From Methanoculleus chikugoensis (GTDB taxonomy: Archaea; Halobacteriota; Methanomicrobia; Methanomicrobiales; Methanoculleaceae), in contig NZ_AP019781.1 in the NCBI RefSeq assembly GCF_019669965.1, positions 372,001 to 436,000 of the forward strand: a stretch of DNA of 64,000 nt. Direction: 5' to 3'. Of this stretch, positions 1 through 64,000 are shown piece after piece. The translations under genes and the position numbers were made by a program. Under the pieces are notes generated by a model. That model was not told where the DNA came from and ran no database searches. It was given only the letters and a program-made list of their open reading frames with translations. Numbering within the stretch: the first letter of the stretch is position 1; every line of letters begins with the position of its first letter.

Positions 1-592
1 CATCGATGGTCTTCGGGGCGATCCTGACCTCCTCGCCCGAGAGCCGGGTCTTCTCGAGGTGATCGCAATCCCACCCGCCGACCGCCGCGACGCCTGAAGC
101 GAAGTCGATCGCGCCCTCGTCCGGGGCGAGGATCAGGGGATTTTTCAGGCGCAGGTCGCCGATGTAGCCGCCGACGGCCGGAGCGATGGTGACGTTCTTT
201 GCCGGGACACCGAAGTGGCTCAGCACGCCCGGGTCGTGGATGTTGACGACGTAGACCCGCTCGATGCCGGTCGAGAGGGCCCGTGCGACGGCCCGGGCGC
301 TGATCGGTTCGCCCGGGGAGAAACGTTTGTCCTGCCGGGAGTAGCCGAGATACGGGACCACCAGCGTGTTCTTCGAATGATCGGCGGCATCGATAGCAAG
401 AAGAGTCTGCATGAACATATCGTTGTCCACGATGCTGCTGACGATCAGGGTTTCGTCGTCCAGTTCTCCGCACTTAAGATACAGTTCCCCGTCGGGAAAT
501 CGGGTGAATTTCGTCTCGACCAGTGAGATTCCCAGTCTTTCGGCGACGCGGGCTGCGAGAACCTGGGACCGTTCCGTGCTGATTATTCTCAT
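1..592 (-). CDS. prs: Ribose-phosphate pyrophosphokinase, partial (C-terminus beyond window)
   Basis: Makes PRPP from ribose 5-phosphate and ATP, feeding nucleotide, histidine and methanopterin synthesis in the cytoplasm. The frame opens with ATG at 592 (MRIISTERSQVLAARVAE) and runs to the window edge without a stop. It shows the Prs hallmarks: the TKFTRFPDGELYLK segment, the VPYLGYSRQDKRF loop that binds ATP, and VNIHDPGVLSHFG with the metal-binding His-Asp. About 197 of the usual ~285 residues are present. It is divergent from lonB; the 33 bases up to the TATA-like palindrome at 635-642 form a shared promoter region. Identification is firm; only the missing C-terminus is unknown. Confidence 0.93.
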   Translation of the reverse strand, partial: MRIISTERSQVLAARVAERLGISLVETKFTRFPDGELYLKCGELDDETLIVSSIVDNDMFMQTLLAIDAADHSKNTLVVPYLGYSRQDKRFSPGEPISARAVARALSTGIERVYVVNIHDPGVLSHFGVPAKNVTIAPAVGGYIGDLRLKNPLILAPDEGAIDFASGVAAVGGWDCDHLEKTRLSGEEVRIAPKTID

Positions 593-634
593 GAAACACC
601 TTTGGTAGAAAGTATTTGAACGAGGATGAATAAA

Positions 635-642
635 TTATATAA
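635..642. promoter_or_regulatory. Divergent TATA box between prs and lonB
   Basis: The palindromic TTATATAA fits an archaeal TATA box. It is about 35 bases before the ATG at 674, which fits a start near 662 and a short leader for lonB. The same palindrome is 43-50 bases upstream of the prs ATG and may serve both directions. Its position excludes the upstream lonB start at 626. Confidence 0.6.
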
Positions 643-673
643 GTACCAGTGCAGCAAAGAGGTAAACTCGACG

Positions 674-2611
674 ATGGATTCGACGCAAACACCAGAAATT
701 CCCAACATTGAGCTCACGAACGACGAACTGGAGGAGACGGATGTCTTTTCCGGCCTTGAGCTGAGCGCATCGTCGGATATCGACGTACCCCCGAATCTCA
801 TCGACCAGGTCATCGGCCAGGAGCATGCCGTCGAGGTGATCCGGAAGGCCGCCGTCCAGCGCAGGCACGTGATGATGATCGGCACCCCGGGGACCGGCAA
901 ATCGATGCTGGCGAAGGCGATGGCCGAGCTCCTCCCGAAAGAGGAACTACAGGACATTCTGGTCTACCCGAACCCCGAGGATAACAATAACCCCATCATC
1001 AGGACCGTCCCCTCCGGCCGCGGCAAGCAGATCGTGAACGCCCACAAGGTGGAGGCGCGGAAGAAGATCCAGATGCGGAGCACCCTCATCATGCTCCTCA
1101 TCATCGGTATCATCGGCTACGCGATCATCACCTACCAGTGGCTCATGGGCATCATTGCCGCCGCATTCGTCTTCATGGCGCTGAAGTATTCGATGCCCCG
1201 CGAGGAGGCGATGGTCCCGAAGCTCCTGATATCCCACGACCCGAACACCACGGCGCCCTTCATCGACGCCACCGGTTCGCACGCGGGCGCCCTGCTCGGC
1301 GACGTCCGGCACGACCCCTTCCAGAGCGGCGGGCTTGAGACGCCGTCCCACGATCGCGTCGAGGGAGGTGCCATCCACCGGGCGCACGGCGGGGTGCTCT
1401 TCATCGACGAGATCAACACCCTCACCCCCCACTCCCAGCAGAACCTGCTGACCGCGCTCCAGGAGGGCACCTTCCCGATCACCGGCCAGAGCGAGCGCTC
1501 GAGCGGCGCGATGGTCCGGACGGAACCGGTTCCCTGCCGGTTCGTGATGATCGCGGCGGGCAACCTCGACGCCATCCAGGGGATGCACCCGGCGCTCCGG
1601 TCGCGTATCCGGGGCTACGGCTACGAGGTCTACATGCGCGAGACGATGGAGGACACCCCGGAGAACCGGAAGAAGTTCCTCCGGTTCATCGCGCAGGAGG
1701 TCAAGAACGACGGGAAGATCCCCCACTTCGACCGCGCGGCCATGCTGGAGGTGCTCCGCGAGGCCCGGCGCCGCTCGAACCGGAAGGGTCACCTGACCCT
1801 GAAACTTCGTGACATGGGCGGGCTGATCCGGGTGGCGGGCGACCTCGCCCGGCAGGAGGGTGCGGAGTTCACCACGGCAAAGCACGTCCTCGCCGCGAAA
1901 TCGGCGTCCCGCTCGATCGAGGACCAGATCTCCGACGAGTACATCCGGCGGAGCCGCGACTACGACATCACCGTCATCGAGGGCACCCGGGTGGGCCGGG
2001 TGAACGGGCTTGCGGTGATGGGGAGCGACTCGGGCTCGGTGCTTCCCATCATGGCCGAGGTGACCCCGATCCAGGGAGCGGCCGGCACGGTCATTGCGAC
2101 CGGTATGCTGAAAGATATCGCCAAGGAATCGATAACGAACGTCAGTGCCCTGATCAAGAAGTTCACAGGGAAGGATATCCGGAACATGGATATCCACGTC
2201 CAGTTCATCGGCACCTACGGCGGTGTCGAGGGCGATTCGGCCTCCGTGACCGTGGCGACGGCGGTGATCAGCGCCATCGAGAATATCCCGGTGCGCCAGG
2301 ACGTTGCGATGACCGGCTCTCTCTCGGTCCGGGGCGACGTCCTCCCCATCGGCGGGGTCACCTACAAGATCGAGGCGGCGGCAAAAGCCGGGATCAGGAA
2401 GGTGATCATCCCGCGGTCGAACCTCGACGATGTTCTGATCGAGGAGCGCTACCGCACGATGGTCGAGGTGGTGCCGGTCGATCACATCGAGGAGGTCCTT
2501 CAGAACGCGCTCGTCCCCGAGAACCGGGACGGGTTCCTCTCGAAGCTCCGGAAACTGGCGGTCAACCCGACCGGTCTCTTCGATCCGAACGTCGGGCGTT
2601 CCATGGTCTGA
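674..2611 (+). CDS. lonB: Archaeal membrane-anchored Lon protease (LonB)
   Basis: ATP-dependent Ser-Lys protease of the cytoplasmic membrane that degrades misfolded and regulatory proteins. From the ATG at 674 it is 645 residues. Walker A GTPGTGKS lies near residues 70-77. Two hydrophobic segments near 137-171, inserted between Walker A and Walker B (VLFIDEINTL), are the membrane anchor typical of archaeal LonB. The C-terminal protease domain has Ser522 (GDSAS) and Lys565 (GGVTYKIE). An in-frame ATG at 626 is rejected because a TATA box lies inside that extension, whereas 674 is preceded by an AGAGGT ribosome site. The tldD gene follows after 6 bases, so these are probably one operon. Confidence 0.95.
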   Translation: MDSTQTPEIPNIELTNDELEETDVFSGLELSASSDIDVPPNLIDQVIGQEHAVEVIRKAAVQRRHVMMIGTPGTGKSMLAKAMAELLPKEELQDILVYPNPEDNNNPIIRTVPSGRGKQIVNAHKVEARKKIQMRSTLIMLLIIGIIGYAIITYQWLMGIIAAAFVFMALKYSMPREEAMVPKLLISHDPNTTAPFIDATGSHAGALLGDVRHDPFQSGGLETPSHDRVEGGAIHRAHGGVLFIDEINTLTPHSQQNLLTALQEGTFPITGQSERSSGAMVRTEPVPCRFVMIAAGNLDAIQGMHPALRSRIRGYGYEVYMRETMEDTPENRKKFLRFIAQEVKNDGKIPHFDRAAMLEVLREARRRSNRKGHLTLKLRDMGGLIRVAGDLARQEGAEFTTAKHVLAAKSASRSIEDQISDEYIRRSRDYDITVIEGTRVGRVNGLAVMGSDSGSVLPIMAEVTPIQGAAGTVIATGMLKDIAKESITNVSALIKKFTGKDIRNMDIHVQFIGTYGGVEGDSASVTVATAVISAIENIPVRQDVAMTGSLSVRGDVLPIGGVTYKIEAAAKAGIRKVIIPRSNLDDVLIEERYRTMVEVVPVDHIEEVLQNALVPENRDGFLSKLRKLAVNPTGLFDPNVGRSMV

Positions 2612-2617
2612 TGGGTT

Positions 2618-3946
2618 ATGGCTGAAGTACGCTACTACGATATCCGGTGCGTACGCGGCGAAATCACCCTGGTCGATATCGACAACGGGGTGGTCGAGTC
2701 CGCGGGCACTTCATTTTTCGACAAAGCCGTGATCCGGGTGCTCGGATCGAAAGGATGGGGCGTCCTCACCCGCGATCACGTCGATATCGATTCGAAACGC
2801 GAGGTTGAGCGCCTCGTCGAGGCGGCAGCGCGTCTTGCGGCCGTCACGGAGGATCACCTCGACCTTGCCGACGCGCCGCGCGGGGTGCTCCCGGTTCCTC
2901 CTCTCGGGGAAGATCCGCGGGACGTCGATCTCGAGGAGAAGACCCGGCTGCTTGCCGGGATCGAGGAGGCGGCACGCGTTGCCGGCGTGGGAAACACCCG
3001 GGCGCGCTACACCGAGGGGATCGACGCGGTCCGGTTCCTGGATTCGAGCGGGAACGAGTACTCTTACGAGGCCGTCCGGTCCGGATTCTCGGTCGTCGCC
3101 ATCGCTTCCAGAGACGGAGTAATGCAGATGGGGAGCGAACGCGACCACATCACGACGGGGTTCAACCTCCGGAACAAGCAGGAGTTCGGCCGGAAAGCGG
3201 GCGAGGTCGCGGTATCCCTGCTCGACGCGAAGATCCCGAAGGGCGGGACGAAACGGGCGGTGCTCGACCCGGAGCTTGCGGGCGTCTTCACCCACGAAGC
3301 GGTCGGCCACGCGAGCGAGGGCGACCTCGTCCGCGAAGGCGCATCGGTTCTCGGCGGGAAGATCGGCGAACGTATCGGCTGTGCGGGGCTCGTCATCGTC
3401 GACGACCCCTCCCTCCCCGAGTTCGGGTTCATCCCCGTTGACGCCGAGGGCGTCGCGGTAGAGCGGACGGAGATCGTCCGCGACGGCATCCTTTCCTCTT
3501 ATCTCCACAACCGCGAGACCCTCGCGGCGGTCGGGAACGGGGTTCCCGGCCACGCCCGGTCGGAGCACGGAGCGCCGCCGATCGTCCGGATGAGCAACAC
3601 CTTCATCGAGAACGGCGACGCGGCCTACGACGAGATCCTCGAGGAGTGCCGGGACGGCATCCTGCTGATTGGATCGAGGGGCGGGCAGGTCGACCCCGGC
3701 CGCGGCGTCTTCCAGTTCAACGCGGAGTACGGCTACTTCATCGAAAACGGTGAGAAGGCCGGTATGGTCCGGGACGTCTCGCTCTCGGGCGAGATCCTCT
3801 CCACGCTTCACAACATCGTCCTGATAGGAAACGACCGGAAGATGAGCCCGGGATACTGCGGGAAAGGCGGGCAGAGCGTCCCGGTCAGCGACGGCGCGCC
3901 TCATCTCCTGCTCGAGAACGCAACCATCGGGGGGCGCGGCGAATGA
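2618..3946 (+). CDS. tldD: TldD family metalloprotease
   Basis: 442-residue TldD-type zinc peptidase. In the family TldD pairs with TldE/PmbA and cleaves small unfolded or modified peptides. The metal site HEAVGH is at about residues 226-231, followed by ASEGDLV, and the glycine-rich GHARSEHGAPPIVRMSN segment is characteristic. It begins 6 bases after lonB and its last 4 bases overlap the start of the next gene (ATGA), so translation of the pair is probably coupled. The natural substrate cannot be told from the sequence. Confidence 0.92.
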   Translation: MAEVRYYDIRCVRGEITLVDIDNGVVESAGTSFFDKAVIRVLGSKGWGVLTRDHVDIDSKREVERLVEAAARLAAVTEDHLDLADAPRGVLPVPPLGEDPRDVDLEEKTRLLAGIEEAARVAGVGNTRARYTEGIDAVRFLDSSGNEYSYEAVRSGFSVVAIASRDGVMQMGSERDHITTGFNLRNKQEFGRKAGEVAVSLLDAKIPKGGTKRAVLDPELAGVFTHEAVGHASEGDLVREGASVLGGKIGERIGCAGLVIVDDPSLPEFGFIPVDAEGVAVERTEIVRDGILSSYLHNRETLAAVGNGVPGHARSEHGAPPIVRMSNTFIENGDAAYDEILEECRDGILLIGSRGGQVDPGRGVFQFNAEYGYFIENGEKAGMVRDVSLSGEILSTLHNIVLIGNDRKMSPGYCGKGGQSVPVSDGAPHLLLENATIGGRGE

Positions 3947-5235
3947 ACGGCGATGACCTGATCGAGAGGATTCTCCGGGAGGGCGAACGTCGGGCCGACG
4001 AGGTCGAGGTCTTCTACGCCCGGGGACTGAGCGTCGCCACCGAGATCAAGAAAGGGATCCTCGGGAACGCCGAGGAGTCGGAAGCCTGGAACGTGGCCGT
4101 CCGGACGGTCAAGGACGGGCGGATCGGGTTCTCGGCCACGAGCGACCCCGACCGGTGGAAGGAATGCCTGGACGCGGCGCTCGCGAGCGGCCGGCTCGCC
4201 ACCCCGCAGCAGTGGGGAGGGTTCCCGAAACCGGCCGATCTCGCGGGCACCCCTTCCGCGGCCGACGGGGATCTCGTCGTCGCGGTGGAGGATGCGGCGC
4301 GAATGGTCGGCGAACTCCTCTCCGGTGCCGCGGAGCACCCGGTGGAGGTCGTCGGCGGGGGCGCGGATCTCGCCCGGTCGTACCTCGCGGTCGCGAACTC
4401 GAGCGGCGTCTTCTACGGCATGGACCGGACGGTGGCGGCGGTCTCCCTCGAGACGATCCGGGAGCAGTCCACGGGTTATGAGTTCGACGCCTCCCCGTTC
4501 CTCGCCGATATCGATGCCCGTTCGGTCGGCGAACAGGCTGCTTCGCTTGCCGCCCGCTCCCTCGGGGGCCGCGATATAAAGACCGGGCGCTACGACGTCG
4601 TCCTCTCCCCGGTTGCGGCCGCAAGCCTCCTCGGGCAGGTTCTCCTCCCGGCCCTCTCCGGGCGGAACGTGAAGGCCGGCCGGTCGTTCCTTGCGGACAA
4701 GGTCGGCGAACAGGTCTTTGACGAGCGCCTCTCCGTCTACGACGACCCGTTTGCCCCCGGCCTCGGGAGCACGGCCTTCGATGCGGAGGGCGTCCCGACC
4801 CGCCGCCTGGTCTTCGTGGAGCAGGGGGTGCTGCGGCGGTTTGCCTACGATCTCAAGACCGGTTACCGTTACGGCGAGGGGAGCACGGGGAGCGCCGTCC
4901 GTTTCGGGAGCGAAGGCCCCGGGATCGGCGTGCACAACCTCTTCATCGACGGCCCGCAGGTAAAAGAGCCCGGCGACGAGCGGGCGATCTGGATCCACGA
5001 CGTCGTGGGCGCCCATACCGCGAACCCGTTCTCCGGCGACTTCTCGGTGGAGATCTCGAACCCCTTCTGGATGGAGGGCGGGGAACCGGTCGAGCCCATC
5101 CGGACGGCGATGCTCTCCGGGAACGTCTTTGAGATGCTCGGGGGTATCGGGGGGCTCGGAAATGACTCAAGACGCGTCGGACGGCTGACGATTCCATCAA
5201 TACGGTTAAATAACCAGCAGATCATTGGTAAATAG
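3943..5235 (+). CDS. TldE/PmbA family protease partner
   Basis: 430-residue PmbA/TldE-like protein, the non-zinc partner of TldD in the known heterodimer. Family features include IKKGILGNAEESEAWNVAVR near the N-terminus and a C-terminal half with IWIHDVVGAHTANPFSGDFSVEISNPF. It has no HExxxH motif, as expected for the partner subunit. The 4-base overlap with tldD and immediate abutment with the next small membrane gene place it in the lonB-tldD operon. Together with LonB the operon looks devoted to proteolysis. Confidence 0.9.
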   Translation: MNGDDLIERILREGERRADEVEVFYARGLSVATEIKKGILGNAEESEAWNVAVRTVKDGRIGFSATSDPDRWKECLDAALASGRLATPQQWGGFPKPADLAGTPSAADGDLVVAVEDAARMVGELLSGAAEHPVEVVGGGADLARSYLAVANSSGVFYGMDRTVAAVSLETIREQSTGYEFDASPFLADIDARSVGEQAASLAARSLGGRDIKTGRYDVVLSPVAAASLLGQVLLPALSGRNVKAGRSFLADKVGEQVFDERLSVYDDPFAPGLGSTAFDAEGVPTRRLVFVEQGVLRRFAYDLKTGYRYGEGSTGSAVRFGSEGPGIGVHNLFIDGPQVKEPGDERAIWIHDVVGAHTANPFSGDFSVEISNPFWMEGGEPVEPIRTAMLSGNVFEMLGGIGGLGNDSRRVGRLTIPSIRLNNQQIIGK

Positions 5236-5499
5236 ATGATGGAAGAGATCCTTGCCATCCTTCTTGCCGTAGCGATAGCCGCGGCGCTCTATTACCTCAT
5301 GAAGAAGGCCATGACGCTCGTCATCAACGCCGTCGCCGGGCTCATCACGCTCTGGCTCCTGAACTACTTCGATGTCCTCAGCTGGTTTGGGGCACCCGAT
5401 ATCCAGATCAACCTGGTGACGATCCTCATCTGCGCCCTCGGAGGGCTGCCGGGCGCTCTGGTTCTGGTCCTGCTTCACCTTGTCGGGATCACGATCTGA
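5236..5499 (+). CDS. BofA-like small membrane protein
   Basis: 87-residue hydrophobic protein with two or three membrane segments (LAILLAVAIAAALYYLMKK; VNLVTILICALGGLPGALV). The pattern matches the sigma-K processing inhibitor BofA family, which occurs in many archaea where there is no sigma K, so the Bacillus role does not carry over. The ATG at 5236 directly follows the TAG of the previous gene; a second ATG at 5239 is equally possible. In this operon a membrane protein could modulate LonB or another protease, which is an inference from position only. Confidence 0.75.
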   Translation: MMEEILAILLAVAIAAALYYLMKKAMTLVINAVAGLITLWLLNYFDVLSWFGAPDIQINLVTILICALGGLPGALVLVLLHLVGITI

Positions 5500-5541
5500 G
5501 AGGGCCTCCCGATCATCTCTTGCTTCTTGATGCTCCGTCAA

Positions 5542-5707
5542 CTCACGCGAAGCCGCGAAGTCCAGGCAGGTGTTGATAGTACTTTTTCGCGTTCTTCGCA
5601 CCTGACGGTGCTCGAACTCCTGTCTGAAACCTTTCGGGTTTCTCAAGCTCCGGCCCTGCGGGCCATCGCACCCTTTGGGAAAGTCGTCCTTCGCGGCTTC
5701 ACGTGAG
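5542..5707. repeat. 166-bp element bounded by a 19-bp inverted repeat
   Basis: CTCACGCGAAGCCGCGAAG at 5542-5560 pairs with CTTCGCGGCTTCACGTGAG at 5689-5707 with one mismatch. The interior holds several short hairpins (for example GCACC-TGAC-GGTGC at 5598-5611 and AAACC-TTTC-GGGTTT near 5628) and no gene. The shape is that of a small non-autonomous element or a multi-hairpin intergenic unit. No target duplication was recognised. Confidence 0.5.
5597..5620. repeat. REP-like hairpin repeat, copy 1
   Basis: CGCACCTGACGGTGCTC plus ACTCC; 21 of 24 bases match the copy at 6007-6030. The core GCACC-N4-GGTGC can form a hairpin. A third, inverted relative lies just after pgk at 21791-21810. Confidence 0.5.
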
Positions 5708-5756
5708 ACCACCTTAAATACAGGGCCGGTAGAAGCCCAGTAAGGATAGCGATGCA

Positions 5757-5778
5757 CCTCACGTGAAGAGCGACGGAT
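5757..5778 (+). repeat. 22-bp dispersed repeat, copy 1
   Basis: CCTCACGTGAAGAGCGACGG plus AT. The reverse complement recurs at 25931-25952 with one mismatch, 20 kb away. The repeat covers the GTG start of the decayed ORF at 5763. Confidence 0.5.
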
Positions 5779-6015
5779 GGAACATCCGGGCAGAAACCCA
5801 TATCCCCTGCCGTGATTCTTCTGGAATCGTGGCCCCGACCCGGGCGGGTGCGCTCTTTGCAGCCGTCATCATGGCCCTGTATCCGCTTGTTGCCGCGGGG
5901 GTGCTGACAGAAACCCGCGGGTGACCCGTTCAACGTCCCGGCGCGTCTTGCCGCCCTGTAGGGGTTCCTTGCCCTCAGCATCGCAACCCTTCTAACGCCG
6001 TTCCTCCGCACCTAA
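5763..6015 (+). pseudogene. Decayed small membrane protein gene
   Basis: A GTG-started frame (5763-5924) encodes about 53 residues with a membrane segment (GALFAAVIMALYPLVAAGVL) and then stops. Shifting frame at about 5920 restores coding-like sequence (GDPFNVPARLAAL), one in-frame TAG, then a second membrane segment (GFLALSIATLLTPF) ending at 6013-6015. One frameshift plus one stop in an otherwise two-helix protein suggests a decayed gene of about 85 residues. A TATA-like CCTTAAATAC lies at 5712-5721. No family is recognised, and chance hydrophobic reading in GC-rich DNA is not excluded. Confidence 0.35.
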
Positions 6016-6030
6016 CGGTGCTCACACTCC
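6007..6030. repeat. REP-like hairpin repeat, copy 2
   Basis: CGCACCTAACGGTGCTC plus ACTCC, the second copy of the repeat at 5597-5620 (three mismatches in 24). It sits just before the 3' end of the convergent ATPase gene, where it could act as a terminator-like hairpin. Confidence 0.5.
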
Positions 6031-6064
6031 CGCCCTTCGGCCGGTCGCGTTCGGCCCGTCGCTA

Positions 6065-6745
6065 TTAGAACAGACTCGCCTCCGAGTAGACCATAATCTC
6101 GTTCTGGAGGATCTCGAACGGCTTGATCTCCCGGGAATGGGGCGACCGGCGCATCTTCACGACCTCGAGGACCAGGTACACCTCGGTGAGTCCCCGGGAG
6201 CGGACATACCGGAGGAGAACCACCGTATCCGCCAGGTACTCCACGAGGCCGTACCTGCTCCCGTACTGATTTGCCGGGCTGGTCTCGCTCGTCAGCACAA
6301 GGGTGCAGTCTTCGTCCCGCATCACCTCGATGAGCCGGAACATCTCCTGCCGCCTGTCGGCCTCGTCCTCGAAGAGCCCCTCGAAGAGAGAGATCGGGTC
6401 GATGATCACCCTTGAGGCTCCCGTGCTCTCGATGAGAGCGGGGAGCTCGCTCTTGATGCTGCTGACCGCGAGATTGAAGTCGGTCGGATCCAGCCGGAGA
6501 AGGTAGAACCGGTCGTCGAAGGCCTCCATGTCCCACCCTTTCTGCGCCATGGTGGCCTGGAGGAGTTCCTCCCGTTCTTCGAGGCTGATGTAGATCACCT
6601 TCTCGCCACGGCAGAGTCCTTCGTATGCGAACTGGAGAGCGAATGACGTCTTTCCGGTGCCGTAGGTGCCGACGATCGCGCAGATGCTCTTCTCGAGAAG
6701 TCCCCCCGAGAGCATCGCGTCCAGCCCTTCAACTCCGAAACTCAC
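6065..6745 (-). CDS. KaiC/FlaH-like RecA-fold ATPase with intact Walker A
   Basis: 226-residue single-domain KaiC-family ATPase. It opens MSFGVEGLDAMLSGGLLEKS, typical of the family, then Walker A GTYGTGKTSF near residue 27, and a Walker B-like strand SRVIIDPISLFEG without an obvious catalytic Glu. Such proteins act as regulatory or scaffold ATPases; FlaH of the archaellum is the best-known relative. It follows the upstream ATPase gene after 11 bases and is certainly co-transcribed with it. Divergence from a GspE/GspF motor pair suggests a role in pilus or secretion control, but free-standing KaiC-like regulators are common in methanogens. Confidence 0.8.
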   Translation of the reverse strand: MSFGVEGLDAMLSGGLLEKSICAIVGTYGTGKTSFALQFAYEGLCRGEKVIYISLEEREELLQATMAQKGWDMEAFDDRFYLLRLDPTDFNLAVSSIKSELPALIESTGASRVIIDPISLFEGLFEDEADRRQEMFRLIEVMRDEDCTLVLTSETSPANQYGSRYGLVEYLADTVVLLRYVRSRGLTEVYLVLEVVKMRRSPHSREIKPFEILQNEIMVYSEASLF

Positions 6746-6756
6746 CCGGTTTGCCG

Positions 6757-7593
6757 TTATACCACCATCCTGATGTTCTGCACCTCGAATCCCTCCGTCG
6801 CCGAGATCGAGACGGCGAACTTCACCAGGTTCCTGGCCTCGAGGCGGGGCATTACGCCCCGGAACTTCTCGAAGTACATAACCCGCTGCCGGCGCTGTGC
6901 ACCGCTCTCCTCCCAGCGAAAGAGGATCGTGGCGTCGACGCAGTCGGCGATCTCAAGTTCTCTTCTTCTGTCCAGAATGCCGGACGTGAGCAGAAGATAG
7001 ATCGTGGTGTTCCGGCGCTTTGCGGCGCGTTGCAACCCGCGCAGGAAGGCGATGAATGCATGCCAGCGTCTCCCTTCGTTGAGCGGCGGCGCGATATCGG
7101 TGAGCGAATCAAGGATAATTAGGCTGTTCCTGGGGCACTGATCGATCGCCCGGGCGAGTTCTGCAAGGACATCGCCGTTTTCTTTGCGCTGTTTCTTCTG
7201 CAGACGTTCGATAACGCTTCCCTCCCCATACCAGTCGGGGGGAACGATACTGGCGTCGAAGTAGAGCTCCGAGAGGTCGTGGAAGACGATCTCCTTCCCG
7301 AGGCGATCATAGAGAGCAGGATTGAACGAGAGGGCTATCTCCTTCAGGATATCCTCCTGCATCCGGGTGAACGTCACGTACGAGATGCACTCCGGGAGCA
7401 GGAGATGCTCGTCGGCCACCCCGTCCCGCTTCAGCCGGGAGAGCCGTATGAGCGACGTCTGCACGAATTCGACGTTGCCGGCACCAGGCTCCCCGAGGAG
7501 CAGCACCGCCGATCCCGGCGGAACGCCTCCTTCCAGCACGGGATCGAGCGAGGCGATACCCGTCGGCACCCGTACCTGGAGAGCGTCGTGCAT
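6757..7593 (-). CDS. KaiC/FlaH-like ATPase with degenerate Walker A
   Basis: 278-residue RecA-fold protein resembling its downstream neighbour. The P-loop reads GEPGAGNVEF: the invariant Lys is replaced by Asn, so normal nucleotide hydrolysis is unlikely. A Walker B-like strand SLIILDSLTDI is kept. It probably forms a pair with the 226-residue ATPase, one active and one inactive. The ATG at 7593 has no ribosome site. A TATA-like CTTTAATC on this strand near 7625 would give an almost leaderless mRNA, whereas CTTATATAG at about 7605 would place transcription start inside the gene, so the start may be a little further in. Confidence 0.72.
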   Translation of the reverse strand: MHDALQVRVPTGIASLDPVLEGGVPPGSAVLLLGEPGAGNVEFVQTSLIRLSRLKRDGVADEHLLLPECISYVTFTRMQEDILKEIALSFNPALYDRLGKEIVFHDLSELYFDASIVPPDWYGEGSVIERLQKKQRKENGDVLAELARAIDQCPRNSLIILDSLTDIAPPLNEGRRWHAFIAFLRGLQRAAKRRNTTIYLLLTSGILDRRRELEIADCVDATILFRWEESGAQRRQRVMYFEKFRGVMPRLEARNLVKFAVSISATEGFEVQNIRMVV

Positions 7594-7693
7594 ATCACAT
7601 TGTCTATATAAGGAAAACGATTAAAGCGTTCTGGTTCTGCGCAACACCCGGAGAATCTATAACCCCCCAGGGGCGCCATCGCGAAGAAAAAGC

Positions 7694-7703
7694 ATATTTA
7701 TAT
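7694..7703 (+). promoter_or_regulatory. TATA box of the GspE/GspF operon
   Basis: ATATTTATAT in an A-rich context (AAGAAAAAGC just upstream). The expected start near 7727 leaves an unusually long leader of about 135 bases before the ATG at 7865. Confidence 0.55.
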
Positions 7704-7739
7704 CTATTCGCCGCCACATCCCCTAGTATCTCAGGCAGC

Positions 7740-7761
7740 TCCGGGGCATCGCGACCCCGGA
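7740..7761 (+). promoter_or_regulatory. Hairpin in the long 5' leader of the motor operon
   Basis: TCCGGGG at 7740-7746 pairs perfectly with CCCCGGA at 7755-7761 around an 8-base loop. It would lie close to the mRNA 5' end if the TATA box at 7694-7703 is used, and could regulate stability or translation. Confidence 0.4.
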
Positions 7762-7793
7762 TTGGAACTCACAACAGATGGGTCACAGAGAAC

Positions 7794-7868
7794 ATGCAGA
7801 AATCCGTCAGTAATCCGGGGGTTGCGAAGATTTTTACGGGCCTGTTTCAGGTGCGGATGTCGCGATGA
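7794..7868 (+). CDS. Possible 24-residue upstream ORF coupled to the secretion ATPase
   Basis: ATG at 7794 to TGA at 7866-7868 encodes MQKSVSNPGVAKIFTGLFQV plus RMSR. Its stop overlaps the ATG of the next gene (ATGA), as in coupled operon genes. No family is recognised and the length is within chance. It may be a leader peptide or simply non-coding leader. Confidence 0.25.
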   Translation: MQKSVSNPGVAKIFTGLFQVRMSR

Positions 7869-9475
7869 TATCGGAGAGCGATAACCCGGCTGCCCGCTTT
7901 CTTGAACGCGTTCTCCGTTCCCGGAGACGTGGCGTCCCTCCCGGCGAGTATAACCCTGAGGCGCACGGATTCCTCGCGGAAGCGGAGCTCTCTTCAGCCT
8001 ACGAAGAACTCGAGCGTTACTGGGTCACCGAGGGGCTCGCGCTCGTCGTGATAGCCCGCAACAGAGAGACGAACCAGGTCGAGTACCTTCTCTTCGAGCC
8101 GGTGCTCTCGGACCTCGAGTACGAGCTCCTTGAGAGGCTCTTTGCGGACCTTCGTGACGTCCTGATCCTCGACGATCACGACCCGGCCACCGACCGTCGG
8201 GCAGTCCTCGCGAGGAAGATACAGGACCTGCTCGCGGAGTACGGCCTCGCTCTTCCCGACACTTCGATATTCCGGATCCGCTACTACCTCGAACGCAACT
8301 TCCTCGGCTGGTCGCGTATCGACGCCCTGATGAGAGATCCCGGGATCGAGGATATCTCCTGCGACGGCACGAAGATCCCTCTCTTCCTCTACCACCGGAA
8401 GTATCAGAACATCAGGACGAAGATTCGGTTCGATGAGCCGGCCTTGAACTCACTCGCGATCACGCTCGCCCAACGTTCGGGCAAGCACGTCTCCATAGGG
8501 AGCCCGCTCGTGGACGCGACCCTCCCCGACGGCTCGAGGCTGCAGCTTGCGTTCGGCAACGAAGTCACCCCCCGCGGAACATCGTTTACCATCCGGAAGT
8601 TCCGCGAGACGCCGTTTACGCCCGTGGAACTGATCGAATCGAACACCTTCGACATCGACCAGATCGTCTACTTCTGGATGGCGATTGAGAACAACAAGAG
8701 TCTGCTCTTTGTCGGCGGCACGGCGTCGGGAAAGACCACCTCACTCAACGCGGTCGCCCTCTTCATCCCCCCTCTCTCAAAGATCGTCTCCATCGAGGAC
8801 ACCCGGGAGATCACGCTCTACCACGAGAACTGGGTTGCGAGCGTCACGCGGGATACCGTCGCTGAAGGAACCGGCACCACCGTCATCGAGATGTTCGAGC
8901 TCCTCAAGGCCGCGATGCGGCAGCGCCCCGAGTACATCCTGGTCGGGGAGGTCAGGGGAAGCGAGGCCCAGACGCTCTTTCAGGCAATGAACACCGGGCA
9001 CACGACGTTCTCCACGATGCACGCGAGCGACGTCGATGCGGCAATCCATCGCCTGGGGAGCGAGCCGCTCAACGTGCCGAGGAACATGCTCCAGGCGCTC
9101 GACGTCATATCGGTTCAGGCGCTCACCCACCGGGGGCGCGACCGCGTGAGAAGGTGCCGTGAGATCGTCGAGCTCACCGGGATCGACCCCCTCACCGGGA
9201 ACTTCCAGGTGAACACGGTCTTCGAGTACGACCCCGTGGCCGATACGTTCTCCTATTCCGGGCGATCCCGGATATTTACCGAGATCATGGAGTATCGCGG
9301 CTGGAGCCGGAGCCGGCTCGAGGAAGAACTCCGGATCCGGCGAACCGTCCTGCTTGCGATGCATGAGCAGGGCATCAGGGACTACCGGGCGGTTGCCCGG
9401 ATCATCCAGACCTGGACGGTCCAGCGCGACCGCGTGCTTGCCTCCCTTGACGACCTTGGTGAGTTGATCCGGTGA
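7865..9475 (+). CDS. Type II/IV secretion or pilus ATPase (GspE/FlaI-like)
   Basis: 536-residue hexameric motor ATPase of the GspE/PilB/FlaI class, which powers assembly of type IV pilus-like filaments from the cytoplasmic face. Walker A GGTASGKTTS lies near residue 284, an Asp-Glu box follows (SIEDTREITL), then Walker B ILVGEVRGSEA and the His box TGHTTFSTMHA. The N-terminal ~170 residues are the less conserved adaptor region. AGGTG at 7848-7852 can serve as the ribosome site. Its end overlaps the membrane platform gene by 4 bases. No archaellin or FlaC-G genes are nearby, so it is more likely an adhesive pilus or secretion motor than an archaellum. Confidence 0.9.
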   Translation: MISESDNPAARFLERVLRSRRRGVPPGEYNPEAHGFLAEAELSSAYEELERYWVTEGLALVVIARNRETNQVEYLLFEPVLSDLEYELLERLFADLRDVLILDDHDPATDRRAVLARKIQDLLAEYGLALPDTSIFRIRYYLERNFLGWSRIDALMRDPGIEDISCDGTKIPLFLYHRKYQNIRTKIRFDEPALNSLAITLAQRSGKHVSIGSPLVDATLPDGSRLQLAFGNEVTPRGTSFTIRKFRETPFTPVELIESNTFDIDQIVYFWMAIENNKSLLFVGGTASGKTTSLNAVALFIPPLSKIVSIEDTREITLYHENWVASVTRDTVAEGTGTTVIEMFELLKAAMRQRPEYILVGEVRGSEAQTLFQAMNTGHTTFSTMHASDVDAAIHRLGSEPLNVPRNMLQALDVISVQALTHRGRDRVRRCREIVELTGIDPLTGNFQVNTVFEYDPVADTFSYSGRSRIFTEIMEYRGWSRSRLEEELRIRRTVLLAMHEQGIRDYRAVARIIQTWTVQRDRVLASLDDLGELIR

Positions 9476-11415
9476 GGCCGCCTTCCTGCGTGCAGTTCCG
9501 CCGCTTCATCCGCCGGAGAGTGGAGGGGGATCCCCTGCGCTACCGCGACCTCCACAACGCCCTCGTCGCGGCGAACATGGGGATTACGCTTGACCGCTAC
9601 CTCCTGCGCACATTCCTCGCGTCCGGGCTCTTCGGCCTCTTTTGCGCCGCATCAGGATATCTCGTGATGAATCTCCTCTCGCTTCCGCAGTTCCATATCG
9701 GGATCCATAACATCTTTCGTCTCGGTATACCGGCGCTCGCACTGACCGGGACCACGGTCATGATCCTCCAGGTCGTTCTAACCGCCGTCATCTTCGTCCT
9801 CGCCGCCGATGCAGCCTATCTCTTCTTCCTGTATTACCCGTCTCTCGTGAAGAAGAACCGGGCGACCCGGATCAACCTGCTGCTGCACAACGCGGTCTCC
9901 TACATGTATGCCCTGCGCCGGGGCGGCGCACAGATGGTGACGATATTCCGGTCGATCAGCGAGAACGCGGCGATCTACGGCGAAGTGGTTCACGAGTTCA
10001 GGCGGGTCGTCCGGGACACCGACTACTTCGGCTACGACCTGATCACGGCACTCAGAAATCTGCAGGAGACGACCCCGTCGGAGAAACTGCAGGAGTTCGT
10101 CCAGGATCTCATCTCGGTGATCGAGAGCGGGGGGGACGTACTCGCGTTCCTTGAAACCCGGGTGCGGATGTACCAGGAGGATGCCCGGTTCGAGCAGAAG
10201 ACCTTCCTCTCCACGCTCCAGATGGCGGCCGAGTCGTATGTGGTGCTCTTTGTCGCGGCCCCGCTCTTCCTCATCATCGTCATGGTCGTCATGGGTTTTG
10301 TGAGCAGCGCTCCCGTGATGCAGCTCTCGATCGTCATCTACCTCCTCGTTCCGGTCGGATCGCTCTTCTTCATCCTTGCAATCGATGCCGTCTCGATCAA
10401 GACCGAGACGGTCGAGAAGTATACGGAGGCAAGATGGCTCCATGAGTTCGACGACGTCCGGGTCGATAAGCAGGCCGGAAACGAGCCGCTTTTCCGGAGA
10501 CTGGAGCACTACGATAAGATGAAGGCGTTCCGATCCTTCCTGCGCCACCCCCTCCGGGCGTTCCTCATCGAGCCGAACCGGACGTTTTACGTGACGGTGC
10601 CGGCCGCGCTCGCGTACGTCCTTCTCACCCTCCTCGCGACCCCGGCCTATCCCGATCTCGAGATCCTCATCGACGTGCTGGACGACCACCTGATCGTGGC
10701 GTTGCTGATCGTCCTCCTTCCCTTCGGCATCTTTCACCAGCTCTGGAGAAAGAAGGTGATGGATCTCGAGGCGAGCATCCCCGAGTTCCTGCACCGTCTC
10801 TCCGGGATAAACCAGGTGGGTCTGACCCTCGCGCAGGCGATCCAGGTCCTCGTAAAGGCTGATCTCGGTGTATTGACCTACGAGATCAGGAAGATCCAGC
10901 GCGACATCGATTGGGGTGCGAGCGTCCAGGACGCGCTTGTCCGGTTCGAGGTCCGGATACGCACCCCCACCATTGCCCGGGTGGTCACCCTGATCACGAC
11001 GGCGAGCCGGATGACCGGCGATATCGGCGAAGTGCTGAACATCGCAGCCCGCGATGCAGCGATCTCGGAGAACCTCAAGCGCGAGAGACGGTCCGAGATG
11101 TTCATCTACACCGCCATCGTCTACCTGGTCTTCATCGTCTTCCTCTTCGTCGTGGCTGTCATCGATACCCAGTTCCTCTCTGTGCTCGCCGAGATCAATG
11201 CCCTCGCTGCCGGCGATCTGGTCGCCGGCCCGGTGCCTCTCGGGAACACCCCGATCATAACCTTCGAACGCCTCCTCTACCACGGGTGCCTTATCCAGGC
11301 GCTCTTCTCCGGCCTGATCGCCGGGCAGATGGGGGAGGGGTCGCTCCGGGCGGGCGTCAAGCACGCGGCCGTGATGCTCATCATCGCGCTCGTGGTCTTC
11401 ACCGTCGTCATCTAG
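9472..11415 (+). CDS. Secretion/pilus membrane platform protein (GspF/FlaJ/TadC-like)
   Basis: 647-residue polytopic membrane protein starting with GTG inside the GTGA overlap with the ATPase gene. It carries two GspF-type domains, recognised by helical blocks near residues 130-240 (LLHNAVSYMYALRRGG) and 430-540 (IPEFLHRLSGINQVGLTLAQ), each followed by membrane helices; roughly eight helices in all. It is the inner-membrane core on which the ATPase acts. Pilins and a prepilin peptidase are not in the window. Confidence 0.88.
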   Translation: MRPPSCVQFRRFIRRRVEGDPLRYRDLHNALVAANMGITLDRYLLRTFLASGLFGLFCAASGYLVMNLLSLPQFHIGIHNIFRLGIPALALTGTTVMILQVVLTAVIFVLAADAAYLFFLYYPSLVKKNRATRINLLLHNAVSYMYALRRGGAQMVTIFRSISENAAIYGEVVHEFRRVVRDTDYFGYDLITALRNLQETTPSEKLQEFVQDLISVIESGGDVLAFLETRVRMYQEDARFEQKTFLSTLQMAAESYVVLFVAAPLFLIIVMVVMGFVSSAPVMQLSIVIYLLVPVGSLFFILAIDAVSIKTETVEKYTEARWLHEFDDVRVDKQAGNEPLFRRLEHYDKMKAFRSFLRHPLRAFLIEPNRTFYVTVPAALAYVLLTLLATPAYPDLEILIDVLDDHLIVALLIVLLPFGIFHQLWRKKVMDLEASIPEFLHRLSGINQVGLTLAQAIQVLVKADLGVLTYEIRKIQRDIDWGASVQDALVRFEVRIRTPTIARVVTLITTASRMTGDIGEVLNIAARDAAISENLKRERRSEMFIYTAIVYLVFIVFLFVVAVIDTQFLSVLAEINALAAGDLVAGPVPLGNTPIITFERLLYHGCLIQALFSGLIAGQMGEGSLRAGVKHAAVMLIIALVVFTVVI

Positions 11416-11549
11416 GGTCGCGATAGCTCACGGCATCCGGGCAATGCGGTGCTCCCTCCGCCGGGCCAACCCCCTCTCTTCCGCTACCCGCCCGGGGTGC
11501 CGCGATAGGGTTTTATCCTCTGCCCCCCACTCTCTCCTGGTGATGCCAG

Positions 11550-11702
11550 ATGTGTACAGTCGGTGGACCAGTCGACATTGAGTTCAACGAGCGAGTAAAA
11601 GGCAAGAATTACCGCTGCAAAGAGTGCGGCGAGCGGTTCAAGGGCATAGGTAAGCGGCCGATGTGCCCGAGTTGCCAGTCCGAAGATGTCGAAGAACTCT
11701 GA
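11550..11702 (+). CDS. 50-residue rubredoxin-like zinc-ribbon protein
   Basis: Small protein beginning MCTVGGPVDIEFNERVKGK, with two metal knuckles, YRCKECGERF and PMCPSCQSED, that should bind one zinc or iron. Such mini zinc ribbons are common in methanogens and function is usually unknown. GGTGATG lies just before the ATG. Its last 17 bases overlap the start of the next gene in another frame, suggesting coupling. The clear CxxC pair makes it credible despite its length. Confidence 0.7.
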   Translation: MCTVGGPVDIEFNERVKGKNYRCKECGERFKGIGKRPMCPSCQSEDVEEL

Positions 11703-12222
11703 AAACGGCGCTTCCGGGGTATCCCCCGCCGGGGCGAGCGTGATCACCGTCCCCCTCGGCGGCGAACCTCTCATCATCCGGGGAGAACGCTCTTTTCTGC
11801 TTGTGGCGAAAGCCGGCTCACGGTTTACGCTCTTCATCGAGGCCCCGGACGACGAATACTGTCAGGCGGTCGACCCCGACGATCTGGTCGCGGTCTCCAT
11901 GCCGGAAGGCGGGCCCATCGAGCAGGCACACCTGATGCTCGAGCTTGTCCGGCGCTACCACATACCGCTTGTTGTCCTTCCTAAAGGTCATCCGGGTTCG
12001 AAGCGGCTCTCGATGGTCGTTTCTGTCGCCCCGGCGATCCTTTTAGCCTGCGATATTCGGCGCGGAACCCACCCCGAGCAGCACCTGCTCTGCTCGTCGG
12101 CGGAGTTCTCCGGGCTCTCGCTTGCCGGGGTTCCCGGGGGTCTCGCGATTGGAAACCTGCCTCCCGGGGCTAAGGTGAAGCATCTGAATGCGGAAAAATC
12201 CTCAGCGGACAAACAACAATAA
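11686..12222 (+). CDS. Conserved-looking protein of unknown function
   Basis: 178 residues, not recognised. After a variable Ser/Gly-rich start there is a beta-rich region (SVITVPLGGEPLIIRGERSF), an alpha/beta stretch (AHLMLELVRRYHIPLVVLPK) and a hydrophobic strand (SMVVSVAPAILLACDIR). No membrane segments or signal peptide are clear. It overlaps the zinc-ribbon gene upstream, and the ATP synthase promoter begins within its last codons. Codon use matches the neighbours. Confidence 0.6.
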   Translation: MSKNSENGASGVSPAGASVITVPLGGEPLIIRGERSFLLVAKAGSRFTLFIEAPDDEYCQAVDPDDLVAVSMPEGGPIEQAHLMLELVRRYHIPLVVLPKGHPGSKRLSMVVSVAPAILLACDIRRGTHPEQHLLCSSAEFSGLSLAGVPGGLAIGNLPPGAKVKHLNAEKSSADKQQ

Positions 12223-12228
12223 ATATAT
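12221..12228 (+). promoter_or_regulatory. TATA box of the ATP synthase operon
   Basis: AAATATAT, about 46 bases before the ATG at 12274, at the very end of the preceding gene. It is followed by a strong ribosome site GGAGGG at 12264-12269. Confidence 0.6.
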
Positions 12229-12273
12229 GCTCAATTTCATCAAATATTCATACGCCGTGAGAAGGAGGGTTTG

Positions 12274-12603
12274 ATGAAGATCGATGTCCTGAAAAGCATC
12301 AGGGAGACTGAAGAAGAGTATCAGGCGATGATCCGTGATGCGCAGGCGGAGAGGAAGAAAAGCCTCTCGGATGCCGAGCTGGAGGCTGAAAACCTGGTCC
12401 GGAAGGCACAGAACGATGCCGGAGAGTACAGGAATCAGCGTCTTGCCGAGGCGCGGGTCCAGGCGCAGAACAGGTATGCAGAGATTATTAAGGAGGGTGA
12501 AGCGCGCGCAGAGGCGCTGAAAGCAACAGGGAACAAGAACCTTGCAGAAGCTGTAGACTTTATTGTTACGCGATTTAAGGAGCAGCTGCATGTTAAGGCC
12601 TGA
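12274..12603 (+). CDS. ahaH: A-type ATP synthase subunit H
   Basis: 109-residue, almost entirely charged helical protein (for example EEEYQAMIRDAQAERKKSLS), the peripheral-stalk partner of subunit E. The ATG at 12274 is chosen over the TTG at 12271 because GGAGGG at 12264-12269 is properly spaced only for the ATG. Its stop overlaps the start of ahaI. First gene of the operon H-I-K-E-C-F-A-B-D. Confidence 0.9.
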   Translation: MKIDVLKSIRETEEEYQAMIRDAQAERKKSLSDAELEAENLVRKAQNDAGEYRNQRLAEARVQAQNRYAEIIKEGEARAEALKATGNKNLAEAVDFIVTRFKEQLHVKA

Positions 12604-14554
12604 ACGGATGCGCCGGCTGCTCATCGCGGCCCCGAAGGGTGAGATTGATACCGTCATCAGGGAACTCTACCGGCACAACGTCTATCACATCGAGGACTTC
12701 GTGCCGGAGAGCGAGGCACCTGAGGCGTTATCCATCGGCCACCCGCTCCCGGGAGCGAGCGATGCGGCTTCGGCGCTCATCAAGGTCAGGGCAATCGAGA
12801 ACGCGTGCGGGATAGACCCGGACAGCGTAGAAGTCAGGGCGAAGATCCCTGCATCAAAGGTCAGGGCGATGATCCAGACGGATCTTCCCGCCGTCCAGAA
12901 GGAGGCGGAAGGTCTCGTCGCAACACGATCACACCTGGAGGCGCGGCAGAAGGAGCACGAGCAGCGTGCGCGCGAACTGGAACCGTTTGCCGCGATCCCC
13001 CTGGACCTGGAACTCTACCGCGGGTATATGCGGTTTACCGTCTTTACCGGGCACATCGCGCACGACGTCGATCTCGACGTCCCCCATGAGAAATATTTTT
13101 CCGACACGGTGGCCGGCAACATGATCGTCGTCGTGGTGCAGAACGAGCACCGCGAAGAGGTCGAGCGGAAGCTTCTCGACGCCGGGTTCCAGGCGATCCC
13201 CGTCCCGGATGAGACCGGGGCTCCGGCCGACTGCCTGAAGGTTCACGTCGATGAGGCCCAGAAGATCGGTGACGAGATCGCCGCGATTAACGAGAAGATT
13301 GCAGGAGTTCGGGAGAGGCATACCGACTTCCTGGTAGCATGCGACGAACTACTCACGGCTGACGTAGAGCGGGCGGAAGCCCCGTTGCGGTTTGCTACCA
13401 CGGAGGAGACCTTCATCACCGAAGGCTGGGTGCCCGACGACCGGGCGGACAGGATCCGGGAAGCACTGGAGAAGGCGACCAACGGCAGGATCTACATCGA
13501 GGAACTGGAAGTCGAGGACGACGCGAAGGTTCCGGTGGAGTACGAGAACCCGTCGTTCGCCACACCGACCCAGGTGCTCATGGACATCTACGCGCGGCCG
13601 CGGTACTCCGAGCTCGACCCGACGCTGATGGTAGCCATTGTGTTTCCCATCTTCTTCGGGCTGATCCTCGGCGACGTGGGATACGGGGCAATCCTGCTTG
13701 CCCTGAGTCTCGGGCTCCGGAAGATCGTGAAAGGCGACGAAGGAAGGATGCTTCTCAAGGTGCTCAGTTACGCAAGCATATCGAGCATCATCTTCGGGAT
13801 TCTCTACAGCGAGATCTTCGGGTCCTCGCTCCCGTGGCCGGCGCTGATCTTCTCCCGGCACCTCAACATCGGAGGAGCCGCGGGCGGTCACGGCCCCCAG
13901 GTAGCCGAACTCATGATCGTCGCTATCTGGATCGGTATCCTGCACATCACGCTCGGGCGTATCCTCGGTATGGTCAACGCCCGGAGGATTTACCACGGAA
14001 AGCACGCGACAAAAGCGGCAATCGCCAACGCCGGGTGGCTCGGCACCATGTGGGGCATCCTCATCATGATCTGGGCGTTCTACGCCATCCCGATGATGCC
14101 CGACCTGACGGGTCTTCCCGTCGCCGTCATGGGGCTCAACGCCGCCGCCGTGGCGGGAGCCGTCCTTCTGGTGGCAGGCATCCTCGGGATCGCACAGGAG
14201 AACCCGCTCGAGGTCGTCGAACTTCCGACGATCATCAGTCACGTATTGTCCTACGCCCGTCTCGTGGCGGTGGGCTTATCCTCGGTCGCAATCGCGATGG
14301 TGGTCAACTTCATCGCGATTGGCATGATGATACAGCCCCAGCTTGAAGCGATCACCCCGGTCGGCGTGATCATCGTTATCTTCGGCATTCTCGTCCTCCT
14401 GGTGGGGCACGTGCTGAACACGGCACTCGGCCTCCTTGGCGGCGGTCTGCACTCGATTCGTCTTCACTATGTTGAGTTCTTCACCAAGTTCTACAAAGGT
14501 GGAGGCAGGAAGTACAACCCGTTTGGTATGAAATCAAAGTTTACGGAGGAATAA
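12590..14554 (+). CDS. ahaI: A-type ATP synthase subunit I (membrane a-subunit)
   Basis: 654-residue membrane stator subunit that forms the ion half-channels beside the c-ring. The N-terminal ~330 residues are a soluble stalk-binding domain with coiled coils; the C-terminal half has about seven to eight helices, including VGYGAILLALSLGLRKIVKG and PTIISHVLSYARLVAVGLSS, the latter holding the conserved channel Arg. The start at 12590 is supported by AAGGAG 7 bases upstream; it lies inside the end of ahaH. Confidence 0.93.
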   Translation: MLRPERMRRLLIAAPKGEIDTVIRELYRHNVYHIEDFVPESEAPEALSIGHPLPGASDAASALIKVRAIENACGIDPDSVEVRAKIPASKVRAMIQTDLPAVQKEAEGLVATRSHLEARQKEHEQRARELEPFAAIPLDLELYRGYMRFTVFTGHIAHDVDLDVPHEKYFSDTVAGNMIVVVVQNEHREEVERKLLDAGFQAIPVPDETGAPADCLKVHVDEAQKIGDEIAAINEKIAGVRERHTDFLVACDELLTADVERAEAPLRFATTEETFITEGWVPDDRADRIREALEKATNGRIYIEELEVEDDAKVPVEYENPSFATPTQVLMDIYARPRYSELDPTLMVAIVFPIFFGLILGDVGYGAILLALSLGLRKIVKGDEGRMLLKVLSYASISSIIFGILYSEIFGSSLPWPALIFSRHLNIGGAAGGHGPQVAELMIVAIWIGILHITLGRILGMVNARRIYHGKHATKAAIANAGWLGTMWGILIMIWAFYAIPMMPDLTGLPVAVMGLNAAAVAGAVLLVAGILGIAQENPLEVVELPTIISHVLSYARLVAVGLSSVAIAMVVNFIAIGMMIQPQLEAITPVGVIIVIFGILVLLVGHVLNTALGLLGGGLHSIRLHYVEFFTKFYKGGGRKYNPFGMKSKFTEE

Positions 14555-14558
14555 AGAA

Positions 14559-14807
14559 ATGGCAGATGTTGTTATGACTCTTGAAATGGTACAGGCATCG
14601 CAGTTGGGAATGAAAGCGCTCGGCGCAGGTCTTGCTGTCGGTCTCACCGGCATCGGTGCCGGTGTTGCAGAGATGGGGATCGGTTCCGCTGCGGTCGGAG
14701 CGACGGCAGAGAACCGCGATATGTTCGGTCTCGCGCTGCTCCTGACGGTCATTCCCGAAACCATTGTCATCTTCGGTCTTGTGGTTGCACTGCTGCTTCT
14801 GTTCTGA
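14559..14807 (+). CDS. ahaK: A-type ATP synthase subunit K (c-ring proteolipid)
   Basis: 82-residue two-helix hairpin, the rotor ring subunit. Helix 1 is glycine-rich (GAGLAVGLTGIGAGVAEMGI) and helix 2 carries the ion-binding Glu67 in VIPETIVIFG. Methanogen c-subunits of this kind often couple sodium or mixed sodium/proton; specificity cannot be assigned from this alone. It has a single hairpin, not the duplicated form found in some archaea. GGAGGAA precedes the ATG. Confidence 0.92.
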   Translation: MADVVMTLEMVQASQLGMKALGAGLAVGLTGIGAGVAEMGIGSAAVGATAENRDMFGLALLLTVIPETIVIFGLVVALLLLF

Positions 14808-14818
14808 TGGAGTGAACC

Positions 14819-15397
14819 ATGGGACTCGAAGCAGTTGTGAACGAGATCCGGGAGAAAGGGCGAAAGGAGGTCGAGGCGGTCCGGGCGGAGACCCGGGCCG
14901 AAGTCGAGGAGATCCTCCGGGACGCACAGGTCCGCGCCGCCGAGATCAAACTCTCGGCCGAAGAGGAGGCGGGCCGGGTTGCCGCCCGCACCACCAACCA
15001 GGAAGTCTCCGCGGCGAACCTCGTCGTCAAACGACAGGTCCTGAACGCCCAGAAGACGCTCCTCGACCAGGTCTATTCGGCCTCGCTCGCTGCTGTCGGT
15101 GATCTCCCTGCGGAGTTCCAGGAGAAGGCGCTCACAGACCTGTTGAAGAGAGCGGCAAAGGAGATCAAGAAAGGTGTCGTGCACGTAAACGAGCGGGATG
15201 TCCCGGTCGTCGAGGCGATCATCTCCCGGCAAAAAACCCTCTCGGGCTACACCGTGGGCGCGCCCGTCGAGATCCCCGGCGGCGTCATCGTCGAGAGCAC
15301 CGACGGCGAGCTGCAGATCGACTACAGCTACGGCACGTTCCTGGACGAGGTATGGGAATCCGGCCTGAAGGATGCGTCAGATATCCTGTTTGCATGA
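14819..15397 (+). CDS. ahaE: A-type ATP synthase subunit E
   Basis: 192-residue peripheral-stalk subunit. The N-terminal ~90 residues are a long charged helix (EIREKGRKEVEAVRAETRAE) that pairs with subunit H, and the C-terminal domain is alpha/beta (GGVIVESTDGELQIDYSYGT) and contacts A/B. Length and operon position are standard. Confidence 0.92.
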   Translation: MGLEAVVNEIREKGRKEVEAVRAETRAEVEEILRDAQVRAAEIKLSAEEEAGRVAARTTNQEVSAANLVVKRQVLNAQKTLLDQVYSASLAAVGDLPAEFQEKALTDLLKRAAKEIKKGVVHVNERDVPVVEAIISRQKTLSGYTVGAPVEIPGGVIVESTDGELQIDYSYGTFLDEVWESGLKDASDILFA

Positions 15398-15409
15398 GGA
15401 GGTTCATAC

Positions 15410-16468
15410 ATGGCAGGGGTAAGTAGCGGACCGGCAACCTACATCTACGCCTGCACCCGCATGCGGGTGCGGCGGTCGTTGCTGATACCGCGGGAAGATT
15501 ATCTCCGGATGCTGAATATGAGCCTGCCTGAGATCACCCGGTTCATCGGCGCCGAGGGCGGTTACGGGTCCGAGATCGATGAACTCGGCACCTCCTTCTC
15601 CGGCATCAACCTCGTCGAGGTGGCGTTGAGCTGGAACCTCGCGAAGGAGTACCAGAGCATCCTGGAACTCGTGCCGGGTGAACTGAAGCACTTCACCGCG
15701 AGTTACCTGCGCCGGTGGGATATCCAGAACGTCGTCACCATCCTGCGCGGCAAGATGCAGGAGATGCCGGCGGGCAAGATCAAGGAGGTCCTGGTCCCGG
15801 CCGGCAGGCTCGACAAGGTCGCTCTCGACCGTCTCCTCACCGAGGAGTCGCCGGAACGGGTCGTCGAGGCGCTCAAGGACGAGCGGTTCTACCCCGTCCT
15901 CGAACGGGAACTCCCCCGTGCGATGGAGACCGGGTCGTTCGCCCACCTGGAGAACGAACTCTACAAGGGCTACTACGCGCGGCTCATCGCCGATGCCGGG
16001 GAAGGCGTCAAGGGCGGGGCCATCTTCCTGAAGTACATCGAGCTCGAGATCGATACCAGGAACATCCAGAACCTCTTCCGCCTCCGGGCCGGGCACGTCC
16101 GTGAGGACGTGCGGGAACTGATGATCCCCGGCGGCTCGTTCTCGGTGGAGGAACTGCAGCGGCTCTCGGGGATCGAGGACCGGGACGAGTTCATCGACGC
16201 CGTGAAGAGGCAGGTGAGGGCGCCCCCGCTCCTGAACGTGCTCGAGGCAATCCGGGGCAAAACCGCGCTCCACGGGATCGAGGTTGCGCTGACCCGGGTC
16301 CAGCTCGAGCAGATGGAGCGGATGTCGAAACGGTATCCGTTCTCGATCCTGCCCGTGCTCGTCTACCTGGAGGAGAAGAAGTACGAGGTCGCGAACCTTC
16401 GCGCCCTCGCCCGGGGCAAGGAGGCCGGCCTCCCTGGTGAGCGGTTACAGGGCTACCTGGTGATGTAA
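15410..16468 (+). CDS. ahaC: A-type ATP synthase subunit C
   Basis: 352-residue V-type d/C-like subunit that links the central stalk to the c-ring. Recognisable by [17 protein letters not shown] near the start and repeated helical modules. A strong GAGGAGG ribosome site precedes the ATG at 15410. Nothing unusual. Confidence 0.9.
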
Positions 16469-16470
16469 GC

Positions 16471-16773
16471 ATGGAGATCGCAGTTGTCGGTACCGGTGAA
16501 TTCATCCTTGGTTTCAGGCTCGCGGGTGTCCGGAAGACGTACGCGGCCGAGACCGGCGAGCGGCTGGTCGAGCAGATCAACCGGGTGCTCCAGGACAGAG
16601 ACGTCGGCATTCTCGTGCTGAAGGGCAGCGACATGGAGCGGATCCCCCTGCGGCTTCGCACCACCCTCGAGAACTCCGTCAAGCCGACGGTGATCGCGAT
16701 CGGCGGAGAAGAGGGCGGCCTGTCGATGAGAGAGAGAATCAAGAGATCGGTGGGTGTTGATCTGTGGAAGTAA
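16471..16773 (+). CDS. ahaF: A-type ATP synthase subunit F
   Basis: 100-residue central-stalk regulatory subunit with a Rossmann-like fold ([34 protein letters not shown]-like core). It begins 2 bases after ahaC and its TAA overlaps the ATG of ahaA (TAATG), so translation is coupled. Confidence 0.9.
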
Positions 16774-18527
16774 TGGAAAAAACAAACGAAAAAAGGGCTC
16801 AGGGAGTCCTGAAACGGATTTCAGGGCCGGTCGTCACTGCTGTCGGTCTCGACGCACACATGTACGACGTGGTGAAGGTCGGCAATGAAGAACTGATGGG
16901 GGAGGTCATCAAGATCCAGGGTGAGAACATCATCATCCAGGTCTACGAAGATACCGCCGGCATCAGACCCGGTGAGCCGGTGGGAAACACCGGTCTCTCG
17001 CTCGCTGTTGAACTCGGGCCCGGGCTGCTGACCAGTATCTACGACGGGATCCAGCGGCCGCTCGAGGTGCTCGTGGACAAGATGGGCAACTTCATCGAGC
17101 GCGGCGTCTCGGCACCCGGCCTCTCCCACGAGAAGAAGTGGGAGTTCGTGCCCACGGTGAAGAAGGGCGACGAAGTCAAGGCCGGCGATATCATCGGCAC
17201 GGTCCAGGAGACGAACATCGTCCATAAGGTCATGGTCCCGCCCCGGTCGAAGGGCGGTAAGGTCAAGAAGATCTCGGGCGGCAGTTTCACGGTCGACGAG
17301 ACCGTCTGCGTCCTCGAGGACGGCACCGAGATCGCGATGCTCCAGCGCTGGCCGGTCCGTGTGCCCCGTCCCGTGAAGGAGAAGTTGAACCCCGACGTCC
17401 CGCTGATCACCGGTCAGCGGATCCTGGACGGTCTCTTCCCCATCGCGAAGGGCGGAACGGCAGCCATTCCCGGCCCGTTCGGGAGCGGCAAGACGGTTAC
17501 CCAGCAGCAGCTCGCGAAGTGGTCGGACGCCGAGATCGTCGTCTACATCGGCTGCGGGGAGCGCGGCAACGAGATGACCGAGGTTCTGACGGAGTTCCCG
17601 GAACTCGAGGACCCGCAGACCGGCAAGCCGCTGATGGAGCGGACGGTGCTGATCGCGAACACCTCGAACATGCCGGTTGCGGCCCGTGAAGCGTCCGTGT
17701 ACACGGGGATCACGATCGCCGAGTACTTCCGCGACATGGGCTACGACGTCTCGCTGATGGCCGACTCCACCTCCCGGTGGGCGGAGGCGATGCGTGAGAT
17801 CTCGAGCCGTCTTGAGGAGATGCCCGGTGAGGAAGGGTATCCCGCGTACCTTGCGGCACGCCTCTCGGAGTTCTACGAGCGTGCGGGCCGTGTCACCTCC
17901 CTGAACGGTGAGGGCGGGTCCGTCTCCGTCATCGGCGCGGTTTCGCCGCCCGGCGGCGACTTCTCCGAGCCGGTCACCCAGAACACCCTGCGTATCGTCA
18001 AGGTCTTCTGGGCGCTGGACGCGAAGCTCTCGCAGCGCCGGCACTTCCCGGCGATCAACTGGCTGAACTCTTACTCGCTCTACCTCGACGCGCTCAGCGA
18101 GTGGTACGACAAGGAGGTCTCGCCCGAGTGGAACCCGCTCCGGGCGTGGGCGATGGGCGTCCTCCAGAAGGAGGCCGAACTCCAGGAGATCGTCCAGCTG
18201 GTCGGTTCCGATGCCCTGCCCGACGAGGAGCAGGTCACCATCGAGGTTGCGAGGATGATCCGTGAGATCTTCCTGCAGCAGAACGCCTACGATGCGGTGG
18301 ACACGTTCTGCCCGATGTCCAAGCAGTACGACATGATGAAGGCGATCAAGCACTACGCCGACCTCGCGCGTACCGCCCAGGCGGGCGGCGCGACCCCGCA
18401 GCAGGTCATCGGCGTGAAGAGCAAGAACGAGCTCCCCCAGATCAAGTTCATCAGGGACTACGAGCCCGAGCTTGAGAAGATCATGAAACAGATGGAAGCT
18501 GAATTCGACGCGCTGAGGGCGGTGTGA
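16773..18527 (+). CDS. ahaA: A-type ATP synthase catalytic subunit A
   Basis: 584-residue catalytic subunit. Walker [14 protein letters not shown], with the A-subunit-specific GPFGSG form, and the family insert near residues 110-200 are present. The ATG at 16773 is preferred; a GTG at 16764 would add three residues. The 1-base TAATG overlap with ahaF and the close junction with ahaB are usual for the operon. Confidence 0.95.
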
Positions 18528-18529
18528 CC

Positions 18530-19915
18530 ATGAAGGAGTACAGAACGGTTGCACAGATTGCGGGGCCGCTGGTATTCGTCGAGAAGACGGAGCCGGTCGG
18601 CTACAGCGAACTCGTCAACATCGTGACCGCCGACGGCACGGTCAAGCGCGGCCAGGTGCTGGATACGAGCGACGAGATCGTGGTCGTCCAGGTCTTCGAG
18701 ACCACTGCCGGCATCGGCAGGGACTCGGGCATCCGGTTCACCGGCGAGACGATCAAGATGCCGGTCGGAAAGGACATGCTCGGCCGTATCCTCTCCGGCG
18801 GCGGCAAACCGATCGACGGCGGCCCGGAGATCGTGCCCGAAAAGAGGCTCGAGATCACCGGTGCGGCCATCAACCCCTACGCCCGGTCGTCGCCTGAGGA
18901 TTTCATCCAGACAGGTATTTCGACGATCGACGGGACGAACACCCTCGTCCGCGGTCAGAAACTCCCGATCTTCTCGGCATCGGGTCTGCCCCACAACGAC
19001 GTGGCGCTCCAGATCGCCCGGCAGGCGAAGGTGCCCGGCTCGACCGAAGAGTTCGCCGTGGTCTTTGCGGCGATGGGTATCACCCGGGAAGAGGCCAACT
19101 ACTTCATGGCCGACTTCGAGAAGACCGGCGCTCTCGAGCGCTCGGTCGTCTTCCTGAACCTCGCGGACGACCCGGCCGTCGAGCGGACGATCACGCCGCG
19201 TCTCGCGCTCACGACCGCCGAGTACCTGGCGTTCGACCTCGGCTACCACGTGCTGGTCATCCTGACGGATATGACCAACTACTGCGAGGCGCTCCGTCAG
19301 ATCGGCGCGGCCCGTGAGGAAGTGCCCGGCCGGCGCGGTTACCCGGGTTACATGTACACCGACCTTGCAAGCATCTACGAGCGTGCGGGTATCATCAAGG
19401 GCGTCAAGGGCTCGGTGACCCAGATCCCGATCCTGACGATGCCGGGCGACGATATCACTCACCCGATCCCTGACCTGACCGGCTACATCACCGAAGGCCA
19501 GATCGTGGTCAACCGTGATCTGCACCGGAAGGGTATCTACCCGCCGATCAACGTGCTGCCGTCGCTGTCGCGTCTGATGAACCTCGGTATCGGACAGGGG
19601 CACACCCGCGAAGACCACAAGAAGGTCTCGGACCAGCTCTACGCGGCGTACGCGGAGGGTAACGATCTCCGGGGCCTGGTCGCCATCGTCGGGAAAGACG
19701 CGCTCTCGGAGCGCGACCGGATGTTCCTTGAGTTCGCCGACCTCTTCGAGGACCGGTTCGTCAGGCAGGGCCTCTACGAAGACCGGTCGATCGAGGAGAC
19801 GCTCGATCTCGGCTGGGAACTCCTTGCGACGCTGCCCGAAGAGCAGCTCGTCCGTATCGACCGCGAACTGATCCAGAAGTACCACCCGAAGTACCGGAAG
19901 AAGGCACAGGGGTAA
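18530..19915 (+). CDS. ahaB: A-type ATP synthase regulatory subunit B
   Basis: 461-residue non-catalytic nucleotide-binding subunit that alternates with A in the hexamer. It lacks a true P-loop, having [10 protein letters not shown] at that place as expected. The ATG at 18530 is used; a GTG at 18524 lies inside the ahaA stop and would add only two residues. Confidence 0.94.
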
Positions 19916-19921
19916 GTATCC

Positions 19922-20548
19922 ATGGCGCTGCGAGATATCAAGCCGACCCGATCTGAGCTGATCAACGTCAAGCGACGGATCAAACTCTCGGAGCGCGGCT
20001 ATAACATCCTCAAGATGAAGCGCGATGGGCTGATCCTGGAGTTCTTCAAGGTGCTGCAACAGGCGAAAGACAGCCGCGGCGCTCTCCTGGAGCGTTACGA
20101 GCATGCAATGGAGATGATCGCCCTTGCGGAGACCGTCGAGGGCGCGATCGGGGTGAAGGCCGCCGCCTTCTCGGCAGCGGAAAGCCCCGCCATCTCCCTT
20201 AAAAGCAAGAACATCATGGGTGTCGTCGTCCCGGAGATCCAGGCGTCGTCCGTCAGGAAGGGCGTGCTCGACCGCGGCTACGGGATGCTCGGCACCTCCG
20301 CCGTCATCGACGAGACCGCGGAGGCGTTCGAGGATCTGCTCGAGGCGATCATCGAGGCCGCCGAGATCGAGACGACGATGAAGCGGCTGCTCGACGAGAT
20401 CGAGAGCACCAAGCGGCGCGTGAACGCGCTCGAGTTCAAGGTGATCCCCGAACTCTCCGAGGCCCGGGACTTCATCAAGATGCGGCTCGACGAGATGGAA
20501 CGTGAGGAGCTCTTCCGCCTGAAAAAGATTAAGGCACGGAGTGCCTGA
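19922..20548 (+). CDS. ahaD: A-type ATP synthase subunit D
   Basis: 208-residue central-stalk coiled-coil subunit (MALRDIKPTRSELINVKRRI; RDFIKMRLDEMEREELFRLK) that transmits rotation from the c-ring to A3B3. It is the last ATP synthase gene here; no small ahaG-like gene follows as in Methanosarcina. The next gene, pgk, starts 20 bases later with no terminator visible. Confidence 0.92.
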   Translation: MALRDIKPTRSELINVKRRIKLSERGYNILKMKRDGLILEFFKVLQQAKDSRGALLERYEHAMEMIALAETVEGAIGVKAAAFSAAESPAISLKSKNIMGVVVPEIQASSVRKGVLDRGYGMLGTSAVIDETAEAFEDLLEAIIEAAEIETTMKRLLDEIESTKRRVNALEFKVIPELSEARDFIKMRLDEMEREELFRLKKIKARSA

Positions 20549-20568
20549 AGAGAGACTGGTGATACCCG

Positions 20569-21783
20569 GTGGAGATCGGTACGCTCGCAGATACTGGGAA
20601 GTTGACGGGAACGGTGATGTTGCGGGTTGATTTCAACTCGCCCATCGATCCCTCCTCGAACCAGATCCTGGACGACAAACGGTTTCGGGAACACCTGCCG
20701 ACGGTACAGGCGCTCGAGGACGCGCGGCTTGTCGTCCTCACCCACCAGAGCAGGCCCGGCAAGAAGGATTTCACGACGCTTGAGGCGCATGCGGCGAAAC
20801 TGGAGCGGCTGCTCGGCCGCCCGGTGACGTATGTGGAGGACATCTTCGGGCGGTGCGCCCGGGATGCAATCCGGAGCGCGAAGCGCGGGGATGTCCTGAT
20901 GCTCGAGAACCTTCGGTTTGCCGCCGAGGAGAACCTGACCCTGAAGCCCGAGGAGGCGAAGAAGACCCTCCTCGTCCGGCGGCTGGCATCGATGGCCGAT
21001 GTGTACGTCAACGATGCGTTCGGCACGGCGCACCGGTCGCAGCCGTCGATCGTGGGGCTGCCGCTCGTGCTCCCGTCGGTGGCCGGTCTCCTGATGGAGA
21101 AGGAGGTCGCGAACCTCTCCCGGGTATTTTCCGGCGCCCCGCGTCCCGTCACCTTCGTGCTCGGCGGGACGAAGGTGGACGACTCGATAGCGGTCGCAGA
21201 GAACGTCCTCGCGCGAGGAACGGCCGACCGGGTGATCGTCGTCGGCGTGGTGGGAAACGTCTTTTTGCTTGCGGCGGGCCACGATATCGGGCGCCCGTCG
21301 GCCCGGCTGATCGACGACCTCGGCTACCGGGCTGAGATCGATAAGGCGAAAGACCTCCTCGAGTCCTACCGCGACCGGCTCTCTCTGCCGCACTCGGTCG
21401 CCGTCCGCGAAGACGGCGAGCGGGTCGAGTACCCCCTGGACGCCGTCCCGGAGGAGGCCCAGGTGCTCGACATCGGGAGCGACTCGATCGGGAGCCTCAC
21501 CAGGACGATCTCGGACTCGGGAACGGTCGTGGTGAACGGACCGGCGGGCCTCTTCGAGGAGGAGCAGTTCGCCGTCGGCACCTTCGAGCTCCTGAGGGCG
21601 GCGTCGACCGTGGAGTTCTCGGTGGTGGGCGGCGGGCATTCCGGCGCGGCCATCGAGCGGCTCGGCCTCGAGAGCGAGTTTACGCACATCTCCACCGGCG
21701 GAGGGGCGGCGATCGAGTTCCTGACCGGGAAGAAGATGCCGGCCATCGAGGCGCTGGAGATGTCCCGGAAGATCTTCGGCTGA
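20569..21783 (+). CDS. pgk: Phosphoglycerate kinase
   Basis: 404-residue cytoplasmic enzyme that converts 3-phosphoglycerate and ATP to 1,3-bisphosphoglycerate; in a methanogen it mostly serves gluconeogenesis. Signatures are MLRVDFNSPID, LTHQSRPGKKDF and GTAHRSQPSIVGL, with the nucleotide-binding GGGHSGAAIE segment near the C-terminus. It starts with GTG. It lies 20 bases behind ahaD and may be co-transcribed with the ATP synthase genes. Confidence 0.95.
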   Translation: MEIGTLADTGKLTGTVMLRVDFNSPIDPSSNQILDDKRFREHLPTVQALEDARLVVLTHQSRPGKKDFTTLEAHAAKLERLLGRPVTYVEDIFGRCARDAIRSAKRGDVLMLENLRFAAEENLTLKPEEAKKTLLVRRLASMADVYVNDAFGTAHRSQPSIVGLPLVLPSVAGLLMEKEVANLSRVFSGAPRPVTFVLGGTKVDDSIAVAENVLARGTADRVIVVGVVGNVFLLAAGHDIGRPSARLIDDLGYRAEIDKAKDLLESYRDRLSLPHSVAVREDGERVEYPLDAVPEEAQVLDIGSDSIGSLTRTISDSGTVVVNGPAGLFEEEQFAVGTFELLRAASTVEFSVVGGGHSGAAIERLGLESEFTHISTGGGAAIEFLTGKKMPAIEALEMSRKIFG

Positions 21784-21790
21784 GAGGCAC

Positions 21791-21810
21791 GAGCACCGCC
21801 GGGGTGCGAA
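21791..21810. repeat. REP-like hairpin repeat, copy 3 (inverted)
   Basis: GAGCACCGCCGGGGTGCGAA. It is the reverse-complement relative of the repeats at 5597 and 6007 (GAGCACCG, variable centre, GTGCGAA). It lies 8 bases behind the pgk stop, a position fit for a terminator-like or mRNA-stabilising hairpin. Confidence 0.45.
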
Positions 21811-21932
21811 CTGCGACGGGTCGCCGGAGCCGGAGCAGAAGCACCGGCGGTGCAGGTCGGCCCTATCTTTTCTCCGGTTTTCTGTTGTTCTTCCGTTGTA
21901 TCGTTACGTGAGGTTGCATTCCTCTCTTCACC

Positions 21933-21964
21933 GCCGGAGCATGCGAAACTGTGAATGCTCCGGC
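21933..21964. repeat. Perfect 10-bp inverted repeat
   Basis: GCCGGAGCAT and ATGCTCCGGC flank a 12-base loop. It could be the terminator hairpin for the pgk transcript or a protein-binding site. Confidence 0.45.
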
Positions 21965-22056
21965 TCATTGGGGACGTTTCCGACACAACAACTTCGGAGC
22001 GAGTTTTTGCAATCGGGGTGATGAGAAAAGGGAAGTGGAATCGACCTATAATATGG

Positions 22057-22255
22057 GGGTGGGGGGCCACACCCGAACGTTTCGTAGCCCGGTGTAATCT
22101 TGCTTGTGATTGCTGAACGCTGGTTCAGGGGCACGGGCGCCCCTGAACCGAACCCTTGCATCGTTGGTTGTAGAGTTTGATTGTGCAGATGGTTGTGGTG
22201 ATTGCTGATGGAATTGATTGACTGGTGAATGCTGGGTGTGGTAGTTCCCCGCTTC
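22057..22255 (+). ncRNA. Possible structured non-coding RNA
   Basis: A TATA-like CCTATAATATGG at 22045-22056 would start a transcript near 22075. It contains a perfect 11-bp stem (22122-22132 with 22139-22149, 6-base loop) and two copies of GTGATTGCTGA (near 22106 and 22198). No open frame is convincing here. No RNA family is recognised; boundaries are guesses. Confidence 0.25.
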
Positions 22256-22445
22256 AGTATTATCATGGGGAATATATATTATTTTCCAGTAAATATTGGG
22301 ACGAATATATGTCTCAAAATATTAAATGGGGATGCTATAAGGCATCGTTAACCGGAAGAGCTGTCATTATCCCGGAAAAAATTTGCGTGGGTGTTTATAT
22401 AGGCGACTGTCGGGTGACGCCCGGATCCGGTGCGGGTGCCGGCGT

Positions 22446-23303
22446 TCACTCCCGGAGGAGGGCGACCCGGGAGCCGACCGGGATGCCGATATCCGCGCCG
22501 ATCGGGCCGCATTTCACCGACATCAGGTAGGCGACGGGAGGGAGATCGCGGCCGTCGGAGAGCGACTCGTAGTTCGCCATGCCTTTCGCAATGACGAGCG
22601 TCGCGCGGTCGAGAGCGTCGGCGAGCGCCGGCGGGGCGTGTTCGCGGTTGAGCCCGAGTTCGGCAATGCCGTCCGTGGTGGGGGTGAGCAGGTCGACCCG
22701 GCGGTCGAGCCCGAGCGCCACGGCATCCTCCATCGTTGCGTCGTTTAAGATCGGGGCTCCCCGGACGGCGAACGCGACGTGCGCACCGTTCCTCTTGAGA
22801 TAATCGGCGAACAGGGCGTCAAAGACGATCTCTCCACAGTTGTCGGCGAGGTAGACCACCCGGGAGGCGAGCCTCTCGATCGCGGCGGTGTCGTCGACGG
22901 TCAGCCCCGCCGCAAACTCCCGGCGGAAGAACTCGACGAAGTTATCCGTGACGGTATGCGCCTGTGAACCGTAATCCAGCGTGTTGCCGATGACCGACGC
23001 AAGCGCAAGGTCGCGGAACGTCGCAAGTTCCCCGCGCACCGCCCGGCAGACAGCCGCCGCATCGGCGTTGTTGCCCTTCTTCAACGACCGGTAGGGGTCG
23101 GGATCGCCGATCATCCGGTAGGCGAGCCGGTGTACCCGGCTCGCGATGACGGGTGCGGGCACCGGATCGGCAGCGATGCGCTCAAGAAGGTTCCGGCACG
23201 CATCGACGATCTCGGAGACGCGCAGGGAATCGTCGATGCAGAGCCGGCTCTCGTACTCGACCCGGCTGATCAGGCAATCCGTGCAGTCTGCAGTCAACTT
23301 CAT
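22446..23303 (-). CDS. DUF89 family damage-control phosphatase (ARMT1-like)
   Basis: 285-residue metal-dependent phosphatase of the DUF89/ARMT1 class, which in other organisms removes damaged phosphometabolites. Signatures are the N-terminal MKLTADCTDCLISRV with a Cys pair, YLADNCGEIVFDALFADYL (metal-site Asp-Asn) and a C-terminal KCGPIGADIGIPVGS. The start is set at 23303; a longer frame to 23354 would run into the tRNA-Pro gene and loses the family-typical N-terminus. The substrate is unknown. Confidence 0.82.
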   Translation of the reverse strand: MKLTADCTDCLISRVEYESRLCIDDSLRVSEIVDACRNLLERIAADPVPAPVIASRVHRLAYRMIGDPDPYRSLKKGNNADAAAVCRAVRGELATFRDLALASVIGNTLDYGSQAHTVTDNFVEFFRREFAAGLTVDDTAAIERLASRVVYLADNCGEIVFDALFADYLKRNGAHVAFAVRGAPILNDATMEDAVALGLDRRVDLLTPTTDGIAELGLNREHAPPALADALDRATLVIAKGMANYESLSDGRDLPPVAYLMSVKCGPIGADIGIPVGSRVALLRE

Positions 23304-23345
23304 GCTACGGATAATTCTGTCGGGGACAGAGAAAAAATGGTCAGA

Positions 23346-23419
23346 TGGGGCCACTGCGATTTGAACGCAGGTCAGAAGACCCCCAGTCTCCTAGGATGGC
23401 CAGGCTACCCTATGGCCCC
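23346..23419 (-). tRNA. tRNA-Pro (anticodon GGG)
   Basis: 74 bases fold as a tRNA: acceptor GGGGCCA/TGGCCCC, a D-arm, anticodon stem GGAGA/TCTTC with loop CTGGGGG (anticodon GGG), T-arm CTGCG-TTCAAAT-CGCAG and discriminator A. CCA is not encoded, so it must be added by the CCA enzyme. A TATA box for this strand lies at 23445-23455. Confidence 0.92.
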
Positions 23420-23444
23420 TTCCCTACTACATATGCTCGAATTA

Positions 23445-23455
23445 CAGATATATCT
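23445..23455 (-). promoter_or_regulatory. TATA box of tRNA-Pro
   Basis: AGATATATCTG read on the minus strand, about 31 bases from the tRNA 5' end, the normal spacing for archaeal tRNA promoters. Confidence 0.6.
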
Positions 23456-23481
23456 TCGCTTTGCGGGGGAGGAGTGATCCT

Positions 23482-23688
23482 CTATCCGCGCGCTTTCTTG
23501 TACTCCTCGACGCTCTTTGTCAGTTGTTCCAGTTCGGTGCCGGTGATCTCCATTCTGCCGGTCAATGCTTCGACCTCTTTGAGAAGTTGCTGGATGCGCA
23601 CGTACATCACGTACATGATAAACAGCAGACAGACGATGGTTACCGAGAGCAGGACTATCATGACTGCGTTAATATCCATAGGTATCAT
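23482..23688 (-). CDS. 68-residue membrane protein with coiled-coil tail
   Basis: One membrane helix (NAVMIVLLSVTIVCLLFIMY) followed by a charged helical tail (QQLLKEVEALTGRMEITGTE). Its ATG overlaps the stop of the MinD-like gene by 4 bases (ATGA), so the two are translated together. It could be a membrane anchor or activator for the MinD-like ATPase, analogous in role but not in sequence to bacterial MinE; this is an inference from operon structure. Confidence 0.7.
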   Translation of the reverse strand: MIPMDINAVMIVLLSVTIVCLLFIMYVMYVRIQQLLKEVEALTGRMEITGTELEQLTKSVEEYKKARG

Positions 23689-24470
23689 GGTTCCCTCCTG
23701 AATAGTGCGCGGGCGAGCCGCTCGACAAATCCTTCCTGCACCTTGTGCGGCTCCTCCAGAACGGGGATGCCCGCCAACGTGGCTGCAATTCTTCTGAACG
23801 CTTTCGATGATTCGGAGCCTGGTGAACTGATGACGACCGGTGTCTTTGCCGCCGCCGCCCTTCGGACGTTTGCGTCTTCGGGCACCGTGTCGATGATCGG
23901 TACGCCGAGCGTCTTCTCGATCTTCCTCCGGTTCATGTCGGTCTCTTCCAGTGTCGCCCGGTTGAGGATAGCCCCTCCCATGGTGCCGCCGACCGTCTCC
24001 GTCAGGATCTTGATCTTCAGAGCATCCACGATCGATGAGAGTTCGGGGTTCACGACCAGCAGAACCTCGTCTGCCACGGTGAGCGGTATGACGCCATCCG
24101 TGCCGATTCCGGCGGGTGCATCGAGAAGCAGAAAATCACAACGGTCGGTGAGATCGCAGATCACGTCCCTGAGCCGTTCGGGGTTCGCGTTCTGGAACCC
24201 CTGGAGCGAGAGACCCGAGGGTACTACCTTGAGGCCGTACGGCCCCTCGTAGATCGCATCCCGGATGGACGCCTCTCCTGCCAGAACCTCGTGGAGCGTG
24301 ATCGGGGTTTCTGCAAGCCCCAATATCAGTCCGAGATTGGCCATCCCGACATCCGTGTCGACGATACACGTCTCCCTGCCGTGCTGTGCCAGTGCTATTC
24401 CCAGATTTGCGGTGACGGTCGTCTTTCCGGTTCCGCCTTTTCCGGAGGCGATAGCGTAGGCCCTGATCAT
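23685..24470 (-). CDS. MinD/ParA-like ATPase
   Basis: 261-residue deviant-Walker ATPase with KGGTGKTT (signature Lys present), the switch region DTDVGMANLG and LLDAPAGIG. Such proteins position cellular structures or control filaments and chemosensory arrays by ATP-dependent membrane cycling. The ATG at 24470 (MIRAYAIASGKGG) is preferred: the longer frame to 24545 passes through a TATA-like AAATAAATAAG at 24512-24522. Several MinD paralogues are usual in methanogens, so the exact cargo is unknown. Confidence 0.85.
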   Translation of the reverse strand: MIRAYAIASGKGGTGKTTVTANLGIALAQHGRETCIVDTDVGMANLGLILGLAETPITLHEVLAGEASIRDAIYEGPYGLKVVPSGLSLQGFQNANPERLRDVICDLTDRCDFLLLDAPAGIGTDGVIPLTVADEVLLVVNPELSSIVDALKIKILTETVGGTMGGAILNRATLEETDMNRRKIEKTLGVPIIDTVPEDANVRRAAAAKTPVVISSPGSESSKAFRRIAATLAGIPVLEEPHKVQEGFVERLARALFRREP

Positions 24471-24511
24471 CCAAAACCGTCTCAAGGATAGATCGTAGTT
24501 CCAAAACATAA

Positions 24512-24522
24512 ACTTATTTATT
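24512..24522 (-). promoter_or_regulatory. TATA box of the MinD operon
   Basis: AAATAAATAAG on the minus strand, 42-52 bases upstream of the ATG at 24470. Confidence 0.55.
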
Positions 24523-24800
24523 TGCCTCGTAAGATTGGAGAGCACAAATATCGTTTTTGAAGGCAGAGGTACTTTTTATGGGGTCATTCTGACTGGAAAC
24601 GGTCCGGAACACCTTCACGACCTGGTTTCACATGCCGCGGAGATGGTCGGCTCCGCGACAACAGAGTTTTCCCCCTCGGAGACCGCGACCCCGCGTTATG
24701 CGTGGCAAAAGCGAGTTAGCAAGGCGATTTGATGCAATGCAGATTCGATATTCATATATGATGCGAAGAAGATATCTCACTGAGATATTTTGGGGTCAGT

Positions 24801-25184
24801 ATGATGAGCCGTCATCCCTTTATGGGAGAGAGTGCCCGGAGGTACATCGATGAGATCCAGTCGGTCGTCGGTGTTACCGCATGCGCTCTCGTATCCAGTG
24901 AGGGCAGAATTCTGGGTAAACACTTCCCGGAAGGTGACCTTACATCGTCGCTTTTCGCGGCAATGTGCGCAACGGTCCTCGCGTCGGCGGAGGCTGCCTG
25001 CGGCAGCGTTGACGTAGAGCGGCCGTGCCTGGTCGCCGTTTCCTCAGCCGACGCTGCAATCCTCATCGTGAGCGTCGGGGAGGCCACTCTGATCACGGCG
25101 GTAATTGATAAGTCGGCAGATCTCCCAACAGTACAGAGACAGTTATTGGACATAGCAGCCAGGATCGGAGAGGAGGAGGCATGA
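24801..25184 (+). CDS. Roadblock/LC7 domain protein
   Basis: 127-residue roadblock/longin-type protein (EIQSVVGVTACALVSSEGRI, then a helix rich in Ala and a beta-strand VVAV-type core). In prokaryotes these act as GTPase-activating or scaffold proteins for small GTPases and in signalling complexes. TATA-like ATTCATATATG lies near 24750. It overlaps the response regulator gene by 4 bases, so the two act together. The first two codons are both ATG. Divergent from the MinD operon. Confidence 0.8.
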   Translation: MMSRHPFMGESARRYIDEIQSVVGVTACALVSSEGRILGKHFPEGDLTSSLFAAMCATVLASAEAACGSVDVERPCLVAVSSADAAILIVSVGEATLITAVIDKSADLPTVQRQLLDIAARIGEEEA

Positions 25185-25819
25185 TGTATACGATATTGGT
25201 TGTCGACGATAGCCCCATGATCGTCGATGTTTTTGTCACCATGCTGGAGCGTGGTGGCTATCGGCCGATCACCGCCTTCAGTGGCGGGGAGTGTCTTGAG
25301 GTCCTGAATGCGACCCCCCCTGACCTGGTCCTTCTGGACATCATGATGGAGCCGATGGACGGCTGGGAGACGCTCGAGCGGATCAAGACCAGCCCCGCGT
25401 TGCGGCATATCCCCGTCCTCATGCTGACCGCAAAACCCCTCACGCCCGAAGAGGCGAACGAATACGGCCCCTACATCGAGGACTACATCCTCAAGCCAAC
25501 CACCCATCACCAGCTCTACGAGGCCATCGAGCACGTGCTGGCACGCCGGCACTCAATCGCCACCAATATCGAGCGGGCGCGCGAAGCCGGCGTGGACCAA
25601 AAACTCGTCGACGAGTACGAACGTCTCGCAAAGAGCGTCGATATCAATCGCCGCCTCTTAAAGATCCTTGAGACAACCTACAGCATCAAAGATACCCGGG
25701 CGGGCATGGGTGAAGACATCACGAGGGCGATCAAGAGCATGGCGGCGAGCATCAAGATCCAGGAAGAGCGGCTGAATCAGGTTCGCACCCAGTTTGAAGG
25801 TCTTTTTGAGGCGCGTTGA
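25181..25819 (+). CDS. Response regulator (receiver plus helical tail)
   Basis: 212 residues: a CheY-like receiver (residues ~1-125) with the acidic pair in LVVDDS, phospho-Asp in LVLLDIMM, Thr in LMLTAK and the conserved Lys in ILKP. The remaining ~85 residues are helical and charged with no DNA-binding motif, so output is probably by protein contact. No histidine kinase is adjacent. The 4-base overlap with the roadblock gene suggests a two-protein signalling unit. Confidence 0.88.
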   Translation: MMYTILVVDDSPMIVDVFVTMLERGGYRPITAFSGGECLEVLNATPPDLVLLDIMMEPMDGWETLERIKTSPALRHIPVLMLTAKPLTPEEANEYGPYIEDYILKPTTHHQLYEAIEHVLARRHSIATNIERAREAGVDQKLVDEYERLAKSVDINRRLLKILETTYSIKDTRAGMGEDITRAIKSMAASIKIQEERLNQVRTQFEGLFEAR

Positions 25820-25930
25820 TCGACCTCGCTCTCCGGTTTGACGGCTCTGCCCCCAGATAAATCGATTTTAAGCCTGATTAGGGTTCCCTTCTGTTGCCCC
25901 TGGTGCATCGTGCCATCGTATTTTAGGAAT

Positions 25931-25952
25931 ATCCGTCGCTCTTCGCGTGAGG
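25931..25952 (-). repeat. 22-bp dispersed repeat, copy 2
   Basis: Reverse complement of the repeat at 5757-5778 with one mismatch. It is also part of a local inverted repeat: CTCTTCGCGTGAGG pairs imperfectly with CCTCACGCAAAAGAG beginning near 25970. The 262 bases between the response regulator and the PsiE-like gene hold nothing else recognised. Confidence 0.5.
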
Positions 25953-26081
25953 AGTGATAGAGAGCAACGCCTCACGCAAAAGAGGGCGAAGGATGTGAAA
26001 GGTGACAGTGTGGGGTTTATAGATTTAGGCGGCAACAAGCGCTATTATGGGTCTATTCGACGTTTAATGATTGACCCGGCA

Positions 26082-26513
26082 CTAGTAACTATCCGCGCGT
26101 TCCTGCTTCCCGATGTAGACGATCGCGATCGTCAGCACGAGAATCGCCGCGAGCGTCATCCCGATATCGACGGGGTCGAGGTGTTCGACCCCGAAGGTCA
26201 GCACCCGCCGCACCATTGCGGTGATGCCTGCAATCAGGATCGGCGTCACGAGTACCCTGTTGGTCCTGAAATACGCCGTCACCGTCTCCAGGATCTCCAC
26301 GATGATGAGGGTCAGAAGGAGCGCGTGCAGAACCTCGAGTATGCCCTGCGTCATATTATCGGTATGGATAAGCGCCGCTACCTGAATGATGACGTCGTAG
26401 AACGAGAATATCGCGAGCAGGGAGAGCGAAGCGGCGATGAGCAGGTATATGCTCAGCGTTACCCATGATATGGCGGATATGGCCTTTTCCAGGCGATTTT
26501 TAGCGGAGATCAT
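26082..26513 (-). CDS. PsiE-like membrane protein
   Basis: 143-residue protein with four membrane segments (TLSIYLLIAASLSLLAIFSF; GILEVLHALLLTLIIVEILE; VLVTPILIAGITAMVRRVL; IGMTLAAILVLTIAIVYIG). The layout and the LEVLHALLLTLIIVEI motif match the phosphate-starvation-inducible PsiE family, whose function is unknown. ATG at 26513 is chosen over an upstream in-frame ATG at 26573, because the extra 20 residues are not hydrophobic or family-like. Confidence 0.75.
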   Translation of the reverse strand: MISAKNRLEKAISAISWVTLSIYLLIAASLSLLAIFSFYDVIIQVAALIHTDNMTQGILEVLHALLLTLIIVEILETVTAYFRTNRVLVTPILIAGITAMVRRVLTFGVEHLDPVDIGMTLAAILVLTIAIVYIGKQERADSY

Positions 26514-26652
26514 GGGGCACCCTGATTTGCGGGAATATGTATGTAAACAGAATCTTTGAGGAGCATTAAACATTCCGGTAGGTCTGCAGCGGGTTGATAA
26601 TTGAAAGGTTTATATCGTTAGACTGCGAATGATATGATACGCCCGCAAGTAA

Positions 26653-26663
26653 GTTATTTATAC
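26653..26663 (+). promoter_or_regulatory. TATA box of tRNA-Lys
   Basis: GTTATTTATAC, 41-51 bases before the tRNA. A second TATA-like GTTTATATCG lies at about 26607. Confidence 0.55.
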
Positions 26664-26703
26664 TATTCTCGCATTGTAATAATGCTGGATGGCAGTACGC
26701 GCG

Positions 26704-26777
26704 GGGCCTATAGCTCAGTTAGGTAGAGCGCCTGGCTTTTAACCAGGTGGTCGGGGGTTCAAATCCCCTTGGGCCCG
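26704..26777 (+). tRNA. tRNA-Lys (anticodon UUU)
   Basis: 74 bases: acceptor GGGCCTA/TGGGCCC, D-arm AGCTCAGTTAGGTAGAGC, anticodon stem CCTGG/CCAGG with loop CTTTTAA (anticodon TTT), T-arm GGGGG-TTCAAAT-CCCC and discriminator G. CCA is not encoded. It lies just upstream of the RNA polymerase operon. Confidence 0.95.
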
Positions 26778-26855
26778 TTGCCATGGGCGATGTCTATGGG
26801 TTTTAACAAGGTGATGTATCTGATACGCAACTTTTTCGTCGGTGAGGTGTAGGTG

Positions 26856-27107
26856 ATGGGCACTTCACTTGACGTACGCAGCCACGAGATGGTTCCGGAC
26901 CATCAGATTATGGGCGAGGAAGAGGTCGCCGACCTTCTTGCGACGTACCATATAACTCTAGAGCAATTACCGAAAATCTACCACGACGATCCTGCAGCGA
27001 AGGCTATTGGGGGCGAGGTCGGGAACGTCATCCGGATCATTCGCGACAGCCGCACCGCAGGCAGAGCCGAAGCCTACAGGCTCGTTGTGAAGAGACCGAA
27101 GAAATAA
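26856..27107 (+). CDS. rpoH: RNA polymerase subunit H
   Basis: 83-residue archaeal subunit H (eukaryotic Rpb5 C-terminal domain). Typical segments are [19 protein letters not shown] and [17 protein letters not shown]. The ATG at 26856 is chosen over the GTG at 26853 from the spacing to GGTGAGGTG. First gene of the polymerase operon. Confidence 0.95.
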
Positions 27108-27150
27108 ATTCAAAGGCCGGGAGCTGATCCATCTGTTAGATAGAAGTGTT

Positions 27151-28692
27151 TTGTCGAGAGCATATTTTGCGCGGGAGCACGTAGCACGCCACCAGCTGGA
27201 CTCCTATAACAACTTCCTCCTGCACAACCTTCAGAAAGTCGTCGATGAGCAGCGCGTCATCGAGACCGATATCGAGACCCGCGGGAAAGGGAAGGAGGCC
27301 GTCTGGGTCGAACTGGGCAGGATCGAGGTGAAAAAGCCTCTTGTCCGTGAGGCGGACGGGTCGCAGTCCGAGCTCTTCCCGAGCGAGGCGCGTCTTCGAA
27401 ACCTCACGTATGCGGCACCCATTCAACTCGAGATGACGCTTGTCCAGGGCGAAGAAGCGCAGGACCCGATCGTCACCACCATCGGGCAGTTGCCGGTGAT
27501 GGTGGGTTCGGCCGCCTGCAACCTCTACAACATGAGCGATCCCGAGCGGATCGAGCACGGTGAAGACCCCCTCGATCCCGGCGGCTACTTCGTCGTCAAC
27601 GGCACGGAACGGGTGCTGATGACGCTCGAGGATCTCGCCTCGAACAAGATCATGACCGAGTTCACCGAGCGCTACAACGAGCGGATCTACGTAGCGAAGG
27701 TCTTCTCGCAGTACCGGGGCTACCGCGCGCTCGTGATCGTCGAGCGGAACCGCAAAAACCTGCTTGAGGTCTCGTTCCCCTCGGTCGCCGGGCACCTTCG
27801 TTTCATCGACCTGATGCGGGCGCTGGGGCTGCAGGGCGACCACGACATCGTGGAGGCGGTCTCGACCGACGAGGAGATCCTCACCTTCATGATGCAGAAC
27901 CTGGAGGAGAGCGAGTGCGACACCGTCGACGAAGGCGTCATGTACGTCGGCAAGAAACTCGCCCCCAACCAGACCCGCGATTACCAGCGCAAGCGGGCGG
28001 AGTTTGTCCTTGACAACTACCTCCTCCCGCACCTGAATTACCTGATGCCGGTGGGCCTGAAAGAGGAGGACCCCGGCTACCGGTCGGCGGTCGAGGGTGT
28101 CCGTCTCGCAAAGGCGCACTTCCTCGGTCGCATGGCCGAGGCCTGTTTCGACCTGGTGCTTGACCGGCGCCGGATCGACGACAAGGACCATTACTCGAAC
28201 AAGAGGCTGAAACTTGCCGGCGACCTGATGGAAGATCTCTTCCGGATCTCGCTCAACCGCCTGACGCGCGACGTGAAGTACCAGCTCGAGCGGGCGAGCA
28301 TGCGCCACCGCGACCTCTCGATCGGGACCGCCGTGCGCGCGGACGTCCTGACCGAACGGCTGCTGCACCCGCTTGCCACCGGCAACTGGGTGGGCGGGCG
28401 CACCGGTGTCTCGCAGCTCCTCGACCGGGTGGATCACATGGCGGTGCTCTCGCATCTCCGGCGCGTGATCTCCCCGCTCTCCCGCTCGCAGCCTCACTTC
28501 GAGGCCCGTGACCTGCACCCCACCCAGTGGGGCCGGATCTGCCCGAGTGAGACGCCTGAGGGCCCGAACTGTGGACTGGTGAAGAACTTCGCCCAGATGG
28601 TCGAGATCAGCAAGGGCGTCATGAACGAAGAGGAAGTGAAGAACATTCTGTATGATATGGGCGTCATCGCCCTCCGGAGAGAGACGGCATGA
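27151..28692 (+). CDS. rpoB2: RNA polymerase subunit B'' (N-terminal half of B)
   Basis: 513-residue N-terminal half of the second-largest subunit; the B subunit is split in most methanogens. It carries the lobe and protrusion regions and ends with the fork region [20 protein letters not shown]. No ATG fits the N-terminus ([20 protein letters not shown]); TTG at 27151 is used here, but an upstream non-ATG start within 27118-27150 is possible. The end overlaps rpoB1 by 4 bases. Confidence 0.93.
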
Positions 28693-30503
28693 GACAGTCA
28701 CGTGTCTTCGTTGACGGAGCCCTTATCGGGCTCGTGGACGACCCGCGGGAACTGGTCGGGCGGATGCGCGAGATGCGCCGGCGCGGCGAGATCTCCTCCG
28801 AGGTCAACGTATCCTACAAGGAATTCAACAACGACGTCATCATCCATACCGACCGCGGCAGGGCGCGCCGGCCGCTGATCGTGGTCAAGGACGGCGTTCC
28901 GCAGGTGAGCGACGACGACATCGAGCGTCTCCGGAACGGCGAGATCGTCTTCGAGGATGTGGTGCGGAAGGGCGCGATCGAGTTCGTCGATGCCGAAGAG
29001 GAGGAGGACCTCTTCATCGCCATCAACGAGGGGGATCTCACTCCCGAGCACACGCATCTCGAGATCGACCCCTCGCTCATCCTCGGGATCGGTGCGGCGC
29101 ACGTCCCGTTCCCCGAGCACAACGCCAGTCCCCGTGTCACCATGGGCGCCGGGATGGTCAAGCAGGCGCTCGGGTTCGGGACAGCGAACATGAAACTCCG
29201 GCCCGATACCCGGGGGCACATGCTCCACTACGGCCAGAAGCCGCTCACCTTCACCCAGACTTCGGACGCGATCGGCTCTGACGACCGGCCCGCAGGCCAG
29301 AACTTCGTCGTTGCCATCATCTCGTATGAAGGGTTCAACATTGAAGATGCGCTGATCATCAACAAGGCCTCCATCGACCGCGGCCTCGGGCGGTCGCACT
29401 TCTTCCGCACTTACGACGGCGAAGAGCGGCGCTATCCCGGCGGCCAGGTCGACCGGATCGAGATCCCGGACGAAGAGGTCTCCGGTGCGCACGGCGCCGA
29501 GTTCTACGCGAACCTGGACGTCGACGGCGTCATCAATCCCGAGACGGTCGTCCGCGAGAAAGACGTGCTGATCGGGAAGACTTCCCCGCCGCGGTTCCTC
29601 GAAGAGCCGACGAGCGAGCTCATCGCCGTCGAGAAGCGGCGCGACACTTCGGTCACGATGCGGAGCAACGAGCACGGTATCGTGGACACCGTCATCATCA
29701 CCGAGGGCGAGAACTCTTCGCGGCTGGTGAAGGTCAGGACCCGTGACCTCCGGGTGCCGGAGGTCGGCGACAAGTTCGCTTCCCGGCACGGTCAGAAGGG
29801 CGTCATCGGGCTCATCCAGCCATCGGCGGATATGCCGTTCACCGAGTCGGGCATGACGCCCGACCTGATCATCAATCCCCACGCCGTCCCGAGCCGTATG
29901 ACCATCGGGCACATGCTCGAGATGCTGGGCGGCAAGGTCGGCTCGCTCGAGGGCCGCCGGATCAACGCGACCGCGTTCCGCGGCGAGCGCGAGGCAAACC
30001 TCCGGAATTCGCTCAAGGAGCTCGGGTTTGCGCACAACGGCCGTGAAGTCATGTATGACGGCACCACCGGCCGGCAGTTCGCGGCCGATATCTACGTCGG
30101 TGTCATCTACTACCAGAAACTCTATCACATGGTATCGAGCAAGATGCACGCGCGGTCGCGCGGTCCCGTGCAGGTGCTCACCCGCCAGCCGACCGAAGGA
30201 CGTGCCCGCGAGGGCGGTCTCCGGTTCGGTGAGATGGAGCGGGACGTGATGATCGGCCACGGTGCGGCCATGGCCTTGAAAGAGCGTCTCCTCGACGAGT
30301 CGGACAAGGTGACCCAGTGGGTCTGCGCGAAGTGCGGTATGGTGGCGATGGTCGACCGGAAGCGGAAGGTGACGCGGTGCCTTGCCTGCGGCAGCGAGAC
30401 CGATATCTACCCCGTCGAGATGAGCTATGCCTTCAAGCTCCTCCTCGACGAGATGAAGAGTATGGGCATTGCTCCCCGCCTGAGACTCGACGATATGGTG
30501 TAA
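28689..30503 (+). CDS. rpoB1: RNA polymerase subunit B' (C-terminal half of B)
   Basis: 604-residue C-terminal half of B. It has the hybrid-binding and switch regions, including [17 protein letters not shown] and [15 protein letters not shown], and a C-terminal zinc site WVCAKCGMV / CLACGSETD before the clamp helix. Overlaps rpoB2 by 4 bases and precedes rpoA1 by 21. Confidence 0.96.
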
Positions 30504-30524
30504 GAGAGGGGGCACAATCAAACT

Positions 30525-34342
<3,818 letters not shown>

Positions 34343-34353
34343 GAGAAATCATA

Positions 34354-34641
34354 ATGGACTTTAATGCTTCACTACGCAAAGCCGTGAAGACTGGTACCGT
34401 ATTCCTGGGTCGAAACAAGACCCTGGAATCCATCGAAGAAGGCAAGGCCAAACTTATTGTGGTGGCCAGGAACAGCCCGGAATCCGTTAAAAATCTGGTG
34501 AATGAGATCGATATCCCGGTCTACGTCTACGAAGGTTCGAGTGTCCAGCTCGGGAAAGCCTGCGGCAGACCGTACGTCGTCAGTGCGCTCGCCGTGGTCG
34601 AGCCGGGCGAATCCGATATCCTGAATGCTGCGAGAGTGTAG
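34354..34641 (+). CDS. rpl30e: Ribosomal protein L30e
   Basis: 95-residue L7Ae-fold ribosomal protein (FLGRNKTLESIEEGKAKLIV; KACGRPYVVSALAVVEPGES). It follows rpoA2 by 11 bases, its conserved place in archaeal polymerase operons. Confidence 0.93.
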   Translation: MDFNASLRKAVKTGTVFLGRNKTLESIEEGKAKLIVVARNSPESVKNLVNEIDIPVYVYEGSSVQLGKACGRPYVVSALAVVEPGESDILNAARV

Positions 34642-34644
34642 ACG

Positions 34645-35094
34645 ATGCCACAGGTCACGCTGACTGAGGAGTGCATGCGCCTCATCTCCCAGTTCGAGAG
34701 CCTTACCGGCGCAGGCAGCCGCGATTGCATCGTTGATAACCGCAACGAGCGGATCATCTTCGTGATCAATCCCGGCGATATGGGACTCGCTATAGGGAAG
34801 GGCGGGTCGAGCATCAAGAAGGCCTCCGACGTGATGGGGAAGCGTATCGAGGTCGTGGAATACTCCGCCGACCCGAGCCAGTTCCTCCGGAACTGCTTCC
34901 TGCCCGCCCAGGTCACCGGCATCGACTTCGATACGGACGAGGAGGATCAGCAGGTCGCCCTCATCGAGGTCCGGGACGAGGACCGGGGCCTTGCTATCGG
35001 CAAAGCGGGGAAGAATATCTTCAAGGCGAAAGTTCTCGCACAGCGACAGCATGACATCGCCGATGTCCAGCTGATGCAGAACGATTCTGCCTGA
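34645..35094 (+). CDS. nusA: NusA-like transcription factor (KH domains)
   Basis: 149 residues forming two KH domains, each with the GxxG loop (GLAIGKGGSSIKKA; GLAIGKAGKNIFKA). Archaeal NusA consists of these RNA-binding domains only, without the bacterial N-terminal part. It ends the polymerase operon; a run of seven T at 35100-35106 fits an archaeal terminator. The usual downstream rpsL, rpsG and elongation factor genes are absent. Confidence 0.93.
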   Translation: MPQVTLTEECMRLISQFESLTGAGSRDCIVDNRNERIIFVINPGDMGLAIGKGGSSIKKASDVMGKRIEVVEYSADPSQFLRNCFLPAQVTGIDFDTDEEDQQVALIEVRDEDRGLAIGKAGKNIFKAKVLAQRQHDIADVQLMQNDSA

Positions 35095-35098
35095 AAAC

Positions 35099-35107
35099 TT
35101 TTTTTAC
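35099..35107 (+). terminator. T-tract terminator of the polymerase operon
   Basis: CTTTTTTTA immediately after the nusA stop. Archaeal RNA polymerase terminates at such T runs. Confidence 0.5.
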
Positions 35108-35195
35108 CGTCGTCCGGCAATATCCCGGCCGGCAGGTAGGCAGTTTCCCTCCAGGCGATTTGCAGGGGGGTTTCGAGCGCGCTCCCGCCAGTAAA

Positions 35196-35205
35196 TTATT
35201 TATAT
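35196..35205 (+). promoter_or_regulatory. TATA box of the secreted acidic protein gene
   Basis: TTATTTATAT. The expected start is near 35230, where a 33-codon frame (35230-35331) also begins. That short frame overlaps the first codons of the long gene and may be a leader ORF, though it matches no family. Confidence 0.5.
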
Positions 35206-35309
35206 CGGCGTGTGCTCCATGAGACTCCCATGAACGGAGTTCCCGCCCGGATAGTGTGCCCCGTGCCGCCTGCGGTAGAGCCGGCGAAGAGGGTGCGTGG
35301 GGTTCCCGT

Positions 35310-36821
35310 ATGCCCGGGGTGGTCTCGTTGAGAGGATATCTTCTCATCGTCGGGGCCCTGGTGCTCTGTATTCTCATGACCGCCCTTCTCACAGTCGCTC
35401 TCGCCGGGTCCGACGAGAACGGCACCGTCGATCTACCGGGCGAGAAGCCCGTCGTCAATAAAGTGCCGGTCACGCCTGCGGTGAGTCCGGCGCCTGATGA
35501 GGGGGAGGAGAAAACCGTCGAGGAGCGGGAGCCCGATTCCCTTGCTACCGGGGATGCCCCGACGCCGCCCGAAGGGGCAGCGGATTCGACGGAAACGGTT
35601 CCGGCAACCTCCACATCTTCCCCGGACACATCGACCCTGTCGGATTTTACCGGGGAGACGGTTGCAAGCGGCAACGATACCGCCGATGCGGAGGGCCCAT
35701 CCCTGAATACAACAGAGATCTCTGAGCCCACCGGGACGGAGACCGACGATACCCTCGCCGACCCGGGGGACGAGACCGATGATGACCTCGCCGACGATGA
35801 AGATGCGGAGGAGGAGACGAACCCGGAACCGACCCTTGAACGGTTTGCTCCGCCGCGGCCGGGCGCGACGATGGCGAAAGCGCACTACTCCCACGATCGT
35901 CCGCTTGTCCAGAGCGGCCATAACCTCGTCAACCCCTCCTCGTCGTATACCCCCACCGGGGAGAACGAGACCGGGATAGCGCCCGTGGCCGCTGTGCCGA
36001 GCGACGGCCTCTTTGTCCGGGGTATCGGGGTGATCCTCGACCGGACCCCTGAAGACGTCGCTCTCACCCGGAGCGGGGTGGAGATAGCGAACCTCGACTG
36101 GCTCCTCGATTCGGCGATGCGTCTCGGCGGGCGACACCCACGCGCGGTCTTTGAGGGGGAGACGTTCACCGTCACCGTGACGGTGGAGGCGAGGAACGTG
36201 ACGATCACGGAGGATGACCCGGCCTACGTCGTCCTGGTGCCGCCGCCGGACGAGACCGGGGTCTACGAGATCACCCGGACCCGTGAGGTCCGATCCCTCG
36301 GGGACGGGGAACGCGGTGTCTGGGAGTTCTCGGTCGCTACCCGCACCGGGAGACTGACGCTTGAAAACCTCACCCTTGCCGAGGAGCGGCTGGTCACCAA
36401 CCTGACGTCGAACCCGGACCTCTTCGCCTTCCACGCCTACGCGCTTGCCGGCGGCCAGGAGGTGCCTTCGGCGGGCGTCTCCGACCCGGTGATCGCCATC
36501 CGGCCCGATGGGGATGCGGTGACGGCGGAAGCGTCGTTGCTTCCCGGCCTCTACGCAGTTCTGGGCGTCGAGAACTCGACGCTCCGCCCATCGGAGACGA
36601 TGATGGGAGCGTGGGCGCGGGGCGTCGATCACGAGACGATCGCCGCCGCGGCGGTCGGGCATCTCGAGGCCCTGCGCGGTCTCGGGAAAGAAGATGTGGC
36701 GGCTTTCTATGCTGCGGAAGGGGGCGCCGGGGCGGATGAGCGGTCTGCGTCCTCGCCGTCGATACTCGACCTGATCGTGGGATTCTTCCAGGGGCTGCTG
36801 GGCGGGGCGCCTTCCTCGTAG
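35310..36821 (+). CDS. Membrane-anchored acidic Pro/Thr/Glu-rich secreted protein
   Basis: About 503 residues from the ATG at 35310; TTG at 35328 is an alternative. An N-terminal hydrophobic helix (GYLLIVGALVLCILMTALLT) serves as signal or anchor. Residues ~30-200 are low-complexity and acidic, rich in Pro, Thr, Ser, Asp and Glu, like an extracellular stalk. Residues ~230-420 look like beta-sandwich material (FTVTVTVEARNVTITEDDPA) with several N-glycosylation sequons. The C-terminus has an amphipathic helix (ILDLIVGFFQGLLGG). A cell-surface protein is likely; no family is recognised. Confidence 0.65.
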   Translation: MPGVVSLRGYLLIVGALVLCILMTALLTVALAGSDENGTVDLPGEKPVVNKVPVTPAVSPAPDEGEEKTVEEREPDSLATGDAPTPPEGAADSTETVPATSTSSPDTSTLSDFTGETVASGNDTADAEGPSLNTTEISEPTGTETDDTLADPGDETDDDLADDEDAEEETNPEPTLERFAPPRPGATMAKAHYSHDRPLVQSGHNLVNPSSSYTPTGENETGIAPVAAVPSDGLFVRGIGVILDRTPEDVALTRSGVEIANLDWLLDSAMRLGGRHPRAVFEGETFTVTVTVEARNVTITEDDPAYVVLVPPPDETGVYEITRTREVRSLGDGERGVWEFSVATRTGRLTLENLTLAEERLVTNLTSNPDLFAFHAYALAGGQEVPSAGVSDPVIAIRPDGDAVTAEASLLPGLYAVLGVENSTLRPSETMMGAWARGVDHETIAAAAVGHLEALRGLGKEDVAAFYAAEGGAGADERSASSPSILDLIVGFFQGLLGGAPSS

Positions 36822-36929
36822 GATGCGGGATGCGCTCTTGTGGAGCCACACGCCCCTCCCCTCTCGTTGAAGAGTGATTCAGATCTACACGTATCCAGAA
36901 CAGTCGAGGAACTGCCCGCCCCGGTAGCA

Positions 36930-36938
36930 AGATATATT
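36930..36938 (+). promoter_or_regulatory. TATA box of the first acetyltransferase gene
   Basis: AGATATATT, 30-38 bases before the ATG at 36968, giving an almost leaderless mRNA. No ribosome site is seen before that ATG. Confidence 0.45.
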
Positions 36939-36967
36939 CCGCCCGCTGCCGCAAAGGGATATAGCCG

Positions 36968-37552
36968 ATGGCAAGAGAGGATACCATAGACCGGCGAATC
37001 TACATCGAGAGAGACGGGACTACGCTACTATACGCCGAACCTTCAGACAGGCGCTTCATCTATGAGATGGCCTTTGAGGACCCGGGTATCTGGCGGTCCA
37101 TGCTCGAGAAGAAGGATGATTTTGATTGGTCCGAGTTGAGGGACGAGGAAGAGCAGTTCTTCGGTAGCGTTCCCGGCAAGAGCAAATATCTGCTGATACG
37201 GTATCAGGGCGAGATCGTCGGGACGATCTCGCATACGCACAACGATGGGCGGATAGAGAACCTGGAGCTCGATATGTGGCTCCGTTCAGAGAAATATACC
37301 GGGAGAGGCATCGGCTCCGCCGTGATAGCGATGCTGATAGACCGGCTGGTCGAAGAGCACGGTATCCGAACCTTCATCATCCGGCCGTGGGTGAAAAACT
37401 CCCGCGCCGTGAGGGCGTACGAGAAGTGCGGCTTTCGGCGGCGTAATGACTTTGATCCCGCTGACTATTACGGAACATACCTGGAGCGGTACGGCGAGGG
37501 CGATTACGGTAGACTGGAGACCGCAAACATGGTCCTTGAGGTCGGCTGCTGA
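36968..37552 (+). CDS. GNAT family N-acetyltransferase (RimJ/RimL-like)
   Basis: 194 residues with the GNAT core: YQGEIVGTISHTHNDGRIEN, the acetyl-CoA loop in EKYTGRGIGSAVIAMLIDRL, and SRAVRAYEKCGFRR at motif B. The pattern resembles aminoglycoside 6'-acetyltransferase and RimJ-type enzymes. The substrate is not predictable. The second GNAT gene follows 15 bases downstream. Confidence 0.85.
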   Translation: MAREDTIDRRIYIERDGTTLLYAEPSDRRFIYEMAFEDPGIWRSMLEKKDDFDWSELRDEEEQFFGSVPGKSKYLLIRYQGEIVGTISHTHNDGRIENLELDMWLRSEKYTGRGIGSAVIAMLIDRLVEEHGIRTFIIRPWVKNSRAVRAYEKCGFRRRNDFDPADYYGTYLERYGEGDYGRLETANMVLEVGC

Positions 37553-37567
37553 TCCCGGGGGATTAGT

Positions 37568-38083
37568 ATGTACACGATACGGCAGGAGCGGCCGGCGGAT
37601 TATGAGGACGTCTATCAACTCGTAAAGAGGTCGTTTGCCACAACCGCCCATTCGGATGGAACCGAAGCGGATTACCTGAACGAACTGAGAGGAAAGGAGA
37701 CGTTCATCCCCGAACTCTCGCTGGTGGCGGAGGATGCAGAAGGTAGCATAGTAGGACAGATTGTGTTGTATGCAACCGTAATTGCCACGAACGACGGCCC
37801 GGTCACCTCCCTGGTGCTATCCCCGATCAGCGTCCGCCCGGACCGGTTCCGGCAGGGCATCGCCCGCGCCATGATGGACCGGGCTTTCCAGATCGCCCGC
37901 GAGATGGGATATACCGCGGTCTTCCTCTGCGGCGAATCCGAGACCTATCATGGACTGGGGTTTTGCGCATCGTGGATGTTCGGCATCTTCCATAAAGACG
38001 ACCCCCGGGCCGGGTGGTGCATGGCAAAAGAACTGATCCCCGGTGCTCTGGAGGGCATCCGGGGGACGATAGAGATCGTTTGA
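37568..38083 (+). CDS. GNAT family N-acetyltransferase (YhbS-like)
   Basis: 171 residues. It starts MYTIRQERPADYEDVYQLVK, with the GNAT acetyl-CoA site in RFRQGIARAMMDRAFQIARE and a YhbS-like end (LCGESETYHGLGFCASWMFG). Good GGGGG ribosome site before the ATG. It is the last host-like gene before the AT-rich island. Confidence 0.85.
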   Translation: MYTIRQERPADYEDVYQLVKRSFATTAHSDGTEADYLNELRGKETFIPELSLVAEDAEGSIVGQIVLYATVIATNDGPVTSLVLSPISVRPDRFRQGIARAMMDRAFQIAREMGYTAVFLCGESETYHGLGFCASWMFGIFHKDDPRAGWCMAKELIPGALEGIRGTIEIV

Positions 38084-38486
38084 TGAGAAGTACCTCCGGG
38101 TTTCTCCGGTTTGTTTGGAGCGTATTGGTGTTCTTGCTGCCTAGAAGCAAGGGTATCTGGAGTATGAGAATACCTGAATGGCCTCGCGTAACGACGCATA
38201 TCCAAGGTAGGTGGAGTTTTTGCATCGTTAAATGCGAGCAACGGTGGATAGAGCGCCTGAAGTTTGAGAAGCCAGAAAAATTCCAAGATGGAAATGGGAG
38301 TGAATGTGAATCTAATTGTAAACCGCGCCGAAAGCGTCCTGGTAGAGATAAAGGGAACAAGAAAAGGGAACCAGAAGATCAGTACACTATTTGAGAGTGA
38401 ATATCAAGGGTGTATATCTGCGCGCCTCTACTTGAAGACCTTTCCCTATCTAAATATTTATCGCAAAGTAGGTCAATAGACACTCA
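38084..38486. other. Left junction of the AT-rich island
   Basis: Base composition falls from GC-rich to AT-rich across this stretch. A 63-codon frame from ATG 38288 to 38479 (MEMGVNVNLIVNRAESVLVE at its start) is open but matches nothing known. A TATA box TAAATATTTATC at 38451-38462 serves the next gene. No integrase, tRNA or direct repeat marking an attachment site was recognised. Confidence 0.5.
38451..38462 (+). promoter_or_regulatory. TATA box of the zinc-ribbon/J-like/TPR gene
   Basis: TAAATATTTATC, 25-36 bases before the ATG at 38487, leaving almost no leader. No ribosome site is visible. Confidence 0.55.
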
Positions 38487-40934
38487 ATGGTATTCCATAT
38501 TTTAAAATGTCCTAAGTGTGGGATCCCACACGAGTGGGATGAAAGTCCCCCTTTGTATTGTAAGAATTGTGAAGCTGCTTTCGACGTTAAACGAGGACCT
38601 GAACAACCCATGAAATTAAATCCAGCGTCGTTAACACACCCTACCAGTAAGGAAGAAATTTCAACAATGTATGACACTAATGCATTCAGGATTTTTGGAG
38701 TTGAAAGCAATACTCATAAAAAAGAAATAAAGAGTGCTCAACAGGCTTCAAAAACTCGGGCGAAGTTAGGCGCTCCGATTCTAATATCTGATCCACTGGA
38801 CTTCCTGAATCGAATTCCAAGGGATGAAAGATCACTTCGTGATGCACAAAACTGTATTGAAACACCAAGGTTGCGCATTAGTGAGAGGCTTTTTTGGTTT
38901 ATTAACGTTAATCAAAATGATGCTGAAGCTCTTGATAAATTAAAAAAAGGCCAATATACTGATGCAATAAGTGTATGGAGTACATCTGAGGAATTGTCAG
39001 CATCAATCAATCTTGCGATTCTCTGTCATGCATACTATCTTAAACAGGATATAAACGCAGAGAATACTAAACAATGGGCGCGTATTTTTGAGCGATGGGC
39101 GAAACTCTTTAAAGATGAGAGATATTGGGTTTTTTTTGAGGAGATCGAACAACGGTCTGACTTTGAACCTCTCGCTACGCTTGATGATTTTAACTCACTA
39201 AAAACCGACATTTGGGGAATGTTAGTAAAGCCAAATGTCAGTTGCATGAAGAGAGCAATAGCTACGAACTCAGAGGATATTTTTCAGCGACATCTTGAGT
39301 TGATCCGCACATCTAATATTCCTCCCCGAGTAGTCTCTGAAATCGAATATGATATTCTCGCACCTCTGGAAGAGAAACTGATAGAAAGTCTCGATGAGGT
39401 AAATAGATTAGTTTCTGAAAACTGGGAATCATCATGCTCCATTTCTGAGAAAAAGACAGGTATCGATCGGATTTTAGAATCATTTAAGATGAGCACATTA
39501 AATAAAGCTGAAGAATTGTTGCGGTTAGCGGGAGAAAGTTCTGATTTATCAAAGAATATACGAGAAAAAATCGCTTTCTGTCTTCGGAATATTGCTATAT
39601 GTTATCATAATGAAATTGAATCTTCCGAATTAGCAGCTGTTATTTTAGAGGAAGCAAAGGTTTATGCTAAAGATATGCCTGTTTTAATGAAGATAAATGA
39701 AGATTTAGCAGTAATATCTAAAGTTATAAACGATGCCCATGAATTCGAAGAATTTGCGGAATATTATGAAAAGATAGGAAAATATGATCTGAATATCTCT
39801 AAAAATCAGATCTCTTTTAAAGACCAATGTTATGAAATACAAGATGTCACTGGCATTAAATACGGCATACTCGAAGAAAGTTTTAATGGAGTTCCAACGA
39901 CTCGTTCTTATGCAATTTGGTTGAGATTTGGAAGTGACAATTGTCCTATTAACTCCTCATCGAGATGTGTTTCCTCTTCTGATGAAAGAATTATGATGAT
40001 TGAATGCGCTGATAAAACTTGGTTTGGTATCGATAAAATCCGAAATAGATTTGATGAGATTATTAGTAGGCTGTTCCATTTAGTTCAGATCCCTCTGATT
40101 AATAAGATGATTCAGGATTTTGAATCTGGGCGAAGGATATACATATCTGATATTGCTATTGATTTTACAGGATTTTATAAGGATTTCAGTTACAACCCTG
40201 TATCAAAAGGCCTAATCTCGTTATCATCGAAACTGTTAGGTACTACAGATTTGGTGACGAAAGAGGGAAAACATAAGCATTTGTCCTGGGATAATTATCG
40301 GGGACATAACACGTCCGATGGAAAAATTAGGATATTTGATGATAAAGGTCCTTGGTTCAGTCTAAGCGCCCGTGACCACTGGAATGCAGTTAACCTCCCT
40401 TACTTTCTCGATCATATGCATGAAGATGGAAATCTCGTCCGATCTATTGAAAAATGTATTTCCGGCGTCACTGCTGTTAAAGACGAACAATCCGAAGTAA
40501 TAAATACTCTTGACAATTCCCTTAAGATCGATCCAAATAATTGGATGACTTGGTTGCAGAAAGGGCGAGCACTAAGGCATTTGGGACGATTGGAAGAAGC
40601 TCTTGCTGCATTTGATCGATTAATAGAGATTGTACCGAATGATCCTGATGCTTGGAATTTCAAAGGCCTAACTTTACTTGAGACAAATAAAGAAGTTGAG
40701 GCACTTGATTGTTTTGAGAGAGCACTCGAAATTAATTCACAACTCGCTCATGTATGGTGTAATAAGGGAATGGCGTATTCACAACTCGCTGATACGCAGA
40801 ATAATGGTGGAATGACATTTACAGCACTCACGAATTATCAAAATGCTGTGTGTGCATTAGATAGGGGTTTAGCAATAGAATTTGATCAAGACATTAAGGA
40901 GATAAGAGATCAAATTCAATCGAGTATTCAATAA
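38487..40934 (+). CDS. Zinc-ribbon, J-like and TPR protein, probable Hsp70 cofactor
   Basis: 815 residues in AT-rich DNA. Domains read from the sequence: a zinc ribbon with Cys 8, 11, 25 and 28; a J-like segment at ~64-145 (NAFRIFGVESNTHKKEIKSA, then a helix with ERSLRDAQNCI and LRISERLFWF) that lacks the HPD motif needed by true J proteins; a long helical middle; a beta-rich region at ~430-660 that may be PH-like (FKDQCYEIQDVTGIKYGILE); and three TPR repeats at ~684-800 (NWMTWLQKGRALRHLGRLEE). It is convergent with the grpE-hsp70-AAA operon. A role as dedicated Hsp70 partner or client receptor is inferred from the J-like and TPR parts and from position. Confidence 0.65.
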   Translation: MVFHILKCPKCGIPHEWDESPPLYCKNCEAAFDVKRGPEQPMKLNPASLTHPTSKEEISTMYDTNAFRIFGVESNTHKKEIKSAQQASKTRAKLGAPILISDPLDFLNRIPRDERSLRDAQNCIETPRLRISERLFWFINVNQNDAEALDKLKKGQYTDAISVWSTSEELSASINLAILCHAYYLKQDINAENTKQWARIFERWAKLFKDERYWVFFEEIEQRSDFEPLATLDDFNSLKTDIWGMLVKPNVSCMKRAIATNSEDIFQRHLELIRTSNIPPRVVSEIEYDILAPLEEKLIESLDEVNRLVSENWESSCSISEKKTGIDRILESFKMSTLNKAEELLRLAGESSDLSKNIREKIAFCLRNIAICYHNEIESSELAAVILEEAKVYAKDMPVLMKINEDLAVISKVINDAHEFEEFAEYYEKIGKYDLNISKNQISFKDQCYEIQDVTGIKYGILEESFNGVPTTRSYAIWLRFGSDNCPINSSSRCVSSSDERIMMIECADKTWFGIDKIRNRFDEIISRLFHLVQIPLINKMIQDFESGRRIYISDIAIDFTGFYKDFSYNPVSKGLISLSSKLLGTTDLVTKEGKHKHLSWDNYRGHNTSDGKIRIFDDKGPWFSLSARDHWNAVNLPYFLDHMHEDGNLVRSIEKCISGVTAVKDEQSEVINTLDNSLKIDPNNWMTWLQKGRALRHLGRLEEALAAFDRLIEIVPNDPDAWNFKGLTLLETNKEVEALDCFERALEINSQLAHVWCNKGMAYSQLADTQNNGGMTFTALTNYQNAVCALDRGLAIEFDQDIKEIRDQIQSSIQ

Positions 40935-41358
40935 ACACATGAGGCCGGGGTCACAATTCCGCAGTAAAAGTTTCTGGAGAATGGCTTTGTTTAATCCCCA
41001 ACTTGCTTTTGTGGGGGTCATCCCTAAAATCTCTGATATCCGTGAATAGGGCTTGCTCTGATAAGATAAGCCCATCATCTCGAAGGCCGAATGCGGCTGG
41101 ATAGAGTGTGGCTTTGAGTACCGCATTTTGGAGAGAGGTTTTCCCTGTTGTGATCTCTATGTTCCACTGCATAAGAAATCTGGGTTCGGTTCCCCCCCAT
41201 TAGTAGTCGGGGCGCGACCATCCGGTCAGGGCGTGGGGATATAGTTTCCATTTCCACCATGACTGGAACAGGGTTTCAAAAAGGGAAATCGGTCGTTTGG
41301 TAACAATTTGGACAAATAAACTATTGTCATCCACTTTATGAGTTGCCTGGGTAATCGA
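40935..41358. other. Convergent spacer left of the insertion sequence
   Basis: 424 bases between the TPR gene and the insertion sequence. A 73-codon minus-strand frame (41172-40951, beginning MQWNIEITTGKTSLQNAVLK) has protein-like composition but no recognised family and no clear ribosome site; it may be a small gene or a remnant. A GC-rich patch at 41190-41240 (for example CCCATTAGTAGTCGGGG) differs from its surroundings and may be a relic of another insertion. Confidence 0.4.
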
Positions 41359-41367
41359 CTCAGTTAC
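41359..41367. repeat. Target-site duplication, left copy
   Basis: CTCAGTTAC, identical to 42624-42632. The 9-bp length is typical for IS256-family insertion. Confidence 0.85.
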
Positions 41368-42623
41368 GGTAACGTCTCAGATCTTCTGTAATTTGCCTGA
41401 GCCCTGTCTCCTTGCTTGATCATTCCTTCTCCATCGTCAAATACCTTCTGCCGATAACCCACTCCTCGTTGATGTCCATCAGGATGGATCCGACCAGCCG
41501 GAGAAGGGATGCCTCGTTCGGGAACACGCCTACAACCTTGGTTCTCCGTTTCAGTTCCCTATTGACCCGCTCCACCATGTTCGTCGTTCTGAGCCGTTTC
41601 CCGTGCGGTTTTGGGAATGCCGTATAACTCATGAGCCCCGAGAGAAATCGCTCGATGGTGTTGGCTGCTTTCCGGTATCCCCGGGCATTCAGGTCATCGG
41701 CAAGATCCTGGAGTCTCTGCTCACTCCCATACGCTTCCTTCAGCCCCTCTACAACCTCCTTCTGGTGTTTCCGGGGAATATTCCTCAAGACGGCGCGGGT
41801 ACAATGAACCTGACACATCTGCCAGGATGCACCGAGGAAGGCGGCTTCAGCCGCCTTCTGGATGCCGGTATGCCCATCCGAGACGACCAGTTGAACCCCG
41901 GTGAGTCCCCGTTCTTTGAGCTCCTCGAACAGTCCTGACCAGAATTCTTCGTTCTCACAATCCGTGATTCTTGCGCCCAGGATCTCCCGGTAGCCGTCGT
42001 CCCGGACGCCGGCGACCACCAGGACCGCTTTGGTGACGTATCGTGCTCCGTCCCGGATTTTGTAGTAGGAAGCATCCACGAAGAGATACGGGATAGCCTG
42101 TTCGATCGGCCGCAGGAGGAATGCCTGCACCTGGTCGTCGAGGTCCTTGGCCAGCCGGGAGACCGAAGCCGGGGAGAGCTGGTCGATCCCCAGATGACTG
42201 ACGATCTCCTGGATCTTTCTCGTCGAAACTCCCTGGAGGTAGGATTCGACAATTGCGTTCACCAGAGCTTTCTCCACCCGGGCATAGCGCCCGAAGACCT
42301 GTGTCTCGAACGGGAGCTCCCGGAACTGCGGTTTCCGGAGGATTGTCTCCCCGTATCGGGTCTTGAGGGATCGGTCTTTGTAGCCGTTCCGATGCGCTTT
42401 CCGCGCATCAGTGCGTTCGTACTGGGCAGCTCCTGCCTGCTGGAGGGCCTCTGCGAGCATCACCTGGTTGAGGAACCCGGTGATGAGGTTCTTCATGCCA
42501 TTCTCCTGATCGGAAAGATAATCTTCGATTAACGCTAAGGGATCCATGGCCCTGTTTCTCCTTTGTCCAAATCTAGGTTGGATCCAGGGCCAATTCAATT
42601 TTACAGAAGATTCGTTACGCTAC
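41368..42623 (-). mobile_element. IS256-family insertion sequence, 1256 bp
   Basis: Bounded by imperfect terminal inverted repeats of about 39 bp (41368-41406 and 42585-42623) sharing ATCTTCTGTAA and GCCCTG, and by a perfect 9-bp direct repeat of target DNA. It encodes one intact transposase. It is GC-rich like the host genome, unlike the AT-rich island it entered, so it came from the resident pool after the island arrived. The intact ends and duplication indicate a recent insertion. Confidence 0.88.
41420..42547 (-). CDS. IS256-family (mutator type) transposase
   Basis: 375-residue DDE transposase that cuts and joins the element. Acidic catalytic residues are seen in YLFVDASYYK, LVVSDGHTGI and TNMVERVNRELKRRTKVVGV, with the family Cys-His region QMCQVHCTRAVLRNI between. 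ATG at 42547 (MDPLALIEDYLSDQENGMK) is chosen; a longer frame would begin in the terminal repeat. Full length, with no frameshift, so probably active. Confidence 0.93.
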   Translation of the reverse strand: MDPLALIEDYLSDQENGMKNLITGFLNQVMLAEALQQAGAAQYERTDARKAHRNGYKDRSLKTRYGETILRKPQFRELPFETQVFGRYARVEKALVNAIVESYLQGVSTRKIQEIVSHLGIDQLSPASVSRLAKDLDDQVQAFLLRPIEQAIPYLFVDASYYKIRDGARYVTKAVLVVAGVRDDGYREILGARITDCENEEFWSGLFEELKERGLTGVQLVVSDGHTGIQKAAEAAFLGASWQMCQVHCTRAVLRNIPRKHQKEVVEGLKEAYGSEQRLQDLADDLNARGYRKAANTIERFLSGLMSYTAFPKPHGKRLRTTNMVERVNRELKRRTKVVGVFPNEASLLRLVGSILMDINEEWVIGRRYLTMEKE

Positions 42624-42632
42624 CTCAGTTAC
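42624..42632. repeat. Target-site duplication, right copy
   Basis: CTCAGTTAC. Read on the minus strand it is GTAACTGAG and contains the TAA stop codon of the AAA+ gene, so the insertion left that reading frame intact. Confidence 0.85.
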
Positions 42633-44257
42633 TTAGGATATCGTGGCCTTGGGGCAACCCCTCTCTGTTGGATGTTATCGTATCTGGAAGACATTTCCAT
42701 TGATAAACTGGATGGATTACGCTTGATAGAATCTGTTATATGATCACAATTTATGGGCAACCCTTCTTTCATTGCAGCTCGCGCTGCATCATCAAGGATA
42801 TATTTCACATCACTACATGAATATCCGTCGAGCTCGAGAGCGATGCCCTCTAAATTGAGCGGATCTTGTGGTCGGCCCTTTAAATATACCTTCAGAAGTT
42901 CTATCCGCGCCTCAAGATCTGGGGGTTCGACATAGATCAACTTGTCAAATCTCCCAGTCCTTAATATGGCGGGATCAATCCTATCCGGTTCGTTTGTTGC
43001 AGCGAGTATAACTATTCCTTTATTTGAACATTCATTGAGTTGATAGAGAAATTCATTCACTTCTTCTGATTTGAATTGTTGATGACCCCCTAACAACGAA
43101 CGAGGTGGAACAAAAGCCTCGAACTCATCAATAAAGATGATAGATGGAGCATGCTGTTCAGCGTCATTGAATATGTCACGTATTTTCGAGACGCTATCAT
43201 GGATGAACGGACTTGCTATTTCCGAGGGAGAAATCTCAATAAAGTAATGATTCAATTCTTCAGCTAATTGTCTTGAAATGAACGTTTTCCCACAACCCGG
43301 CGGGCCGTAGAGAAGAATTCCGTTCGGAATGTTTACCTGATATAACTTGTAGATCTCTGGGTTCAGGATAGGGTGAATTACCTCTTCTAATAGTAGTTCC
43401 TTAAGTTTCTTCATTCCAGCAACTTTTGCCAGACCCCGTGGTTTCGAAAGACAGCATTCATCTGCTTCTCCTAACGATTGTGGGATATGTGGTAATTCTA
43501 AACTAATGTGCTGGTCAAATAATGCCTTTTTTAGACTATGTTCAAGCGTTTCTAATGAAGATTCTATTTGATTATTCTTTAGCAGCTCTGTTTTCAAAAA
43601 AAGGGAAAATCTTTCACTTATATCTGGGTTCCATTTATGTGGTAGGGGGATATCGTTTCCCTTTAATCTCGATGGTTCTTCTTCAATGTTGATGCCGGTT
43701 GCAAATCGATATACAATTTTGAGAAGTGATCTGTTTGAATGTAAGTATTCATGATTTTTGTAGTTAAATCGATTTGCAATGAATAATGGAATGATGATAG
43801 ATATGTCGTCAGTTGTCGCCAGAATAAACGATCCTTCATCAACCATCGGAATTAAATTGTTTTCTTTTGCATGTTTACATAGCCGTATCAGATCTCTTAA
43901 GAGAGATATCGATTGGTTTTCAGTGAGTAATTTTCCACCGTTTTTTATCTCTTGAAAATTATGAGCGATCTGAACTGTTGCTAAAAAAAGAAAGTGATCA
44001 CGAAATGCAATCCTCGTTTTTTCCAGAATTGAGATATTCTGGAGGAGTATCCACCATTTTTGGTGAAGCTCACTGGTCGCAACTGCTTCAGTATCTGTTT
44101 CGCAATGAATAACTACCCCAAAAAGATTTTTGTGGATTGGATGAACGAGTTGATAGACCTCGAGGCCATCTGAACAACAGCGTACAGTACCTATTGACCC
44201 TGATGATAAGAACTCCTTGCCTTTTGGAAACGATGGTCTGTTTTTTATCATGTGCAC
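42629..44257 (-). CDS. AAA+ ATPase of the Hsp70 island with a novel N-terminal domain
   Basis: 542 residues. The C-terminal ~260 form one AAA+ module of the FtsH/CDC48/proteasome-ATPase class: Walker A YGPPGCGKTF near 317-325, Walker B IIFIDEFEAF near 372-380, sensor LAATNEPDRIDP and arginine-finger RTGRFDK. The N-terminal ~250 residues are unlike known AAA adaptors; GSIGTVRCC followed by a helical lobe (LIRLCKHAKENNLIPMVDEG) loosely recalls a protein-kinase fold without HRD or DFG motifs. It starts with GTG (ATG two codons later) just 3 bases behind the Hsp70 stop. Likely an unfoldase or remodeller working with that Hsp70. Confidence 0.82.
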   Translation of the reverse strand: MHMIKNRPSFPKGKEFLSSGSIGTVRCCSDGLEVYQLVHPIHKNLFGVVIHCETDTEAVATSELHQKWWILLQNISILEKTRIAFRDHFLFLATVQIAHNFQEIKNGGKLLTENQSISLLRDLIRLCKHAKENNLIPMVDEGSFILATTDDISIIIPLFIANRFNYKNHEYLHSNRSLLKIVYRFATGINIEEEPSRLKGNDIPLPHKWNPDISERFSLFLKTELLKNNQIESSLETLEHSLKKALFDQHISLELPHIPQSLGEADECCLSKPRGLAKVAGMKKLKELLLEEVIHPILNPEIYKLYQVNIPNGILLYGPPGCGKTFISRQLAEELNHYFIEISPSEIASPFIHDSVSKIRDIFNDAEQHAPSIIFIDEFEAFVPPRSLLGGHQQFKSEEVNEFLYQLNECSNKGIVILAATNEPDRIDPAILRTGRFDKLIYVEPPDLEARIELLKVYLKGRPQDPLNLEGIALELDGYSCSDVKYILDDAARAAMKEGLPINCDHITDSIKRNPSSLSMEMSSRYDNIQQRGVAPRPRYPK

Positions 44258-44260
44258 ACA

Positions 44261-46801
44261 TTATTTTCGTTTTATTCCAGGTTCAAATCTCTCTTCCTCC
44301 TCTGCTTGCACGGTACTCTTTGGCAGTAATTCCCAGAGGCCTTTGATTATCTCTTTTAAGGTGTCACCATCTCCACGACTAATTGCACCTTGCCCAAGTG
44401 CAATCAGTCGTTGGGATTCTTGTATGTTAACAAAACTCTCTCTGTTTTCGCACAACTCCTCAAAAACTTGCCTAATATACCAATCCTGCTCGAAGAGAAT
44501 TCTCCACCTTAAGTTATCCATGTCCTTGGTTATTTTAATTAATGCCCGCTCATTTTCCTCGTCAACTTTTTTATCTGCTTCATAATTCAATAGTTCAAAC
44601 TCTTTTTTATCTATCGAGGTTCCCCACGTGGTCACAACTTCTTGAGTTATCGCTCTATACTCTCGCAATTCTCGTAAAACGATTGAAAATTTCCTTTTAA
44701 CGGAAATATCGTTCTCGATTCTGCTAAGATCTCCTCGTATTTCTTTTGACTTCTCAATCACTCGTTTTGCATCATCTGGATCGTTTGAACTTTTGTTTTG
44801 GTATCTTTTATTTTCCTCGGTGAGTTCTTCTAGTTTCATTCTAATTTCATTCAACTCTTTTTTAATATTACTGGCACTGCTTTCTTCTTGGGCAAACTCA
44901 TTTAAATTGACTATTCTTTCAAGATGATTGTCAATCTCCCTATCAACCTCTTTTACCTTCTCAACAACAATATCTTCACTCTCTTTTGGGACATAGACTC
45001 GTTCCTGAAAATACTGACCGATTACGGGAACAAAGGCCTGCACTTTCATGAGCCTGGATGTGGAAATCTCAATTGAAATTTCAATGTCCGCTCCTTCAGG
45101 AATCGGCCTTCGAATCTCTTCAGAGCGGATTTTAAGCGCACCGACAATGTTATTCGCTTCTGGATCTGCTAGGTTTTCACCCTCCCAGATCTTTATCGCA
45201 AGATAATCATCGTTTAGGCCAGGGGTTAATGTCTTTTTCGCTGTATAGGTGATATTCTTAAACGCGGGAAGTGGGGTTGAGCGACTAAAGATAATATCTA
45301 TCTCTTTTTTCCTGTCATTATTGATAACTTCTACACCAATTGTATGTGGTAGAGGTGGCTCTGAAAGAGTCAATCCGTGACGGATTATTATTTTTTCTGG
45401 ATTTGGAGTGAGGTCATTGCCTTTTTCATCTCTGGCATAGATCCAGAATTTATTTGTTGTATCTTCTAGTAAATAGGCATCAAACTCGAAGTAGTCATCT
45501 TTTACGGGAATCCAACCGCTATCCCAATGGTTGGACTCTGATTGGATTGATATTTCAATTGATTGAGTGCCTTTGGGTTTTCTCTCAACCTTTCCAGCAA
45601 CTAATGTTGTTGTTTCAGCCCAGACTGGTTCGTATGCAAGGTTGAGAACAACCTCAGACTCTGAATAATTTTCAGTTGTAGGAAGATTGGTACGTTTTGG
45701 TAATGGTAGTGTGGATGCATAGATTGCAGCACCGCGAGCAACAACAGTCATTGGATCAATTGAGAATTCTAAACGAATGCCTAAATGTGATTTGAGCATT
45801 TCTCGTAATATTGGCATATAAGTAGATCCCCCTACCAATATTACTGTCTCAATATCACTTGTGGTTAACTTCGCGTTTTTCAATGCGCTTTTACAGAGCT
45901 CAATTGTTTTTAGAATATATGGTTCGACCAATGGTTGCAGGTCCATTCTAGTAATTGGGATATCCGCCTCAATTACGGCGCCCTGTAGATCATCTCCAAC
46001 ATCAAAAATACTGATAATTGTTCTGTCTGAATAACTTAATTCTATTTTAGCTTCTTCCGCTTTTACTCTCAGTATTTGAGACAACCTTCGATGAAATGTT
46101 GGATTCTCCTGTTGACTGGGCAATCTGAAATTAGTTTCCAGGTGTGGCCAGAGTATTGTTTCCACAATTAATCGATCGAAATCCTTACCCCCAAGCATGT
46201 TGTTCCCTTGATGTGCCAGAATTGACATGTTACCATCTTTGGTGGAAATAAGGGCGAGATCAAAAGTTCCACCGCCAAGATCGTACACAAGCCATTTTTT
46301 ATCCCGGGAATCCGCTTTCATGCCATACGCGATTGACGCGGCGAGGGGTTCCTGCAATAGAGGAGCATCTTCAAGCCCAGCAAGAGTTGCTGCACGAGCC
46401 GTTGCTTCACATTGAAGTTGACCGAATGCTGCAGGTACAGTAATTACAGCACATTCTACTTTTTCGTCAGTTTGAAGCCGAACGTCGGCTAGTAGAGATT
46501 TTAAAACCTCAGCTGATAACTCTTCAGGAGATAGGGAAAGCGAGGCTGCTGAAAAATTAATTTTATCGCTTTGTCCCATAAGGCGTTTGAATTCTGATGC
46601 GACGTTTTCTGGGTCTAAAATAAGGGTCTGATACGCCCTTTTTCCACAAAGAATGCGCTTATTTTTGTCTATCCTTATAACAGATGGAGTCAATTCATTT
46701 TGGTCGCGATTCTTAATAACACGGATGTTTGTTCCATCAAATTTTGCTATCGCTGAATTAGTCGTGCCAAGATCAATACCATAATTTATCATATCAGTCA
46801 T
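44261..46801 (-). CDS. Divergent long Hsp70 (DnaK-like) chaperone
   Basis: 846 residues, about 200 longer than DnaK. The ATPase domain is intact: phosphate-1 GIDLGTTNSAIAKF, phosphate-2 VYDLGGGTFDLALI, adenosine motif ILVGGSTYMPILREM and EPLAASIAYG. After ~380 the substrate-binding part is enlarged, with a beta-rich insertion (VWAETTTLVAGKVERKPKGT onward) before the usual beta-sandwich, and a long charged helical C-terminus (NEIRMKLEELTEENKRYQNK). The EEVD or DnaK-type tail is absent. GAGGAG in the end of the upstream GrpE-like gene serves as ribosome site. Probably specialised rather than housekeeping. Confidence 0.92.
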   Translation of the reverse strand: MTDMINYGIDLGTTNSAIAKFDGTNIRVIKNRDQNELTPSVIRIDKNKRILCGKRAYQTLILDPENVASEFKRLMGQSDKINFSAASLSLSPEELSAEVLKSLLADVRLQTDEKVECAVITVPAAFGQLQCEATARAATLAGLEDAPLLQEPLAASIAYGMKADSRDKKWLVYDLGGGTFDLALISTKDGNMSILAHQGNNMLGGKDFDRLIVETILWPHLETNFRLPSQQENPTFHRRLSQILRVKAEEAKIELSYSDRTIISIFDVGDDLQGAVIEADIPITRMDLQPLVEPYILKTIELCKSALKNAKLTTSDIETVILVGGSTYMPILREMLKSHLGIRLEFSIDPMTVVARGAAIYASTLPLPKRTNLPTTENYSESEVVLNLAYEPVWAETTTLVAGKVERKPKGTQSIEISIQSESNHWDSGWIPVKDDYFEFDAYLLEDTTNKFWIYARDEKGNDLTPNPEKIIIRHGLTLSEPPLPHTIGVEVINNDRKKEIDIIFSRSTPLPAFKNITYTAKKTLTPGLNDDYLAIKIWEGENLADPEANNIVGALKIRSEEIRRPIPEGADIEISIEISTSRLMKVQAFVPVIGQYFQERVYVPKESEDIVVEKVKEVDREIDNHLERIVNLNEFAQEESSASNIKKELNEIRMKLEELTEENKRYQNKSSNDPDDAKRVIEKSKEIRGDLSRIENDISVKRKFSIVLRELREYRAITQEVVTTWGTSIDKKEFELLNYEADKKVDEENERALIKITKDMDNLRWRILFEQDWYIRQVFEELCENRESFVNIQESQRLIALGQGAISRGDGDTLKEIIKGLWELLPKSTVQAEEEERFEPGIKRK

Positions 46802-46802
46802 C

Positions 46803-47210
46803 TTACTCCTCGTGGATCAACATTGGTACGTCTTCCAGCGTACCTTTTTCGAGAATAACTTGACCTTGATTTATAACCTGGCCATTCAATAAGACAAGAG
46901 GTTCAATTACCTCCTTGATAGTAACTGATCCTTTTGGTAGTTGCGAATTTTCCTCGATATCAATTACTTCCAATGCCATCCCAGCATCATATGCTTGATT
47001 CTTTAGTTCGACAAACGAAATGCCTTCTTTTTCAAACAAATAGAAGAGGTTTAAAATTGAATGCCTGATTACTGTAAATTGCTTCTCTTTAATGGGCTCA
47101 ATGTGATTTCGAAGACGCCAAACTTCAACAGCACATTTAATGAAATTTTTTCTCTCAATTTCGAATGTATTTCTCTTGGTAACATTCACGTCACAAATGC
47201 CCCCGACCAT
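46803..47210 (-). CDS. Short GrpE-like nucleotide exchange factor
   Basis: 135 residues. The C-terminal part has the GrpE beta-domain pattern (IEPLVLLNGQVINQGQVILE), preceded by helices (FTVIRHSILNLFYLFEKEGI). The long N-terminal helix of classic GrpE is reduced, and overall similarity is weak. It is first in the operon, with the Hsp70 ATG one base after its stop, the same pairing as grpE-dnaK. It probably exchanges nucleotide on this Hsp70 only. Confidence 0.65.
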   Translation of the reverse strand: MVGGICDVNVTKRNTFEIERKNFIKCAVEVWRLRNHIEPIKEKQFTVIRHSILNLFYLFEKEGISFVELKNQAYDAGMALEVIDIEENSQLPKGSVTIKEVIEPLVLLNGQVINQGQVILEKGTLEDVPMLIHEE

Positions 47211-47239
47211 TTACATTAAGTGATTCTAAAACAACATTA

Positions 47240-47249
47240 GATAAATAAC
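47240..47249 (-). promoter_or_regulatory. TATA box of the grpE-hsp70-AAA operon
   Basis: GTTATTTATC on the minus strand, 30-39 bases before the ATG at 47210, so the mRNA would be almost leaderless. The 252 bases from here to the next gene mark the right junction of the island; no repeat matching the left junction was found. Confidence 0.55.
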
Positions 47250-47462
47250 TTATTACTCAGATCACTCCTGCGTTAGTGGCTGAAAAACTTTTTACTTCTT
47301 TTAAGGGATTCTTACAGAGTACTGCGTGATCATAATTGCATTCGTTACGATCAACTGGCGATATTAACAAGCACCATGACTAAAAATTGGAGTAATTATC
47401 CTGATACTTTACTGGAATGTAACTATAGAGGTACGTCCCGGCTAAAAACTGGGGGCTTCCCC

Positions 47463-48494
47463 TTACGCCTTTCTAAACTCCTTCCAGAGATACGCGAGCC
47501 CGAAGCATCCCGAGAGCATCATGTCCCCGAAGGGCGCCGCCTGGTAGGCTTCCGGGAGCAGCCGGAGCCGGTTCGGGCCGGTGACGACGACGGCACCGGT
47601 CTTGAGTGGTCTTCGGATCGCCGCCCCGTGGCCGTTGTCGTCGAAGACCTCCTCTGAGGTCAGGGTGCCGTCGGCGAGCCGCCGGATGTAGTCCTGCAGT
47701 TTCGCGGGGTCGAGCGCGCCGGTGTGGTGCTCGAAGAGCCCGTGGATCTCCCGCCCTTTCAGGGTGAAGCAGAGGGTGTGTCCGTTTCCGGCGTTGACGA
47801 GGGTCACCCCGTCCTTTGCCATCTGCCGCACCCGCGGGTCACAGAGCGTCCCGATGAGGGCGACGGGGCCGGTGTCGGTGACGAGCGCGTCCGGTGCCTG
47901 GCTCCGGACGGCCTGCATCCGGGTCATGTCGGCGAGCGGCGGGTCGGTAACCAGCGAGAGGAGGTCCCAGTCCCCGGCGTCCAGCCGCTCCCGCATCAGT
48001 TCGAACCGGTGGATGCGGTTGCTCCGGTGCGGCGAGTAGCCGTGATCCTGGACTGCGACCGCGACGTTCCCGGGGTAGTCCACCCCGAAGAGGGAGAGAG
48101 CCTGCCTGAGTTCCTGCTCCATGTAGTCGGTGGTGCGGACGGTTTCCGCGTCCCCCGGTGGGGTGGCGCGGATCTCGACTCCAAGCGCTCGCACCCGTTC
48201 CGGGTCGTCGTGGAGGGTGAGAGCGGCCTCCTCTGTGGCGTAGACGGGAAGGCCTGCTGCCAGATGTTCGCGTATTGCGCCGGTGTTCGCGCCACCGCCC
48301 ATCAGGTATCCGTCCAGGAAGACCGGGAGCCCGGCGCGGGTTGCCTGCCGGATCTTCTCCGCCGTCACCACGGTCGGGGAGGGGAGGACCAGTTTGATGC
48401 TGTTCTCGATCGATCGGCCGGGCTCGTAGACCAGGATGTCCTGGGTGCCCCGGCCGACATCGATGGCGAGGAGTGATGTTTTCAGGTCGATCAT
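47463..48494 (-). CDS. DUF1786 family ASKHA-fold protein
   Basis: 343 residues. It begins MIDLKTSLLAIDVGRGTQDI, a phosphate-1 motif like that of the actin/Hsp70/sugar-kinase fold, and has a second glycine-rich site DTGPVALIGTL plus TLVNAGNGHTLCF. It matches the methanogen-enriched DUF1786 (COG4012-like) group, sometimes noted near radical enzymes. Here it lies directly downstream of a class III ribonucleotide reductase, which is a glycyl-radical enzyme family; the link is suggestive only. Confidence 0.75.
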   Translation of the reverse strand: MIDLKTSLLAIDVGRGTQDILVYEPGRSIENSIKLVLPSPTVVTAEKIRQATRAGLPVFLDGYLMGGGANTGAIREHLAAGLPVYATEEAALTLHDDPERVRALGVEIRATPPGDAETVRTTDYMEQELRQALSLFGVDYPGNVAVAVQDHGYSPHRSNRIHRFELMRERLDAGDWDLLSLVTDPPLADMTRMQAVRSQAPDALVTDTGPVALIGTLCDPRVRQMAKDGVTLVNAGNGHTLCFTLKGREIHGLFEHHTGALDPAKLQDYIRRLADGTLTSEEVFDDNGHGAAIRRPLKTGAVVVTGPNRLRLLPEAYQAAPFGDMMLSGCFGLAYLWKEFRKA

Positions 48495-48582
48495 GGGTAT
48501 GCCTCTCGCATAGCGCCGCGGTCTTCTGCCGGGCAGTTCCTAACTGAGTCTTCCCGGCAAACCAAAAAAGGTATGATCCCGG

Positions 48583-51500
48583 TCAGGCATCCGCCCGGTC
48601 CGCCGCCGGGGAGGTGCCGGCACCGGTTGCCCGGTCTTGGCGCGCCGGTTTCAGTTCCCGGTACTCCTTGAGGGAGACCGTCAGGTCGCGGGTGAAGGCG
48701 AAGTAGCCGATCTGGGTCGTCCGGCAGAGGTTCATCGCCATTTCCATCAGCCCCCGGGGATCGGGGCGCGCTTCCCCGAGCCAGATATGGAAGATGTTGC
48801 CGCCGTCCACGACGGGGAAGAAGACGTGCTCGATCTCGATCCTTTTTGTGAGCGGGACGGGGGCCGCCGGGGTGACGTGGGTGCCGTTCGTGTAGTAGAT
48901 GGGGAGATCGAGCGTCGTGCCGAGCATATCGAGCGCCGTATCCGCGTCGCCCTTGATGACCTTGATCGCGTGGTCGCGGAACCGCTCGTCGAGGAGGTCG
49001 GCGACCGCGAACCGCTGGCCGGTCGTCTCCGCCGGGGTGCGGGCGAGGGCGATCGTCATGTTGTGCTTCTTCGAGAGTTCGCGCGCGTACATCTCGAGTT
49101 CGGTCATCGCCCGGACGGCGAGGCGGAACGCCTCCTTCGACTCGTGGAGCTGGTGGCCGGTGAAGTGCTGCACCATCTCGTTGACCCCGACGACGCCGAT
49201 GGTGTAGACGAGCCCTTCGAGATCCACGGCAATCGCGCCGCGTTCGCCGGTGTTAGGGTCCTTCGGGCGCTGCATCGCAAACGGCATCCTGCCGTTCGTC
49301 CGGATGAGGGACATCCAGCGACGCTTGATACGGTAGAGGTCGACGGCGATGTCCATGAGCGATTTCAGTTCGGAAAAGAGCCGTTCCTGGTCGCCCTCCG
49401 CCTTGTACGCCGCCCGCGGACAGTTGATCGACATCACCTGCCAGGATCCCATCGAGAAGTGCTTCCCCTCGCGGAAGTAGAGCTTGTCCTCGAACTGGTC
49501 GTCCTCGTCGGCGAGGGAGGAAAATTGGTACGCGCAACATTGATAGCACGAGATCCCCTCTCCGGCCCCCCGGTAGGCGGGGATCTGGTTGTCGTAGTAG
49601 GGGCTGCCGTACTTGGACGCGAGCTCGAACGTCATCAGGTAGAGATCCTGGTAGGTCGGGAGATCCGGGTGCTCGCGGTTGAACTCCTCGTCCTCGGTGA
49701 GGAAGTCGGGCTCGATGCTGATCTCGGGTTTCGGGAAGGAGAAGGGCTTGCCCCAGTAGTCGCCCTCGAGCATCACCTCCATCAGCGCCTTGAAGAGGAG
49801 CCGGACCTCCCGCTCGAACTCGCCGTAGGTCCGGAGCGGCGCCTGTTCTCCGTTCCAGACCTTGCCGCGGTAGACGCAGGGCTTGTCCTTCCAGAGGGTC
49901 GGGACGCCGGGGGAGAGCTGGACCGACGAGAAGACCACCTGGCCGCCCCGGGCGACCATCATCTGGGTCATCTCGTAGACGAACATCTGCATCAGCTGCC
50001 GGATCTCCTCGTAGTCCATCCCCTCGAAGAAGGGCGCCATGAACGTGAGGAAGTTGTAGTAGCCCTGGCCGCCGGCGAAGTTCGTCTGGGCGGAGCCGAG
50101 CGCCTTGACCGCGTGGAGGACCGCCACCTCGGCCCGCTTCGCGGGGCCGGCGACCGAGGCCTTCGTCCCGTTCCCGTCGGGCATCAGGCCGTAGTAGAAG
50201 AAGTAGCGGAGATCCCAATCCTGGCAGTTGTGGATGAGGAGGCCGTCCGATGCGTAGAACGTGTGGCTCTCCTCGCTCCCGTCGCCGTCGAGGAAGAGGT
50301 CGTAGACGTACTCGCCGGTGGGCTCCGCGGACCCGATCTCGACAACCGTCTCCTCCCGTTCGGCGGTCCGTGTTCCCTTCACCGCGGAGAGGAACCTGTC
50401 GATGTGGTTCTGCCGTTCGTCGAGGAATGTGGCGTACCGGGCGAACGTCTCGATGTTCTTCCTCCCGTTGAGCTGGAGCCGGTAGAGTGTCCGCCGCTCT
50501 TCTTCGCCGTAGAGTTCGACGATATGCGGCGACATCCCGAGCGAGGTGAGCAGGAGCGAGAGTTCCTGCCGGAGCGCCGGGGAAGCGGTGGTGTAGTTGA
50601 CGATGCAGTCCGATTTTTCCGGGCGGTAGTATGCCGAACCGTCCCCGGTGAAGAGGGCGGAGAGGAACTCGTGGAGGAGCACGTCGTCCAGGTGGTAGAC
50701 GATCCAGGGGAGGCGTTTTCCTGCTGCCCCCTCGGGGATGGCAAAGACGTAGCGGAAGAGCAGGTAGGCTGCCTTTCCGCCGAAGTAGACCTGCAGCGCC
50801 CGGTTTCGCTCCACCTCGACCCCGTAGATGGTCGTGGTGTCGGGAGCGCCGCCGGCGACCGTTGCATAGGTGTTCAGGGCAGCGCACGCCGCGGCCTGGA
50901 TCGCGGGCGCCTGCCGGTTCTCGGTGATCGCGAGGTTGTACTGCCCGACCGCCGGGGCGGCGTTATAGTTCCCCTCCGAGACGAAGAACCCGAGGAGCCG
51001 AACGAGTTCCGGCGTAAGGGTGAGAAGGGCAGGGAGTTCGTGCTCGCTCCCCGCGGCCCCGATGGTGACCCCGGCGTAGTCCTCGATGCCGTAGCGACGA
51101 GAGAAGGCTGCAAAGAGTGCGACCGGCATGATCCCGCGCGTATACCACTGCTTCTGGTGCTCGACGCCGAGCTCCCGCGAGATCTCGGCGTATGAAGCGG
51201 CCTGCCTGCTCTGCACCACGTGGCTGAAGATCCCTTCGGCACCGCGGACGTAGACGTTCCCGAGGAGTTCGGCCGGAACCGATGCGGATAGTTCCCGGAC
51301 GAGATCGATCGTTCCGATCGTCTCCCCACGAAGACCGTCGGCCGCGGAGATTCTGTAGAAGGCGTCCCCGGGCCTGACCTCGTCGGCACGACGGACGGCC
51401 ATCCCTTCATCGGTCCGCACCGGGATCCGGTGCTCGCCGGTGACCCGGAGCGTTCGTCCGCTGGACGTCCGGATCCGGCGCATCTCGCCCGGCTTCACCC

Positions 51501-52212
51501 TCCGGCGAGTCACCTTTGCGACCCGCCTCCAGCCTCCCGGGGTGAGTGCAGAGAGGTCCTGCGGGAGCCACGCATCGCCATCGATCGGGAGCTCGTCAAG
51601 GCGAATACTCCTGGTGCGGTTCTCCATCCGCAGGGGCACAACCGTGCTCCCGTCGATACAGAACGGGCGAGTACCAAAGTATTCCAGGTCGTGGATGTGG
51701 AGATCGCCGCGGAGGTGGTGGTCCGCAAGGTCCGGGGGGAGTTGCAGGAGGTACTGCTCCTTGCTGATCTTGTCCGCCTTCTTCTTGTGGGATGTCTCGG
51801 CGTTCTCCTGGAGGTTCGCGTTGTCGTGCGCCTCGAACCCGCGCCCGACGTCGATGAGGTGCGCATCGAAGACCGGGGTTCCCACCCGGGTGCAGACGTT
51901 GCGGTAGGGGACGAGGCCGCGCTCGAGGAGCGTCATGTTGACGATCTCGCGAATCAGGGGGCCGGAGAGCGACTGAAGACCCAGCATCTGGATCTTCTTC
52001 TCGACTCTCCGGGCGATATCCTTCGCCGTCTCCTCGTCGGCCCCCTCGTAGCCGTAGAAGGTCTCCACGAGCCGGGTCTCCTCCAGAATCTGCCTGACGA
52101 TCCGGTTCCGGTCCCAGTCGAGGAGGAAGCCGCGGGATGTCCTGACCTTCGGGAACGTCGGAACGAACTCCCCGAATAGAGTCGCCTGTGTCGACTTGCG
52201 GGTCAACCTCAT
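48583..52212 (-). CDS. nrdD: Anaerobic (class III) ribonucleotide reductase with intein
   Basis: 1209-residue precursor: 731 residues of NrdD plus a 478-residue intein (50227-51660). NrdD reduces ribonucleotides by radical chemistry. The N-terminal ~100 residues are an ATP-cone; catalytic-domain markers are FGTRPF/CQDWDLRYFFYYG (interrupted by the intein), GISCYQCCAYQFSS and SINCPRAAYKA. The C-terminus stops soon after YFAFTRDLTVSLKEYRELK: relatives continue with a four-Cys zinc ribbon and the RxxGY glycyl-radical loop, which are absent here in all frames. ATG at 52212 overlaps the redoxin stop (ATGA). An nrdG activase is not in the window. Confidence 0.85.
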   Translation of the reverse strand: MRLTRKSTQATLFGEFVPTFPKVRTSRGFLLDWDRNRIVRQILEETRLVETFYGYEGADEETAKDIARRVEKKIQMLGLQSLSGPLIREIVNMTLLERGLVPYRNVCTRVGTPVFDAHLIDVGRGFEAHDNANLQENAETSHKKKADKISKEQYLLQLPPDLADHHLRGDLHIHDLEYFGTRPFCIDGSTVVPLRMENRTRSIRLDELPIDGDAWLPQDLSALTPGGWRRVAKVTRRRVKPGEMRRIRTSSGRTLRVTGEHRIPVRTDEGMAVRRADEVRPGDAFYRISAADGLRGETIGTIDLVRELSASVPAELLGNVYVRGAEGIFSHVVQSRQAASYAEISRELGVEHQKQWYTRGIMPVALFAAFSRRYGIEDYAGVTIGAAGSEHELPALLTLTPELVRLLGFFVSEGNYNAAPAVGQYNLAITENRQAPAIQAAACAALNTYATVAGGAPDTTTIYGVEVERNRALQVYFGGKAAYLLFRYVFAIPEGAAGKRLPWIVYHLDDVLLHEFLSALFTGDGSAYYRPEKSDCIVNYTTASPALRQELSLLLTSLGMSPHIVELYGEEERRTLYRLQLNGRKNIETFARYATFLDERQNHIDRFLSAVKGTRTAEREETVVEIGSAEPTGEYVYDLFLDGDGSEESHTFYASDGLLIHNCQDWDLRYFFYYGLMPDGNGTKASVAGPAKRAEVAVLHAVKALGSAQTNFAGGQGYYNFLTFMAPFFEGMDYEEIRQLMQMFVYEMTQMMVARGGQVVFSSVQLSPGVPTLWKDKPCVYRGKVWNGEQAPLRTYGEFEREVRLLFKALMEVMLEGDYWGKPFSFPKPEISIEPDFLTEDEEFNREHPDLPTYQDLYLMTFELASKYGSPYYDNQIPAYRGAGEGISCYQCCAYQFSSLADEDDQFEDKLYFREGKHFSMGSWQVMSINCPRAAYKAEGDQERLFSELKSLMDIAVDLYRIKRRWMSLIRTNGRMPFAMQRPKDPNTGERGAIAVDLEGLVYTIGVVGVNEMVQHFTGHQLHESKEAFRLAVRAMTELEMYARELSKKHNMTIALARTPAETTGQRFAVADLLDERFRDHAIKVIKGDADTALDMLGTTLDLPIYYTNGTHVTPAAPVPLTKRIEIEHVFFPVVDGGNIFHIWLGEARPDPRGLMEMAMNLCRTTQIGYFAFTRDLTVSLKEYRELKPARQDRATGAGTSPAADRADA
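50227..51660 (-). other. Intein in NrdD, 478 residues, LAGLIDADG type
   Basis: Starts at Cys185 of the precursor (CIDGSTVVPLRMEN) and ends GLLIHN, followed by extein Cys (CQDWD): all three splice residues (Cys1, His-Asn end, Cys+1) are present. The splicing block TGEHRIPV holds the conserved His. Homing-endonuclease blocks are LLGFFVSEGNY and LSALFTGDGSAYY, each with the acidic residue of LAGLIDADG enzymes. The insertion site RPF/CQD is at a conserved catalytic-domain segment. Likely active in splicing, and perhaps in homing. Confidence 0.93.
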
Positions 52213-52484
52213 GCCTCCGCGATCAGGTCGGCGACAAGGTTTTCCTGGAACGCGCCGCCGCTGAAGAGATCGGCGGAGGTGTAGAATGCGTCGCCCTTCT
52301 GCAGAACCGGCGCTTCCTGGACGAACACGCCGTTCATGCGGAGTTCGGTCAGCGCCTCGGCGGACGCCATGTCGCACTCGACGAAGGGGACCTCCTTTGA
52401 GTTCAGGAACTCTTTGAGTATTTCGCAATTCGGGCAGAATTCCAGTGTGTATACGGTGAATTGCGTTGTATCTGAAATGATAAT
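52209..52484 (-). CDS. NrdH/glutaredoxin-like redoxin with non-standard start
   Basis: About 91 residues (QFTVYTLEFCPNCEILKEFL) with the redox motif CPNC on a thioredoxin fold. Its TGA overlaps the nrdD ATG, matching NrdD types that take electrons from a redoxin rather than formate. No ATG, GTG or TTG exists in frame between the upstream stop at about 52494 and the CPNC motif. The first codons after that stop include ATT (52484), ATC and ATT. A TATA box (AAATATAG, 52505-52512) predicts transcription start at about 52482, so a leaderless mRNA with ATT or ATC start is the simplest reading. Confidence 0.65.
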   Translation of the reverse strand: MIISDTTQFTVYTLEFCPNCEILKEFLNSKEVPFVECDMASAEALTELRMNGVFVQEAPVLQKGDAFYTSADLFSGGAFQENLVADLIAEA

Positions 52485-52712
52485 ACCCCCGGATTATTCG
52501 GTCACTATATTTTCGTTTTGCACGGTTATAACAGATCTCATTCTATGCGGGGCGCTGCTTCTCATCGGTGAGCATATTCCCGCACCCCTGTTGCGGATGC
52601 CCGAAAACCTCCTGCCGGGCGGATTCCCCGGCCGCCTTGCGCTCTGTTGTGGCGCTCAAGTCTCCGCCGGACAATCACCATTTTGTAGGGTGAAGCACGA
52701 TAGTACGGTAGT

Positions 52713-53252
52713 ATGGTCAGGACGTTCGTTGCAATCGATCTGCCGGAGGATCTCCGGGAGCGCGCCCGTGAGTCCCAGGAGATCCTGAAACGGTCGTCCG
52801 GACGGCTCGCCATCGTCGACCCTGCAAACCTCCATCTCACGGTGAAGTTCCTCGGGGAGATCGATCCGGCGCAGGTCGATCCGGTCGTCGAGGCGCTCCG
52901 GGCTGTCCGGGCCGCTCCCTTCAGCCTGACGGTCGGGTACCCCGTCTGCAACCCGCCACGAAAGCCGCGGGTGATCTGGTGCGACGTCACGGACGGCGGG
53001 GAGAGCGCCGCGCTTGCCCGGCAGGTGGACGATCTCCTCGCGCCTCTCGGGTTTTCCCGGGAGACGCGTCCTTTCCGCCCCCACGTGACCCTTGCCCGGG
53101 TGAAAGAGTTCCATCCCTCGCAGTGCCGGGAGGCGGCGTCCATCCCGCGCGAACCGCTCGGGACCTGCCGGGTGGCGAGCATCAAACTCAAGAAGAGCAC
53201 GCTGACGCCCCGCGGCTCGATCTACGAGGATCTCGCGGAGGTCGCGCTGTGA
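52713..53252 (+). CDS. thpR: RNA 2',3'-cyclic phosphodiesterase (LigT/ThpR)
   Basis: 179-residue 2H phosphoesterase that opens 2',3'-cyclic phosphates on RNA ends. The two HxT/S motifs are HLTVKF near residue 42 and HVTLARV near 125. It starts MVRTFVAIDLPEDLR, typical of the family. Its stop overlaps the GTG start of the CCA enzyme (GTGA), so both tRNA-end enzymes are made together. Confidence 0.92.
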   Translation: MVRTFVAIDLPEDLRERARESQEILKRSSGRLAIVDPANLHLTVKFLGEIDPAQVDPVVEALRAVRAAPFSLTVGYPVCNPPRKPRVIWCDVTDGGESAALARQVDDLLAPLGFSRETRPFRPHVTLARVKEFHPSQCREAASIPREPLGTCRVASIKLKKSTLTPRGSIYEDLAEVAL

Positions 53253-54622
53253 CCCGGTGCCCCTGCGAGGAGGAGGTGCTTGAGCGGATCCGCCCCACGC
53301 CCGAAGAGCGGACCTATATCCGTGCAATGGGAGAGCGGCTGATCGAGGCGGTGGAGCGTTCGGGGAAGGCGAAGGCGATGATGGTCGGTTCGGTCGCCCG
53401 CGATACCTTCGTCCGGGGCGACCGGGATCTCGATATATTCATGCTCTTCGACCCCGCCCTCTCCCGGGAGGAACTGCAGGAGCAGGGGCTCGCCCTCGCG
53501 CACCGGATCGCGGAGGAGTTCGGCGCGACCTGGCGGGAGAAGTACGCGGAGCACCCCTACGTCAACGCGACGATCGACTCGCTCGATATCGATCTCGTCC
53601 CCTGCTACGCCGTTGCGAGCGCCACCGAGATCAAGAGCGCCGTGGACCGGACACCGTTTCACACCCGCTACATCCTCGCGCACATAGACGACTACGCCGA
53701 CGACGTCCTCCTTGCGAAGCAGTTCGCGAAGGCAGGCGGGGTCTACGGCTCGGACCATATGACCGAGGGGTTTTCCGGCTACCTCTGCGAGATCCTGACG
53801 ATCCGTTACGGGGGGTTCCACCCGCTTCTCGAGGCCGCCGCCTGCTGGAGGCCCGGGGAGGTGATCGATATCGAGGAGCACGGGACGAAGGAGTTCGAGG
53901 ACCCGCTCGTCGTCATCGATCCGGTCGATCCGGAGCGGAACGTGGCGGCGGCGCTCTCGCTCTCGCGGATGTTCGAGTTCGCGGAGCTCGCCCGCGGCTA
54001 CCTCGCCGGGCCGTCGGAGGCGTTCTTCTGCCGGTCGCCGTCGCCGCCGCTCACCCGGGAGGTCTTCGCCCGTCTCCTCTCTCTGCGGGGGACGCACCTC
54101 TTCTCCATCACGTTTGCAACGCCGGACTACACCCCCGACACGGTGGTCCCCCAGCTCCGCAAGTCCGCCGAGTCGATCCGGGAACTCCTGGAGCGAAGCG
54201 GGTTTCCGGCCAACCGCATCGATGTCTGCATGGGAAAAGAGCGGTGCATGCTCGTCTTCGAGCTGATGGCTGCGGAGGCCCCGGCGATGCGCCGGCACAT
54301 CGGCCCGCCGCTCTCGTCGCGGGAGAACGCGGAGAAGTTTCTCGCGAAGTACGTCGGTGAGGAAGTCTTCGCCGGCCCCTACGTCGAGGACGGCCGCTAC
54401 GTCGTGGAGGTCGCCCGCCCGTTCACCCGGGCCGGCGACCTTCTCCGGTCGAAGACCCTCTTTGAGGTCGCGCTCGGCAAGCATGTCTACCGCTCGATGA
54501 AGCAGGGCTGGACAGTGAAGGCCGGTGCCGAGTGCTGGGACGAGGAGTTTTCCGGGTTCCTCTCGGAGTTCCTGGAGCGATCGTCGCCGCTTGCGAGGAT
54601 CAAGAGGATGACGGGAAGGTAG
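53249..54622 (+). CDS. cca: CCA-adding enzyme (archaeal class I tRNA nucleotidyltransferase)
   Basis: 457-residue enzyme that adds CCA to tRNA 3' ends without a template. The catalytic motif is GSVARDTFVRGDRDLDIFML, with the two Asp, and a third acidic residue lies in SLDIDLVPCYAV. The archaeal C-terminal body and tail domains are present (KHVYRSMKQGWTVKAG). GTG at 53249 lies in the overlap with thpR. Both tRNA genes in the window lack encoded CCA, consistent with need for it. Confidence 0.94.
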   Translation: MTRCPCEEEVLERIRPTPEERTYIRAMGERLIEAVERSGKAKAMMVGSVARDTFVRGDRDLDIFMLFDPALSREELQEQGLALAHRIAEEFGATWREKYAEHPYVNATIDSLDIDLVPCYAVASATEIKSAVDRTPFHTRYILAHIDDYADDVLLAKQFAKAGGVYGSDHMTEGFSGYLCEILTIRYGGFHPLLEAAACWRPGEVIDIEEHGTKEFEDPLVVIDPVDPERNVAAALSLSRMFEFAELARGYLAGPSEAFFCRSPSPPLTREVFARLLSLRGTHLFSITFATPDYTPDTVVPQLRKSAESIRELLERSGFPANRIDVCMGKERCMLVFELMAAEAPAMRRHIGPPLSSRENAEKFLAKYVGEEVFAGPYVEDGRYVVEVARPFTRAGDLLRSKTLFEVALGKHVYRSMKQGWTVKAGAECWDEEFSGFLSEFLERSSPLARIKRMTGR

Positions 54623-54793
54623 AGGGGTCCGGCCCACCGGGTGACGGTTGGAAAGTCCTGCCCGGCCTGTGTCGTTCGCCAGGTTCCTCGTCCCGGCGCC
54701 GCGGTCGGCCCGGACTTCCGATACCCTTGCCGTTCTTTGTCGGGGGTCTCTCCCGAGACCGGCACCCGGATAGGCATGTCCGGGGTGAGCCGG

Positions 54794-55210
54794 CTAAAGA
54801 TGCTCCCAGATCATGGCATAGATGGTGCCGATGAGGGGAAACCCTACAATTCCGAAGAGGAGGTCTTCGAGGTAGAACCCGGTCGGGTAGTCCATCGACG
54901 TGACGGTGATGAAGACGCTCGGTATTGTGTAGATCAGGATGAGCATCGCGCCGAAAGCCGTCCCTTTGCTGCCCGGCGGGCCTTGTAACGCGTCCTTTAC
55001 CAGGTCGAACACGATGGCTGCCGCAAACGACAGGATGAACGGGTAGGCGAAGAAGAACAGCACCAGCGGATCGCCCGCCGGGCGCATACCCCCCAGAGCG
55101 AGGGCATCGTAGGGAGCGATAAGCATTATGAGGGCCGAGATGACGAAGTTCACGATGAGGAGGGCTATCCCCCCGATGAACCCCCCTGCAATGATCTTTT
55201 TTGCATCCAT
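54794..55210 (-). CDS. Four-helix membrane protein of unknown function
   Basis: 138 residues with four membrane segments (GGFIGGIALLIVNFVISALI; FAYPFILSFAAAIVFDLVKD; AFGAMLILIYTIPSVFITVT; LLFGIVGFPLIGTIYAMIWE). Short cytoplasmic ends. The general layout recalls that of the 132-residue protein at 55516, which is divergent from it. No family name is assigned. Confidence 0.7.
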   Translation of the reverse strand: MDAKKIIAGGFIGGIALLIVNFVISALIMLIAPYDALALGGMRPAGDPLVLFFFAYPFILSFAAAIVFDLVKDALQGPPGSKGTAFGAMLILIYTIPSVFITVTSMDYPTGFYLEDLLFGIVGFPLIGTIYAMIWEHL

Positions 55211-55515
55211 GGATGTTCACGAGGCGCATCTCTCCTTGACGATATCAAAAACCTTTCTTTTGAGCCGGCGGTGTTGCACGATACGCTTAAAGCTACGCGA
55301 GTCTGTTGCTATCTTTCCTGTGGCCCGATGGAAAAACGACGTTGACTTATCCTGAGATTAGAGGAGACGGATCCGTTGCCGGACTTTCGCGGTGGGCGGC
55401 GATGACCGCAGGGCTGCGGCAGGCATCCTACCCGTAGCGGCTGGAGGGAACCATCGTCTCTCCCTTCCGGTGCATTTCCGGTCGGTATATCAGCATCGGC
55501 GTATCATCCACCTCC
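55211..55515. other. Divergent promoter region between two membrane protein genes
   Basis: 305 bases with no gene. For the minus strand a TATA-like GCTTTAAGCG lies near 55285-55295. For the plus strand GGTATATCAG lies about 25-35 bases before the ATG at 55516. Nothing else was recognised. Confidence 0.4.
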
Positions 55516-55914
55516 ATGAACGTGACATCCGGGGTGAAACTCCTCGGCTTCGGCCTTCTCACCTGGCTCCTCCCATTTCTCCTTGCAATCCCCTTCTATT
55601 CGCAGGGAGGCGAACCGCTCTACGACATCTTCCTGATCAAGTCGGTCCTGCTCGTCTTCTCCACCGCGCTCGGGACCTTCCTCATCCTGATCTACATCAG
55701 GGGCGTACACGCCCGGTTCGTCCGGGAAGGTGCCCTGCTCGGCGGCGTGTGGCTCCTGATCAACTGGGCGCTTGACGCCGTCATCCTCCTGCCTCTCTCG
55801 GGGATGGACGCCGGCACCTACATGGCGCAGATCGGCCTTCGTTACCTCAGTATCCCGATCATCGCGGTCGGGATCGGGTATGCGGCCGAGCAGGCCGTCC
55901 GGGGGACCGGGTAA
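55516..55914 (+). CDS. Four-helix membrane protein of unknown function
   Basis: 132 residues with four membrane segments (LLGFGLLTWLLPFLLAIPFY; LIKSVLLVFSTALGTFLILI; LLGGVWLLINWALDAVILLP; LRYLSIPIIAVGIGYAAEQA). A TATA-like site about 30 bases upstream gives a near-leaderless mRNA. Convergent with the exporter permease. Not identified. Confidence 0.7.
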   Translation: MNVTSGVKLLGFGLLTWLLPFLLAIPFYSQGGEPLYDIFLIKSVLLVFSTALGTFLILIYIRGVHARFVREGALLGGVWLLINWALDAVILLPLSGMDAGTYMAQIGLRYLSIPIIAVGIGYAAEQAVRGTG

Positions 55915-55936
55915 TCCCTTGGTACCTGTCCTGCCA

Positions 55937-56689
55937 TCAGATACGGATCTTACGGAAGAGGTACGCCCCGATAACGGTCATGAGTACGGTGCACCCGCCC
56001 AGGACGGCGAGGCTTGCGAGCGGATGGATCTGTGCTGTCCCGGTGAGGCCGTAGCGTATCCCCTCGACGCCGTAGGTCAGGGGGTCGGCGAGTGTCAGCG
56101 GCCGAAGCCATGCGGGCAGGCTGTTGATGGGGAAGAGCGCTCCCGAGAGCCCGAAGATCGGGAAGATCACGAAGTTCATGATGAGCTGGAAGCCGTGCAT
56201 ATCCTCCATCCTCGATGCGATGGCGATGCCGAACGCCGTGAAGGTCACGCCGATCAGCACCATGAACCCGAGGGCGATGAAGAACCCGGTTATGCTGGTG
56301 GGCTTGAGCCCGATGAAGAGCGCAAGCACCATGAGGATCAACCCCTGGATGACCGCCGTCGTCGCCCCCCCGAGCGTCTGGCCGAGCATGATCTCAAGGC
56401 GCGAGACCGGGGCGACGAGCGTCTCTTTCAGGAATCCGAACTGTTTGTCCCAGATGACCTGGATCCCTGAGAAGACCGATGTGAAGAGAACGCTCATGGC
56501 CACGATGCCCGGGATGATGAAGCCCATGTACCCTTCTCCTCCCATGCCCGGGATCTGAACGACCGAGCTCAGCCCAAATCCGAGCACCAGCATGAAGAAA
56601 AGGGGCATCCCGAGGCTGCCGACGATCCTGCTCTTCGACCGCAGGTAGCGCTTGATGTTCCGCAGCCAGATGGTGTAAATGATATCCAT
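55937..56689 (-). CDS. ABC-2 type exporter permease (DrrB-like)
   Basis: 250 residues with six membrane helices. It begins MDIIYTIWLRNIKRYLRSKS, has GMPLFFMLVLGFGLSSVVQI and the ABC-2 signature FGLSGALFPINSLPAWLRPL followed by LADPLTYGVEGIRY. Pairs with the ATPase gene two bases upstream. The group exports drugs, lipids or polysaccharides; the substrate is unknown. Confidence 0.9.
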   Translation of the reverse strand: MDIIYTIWLRNIKRYLRSKSRIVGSLGMPLFFMLVLGFGLSSVVQIPGMGGEGYMGFIIPGIVAMSVLFTSVFSGIQVIWDKQFGFLKETLVAPVSRLEIMLGQTLGGATTAVIQGLILMVLALFIGLKPTSITGFFIALGFMVLIGVTFTAFGIAIASRMEDMHGFQLIMNFVIFPIFGLSGALFPINSLPAWLRPLTLADPLTYGVEGIRYGLTGTAQIHPLASLAVLGGCTVLMTVIGAYLFRKIRI

Positions 56690-56691
56690 GC

Positions 56692-57708
56692 CTACCGCCT
56701 CCCTGCCCAGCGGAACATCTGCATCGCCTTTCTGCTGCCTGTCTCCTCCCTGATCGTCCTTCCTGTATAGTGCAGGAAGACGTCCTCGAGCGTTGGTTTG
56801 CGGACCGAGAGGGAGGTGATATCGATGCCGTTCTGGTGGATGGCGGTCACGATCCCGGGGATGTGCCGGTCGGCGTCCTGCAGGCGGACCGTCACCGAGC
56901 CGTCGTGCTCCTCGATTCCCGAAACCCACGGGGCGGCCAGGAGATTGATGACTGCATCGGGGTTGGGCGAGGCTATGGTGACGACATCGCCGCCGATTGA
57001 GGATTTCAGGTTCTCCGCGGTATCGAGCGCTACGATCGTCCCGTGATCGATGATCGCCACCCGGTCGCAGAGCCGGTCGGCCTCCTCCATGTAGTGGGTG
57101 GTGAGGATGATGGTGATGCCCTTCTCGTTGTTCAGCTGCTCTATGTACTCCCAGAGGTGGTTTCGTGTTTGCGGGTCGAGGCCGAGGGTGGGCTCGTCCA
57201 GGAAGAGCACTTTCGGTTCATGGAGCAGTCCCCGGGCGATCTCGAGCCGGCGCCGCATGCCGCCGGAATAGGTCTTGACGAGGTCATCTTTCCTGTCTTC
57301 GAGCCCGACGAGGGTCAGGAGTTCGTCGATACGCTTCCGGCGCACCTCCCCGGGGATCCGGTAGAGGCGGCCGTGGAAGTCCATGTTCTCGTACGCGGTC
57401 AGTTCTTCGTCCAGGCTCTGATCCTGGAAGACGATCCCGATAGACTTCCTGACACCGTCTTCATCGGTCACGATATCATGGCCGTTGACTGTCGCCGTGC
57501 CCGAGGTGGGTGTGAGCATCGTCGAGAGCATAGAGATCGTCGTCGTTTTTCCCGCTCCGTTCGGGCCGAGCAGCCCGAAGATCTCGCCGCTCTCGATGGT
57601 GAACGAGATCCCGTCGACGGCGACGAAATCGTCGAAGGATTTCGTCAGGTTATTGACGCGTATGGCCGGGACGGCTCCGGCTCCGTAGCGTGGTGTATCC
57701 GTGTGCAT
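56692..57708 (-). CDS. ABC exporter ATPase (DrrA-like)
   Basis: 338 residues: Walker A GPNGAGKTTTISML, Q-loop FQDQSLDEELTAYENMDFHG, signature YSGGMRRRLEIARGL, Walker B VLFLDEPTLGLDP and H-loop LTTHYMEEADRL. The C-terminal ~100 residues (DRHIPGIVTAIHQNGIDITS; PTLEDVFLHYTG) are typical for DrrA-type ATPases. It lies 15 bases behind the AbrB-like gene, so it is in that regulator's operon. Confidence 0.93.
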   Translation of the reverse strand: MHTDTPRYGAGAVPAIRVNNLTKSFDDFVAVDGISFTIESGEIFGLLGPNGAGKTTTISMLSTMLTPTSGTATVNGHDIVTDEDGVRKSIGIVFQDQSLDEELTAYENMDFHGRLYRIPGEVRRKRIDELLTLVGLEDRKDDLVKTYSGGMRRRLEIARGLLHEPKVLFLDEPTLGLDPQTRNHLWEYIEQLNNEKGITIILTTHYMEEADRLCDRVAIIDHGTIVALDTAENLKSSIGGDVVTIASPNPDAVINLLAAPWVSGIEEHDGSVTVRLQDADRHIPGIVTAIHQNGIDITSLSVRKPTLEDVFLHYTGRTIREETGSRKAMQMFRWAGRR

Positions 57709-57723
57709 TCGAGCACCTGGTCG

Positions 57724-58011
57724 TCATTCTTCGGGCGGCTCTTCCGGAGCTTTCTCGAAGATCTGGAGCATTTTTTCGGCGATCCTGCGGAATCTGTCTG
57801 CTTTGACGATGGCGATCCCGTGGTCCTCGTCGCCGAGGACCATCAGCGTATCACCGGGTCTGATGTCGAAGATATCCCGGGCCTCTTTCGGGATAACGAT
57901 CTGACCGCGTTCACCGACTTTGACCGTTCCGAAGATGTGTTTTTTATCATTATGGTCGTGGCGGCAGTGATGGTTGTGGAACATGCAGGTTACCTCGTTG
58001 AAATATCCCAT
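57724..58011 (-). CDS. AbrB/SpoVT-type regulator with a His/Cys-rich N-terminus
   Basis: 95 residues. Residues ~26-70 form an AbrB swapped-hairpin DNA-binding domain (GTVKVGERGQIVIPKEARDI; DTLMVLGDEDHGIAIVKADR). The N-terminus CMFHNHHCRHDHNDKKH contains five His and two Cys, a likely metal-binding stretch not normal for this family. First gene of the exporter operon, so it probably represses or activates the exporter, perhaps in response to a metal. The inverted repeat at 58080-58095 may be its operator. Confidence 0.82.
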   Translation of the reverse strand: MGYFNEVTCMFHNHHCRHDHNDKKHIFGTVKVGERGQIVIPKEARDIFDIRPGDTLMVLGDEDHGIAIVKADRFRRIAEKMLQIFEKAPEEPPEE

Positions 58012-58353
58012 GTTGCGTCTTTGTGGTTATCCCGGGCATCCTCTCACCCCGTCAGATAATTCACACAAATCATATTGGTATGTATTATCATACATCATAA
58101 ACTCCTCGCTCCGGTACACCCCTGACCCTGACTTGAGTGTTGCGGCGTTGCCGGGGGCTGGAAAAAGTGAGAAAAATACTTGCTCCGCCGGGATTCGGCA
58201 GGCAATGGTTCGCAACAGGCCGACAGGGAACCTACTGGCCCTGATCCGTCCTCACCCCCAGAATCAGTAAGCGCCAGCCCGGGCCTGCTGGTCTCTTCGG
58301 AAGGTTAACCGCTCGCTACCCGGCGTCATATCGGAGTGGCAGTAAAAAAAGTA
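58012..58353. other. 342-bp intergenic region upstream of the AbrB-exporter operon
   Basis: Contains the candidate operator/promoter at 58080-58103 and no recognised gene. The stretch 58110-58320 is GC-rich with no convincing frame. It ends at the 3' end of the FrhB-like gene. Confidence 0.4.
58080..58095. promoter_or_regulatory. Candidate operator of the AbrB-exporter operon
   Basis: ATGTAT-TATC-ATACAT, a perfect 6-bp inverted repeat 69-84 bases upstream of the AbrB ATG, beside a minus-strand TATA-like GTTTATGATG. Binding there would block the promoter, fitting autoregulation. Confidence 0.4.
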
Positions 58354-59373
58354 TTATTCCTGCCGGCGCTCTGCCTTCTTCGCCGCCAGGCGCTTGATGA
58401 GGGAGAGGTCGACGGCGCCGCCGGTCGCGAGTTTCCCCTGCCAGACCGCACGGTCGACGAACCCTCTCCCGATGTCGTTCCTGATCACGAGCGTCGTGTA
58501 GCCGTCCGGCGACCCGACGGCACCCGCGGAGACGTCCGCGTTCACCGCCGTAAAGTCGGTGCAGACGTGGCACCCGGGGCGGACGGACTCCTCCAGCTCG
58601 GCGAGCGGGATGGAGATCTGCCGCTCGTCCTGCAGGTAGACGTCCAGTTTGCCCTTGATGTCCAGGCGGTGGATCTCCCATGGCTCGATCTTCTTCTCCG
58701 ACTGCAGTTTCCCCTCGACCAGTTTCGCGTAGTCGAAGGTCTCCGTGCAGAAGAGGCCGATCACGAGCCGGATCGCCTTCGCGTAGGGCCGGAGGAGTTC
58801 ATGGTCGCTCGCCCGGATCGCCTGGGTCGCCCGCGCCACGCAGGGCACGCCCACGACGGCGATGCGGCGGTACTTCCGGGTGACCACGGCTTCCTTGAGG
58901 GACGCAAGGAGCGGCACCCACCAGGAGTAGCGGCTCCCGGCATGCTTGATGAGTGCGTCCGACGAGGTGATCACCGCAGACGACGGCTTCATCGTCCAGG
59001 GGTCTCTCGTCACGGTGACGACCGCATCGATCAGCCCCTCGTCGAGGGCGTTGACGAGGATCGCCGTCACCGCACCGCCGCTCTGCTTACGCTCAACCGG
59101 GAAGACCGACCGGGCCGCAACGATATCCTGGTAGGACCCGAGCATCTTCCCCTGCGTTGCGATATCGATCCGCGGGCAGGCCGCGTAGCACGCCCCGCAG
59201 GGCACGCCGTCGTTATCGGCCTTGCAGTAGCCGATGTTCACCGGCGCATCGGTGTTCCCCGGCGCGAACCGGAGGGCATCCGCCGGACAGACCGCCACGC
59301 ACGCCCCGCACCCGGAGCAGAGTTCCGTATCCCAGACCTCCGACTTCAGGTCTTTGAATGTCTTTGTCTCCAT
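58354..59373 (-). CDS. FrhB-like F420-binding iron-sulfur subunit of glutamate synthase locus
   Basis: 339 residues of the coenzyme F420 hydrogenase/dehydrogenase beta-subunit family. Two [4Fe-4S] motifs come first (CSGCGACVAVCPADA; CKADN..CGACYAACP), followed by the FrhB flavin/F420 domain (KQSGGAVTAILVNALDEGLI; VVGVPCVARATQAI) and a Cys pair GCHVCTDF. It is the last gene of the glutamate synthase operon and probably feeds electrons from reduced F420 or ferredoxin to it. ATG at 59373 has good spacing to GGGAG; ATG at 59379, overlapping the upstream stop, is possible. Confidence 0.85.
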   Translation of the reverse strand: METKTFKDLKSEVWDTELCSGCGACVAVCPADALRFAPGNTDAPVNIGYCKADNDGVPCGACYAACPRIDIATQGKMLGSYQDIVAARSVFPVERKQSGGAVTAILVNALDEGLIDAVVTVTRDPWTMKPSSAVITSSDALIKHAGSRYSWWVPLLASLKEAVVTRKYRRIAVVGVPCVARATQAIRASDHELLRPYAKAIRLVIGLFCTETFDYAKLVEGKLQSEKKIEPWEIHRLDIKGKLDVYLQDERQISIPLAELEESVRPGCHVCTDFTAVNADVSAGAVGSPDGYTTLVIRNDIGRGFVDRAVWQGKLATGGAVDLSLIKRLAAKKAERRQE

Positions 59374-59378
59374 GCCCA

Positions 59379-60116
59379 TCACTCCCACGTATACTTCCCG
59401 GCAAAGGGCCGTGCGCTCGCAGGGACGATCCGGGTGTAGTCCGCGTTCACGAGCGGCTCCGGATCGAGCCCGAAATCGGCCGCAAACTCCCGGATGACCG
59501 GGGCGATCCGTGCCCGGTCCTCATCGGTGAGCGGCAGTTTCTTTGCGCCTGCAGCGAGGCAGGCTTCGTCCACGTCTCCGCGGATGACGATCTCGCCGCC
59601 GTGGATCCCGCTCCCGATCTCCCGGGCTTTCATAACCCCGTCGAGACCGAGGACGAGCAGGAGGCCGCCCGCCATGTACTCGCCGAGGAACGTCTGTGCC
59701 GACCCGCCGACGACCAGTATCGGCCGCTGCGTCTCGTACTGCTTCATGTGGATCCCGCCCCGGTAACCGATATCTCCGCGGACGAAGACCTTGCCGCCCC
59801 GCATGCTGTGCGCCACCGCGTCGCCGGCGCTTCCGTGGATCACCACCTTTCCGGAGTCCATCGTGTTGCCGGGCGCGTGCTCCGCGTTGCCGCTGACGAT
59901 GACGGTCGGGCCGCTCATGAACATGGCGAGATCCCCGCCTGCGACGCCGTTGACCCGGATGGTGGCGTTCCCGCGGAGACCATCGCCGATGAACCGCTGC
60001 CCGAGGACGTTGTCGACGACGATCTCGTCGGCCCCGTCCTCGATAGCCTTCCTGATCTGCTGGTTTAAGGGGGTGTAATGCACTCCCTTCGCATCGATCG
60101 TGACCTGTTTTGCCAT
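59379..60116 (-). CDS. Glutamate synthase GXGXG domain subunit
   Basis: 245 residues of the right-handed beta-helix domain found at the C-terminus of bacterial glutamate synthase. Repeated Gly patterns are clear (GGDLAMFMSGPTVIVSGNAE; GGKVFVRGDIGYRGG; GGEIVIRGDVDEACLAAGAK). In archaea this domain is a separate protein that holds the two catalytic subunits together. ATG at 60116 is chosen over GTG at 60125 because of spacing to GGGAG. Confidence 0.9.
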   Translation of the reverse strand: MAKQVTIDAKGVHYTPLNQQIRKAIEDGADEIVVDNVLGQRFIGDGLRGNATIRVNGVAGGDLAMFMSGPTVIVSGNAEHAPGNTMDSGKVVIHGSAGDAVAHSMRGGKVFVRGDIGYRGGIHMKQYETQRPILVVGGSAQTFLGEYMAGGLLLVLGLDGVMKAREIGSGIHGGEIVIRGDVDEACLAAGAKKLPLTDEDRARIAPVIREFAADFGLDPEPLVNADYTRIVPASARPFAGKYTWE

Positions 60117-60121
60117 TGTGC

Positions 60122-61639
60122 TCACGCTCCCACCGACTTGACGTCGAGGATATCGAGGAGCCCCTCGTCAAGCATGTAGCCCCGGAGCCGGTCGCGGTTG
60201 CCGCGCAGGCTCTCGATGCTGTTGATACCGGCCGCGCCCATCAGTTCGGTGATCTCGAGTGTCCAGGCGTGGATCAGGTTCGCGATCTGTTTCGATGCCA
60301 CGTCGGGGTTCAAGCGATCCACGAGATCCTGGCGCTGGGTGGCGATCCCCCAGGGGCAGAGGCCCTGATAACAGTTCCCGCAGACCCGGCAGCCCATCGC
60401 CGCGAGCGCCGCGGTGCCGATGTAGACCGCGTCCGCCCCGAGGGCGATCGCCTTCACGACATCGGTGCTCTCACGGATGCTGCCGCAGGCGATGAGAGAG
60501 ACCTCGTTCCGGAGACCCTGGTTGCGGAGTTCCTGGTCGGCGGTTGAGATGGCGACCTCGATCGGGATGCCGACGTGGTCGCGGAAGACCCGCGGTGCCG
60601 CGCCGGTACCGCCGCGGAACCCGTCGATGGCGATGGCGTCCACCCCGGAACGGGCGACGGCCGCCACGTTCTCGGCGTTGTTGTTAACGGCCGCGATCTT
60701 CGCGAAGACCGGTTTCTTCCGTTCCGTCGCCTCCTTGACGGAGTTGACGAGCTGGGGGAGGTCCTCGATGCCGTAGATGTCATGGTGCGGCGCAGGGCTG
60801 ATCGCATCGCTACCCTGCGGGATCATCCTTGTCCTGGAGACGTCCGCACTCACCTTCTCGCCGGTGAGGTGCCCGCCGATGCCCGGTTTTGCTCCCTGGC
60901 CGAGTTTGAGTTCGATCGCGGCGCCGCGCTCCAGGTAGTCGACGTTCACGCCGAACCGCCCGGACGCGACCTGGACGATCATCCGGTCCTGGTAGGGGTA
61001 GAGGCCGGGATGCAGTCCGCCCTCGCCGGTGCCCATGTAGGTGCCCGTCTCCCTTGCCGCCCGCGCCATCGCCACGTGGGCGTTGAGGCTGATTGCACCG
61101 TAACTCATGTGCCCGAGCATGATCGGTGTCTCGAGCATGAGGTTCGGCGTGAGTTCCGTGGAGAGTTCGACGTCGCCGTTCGGTTTCTGCCTGAACTCGA
61201 GTTTCGACGGTTTCTTCCCGAGGTAGGTCCGGAGTTCGACGGGCTCGCGGAGCGGGTCGGTCGGGGGCGTGGTGACCTGGCAGGCGTCCAGCATCAGGTG
61301 ATCGAAGATGATCGGGAGGTTCGCGACGCTGCCCATCCCGGCGAGGATGATCTTACCCGTCCTGGCCTGGTTGTAGATCGACTCCCTGACCGCCCTGGTC
61401 CAGACCGGGTGGCTCCGGTAGTCGCAGGGCTGCTCTTCGAGCATGATGGCGTCCCGGGGACAGTAGGCGAGGCACCGGTGGCAGGCGGTGCACTTCCGGG
61501 AGTTGATCAGGATCCGGTCGCCGTCCCGCCGGAAGACGCCGTAAGAACAGTTCTCGATGCATCGCTCGCATTCCATGCACTGTTCGCGGTCGATCGTGAC
61601 CCGGTACCGGAGCGGCATGCTCCCAAGGTTGCTGCTCAT
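60122..61639 (-). CDS. Glutamate synthase catalytic (FMN/Fe-S) subunit
   Basis: 505 residues that make glutamate from 2-oxoglutarate and ammonia delivered by the amidotransferase. An N-terminal ferredoxin domain has CMECERCIENCSYG and CTACHRCLAYCPRD. The FMN barrel has MLGHMSYGAISLNAH and IDGFRGGTGAAPRVF, and the C-terminal Cys cluster is GCRVCGNCYQGLCPWG. The ATG at 61639 overlaps the amidotransferase stop by 4 bases. Confidence 0.93.
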   Translation of the reverse strand: MSSNLGSMPLRYRVTIDREQCMECERCIENCSYGVFRRDGDRILINSRKCTACHRCLAYCPRDAIMLEEQPCDYRSHPVWTRAVRESIYNQARTGKIILAGMGSVANLPIIFDHLMLDACQVTTPPTDPLREPVELRTYLGKKPSKLEFRQKPNGDVELSTELTPNLMLETPIMLGHMSYGAISLNAHVAMARAARETGTYMGTGEGGLHPGLYPYQDRMIVQVASGRFGVNVDYLERGAAIELKLGQGAKPGIGGHLTGEKVSADVSRTRMIPQGSDAISPAPHHDIYGIEDLPQLVNSVKEATERKKPVFAKIAAVNNNAENVAAVARSGVDAIAIDGFRGGTGAAPRVFRDHVGIPIEVAISTADQELRNQGLRNEVSLIACGSIRESTDVVKAIALGADAVYIGTAALAAMGCRVCGNCYQGLCPWGIATQRQDLVDRLNPDVASKQIANLIHAWTLEITELMGAAGINSIESLRGNRDRLRGYMLDEGLLDILDVKSVGA

Positions 61640-62715
61640 GGGGCAACCCTCCCGATCACCGGCTCGCCTGCAGCCGGTCTCGCGATCGACTCGACGCCGG
61701 ATTCCATCGCCCGGATCGCCGCCTCCTCGCTTGCGATGTAGAGGCGGTCGCCGCACTCGCCGACGACCATCGGCCGGAGTTTGCCCCGGTCGGTGAACCC
61801 GACCATCATGTCGGGGTTCGCGGCCACGACGGTGAACGGCCCGTTCATCGTCGCGGAGCCGTAGGCGAACCGGAGAGCCCGGTTCAGGTTCTGCTCGGCT
61901 TCGGGCATCCGGTCGATCTCCTCCCAGTAGGGCGGGGCGAGCGCGCGGATGGCGAGGCTGATGTCAAGGCCGTGCTTGCGCACTAACAGGTCGATCAGGT
62001 AGGCGATCACCTCGCTGTCGGTGCCGGTCGAGCAGTTGTAGCCGAAACTCTCGACGTAACGCCGGTTCGCGCCATAGGTGGTGGTCTTTCCGTTCTCGAC
62101 GACGCTCCAGTCGTGCAGGTTGAACGGGTCGGGCCGTTCCCACAACTCAGGGCGGTTCGTCGCGTAACGGTTGTGCGCGAGCCAGATGTAGCCCTCGTAG
62201 TCCTGGATACGGTAGTAGTCCGCCACGTCCTCCGGCCATCCGCCGGATCCCCCGGGTCCTCTCGACCCTCCGGCCTTGAAGACGCCGACGTTCTTGCCGG
62301 AAGAGACAACCTCGGCACCGTTCGCGCTCGCGTTGATCTGCATCACGAGATTCGTGACGATGTCTTTCTCCGGCGACGCGCTTCCCGGAGCAAGGGAAGC
62401 GTCGGGCTTGAAGAAGTAACGCCAGGGGGTACAGTTTACCCGGAGGTTGGGCTGGTCGCATGTCGGGATCGCCTCGTCGTGCTCGATCGTTCCCCACTGC
62501 TCCAGTGTTGCGTCGATAACCGCTTTGCTCTCGCAGGCTTTGTCGAAGAAGACGTGGAGGGCGTAGCAGTCCCGGTAATCGGGGTAGATGCCGTAAGCGA
62601 CGTACCCCGCCCCCTCGCCGCTGCCGCGCTCGTTCATCATGGAAAGGGCTTCCCGGATGCCGGAGCCGTCCATCATCTGGCGCCTCTTATCCATTACACC
62701 AAAAATGCCGCACAT
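61636..62715 (-). CDS. Glutamate synthase glutamine amidotransferase subunit
   Basis: 359-residue class II amidotransferase. Cys2 (MCGIFGVMDKRR) is the N-terminal nucleophile that frees ammonia from glutamine. Other active-site parts are HNRYATNRP and YNCSTGTDSEVIAYL. A short Gly-rich insert (KAGGSRGPGGSGGWPED) occurs near residue 155. First gene of the four-gene operon, divergent from glutamine synthetase. Confidence 0.92.
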   Translation of the reverse strand: MCGIFGVMDKRRQMMDGSGIREALSMMNERGSGEGAGYVAYGIYPDYRDCYALHVFFDKACESKAVIDATLEQWGTIEHDEAIPTCDQPNLRVNCTPWRYFFKPDASLAPGSASPEKDIVTNLVMQINASANGAEVVSSGKNVGVFKAGGSRGPGGSGGWPEDVADYYRIQDYEGYIWLAHNRYATNRPELWERPDPFNLHDWSVVENGKTTTYGANRRYVESFGYNCSTGTDSEVIAYLIDLLVRKHGLDISLAIRALAPPYWEEIDRMPEAEQNLNRALRFAYGSATMNGPFTVVAANPDMMVGFTDRGKLRPMVVGECGDRLYIASEEAAIRAMESGVESIARPAAGEPVIGRVAP

Positions 62716-62781
62716 GGTAACCTCGGTGAGTATGCTCAGTTGCCGTTTCTGGAACTCTGCCTGGGAATATTTGTGTCAATA

Positions 62782-62793
62782 GGTATTTATTTC
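62782..62793 (+). promoter_or_regulatory. TATA box of glnA
   Basis: GGTATTTATTTC, 24-35 bases before the glnA ATG, giving an almost leaderless mRNA. The 101-base gap also holds the promoter of the divergent glutamate synthase operon, probably including AT-rich 62765-62772, so both could share nitrogen control. Confidence 0.5.
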
Positions 62794-62816
62794 ATCGGAT
62801 AGAAGTTGACTTCCAC

Positions 62817-64000
62817 ATGTCCCGCGACCCCACTTCTGCGATGCTCGACCACATCGAACAGGATAACGTCCGATTCCTCCGCCTTCAATTTACGGACCTC
62901 CTCGGAATGCCCAAGAACGTCGCGATCCCGGTGGAGCAGGCCGAGAAGGCACTGACCAGCGGCATCGGGTTCGATGGGTCGTCGATCCAGGGTTTCGTCC
63001 GGATCGAAGAGTCGGATATGGTGCTCAAGCCCGACCTCTCGACCTACAGCCTCCTGCCCTGGCGGTCGGGGGAGTACGCGGAGGCGCGTTTCGTATGCGA
63101 TGTCTACAAGGCCAGCGGCACGCCGTTCGAAGGCGACCCGCGCTACGTGCTCCGGCGGGCGATGGAGGATGCGGCGAAGGACGGCTACGTCTTCAACACC
63201 GGCCCGGAACTGGAGTTCTTCCTCTTCAGGATGCACGAGGGGCGGCCGACCACGCAGTTCCAGGACGTCGGCGGCTACTTCGACCTCGCGCCGACCGATC
63301 TTGCGGAAGACGTCCGGCGCGAGATCATCCTCGCGCTCACCGAGATGGGGTTCGAGATCGAGGCATCCCATCACGAGGTGGCCGAGAGCCAGCACGAGAT
63401 CGACTTCAAGTACAGCGACGCGCTCCACACGGCCGACAACGTCATCACGTTCAAGTTCGCCGCGAAGACGATTGCGCTGATGCGCGGCCTGCACGCATCC
63501 TTCATGGCGAAGCCCATCTACGGCATCTGCGGGAGCGGGATGCACACCAACTGTTCGCTCGCAAAGAACGATAAGAACGCTTTCTACGATCCGGACGCCC
63601 CGCGGCAACTCTCCAGGACCTGCATGCACTTCATCGGCGGGCTGCTTCGCCACGCAAAGGCCATCACCCGGGTCGCGAACCCGACGATCAACTCCTACAA
63701 ACGGCTCGTCCCGGGCTATGAAGCGCCCTGCTACGTCAGCTGGAGCGCCGGGAACCGTTCGGCCCTGGTGCGGGTTCCGTCGCCCCGCGGCAACAGTACC
63801 CGGGTCGAGTTCCGCAGCCCCGACCCGACCTGCAACCCCTACCTCGCCTTCACGGCGATGCTCGCGGCCGGAATGGAGGGTATCCGGGAGAAGATCGAGC
63901 CGCCGGCAGGCGTCGATAAGAATATCTACCATATGACGCCCGCCGAGCGGGAGTGCGCCGGGATCGAGACATTGCCCGGCGACCTGTACGAGGCGAACCG
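62817..64000 (+). CDS. glnA: Glutamine synthetase type I, partial (C-terminus beyond window)
   Basis: Makes glutamine from glutamate, ammonia and ATP. 394 residues from ATG 62817 to the window end, of an expected ~440-450. Markers are [20 protein letters not shown], the metal-site [23 protein letters not shown], the latch-like SGMHTNCSL and [17 protein letters not shown]. The size suggests the short GSI-alpha form, usually not adenylylated. Divergent from the glutamate synthase genes, forming a complete ammonia-assimilation locus. Confidence 0.95.

What the first reader, a model, noticed from the sequence alone, without database searches (positions are those of the whole stretch)
38487..40934. 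J-like domain without HPD fused to a zinc ribbon and TPRs
Residues ~64-145 follow the helix pattern of a J domain (FRIFGV start, late helix with RLRISERLFWF) but the HPD tripeptide needed to trigger Hsp70 ATPase is missing. Combined with a zinc ribbon, a possible PH-like region and TPRs, it may recruit clients or hold Hsp70 without stimulating it.
Basis: inference. Interest (0 to 1): 0.6.

Follow-up and report, generated by a model that had tools for sequence, protein, structure and literature searches.

The report
HPD-less J-like partner of odd Hsp70
A mobile gene cluster in a methane-producing archaeon, with relatives in bacterial plasmids, prophage-like contigs and defence islands, encodes its own rewired Hsp70 chaperone machine in which the J-type helper has lost the motif that normally switches Hsp70 on and the Hsp70 has lost the matching contact, so it probably works by an unstudied switch.

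Summary
The 815-aa gene at 38487-40934 is real and the reading is largely right. Residues ~60-140 match the J domain: the family profile aligns in register with DnaJ far above a shuffle null (score 26.9 vs 8.9±1.8), and a modest AlphaFold model finds mostly J domains in the PDB. HPD is absent here and in every relative found. Its Hsp70 keeps all ATPase motifs but has lost the J-contact arginine (DnaK R167) in 12/12 members (Arg in 106/106 canonical Hsp70s) and the VLLLD-type linker (0/12 vs 103/105). HPD loss is thus matched by loss of HPD's targets. The module sits on a ~9.4-kb AT-rich island, absent from a close relative and ~100% identical in another species whose flanks differ by 2-10%. 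Relatives neighbour BREX, Zorya, Gabija, RADAR and restriction genes. Best explanation: a dedicated, co-evolved, HPD-independent co-chaperone of a mobile, probably defensive Hsp70 machine. 'Holds Hsp70 without stimulating' is possible but unsupported. Zinc ribbon and TPRs hold; PH-like region unproven. No description found in the literature searched.

The parts
38487..40934 (+). 815-aa protein: zinc ribbon + HPD-less J-like domain + helical solenoid + beta-rich (possibly PH-like) region + C-terminal TPRs
   Evidence: ORF; Pfam TPR only; AlphaFold
38508..38570 (+). CPKC...CKNC zinc-ribbon-like motif, residues 8-28
   Evidence: sequence; the Aeromonas relative L014 14530-16554 has a parallel N-terminal CxxC pair
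38664..38906 (+). J-like domain, residues 60-140; helices at 66-70, 78-94, 114-125, 127-139; no HPD between helices II and III
   Evidence: hhalign with shuffle null, AlphaFold and Foldseek, family alignment
38913..39776 (+). alpha-helical solenoid, residues 143-430
   Evidence: AlphaFold, pLDDT mostly 70-90 over residues 240-410
39774..40451 (+). beta-rich region conserved with the bacterial relatives; PH-like not proven
   Evidence: alignment A11; weak DUF6585 and IQGAP2 hits in relatives or the profile
40479..40787 (+). TPR repeats, residues ~665-767
   Evidence: Pfam
42629..44257 (-). AAA+ ATPase of the FtsH/Cdc48/PAN clade with an N-terminal degenerate kinase-like domain
   Evidence: Pfam AAA 1.9e-35; relatives L009 and L022 hit Pkinase at 6.8e-35 and 3.4e-26 and align over this region
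44261..46801 (-). divergent 846-aa Hsp70: NBD with intact ATPase motifs, no canonical linker or SBD, C-terminal coiled coil
   Evidence: Pfam HSP70 only over 8-365; motif and linker comparison
46361..46363 (-). codon of Pro147, equivalent to DnaK Arg167 (the HPD contact)
   Evidence: alignment with 106 canonical Hsp70s
46803..47210 (-). 135-aa mini-GrpE: matches the C-terminal half of GrpE, lacks the long N-terminal helix
   Evidence: hhalign score 42.3, Prob 86%; null 12.0, sd 2.7, max 24.2
41420..42598 (-). Mutator/IS256-type transposase between the J-like gene and the operon
   Evidence: Pfam Transposase_mut 2.3e-107
38085..47475 (.). AT-rich acquired island holding the module (GC 0.32-0.48 outside the transposase; flanks mostly 0.56-0.70)
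   Evidence: empty site in G049 and GC profile; ~100% identity with G048 against diverged flanks

Best explanation
The protein is the dedicated J-like adaptor of a self-contained, horizontally mobile Hsp70 machine (J-like + mini-GrpE + rewired Hsp70, usually + AAA+). Shown: the J-type fold signal, absence of HPD across the family, loss of the HPD-contact Arg and linker in the partner Hsp70 with its ATPase motifs kept, conserved operon linkage, mobility and defence-gene neighbourhoods. Inferred: the TPR/solenoid/beta-rich parts recognise a client or a trigger; the J-like domain docks on its own Hsp70 through an interface that does not use the HPD-R167-linker switch; the mini-GrpE resets the nucleotide; the AAA+ ring pulls on or disassembles the client. 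The likely role is a threshold sensor or remodeller in phage or plasmid conflict rather than general proteostasis, since the host has a separate DnaK-DnaJ-GrpE set.
For: J fold. HPD absent in all relatives. Reciprocal loss in Hsp70 (R167: 12/12 lost vs 106/106 Arg; linker 0/12 vs 103/105; ATPase motifs intact). HPD contacts R167 and L391: PMC13012618. Mini-GrpE. Linkage in Aminobacter, Haliscomenobacter, Polaromonas, Sinorhizobium, Pseudomonas, Vibrio, Aeromonas, E. coli and viral contigs. Monophyletic Hsp70 clade, support 1.000. Empty site and recent transfer. Neighbouring BREX, Zorya, Gabija, RdrB, type IIG. Separate housekeeping DnaK, DnaJ, GrpE.
Against: No interaction or ATPase data. The J similarity is remote (hhalign Prob 56%, Foldseek E 0.49, mean pLDDT 67 with only 4 sequences). 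The Hsp70 losses descend from one ancestor, so they are one event kept, not 12 events. PADLOC has no model for the module, and defence-island location is guilt by association. In the window the J-like gene is convergent with the operon and separated from it by an IS element.
Confidence: 0.58

Rival explanations
1. Pam16-type holder: the HPD-less J-like domain occupies Hsp70 (or a canonical J protein) and keeps it from being stimulated.
For: Mitochondrial Pam16 is a known HPD-less J-like regulator that dimerises with Pam18 (search; detail from general knowledge). HPD is missing here.
Against: Pam16 works with an HPD-bearing J partner; none was seen in any of these modules. The cluster's Hsp70 has lost the site HPD acts on, so there is no canonical stimulation to block.
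Confidence: 0.14
2. Structural relic: the J-like domain only caps the helical solenoid and no longer contacts Hsp70; the link with Hsp70 is by other regions or only by shared regulation.
For: HPD lost; the acidic hairpin that receives J helix II is not conserved in the partner Hsp70; the domain varies and carries an insert in the long subgroup.
Against: The domain is recognisable in most members across phyla with a constant helix III/IV motif, and a dedicated GrpE-like factor and ATPase motifs are kept.
Confidence: 0.15
3. Ordinary extra chaperone set for stress proteostasis, with no conflict role.
For: Hsp70, GrpE-like and AAA+ are proteostasis proteins; many archaea carry DnaK sets of bacterial origin (general knowledge).
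Against: Sporadic (2 of 232 genomes of the order), mobile, Arg and linker lost, next to defence genes in several loci, and the host already has DnaK-DnaJ-GrpE.
Confidence: 0.07
4. The J resemblance is chance: a generic helical N-terminus.
For: No Pfam J hit, weak Foldseek E-values, nothing J-like by phmmer in the PDB.
Against: Profile score about 10 sd above the null in register over four helices, in both subgroups; most Foldseek hits are J domains; co-encoded Hsp70 and GrpE-like proteins.
Confidence: 0.06

Closest known systems
DnaJ/Hsp40 J-domain proteins
   Same: four-helix J topology in register; partner Hsp70 and GrpE-like factor encoded alongside; zinc ribbon and TPR as in some JDPs
   Different: no HPD in any member; no Pfam DnaJ match; partner Hsp70 lacks R167 and the VLLLD-type linker
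Pam16/Tim16 J-like proteins
   Same: J fold without HPD
   Different: no HPD-bearing J partner in the module; prokaryotic multi-domain protein linked to a divergent Hsp70
GAP1-N2 GTPase conflict systems with Hsp70, GrpE and DnaJ/TPR (Kaur et al. 2020, PMC7159879)
   Same: compact Hsp70 + GrpE + J/TPR modules proposed to act in conflict by thresholding
   Different: no GAP1-type GTPase or FNIII protein seen here; AAA+ with degenerate kinase instead; J-like without HPD
CoCoNuT systems (PMC11090510)
   Same: Hsp70-like NBD in defence islands beside BREX and restriction genes
   Different: no McrB GTPase; the Hsp70 here keeps its ATPase motifs and has J-like and GrpE-like partners
HscC and its J partner (Rahnella plasmid, L233)
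   Same: dedicated divergent Hsp70 with a linked J protein
   Different: that Hsp70 keeps the Arg and its J protein has RPD

Membership tests
J-domain proteins (Pfam DnaJ, PF00226) | J fold (helices I-IV) | tested here: met
   profile alignment with null, AlphaFold and Foldseek; moderate confidence, weak E-values
J-domain proteins (Pfam DnaJ, PF00226) | HPD tripeptide between helices II and III | tested here: not met
   absent in the window protein and all relatives
J-domain proteins (Pfam DnaJ, PF00226) | match to the Pfam DnaJ model | tested here: not met
   the genome has only two other matches
J-domain proteins (Pfam DnaJ, PF00226) | stimulates Hsp70 ATPase | not testable with these tools
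   needs biochemistry
canonical Hsp70/DnaK (the neighbour) | ATPase motifs of the NBD | tested here: met
canonical Hsp70/DnaK (the neighbour) | Arg167 and hydrophobic VLLLD-type linker | tested here: not met
   0/12 members vs 106/106 and 103/105 canonical
canonical Hsp70/DnaK (the neighbour) | substrate-binding domain | tested here: not met
   Pfam HSP70 matches residues 8-365 only
GrpE (the 135-aa neighbour) | GrpE C-terminal beta domain | tested here: met
   hhalign against 26 GrpEs with null
GrpE (the 135-aa neighbour) | long N-terminal dimer helix; Pfam match | tested here: not met
   too short; no Pfam hit
known anti-phage systems | match to PADLOC models | tested here: not met
   no model for the J-like protein; AAA+ hits IetA only through the ATPase domain
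known anti-phage systems | location beside defence genes on mobile DNA | tested here: met
   relatives; window island mobile:
known anti-phage systems | demonstrated phage protection | not testable with these tools
   needs a plaque assay
GAP1-N2 systems (PMC7159879) | GAP1-type GTPase in the cluster | tested here: inconclusive
   none on the window island by Pfam scan of its proteins; none named in the neighbour annotations, but no GAP1 profile was run

The most novel reading that the evidence does not exclude
A natural Hsp70 machine in which the HPD-Arg167-linker switch, treated as universal, was lost on both sides and replaced by another coupling, used by a mobile immune module of archaea and bacteria.
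Probability: 0.4. Interest if true: 0.82.

Novelty: new variant of a known kind. Interest (0 to 1): 0.62.

Why it matters
HPD is described as universally conserved and its displacement of R167 as the trigger of Hsp70 hydrolysis (PMC13012618). A natural, deeply conserved pair lacking HPD, R167 and the linker gives a direct test of whether the J domain can drive Hsp70 through helices II and III alone, a point that paper raises (triple HPD/AAA variants can still stimulate in some systems). It also points to an uncharacterised chaperone-based module in defence islands, with a member in an E. coli genome (HeN100) that can be tested in laboratory strains.

Tried and rejected
Single-protein genome-contig scan found only the same gene in Methanoculleus chikugoensis. 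tblastn of the J-like protein against plasmids found nothing and a bacterial homolog found nothing in phages; relatives came through the Hsp70 instead. hhalign of the small protein against single E. coli GrpE failed but succeeded against a GrpE profile. The full-length AlphaFold model was poor beyond residue 420 and its Foldseek hits (14-3-3, designed repeats) are uninformative. phmmer of the J-like region (about residues 59-164) against the PDB found no J domain. The PH-like proposal was tested by profile and Pfam and left open. Haloarcula L016 (Hsp70 + HPD-bearing J) was rejected as a member and used as a control. The genome search could not be centred on a bacterium, so abundance in bacteria was not measured.

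Full report
Observation. The ORF at 38487-40934 encodes 815 aa. Pfam sees only TPRs. The window lies in a 2.62-Mb genome of an archaeon related to Methanoculleus chikugoensis. The CxxC pairs (C8, C11, C25, C28) and the TPRs are there. The PH-like region is a conserved beta-rich part but only weak, sub-threshold hits (DUF6585 in two relatives; IQGAP2 domain at E 0.015 with the profile) came back, so it stays open.

J-like domain. No single-sequence method sees it. Shuffling the columns gave 8.9±1.8, max 15.7 in 150; the short and long subgroups each exceeded their own null. AlphaFold of residues 55-165, with a 4-sequence alignment, gave mean pLDDT 67 (about 80 in the helices) and the order short helix I, long II, III, IV. 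Foldseek against the PDB: top hit the CbpA J domain (prob 0.92, E 0.49), and most of the first forty are J domains, including the one bound to DnaK in 5NRO. No E-value is significant by itself; the uniform hit list and the null test together carry the claim. HPD is absent from every member; in the long subgroup the II-III loop is longer and carries (I/L)xRxE-like residues.

The module. tblastn with the Hsp70 found full-length relatives on plasmids of Aminobacter, Haliscomenobacter, Polaromonas, Sinorhizobium, Pseudomonas, Vibrio and Aeromonas, then in two E. coli chromosomes (only HeN100 has the full set) and in viral contigs. The E. coli-type locus L020 lies near integrases and L021 follows phage tail, amidase and holin-like ORFs (read by eye). 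A J-like protein is encoded beside the Hsp70 in these loci; it is clear in most and degenerate in Pseudomonas L012. The small protein upstream of Hsp70 aligns with the C-terminal half of GrpE (42.3; null 12.0±2.7). An AAA+ ATPase follows in most; in Haliscomenobacter and L022 it carries a kinase domain with the catalytic-loop Asp replaced (HNE and NSI by direct reading), and the window and L021 copies align with it over a more degenerate N-terminus. In several bacterial members an envelope-type protein (TM segment, peptidoglycan-binding or Cys-rich part) is fused to the J-like protein or sits next to it.

Reciprocal loss. In DnaK, the HPD Asp contacts R167 and the HPD His contacts L391 of the linker (PMC13012618). 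Across 106 canonical Hsp70s fetched here, the R167 position is always Arg; in the 12 module members it is Pro, Ala, Val, Ser or Glu. A VLLLD-type linker is found in 103 of 105 canonical and 0 of 12 module Hsp70s. Phosphate and adenosine motifs, the FKR Lys region and Glu171 are intact. The module Hsp70s form one clade (support 1.000), so this is one ancient change kept across archaea, Bacteroidota and Proteobacteria, with a freely drifting residue. Controls: HscC (Arg; partner RPD), Haloarcula (Arg; partner HPD) and Rhodococcus (Arg; partner HPN) keep Arg; Tsukamurella, sister to the clade, has Gly and a partner with HPK (partner motifs by eye).

Mobility and context. The module lies on an AT-rich stretch, 38.09-47.48 kb, between GC-rich flanks. 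Relative G049 lacks it: window 36843 and 47476 are neighbours there apart from a 75-base remnant. G048 carries it at 100% over 36.98-41.48 and 42.48-47.0 kb, while flanks are 95-99% on the left and 90-98% on the right: a recent transfer between species. The host has a separate DnaK, DnaJ and GrpE at 1.200-1.203 Mb. PADLOC confirms neighbours BREX (L009), Zorya and GajB (L010), Gabija and type IIG (L011), a weaker Gabija-like pair (L008) and RdrB (L017).

Mechanism. Shown: fold signal, motif losses, linkage, mobility. Inferred: the J-like domain docks on its own Hsp70 without the HPD switch; solenoid, TPR and beta-rich parts bind the client or trigger; mini-GrpE resets; AAA+ acts downstream. 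Because DnaK R167A is suppressed by DnaJ D35N (as cited in PMC13012618), loss on both sides is compatible with a working pair, so 'holds without stimulating' does not follow from the missing HPD.

Known or new. Literature searches found no description; the library lacks many subscription papers, so this is not proof of novelty. The nearest are the GAP1-N2 systems with Hsp70, GrpE and DnaJ/TPR (PMC7159879) and CoCoNuT Hsp70-like domains (PMC11090510). By features it works around the same kind of machine as DnaK-DnaJ-GrpE but fails the defining motif tests of both J proteins and canonical Hsp70s, so it is filed as a new variant, not as a member.

Noticed in passing
42629-44257: The AAA+ ATPase has a degenerate protein-kinase-like N-terminal half; relatives L009 and L022 keep a recognisable kinase fold with a broken catalytic loop.
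   Followed up: partly
41420-42598: The IS256-type element sits at the same place in G048, yet this stretch is only 90-97% identical while the rest of the island is 100%, suggesting replacement or conversion of the IS copy.
   Followed up: no
L235:5001-8825: Tsukamurella plasmid Hsp70 has Gly at the R167 position and its linked partner has HPK instead of HPD: a possible second natural Asp/Arg co-loss.
   Followed up: partly
L234:5001-8207: Rhodococcus plasmid module Hsp70 + J-TPR (HPN motif) + GrpE beside an FtsK/SpoIIIE protein: another dedicated Hsp70 set, Arg kept.
   Followed up: no
L008, L013, L014, L015, L017, L020, L021: Many bacterial modules include a TM, peptidoglycan-binding or Cys-rich (RYC...DYNxRCSxYRY) envelope-type protein, suggesting a membrane-linked output.
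   Followed up: no
48583-52428: Long ORF that looks like an anaerobic ribonucleotide reductase interrupted by an intein.
   Followed up: no
36968-38083: Two GNAT acetyltransferase genes flank the island; G049 retains only a 75-base remnant of the second, and G048 shares them at 100%, so they may travel with the island.
   Followed up: partly
L022:2113-7614: The Bacteroidota-like locus encodes two J-like proteins in tandem before the mini-GrpE.
   Followed up: no
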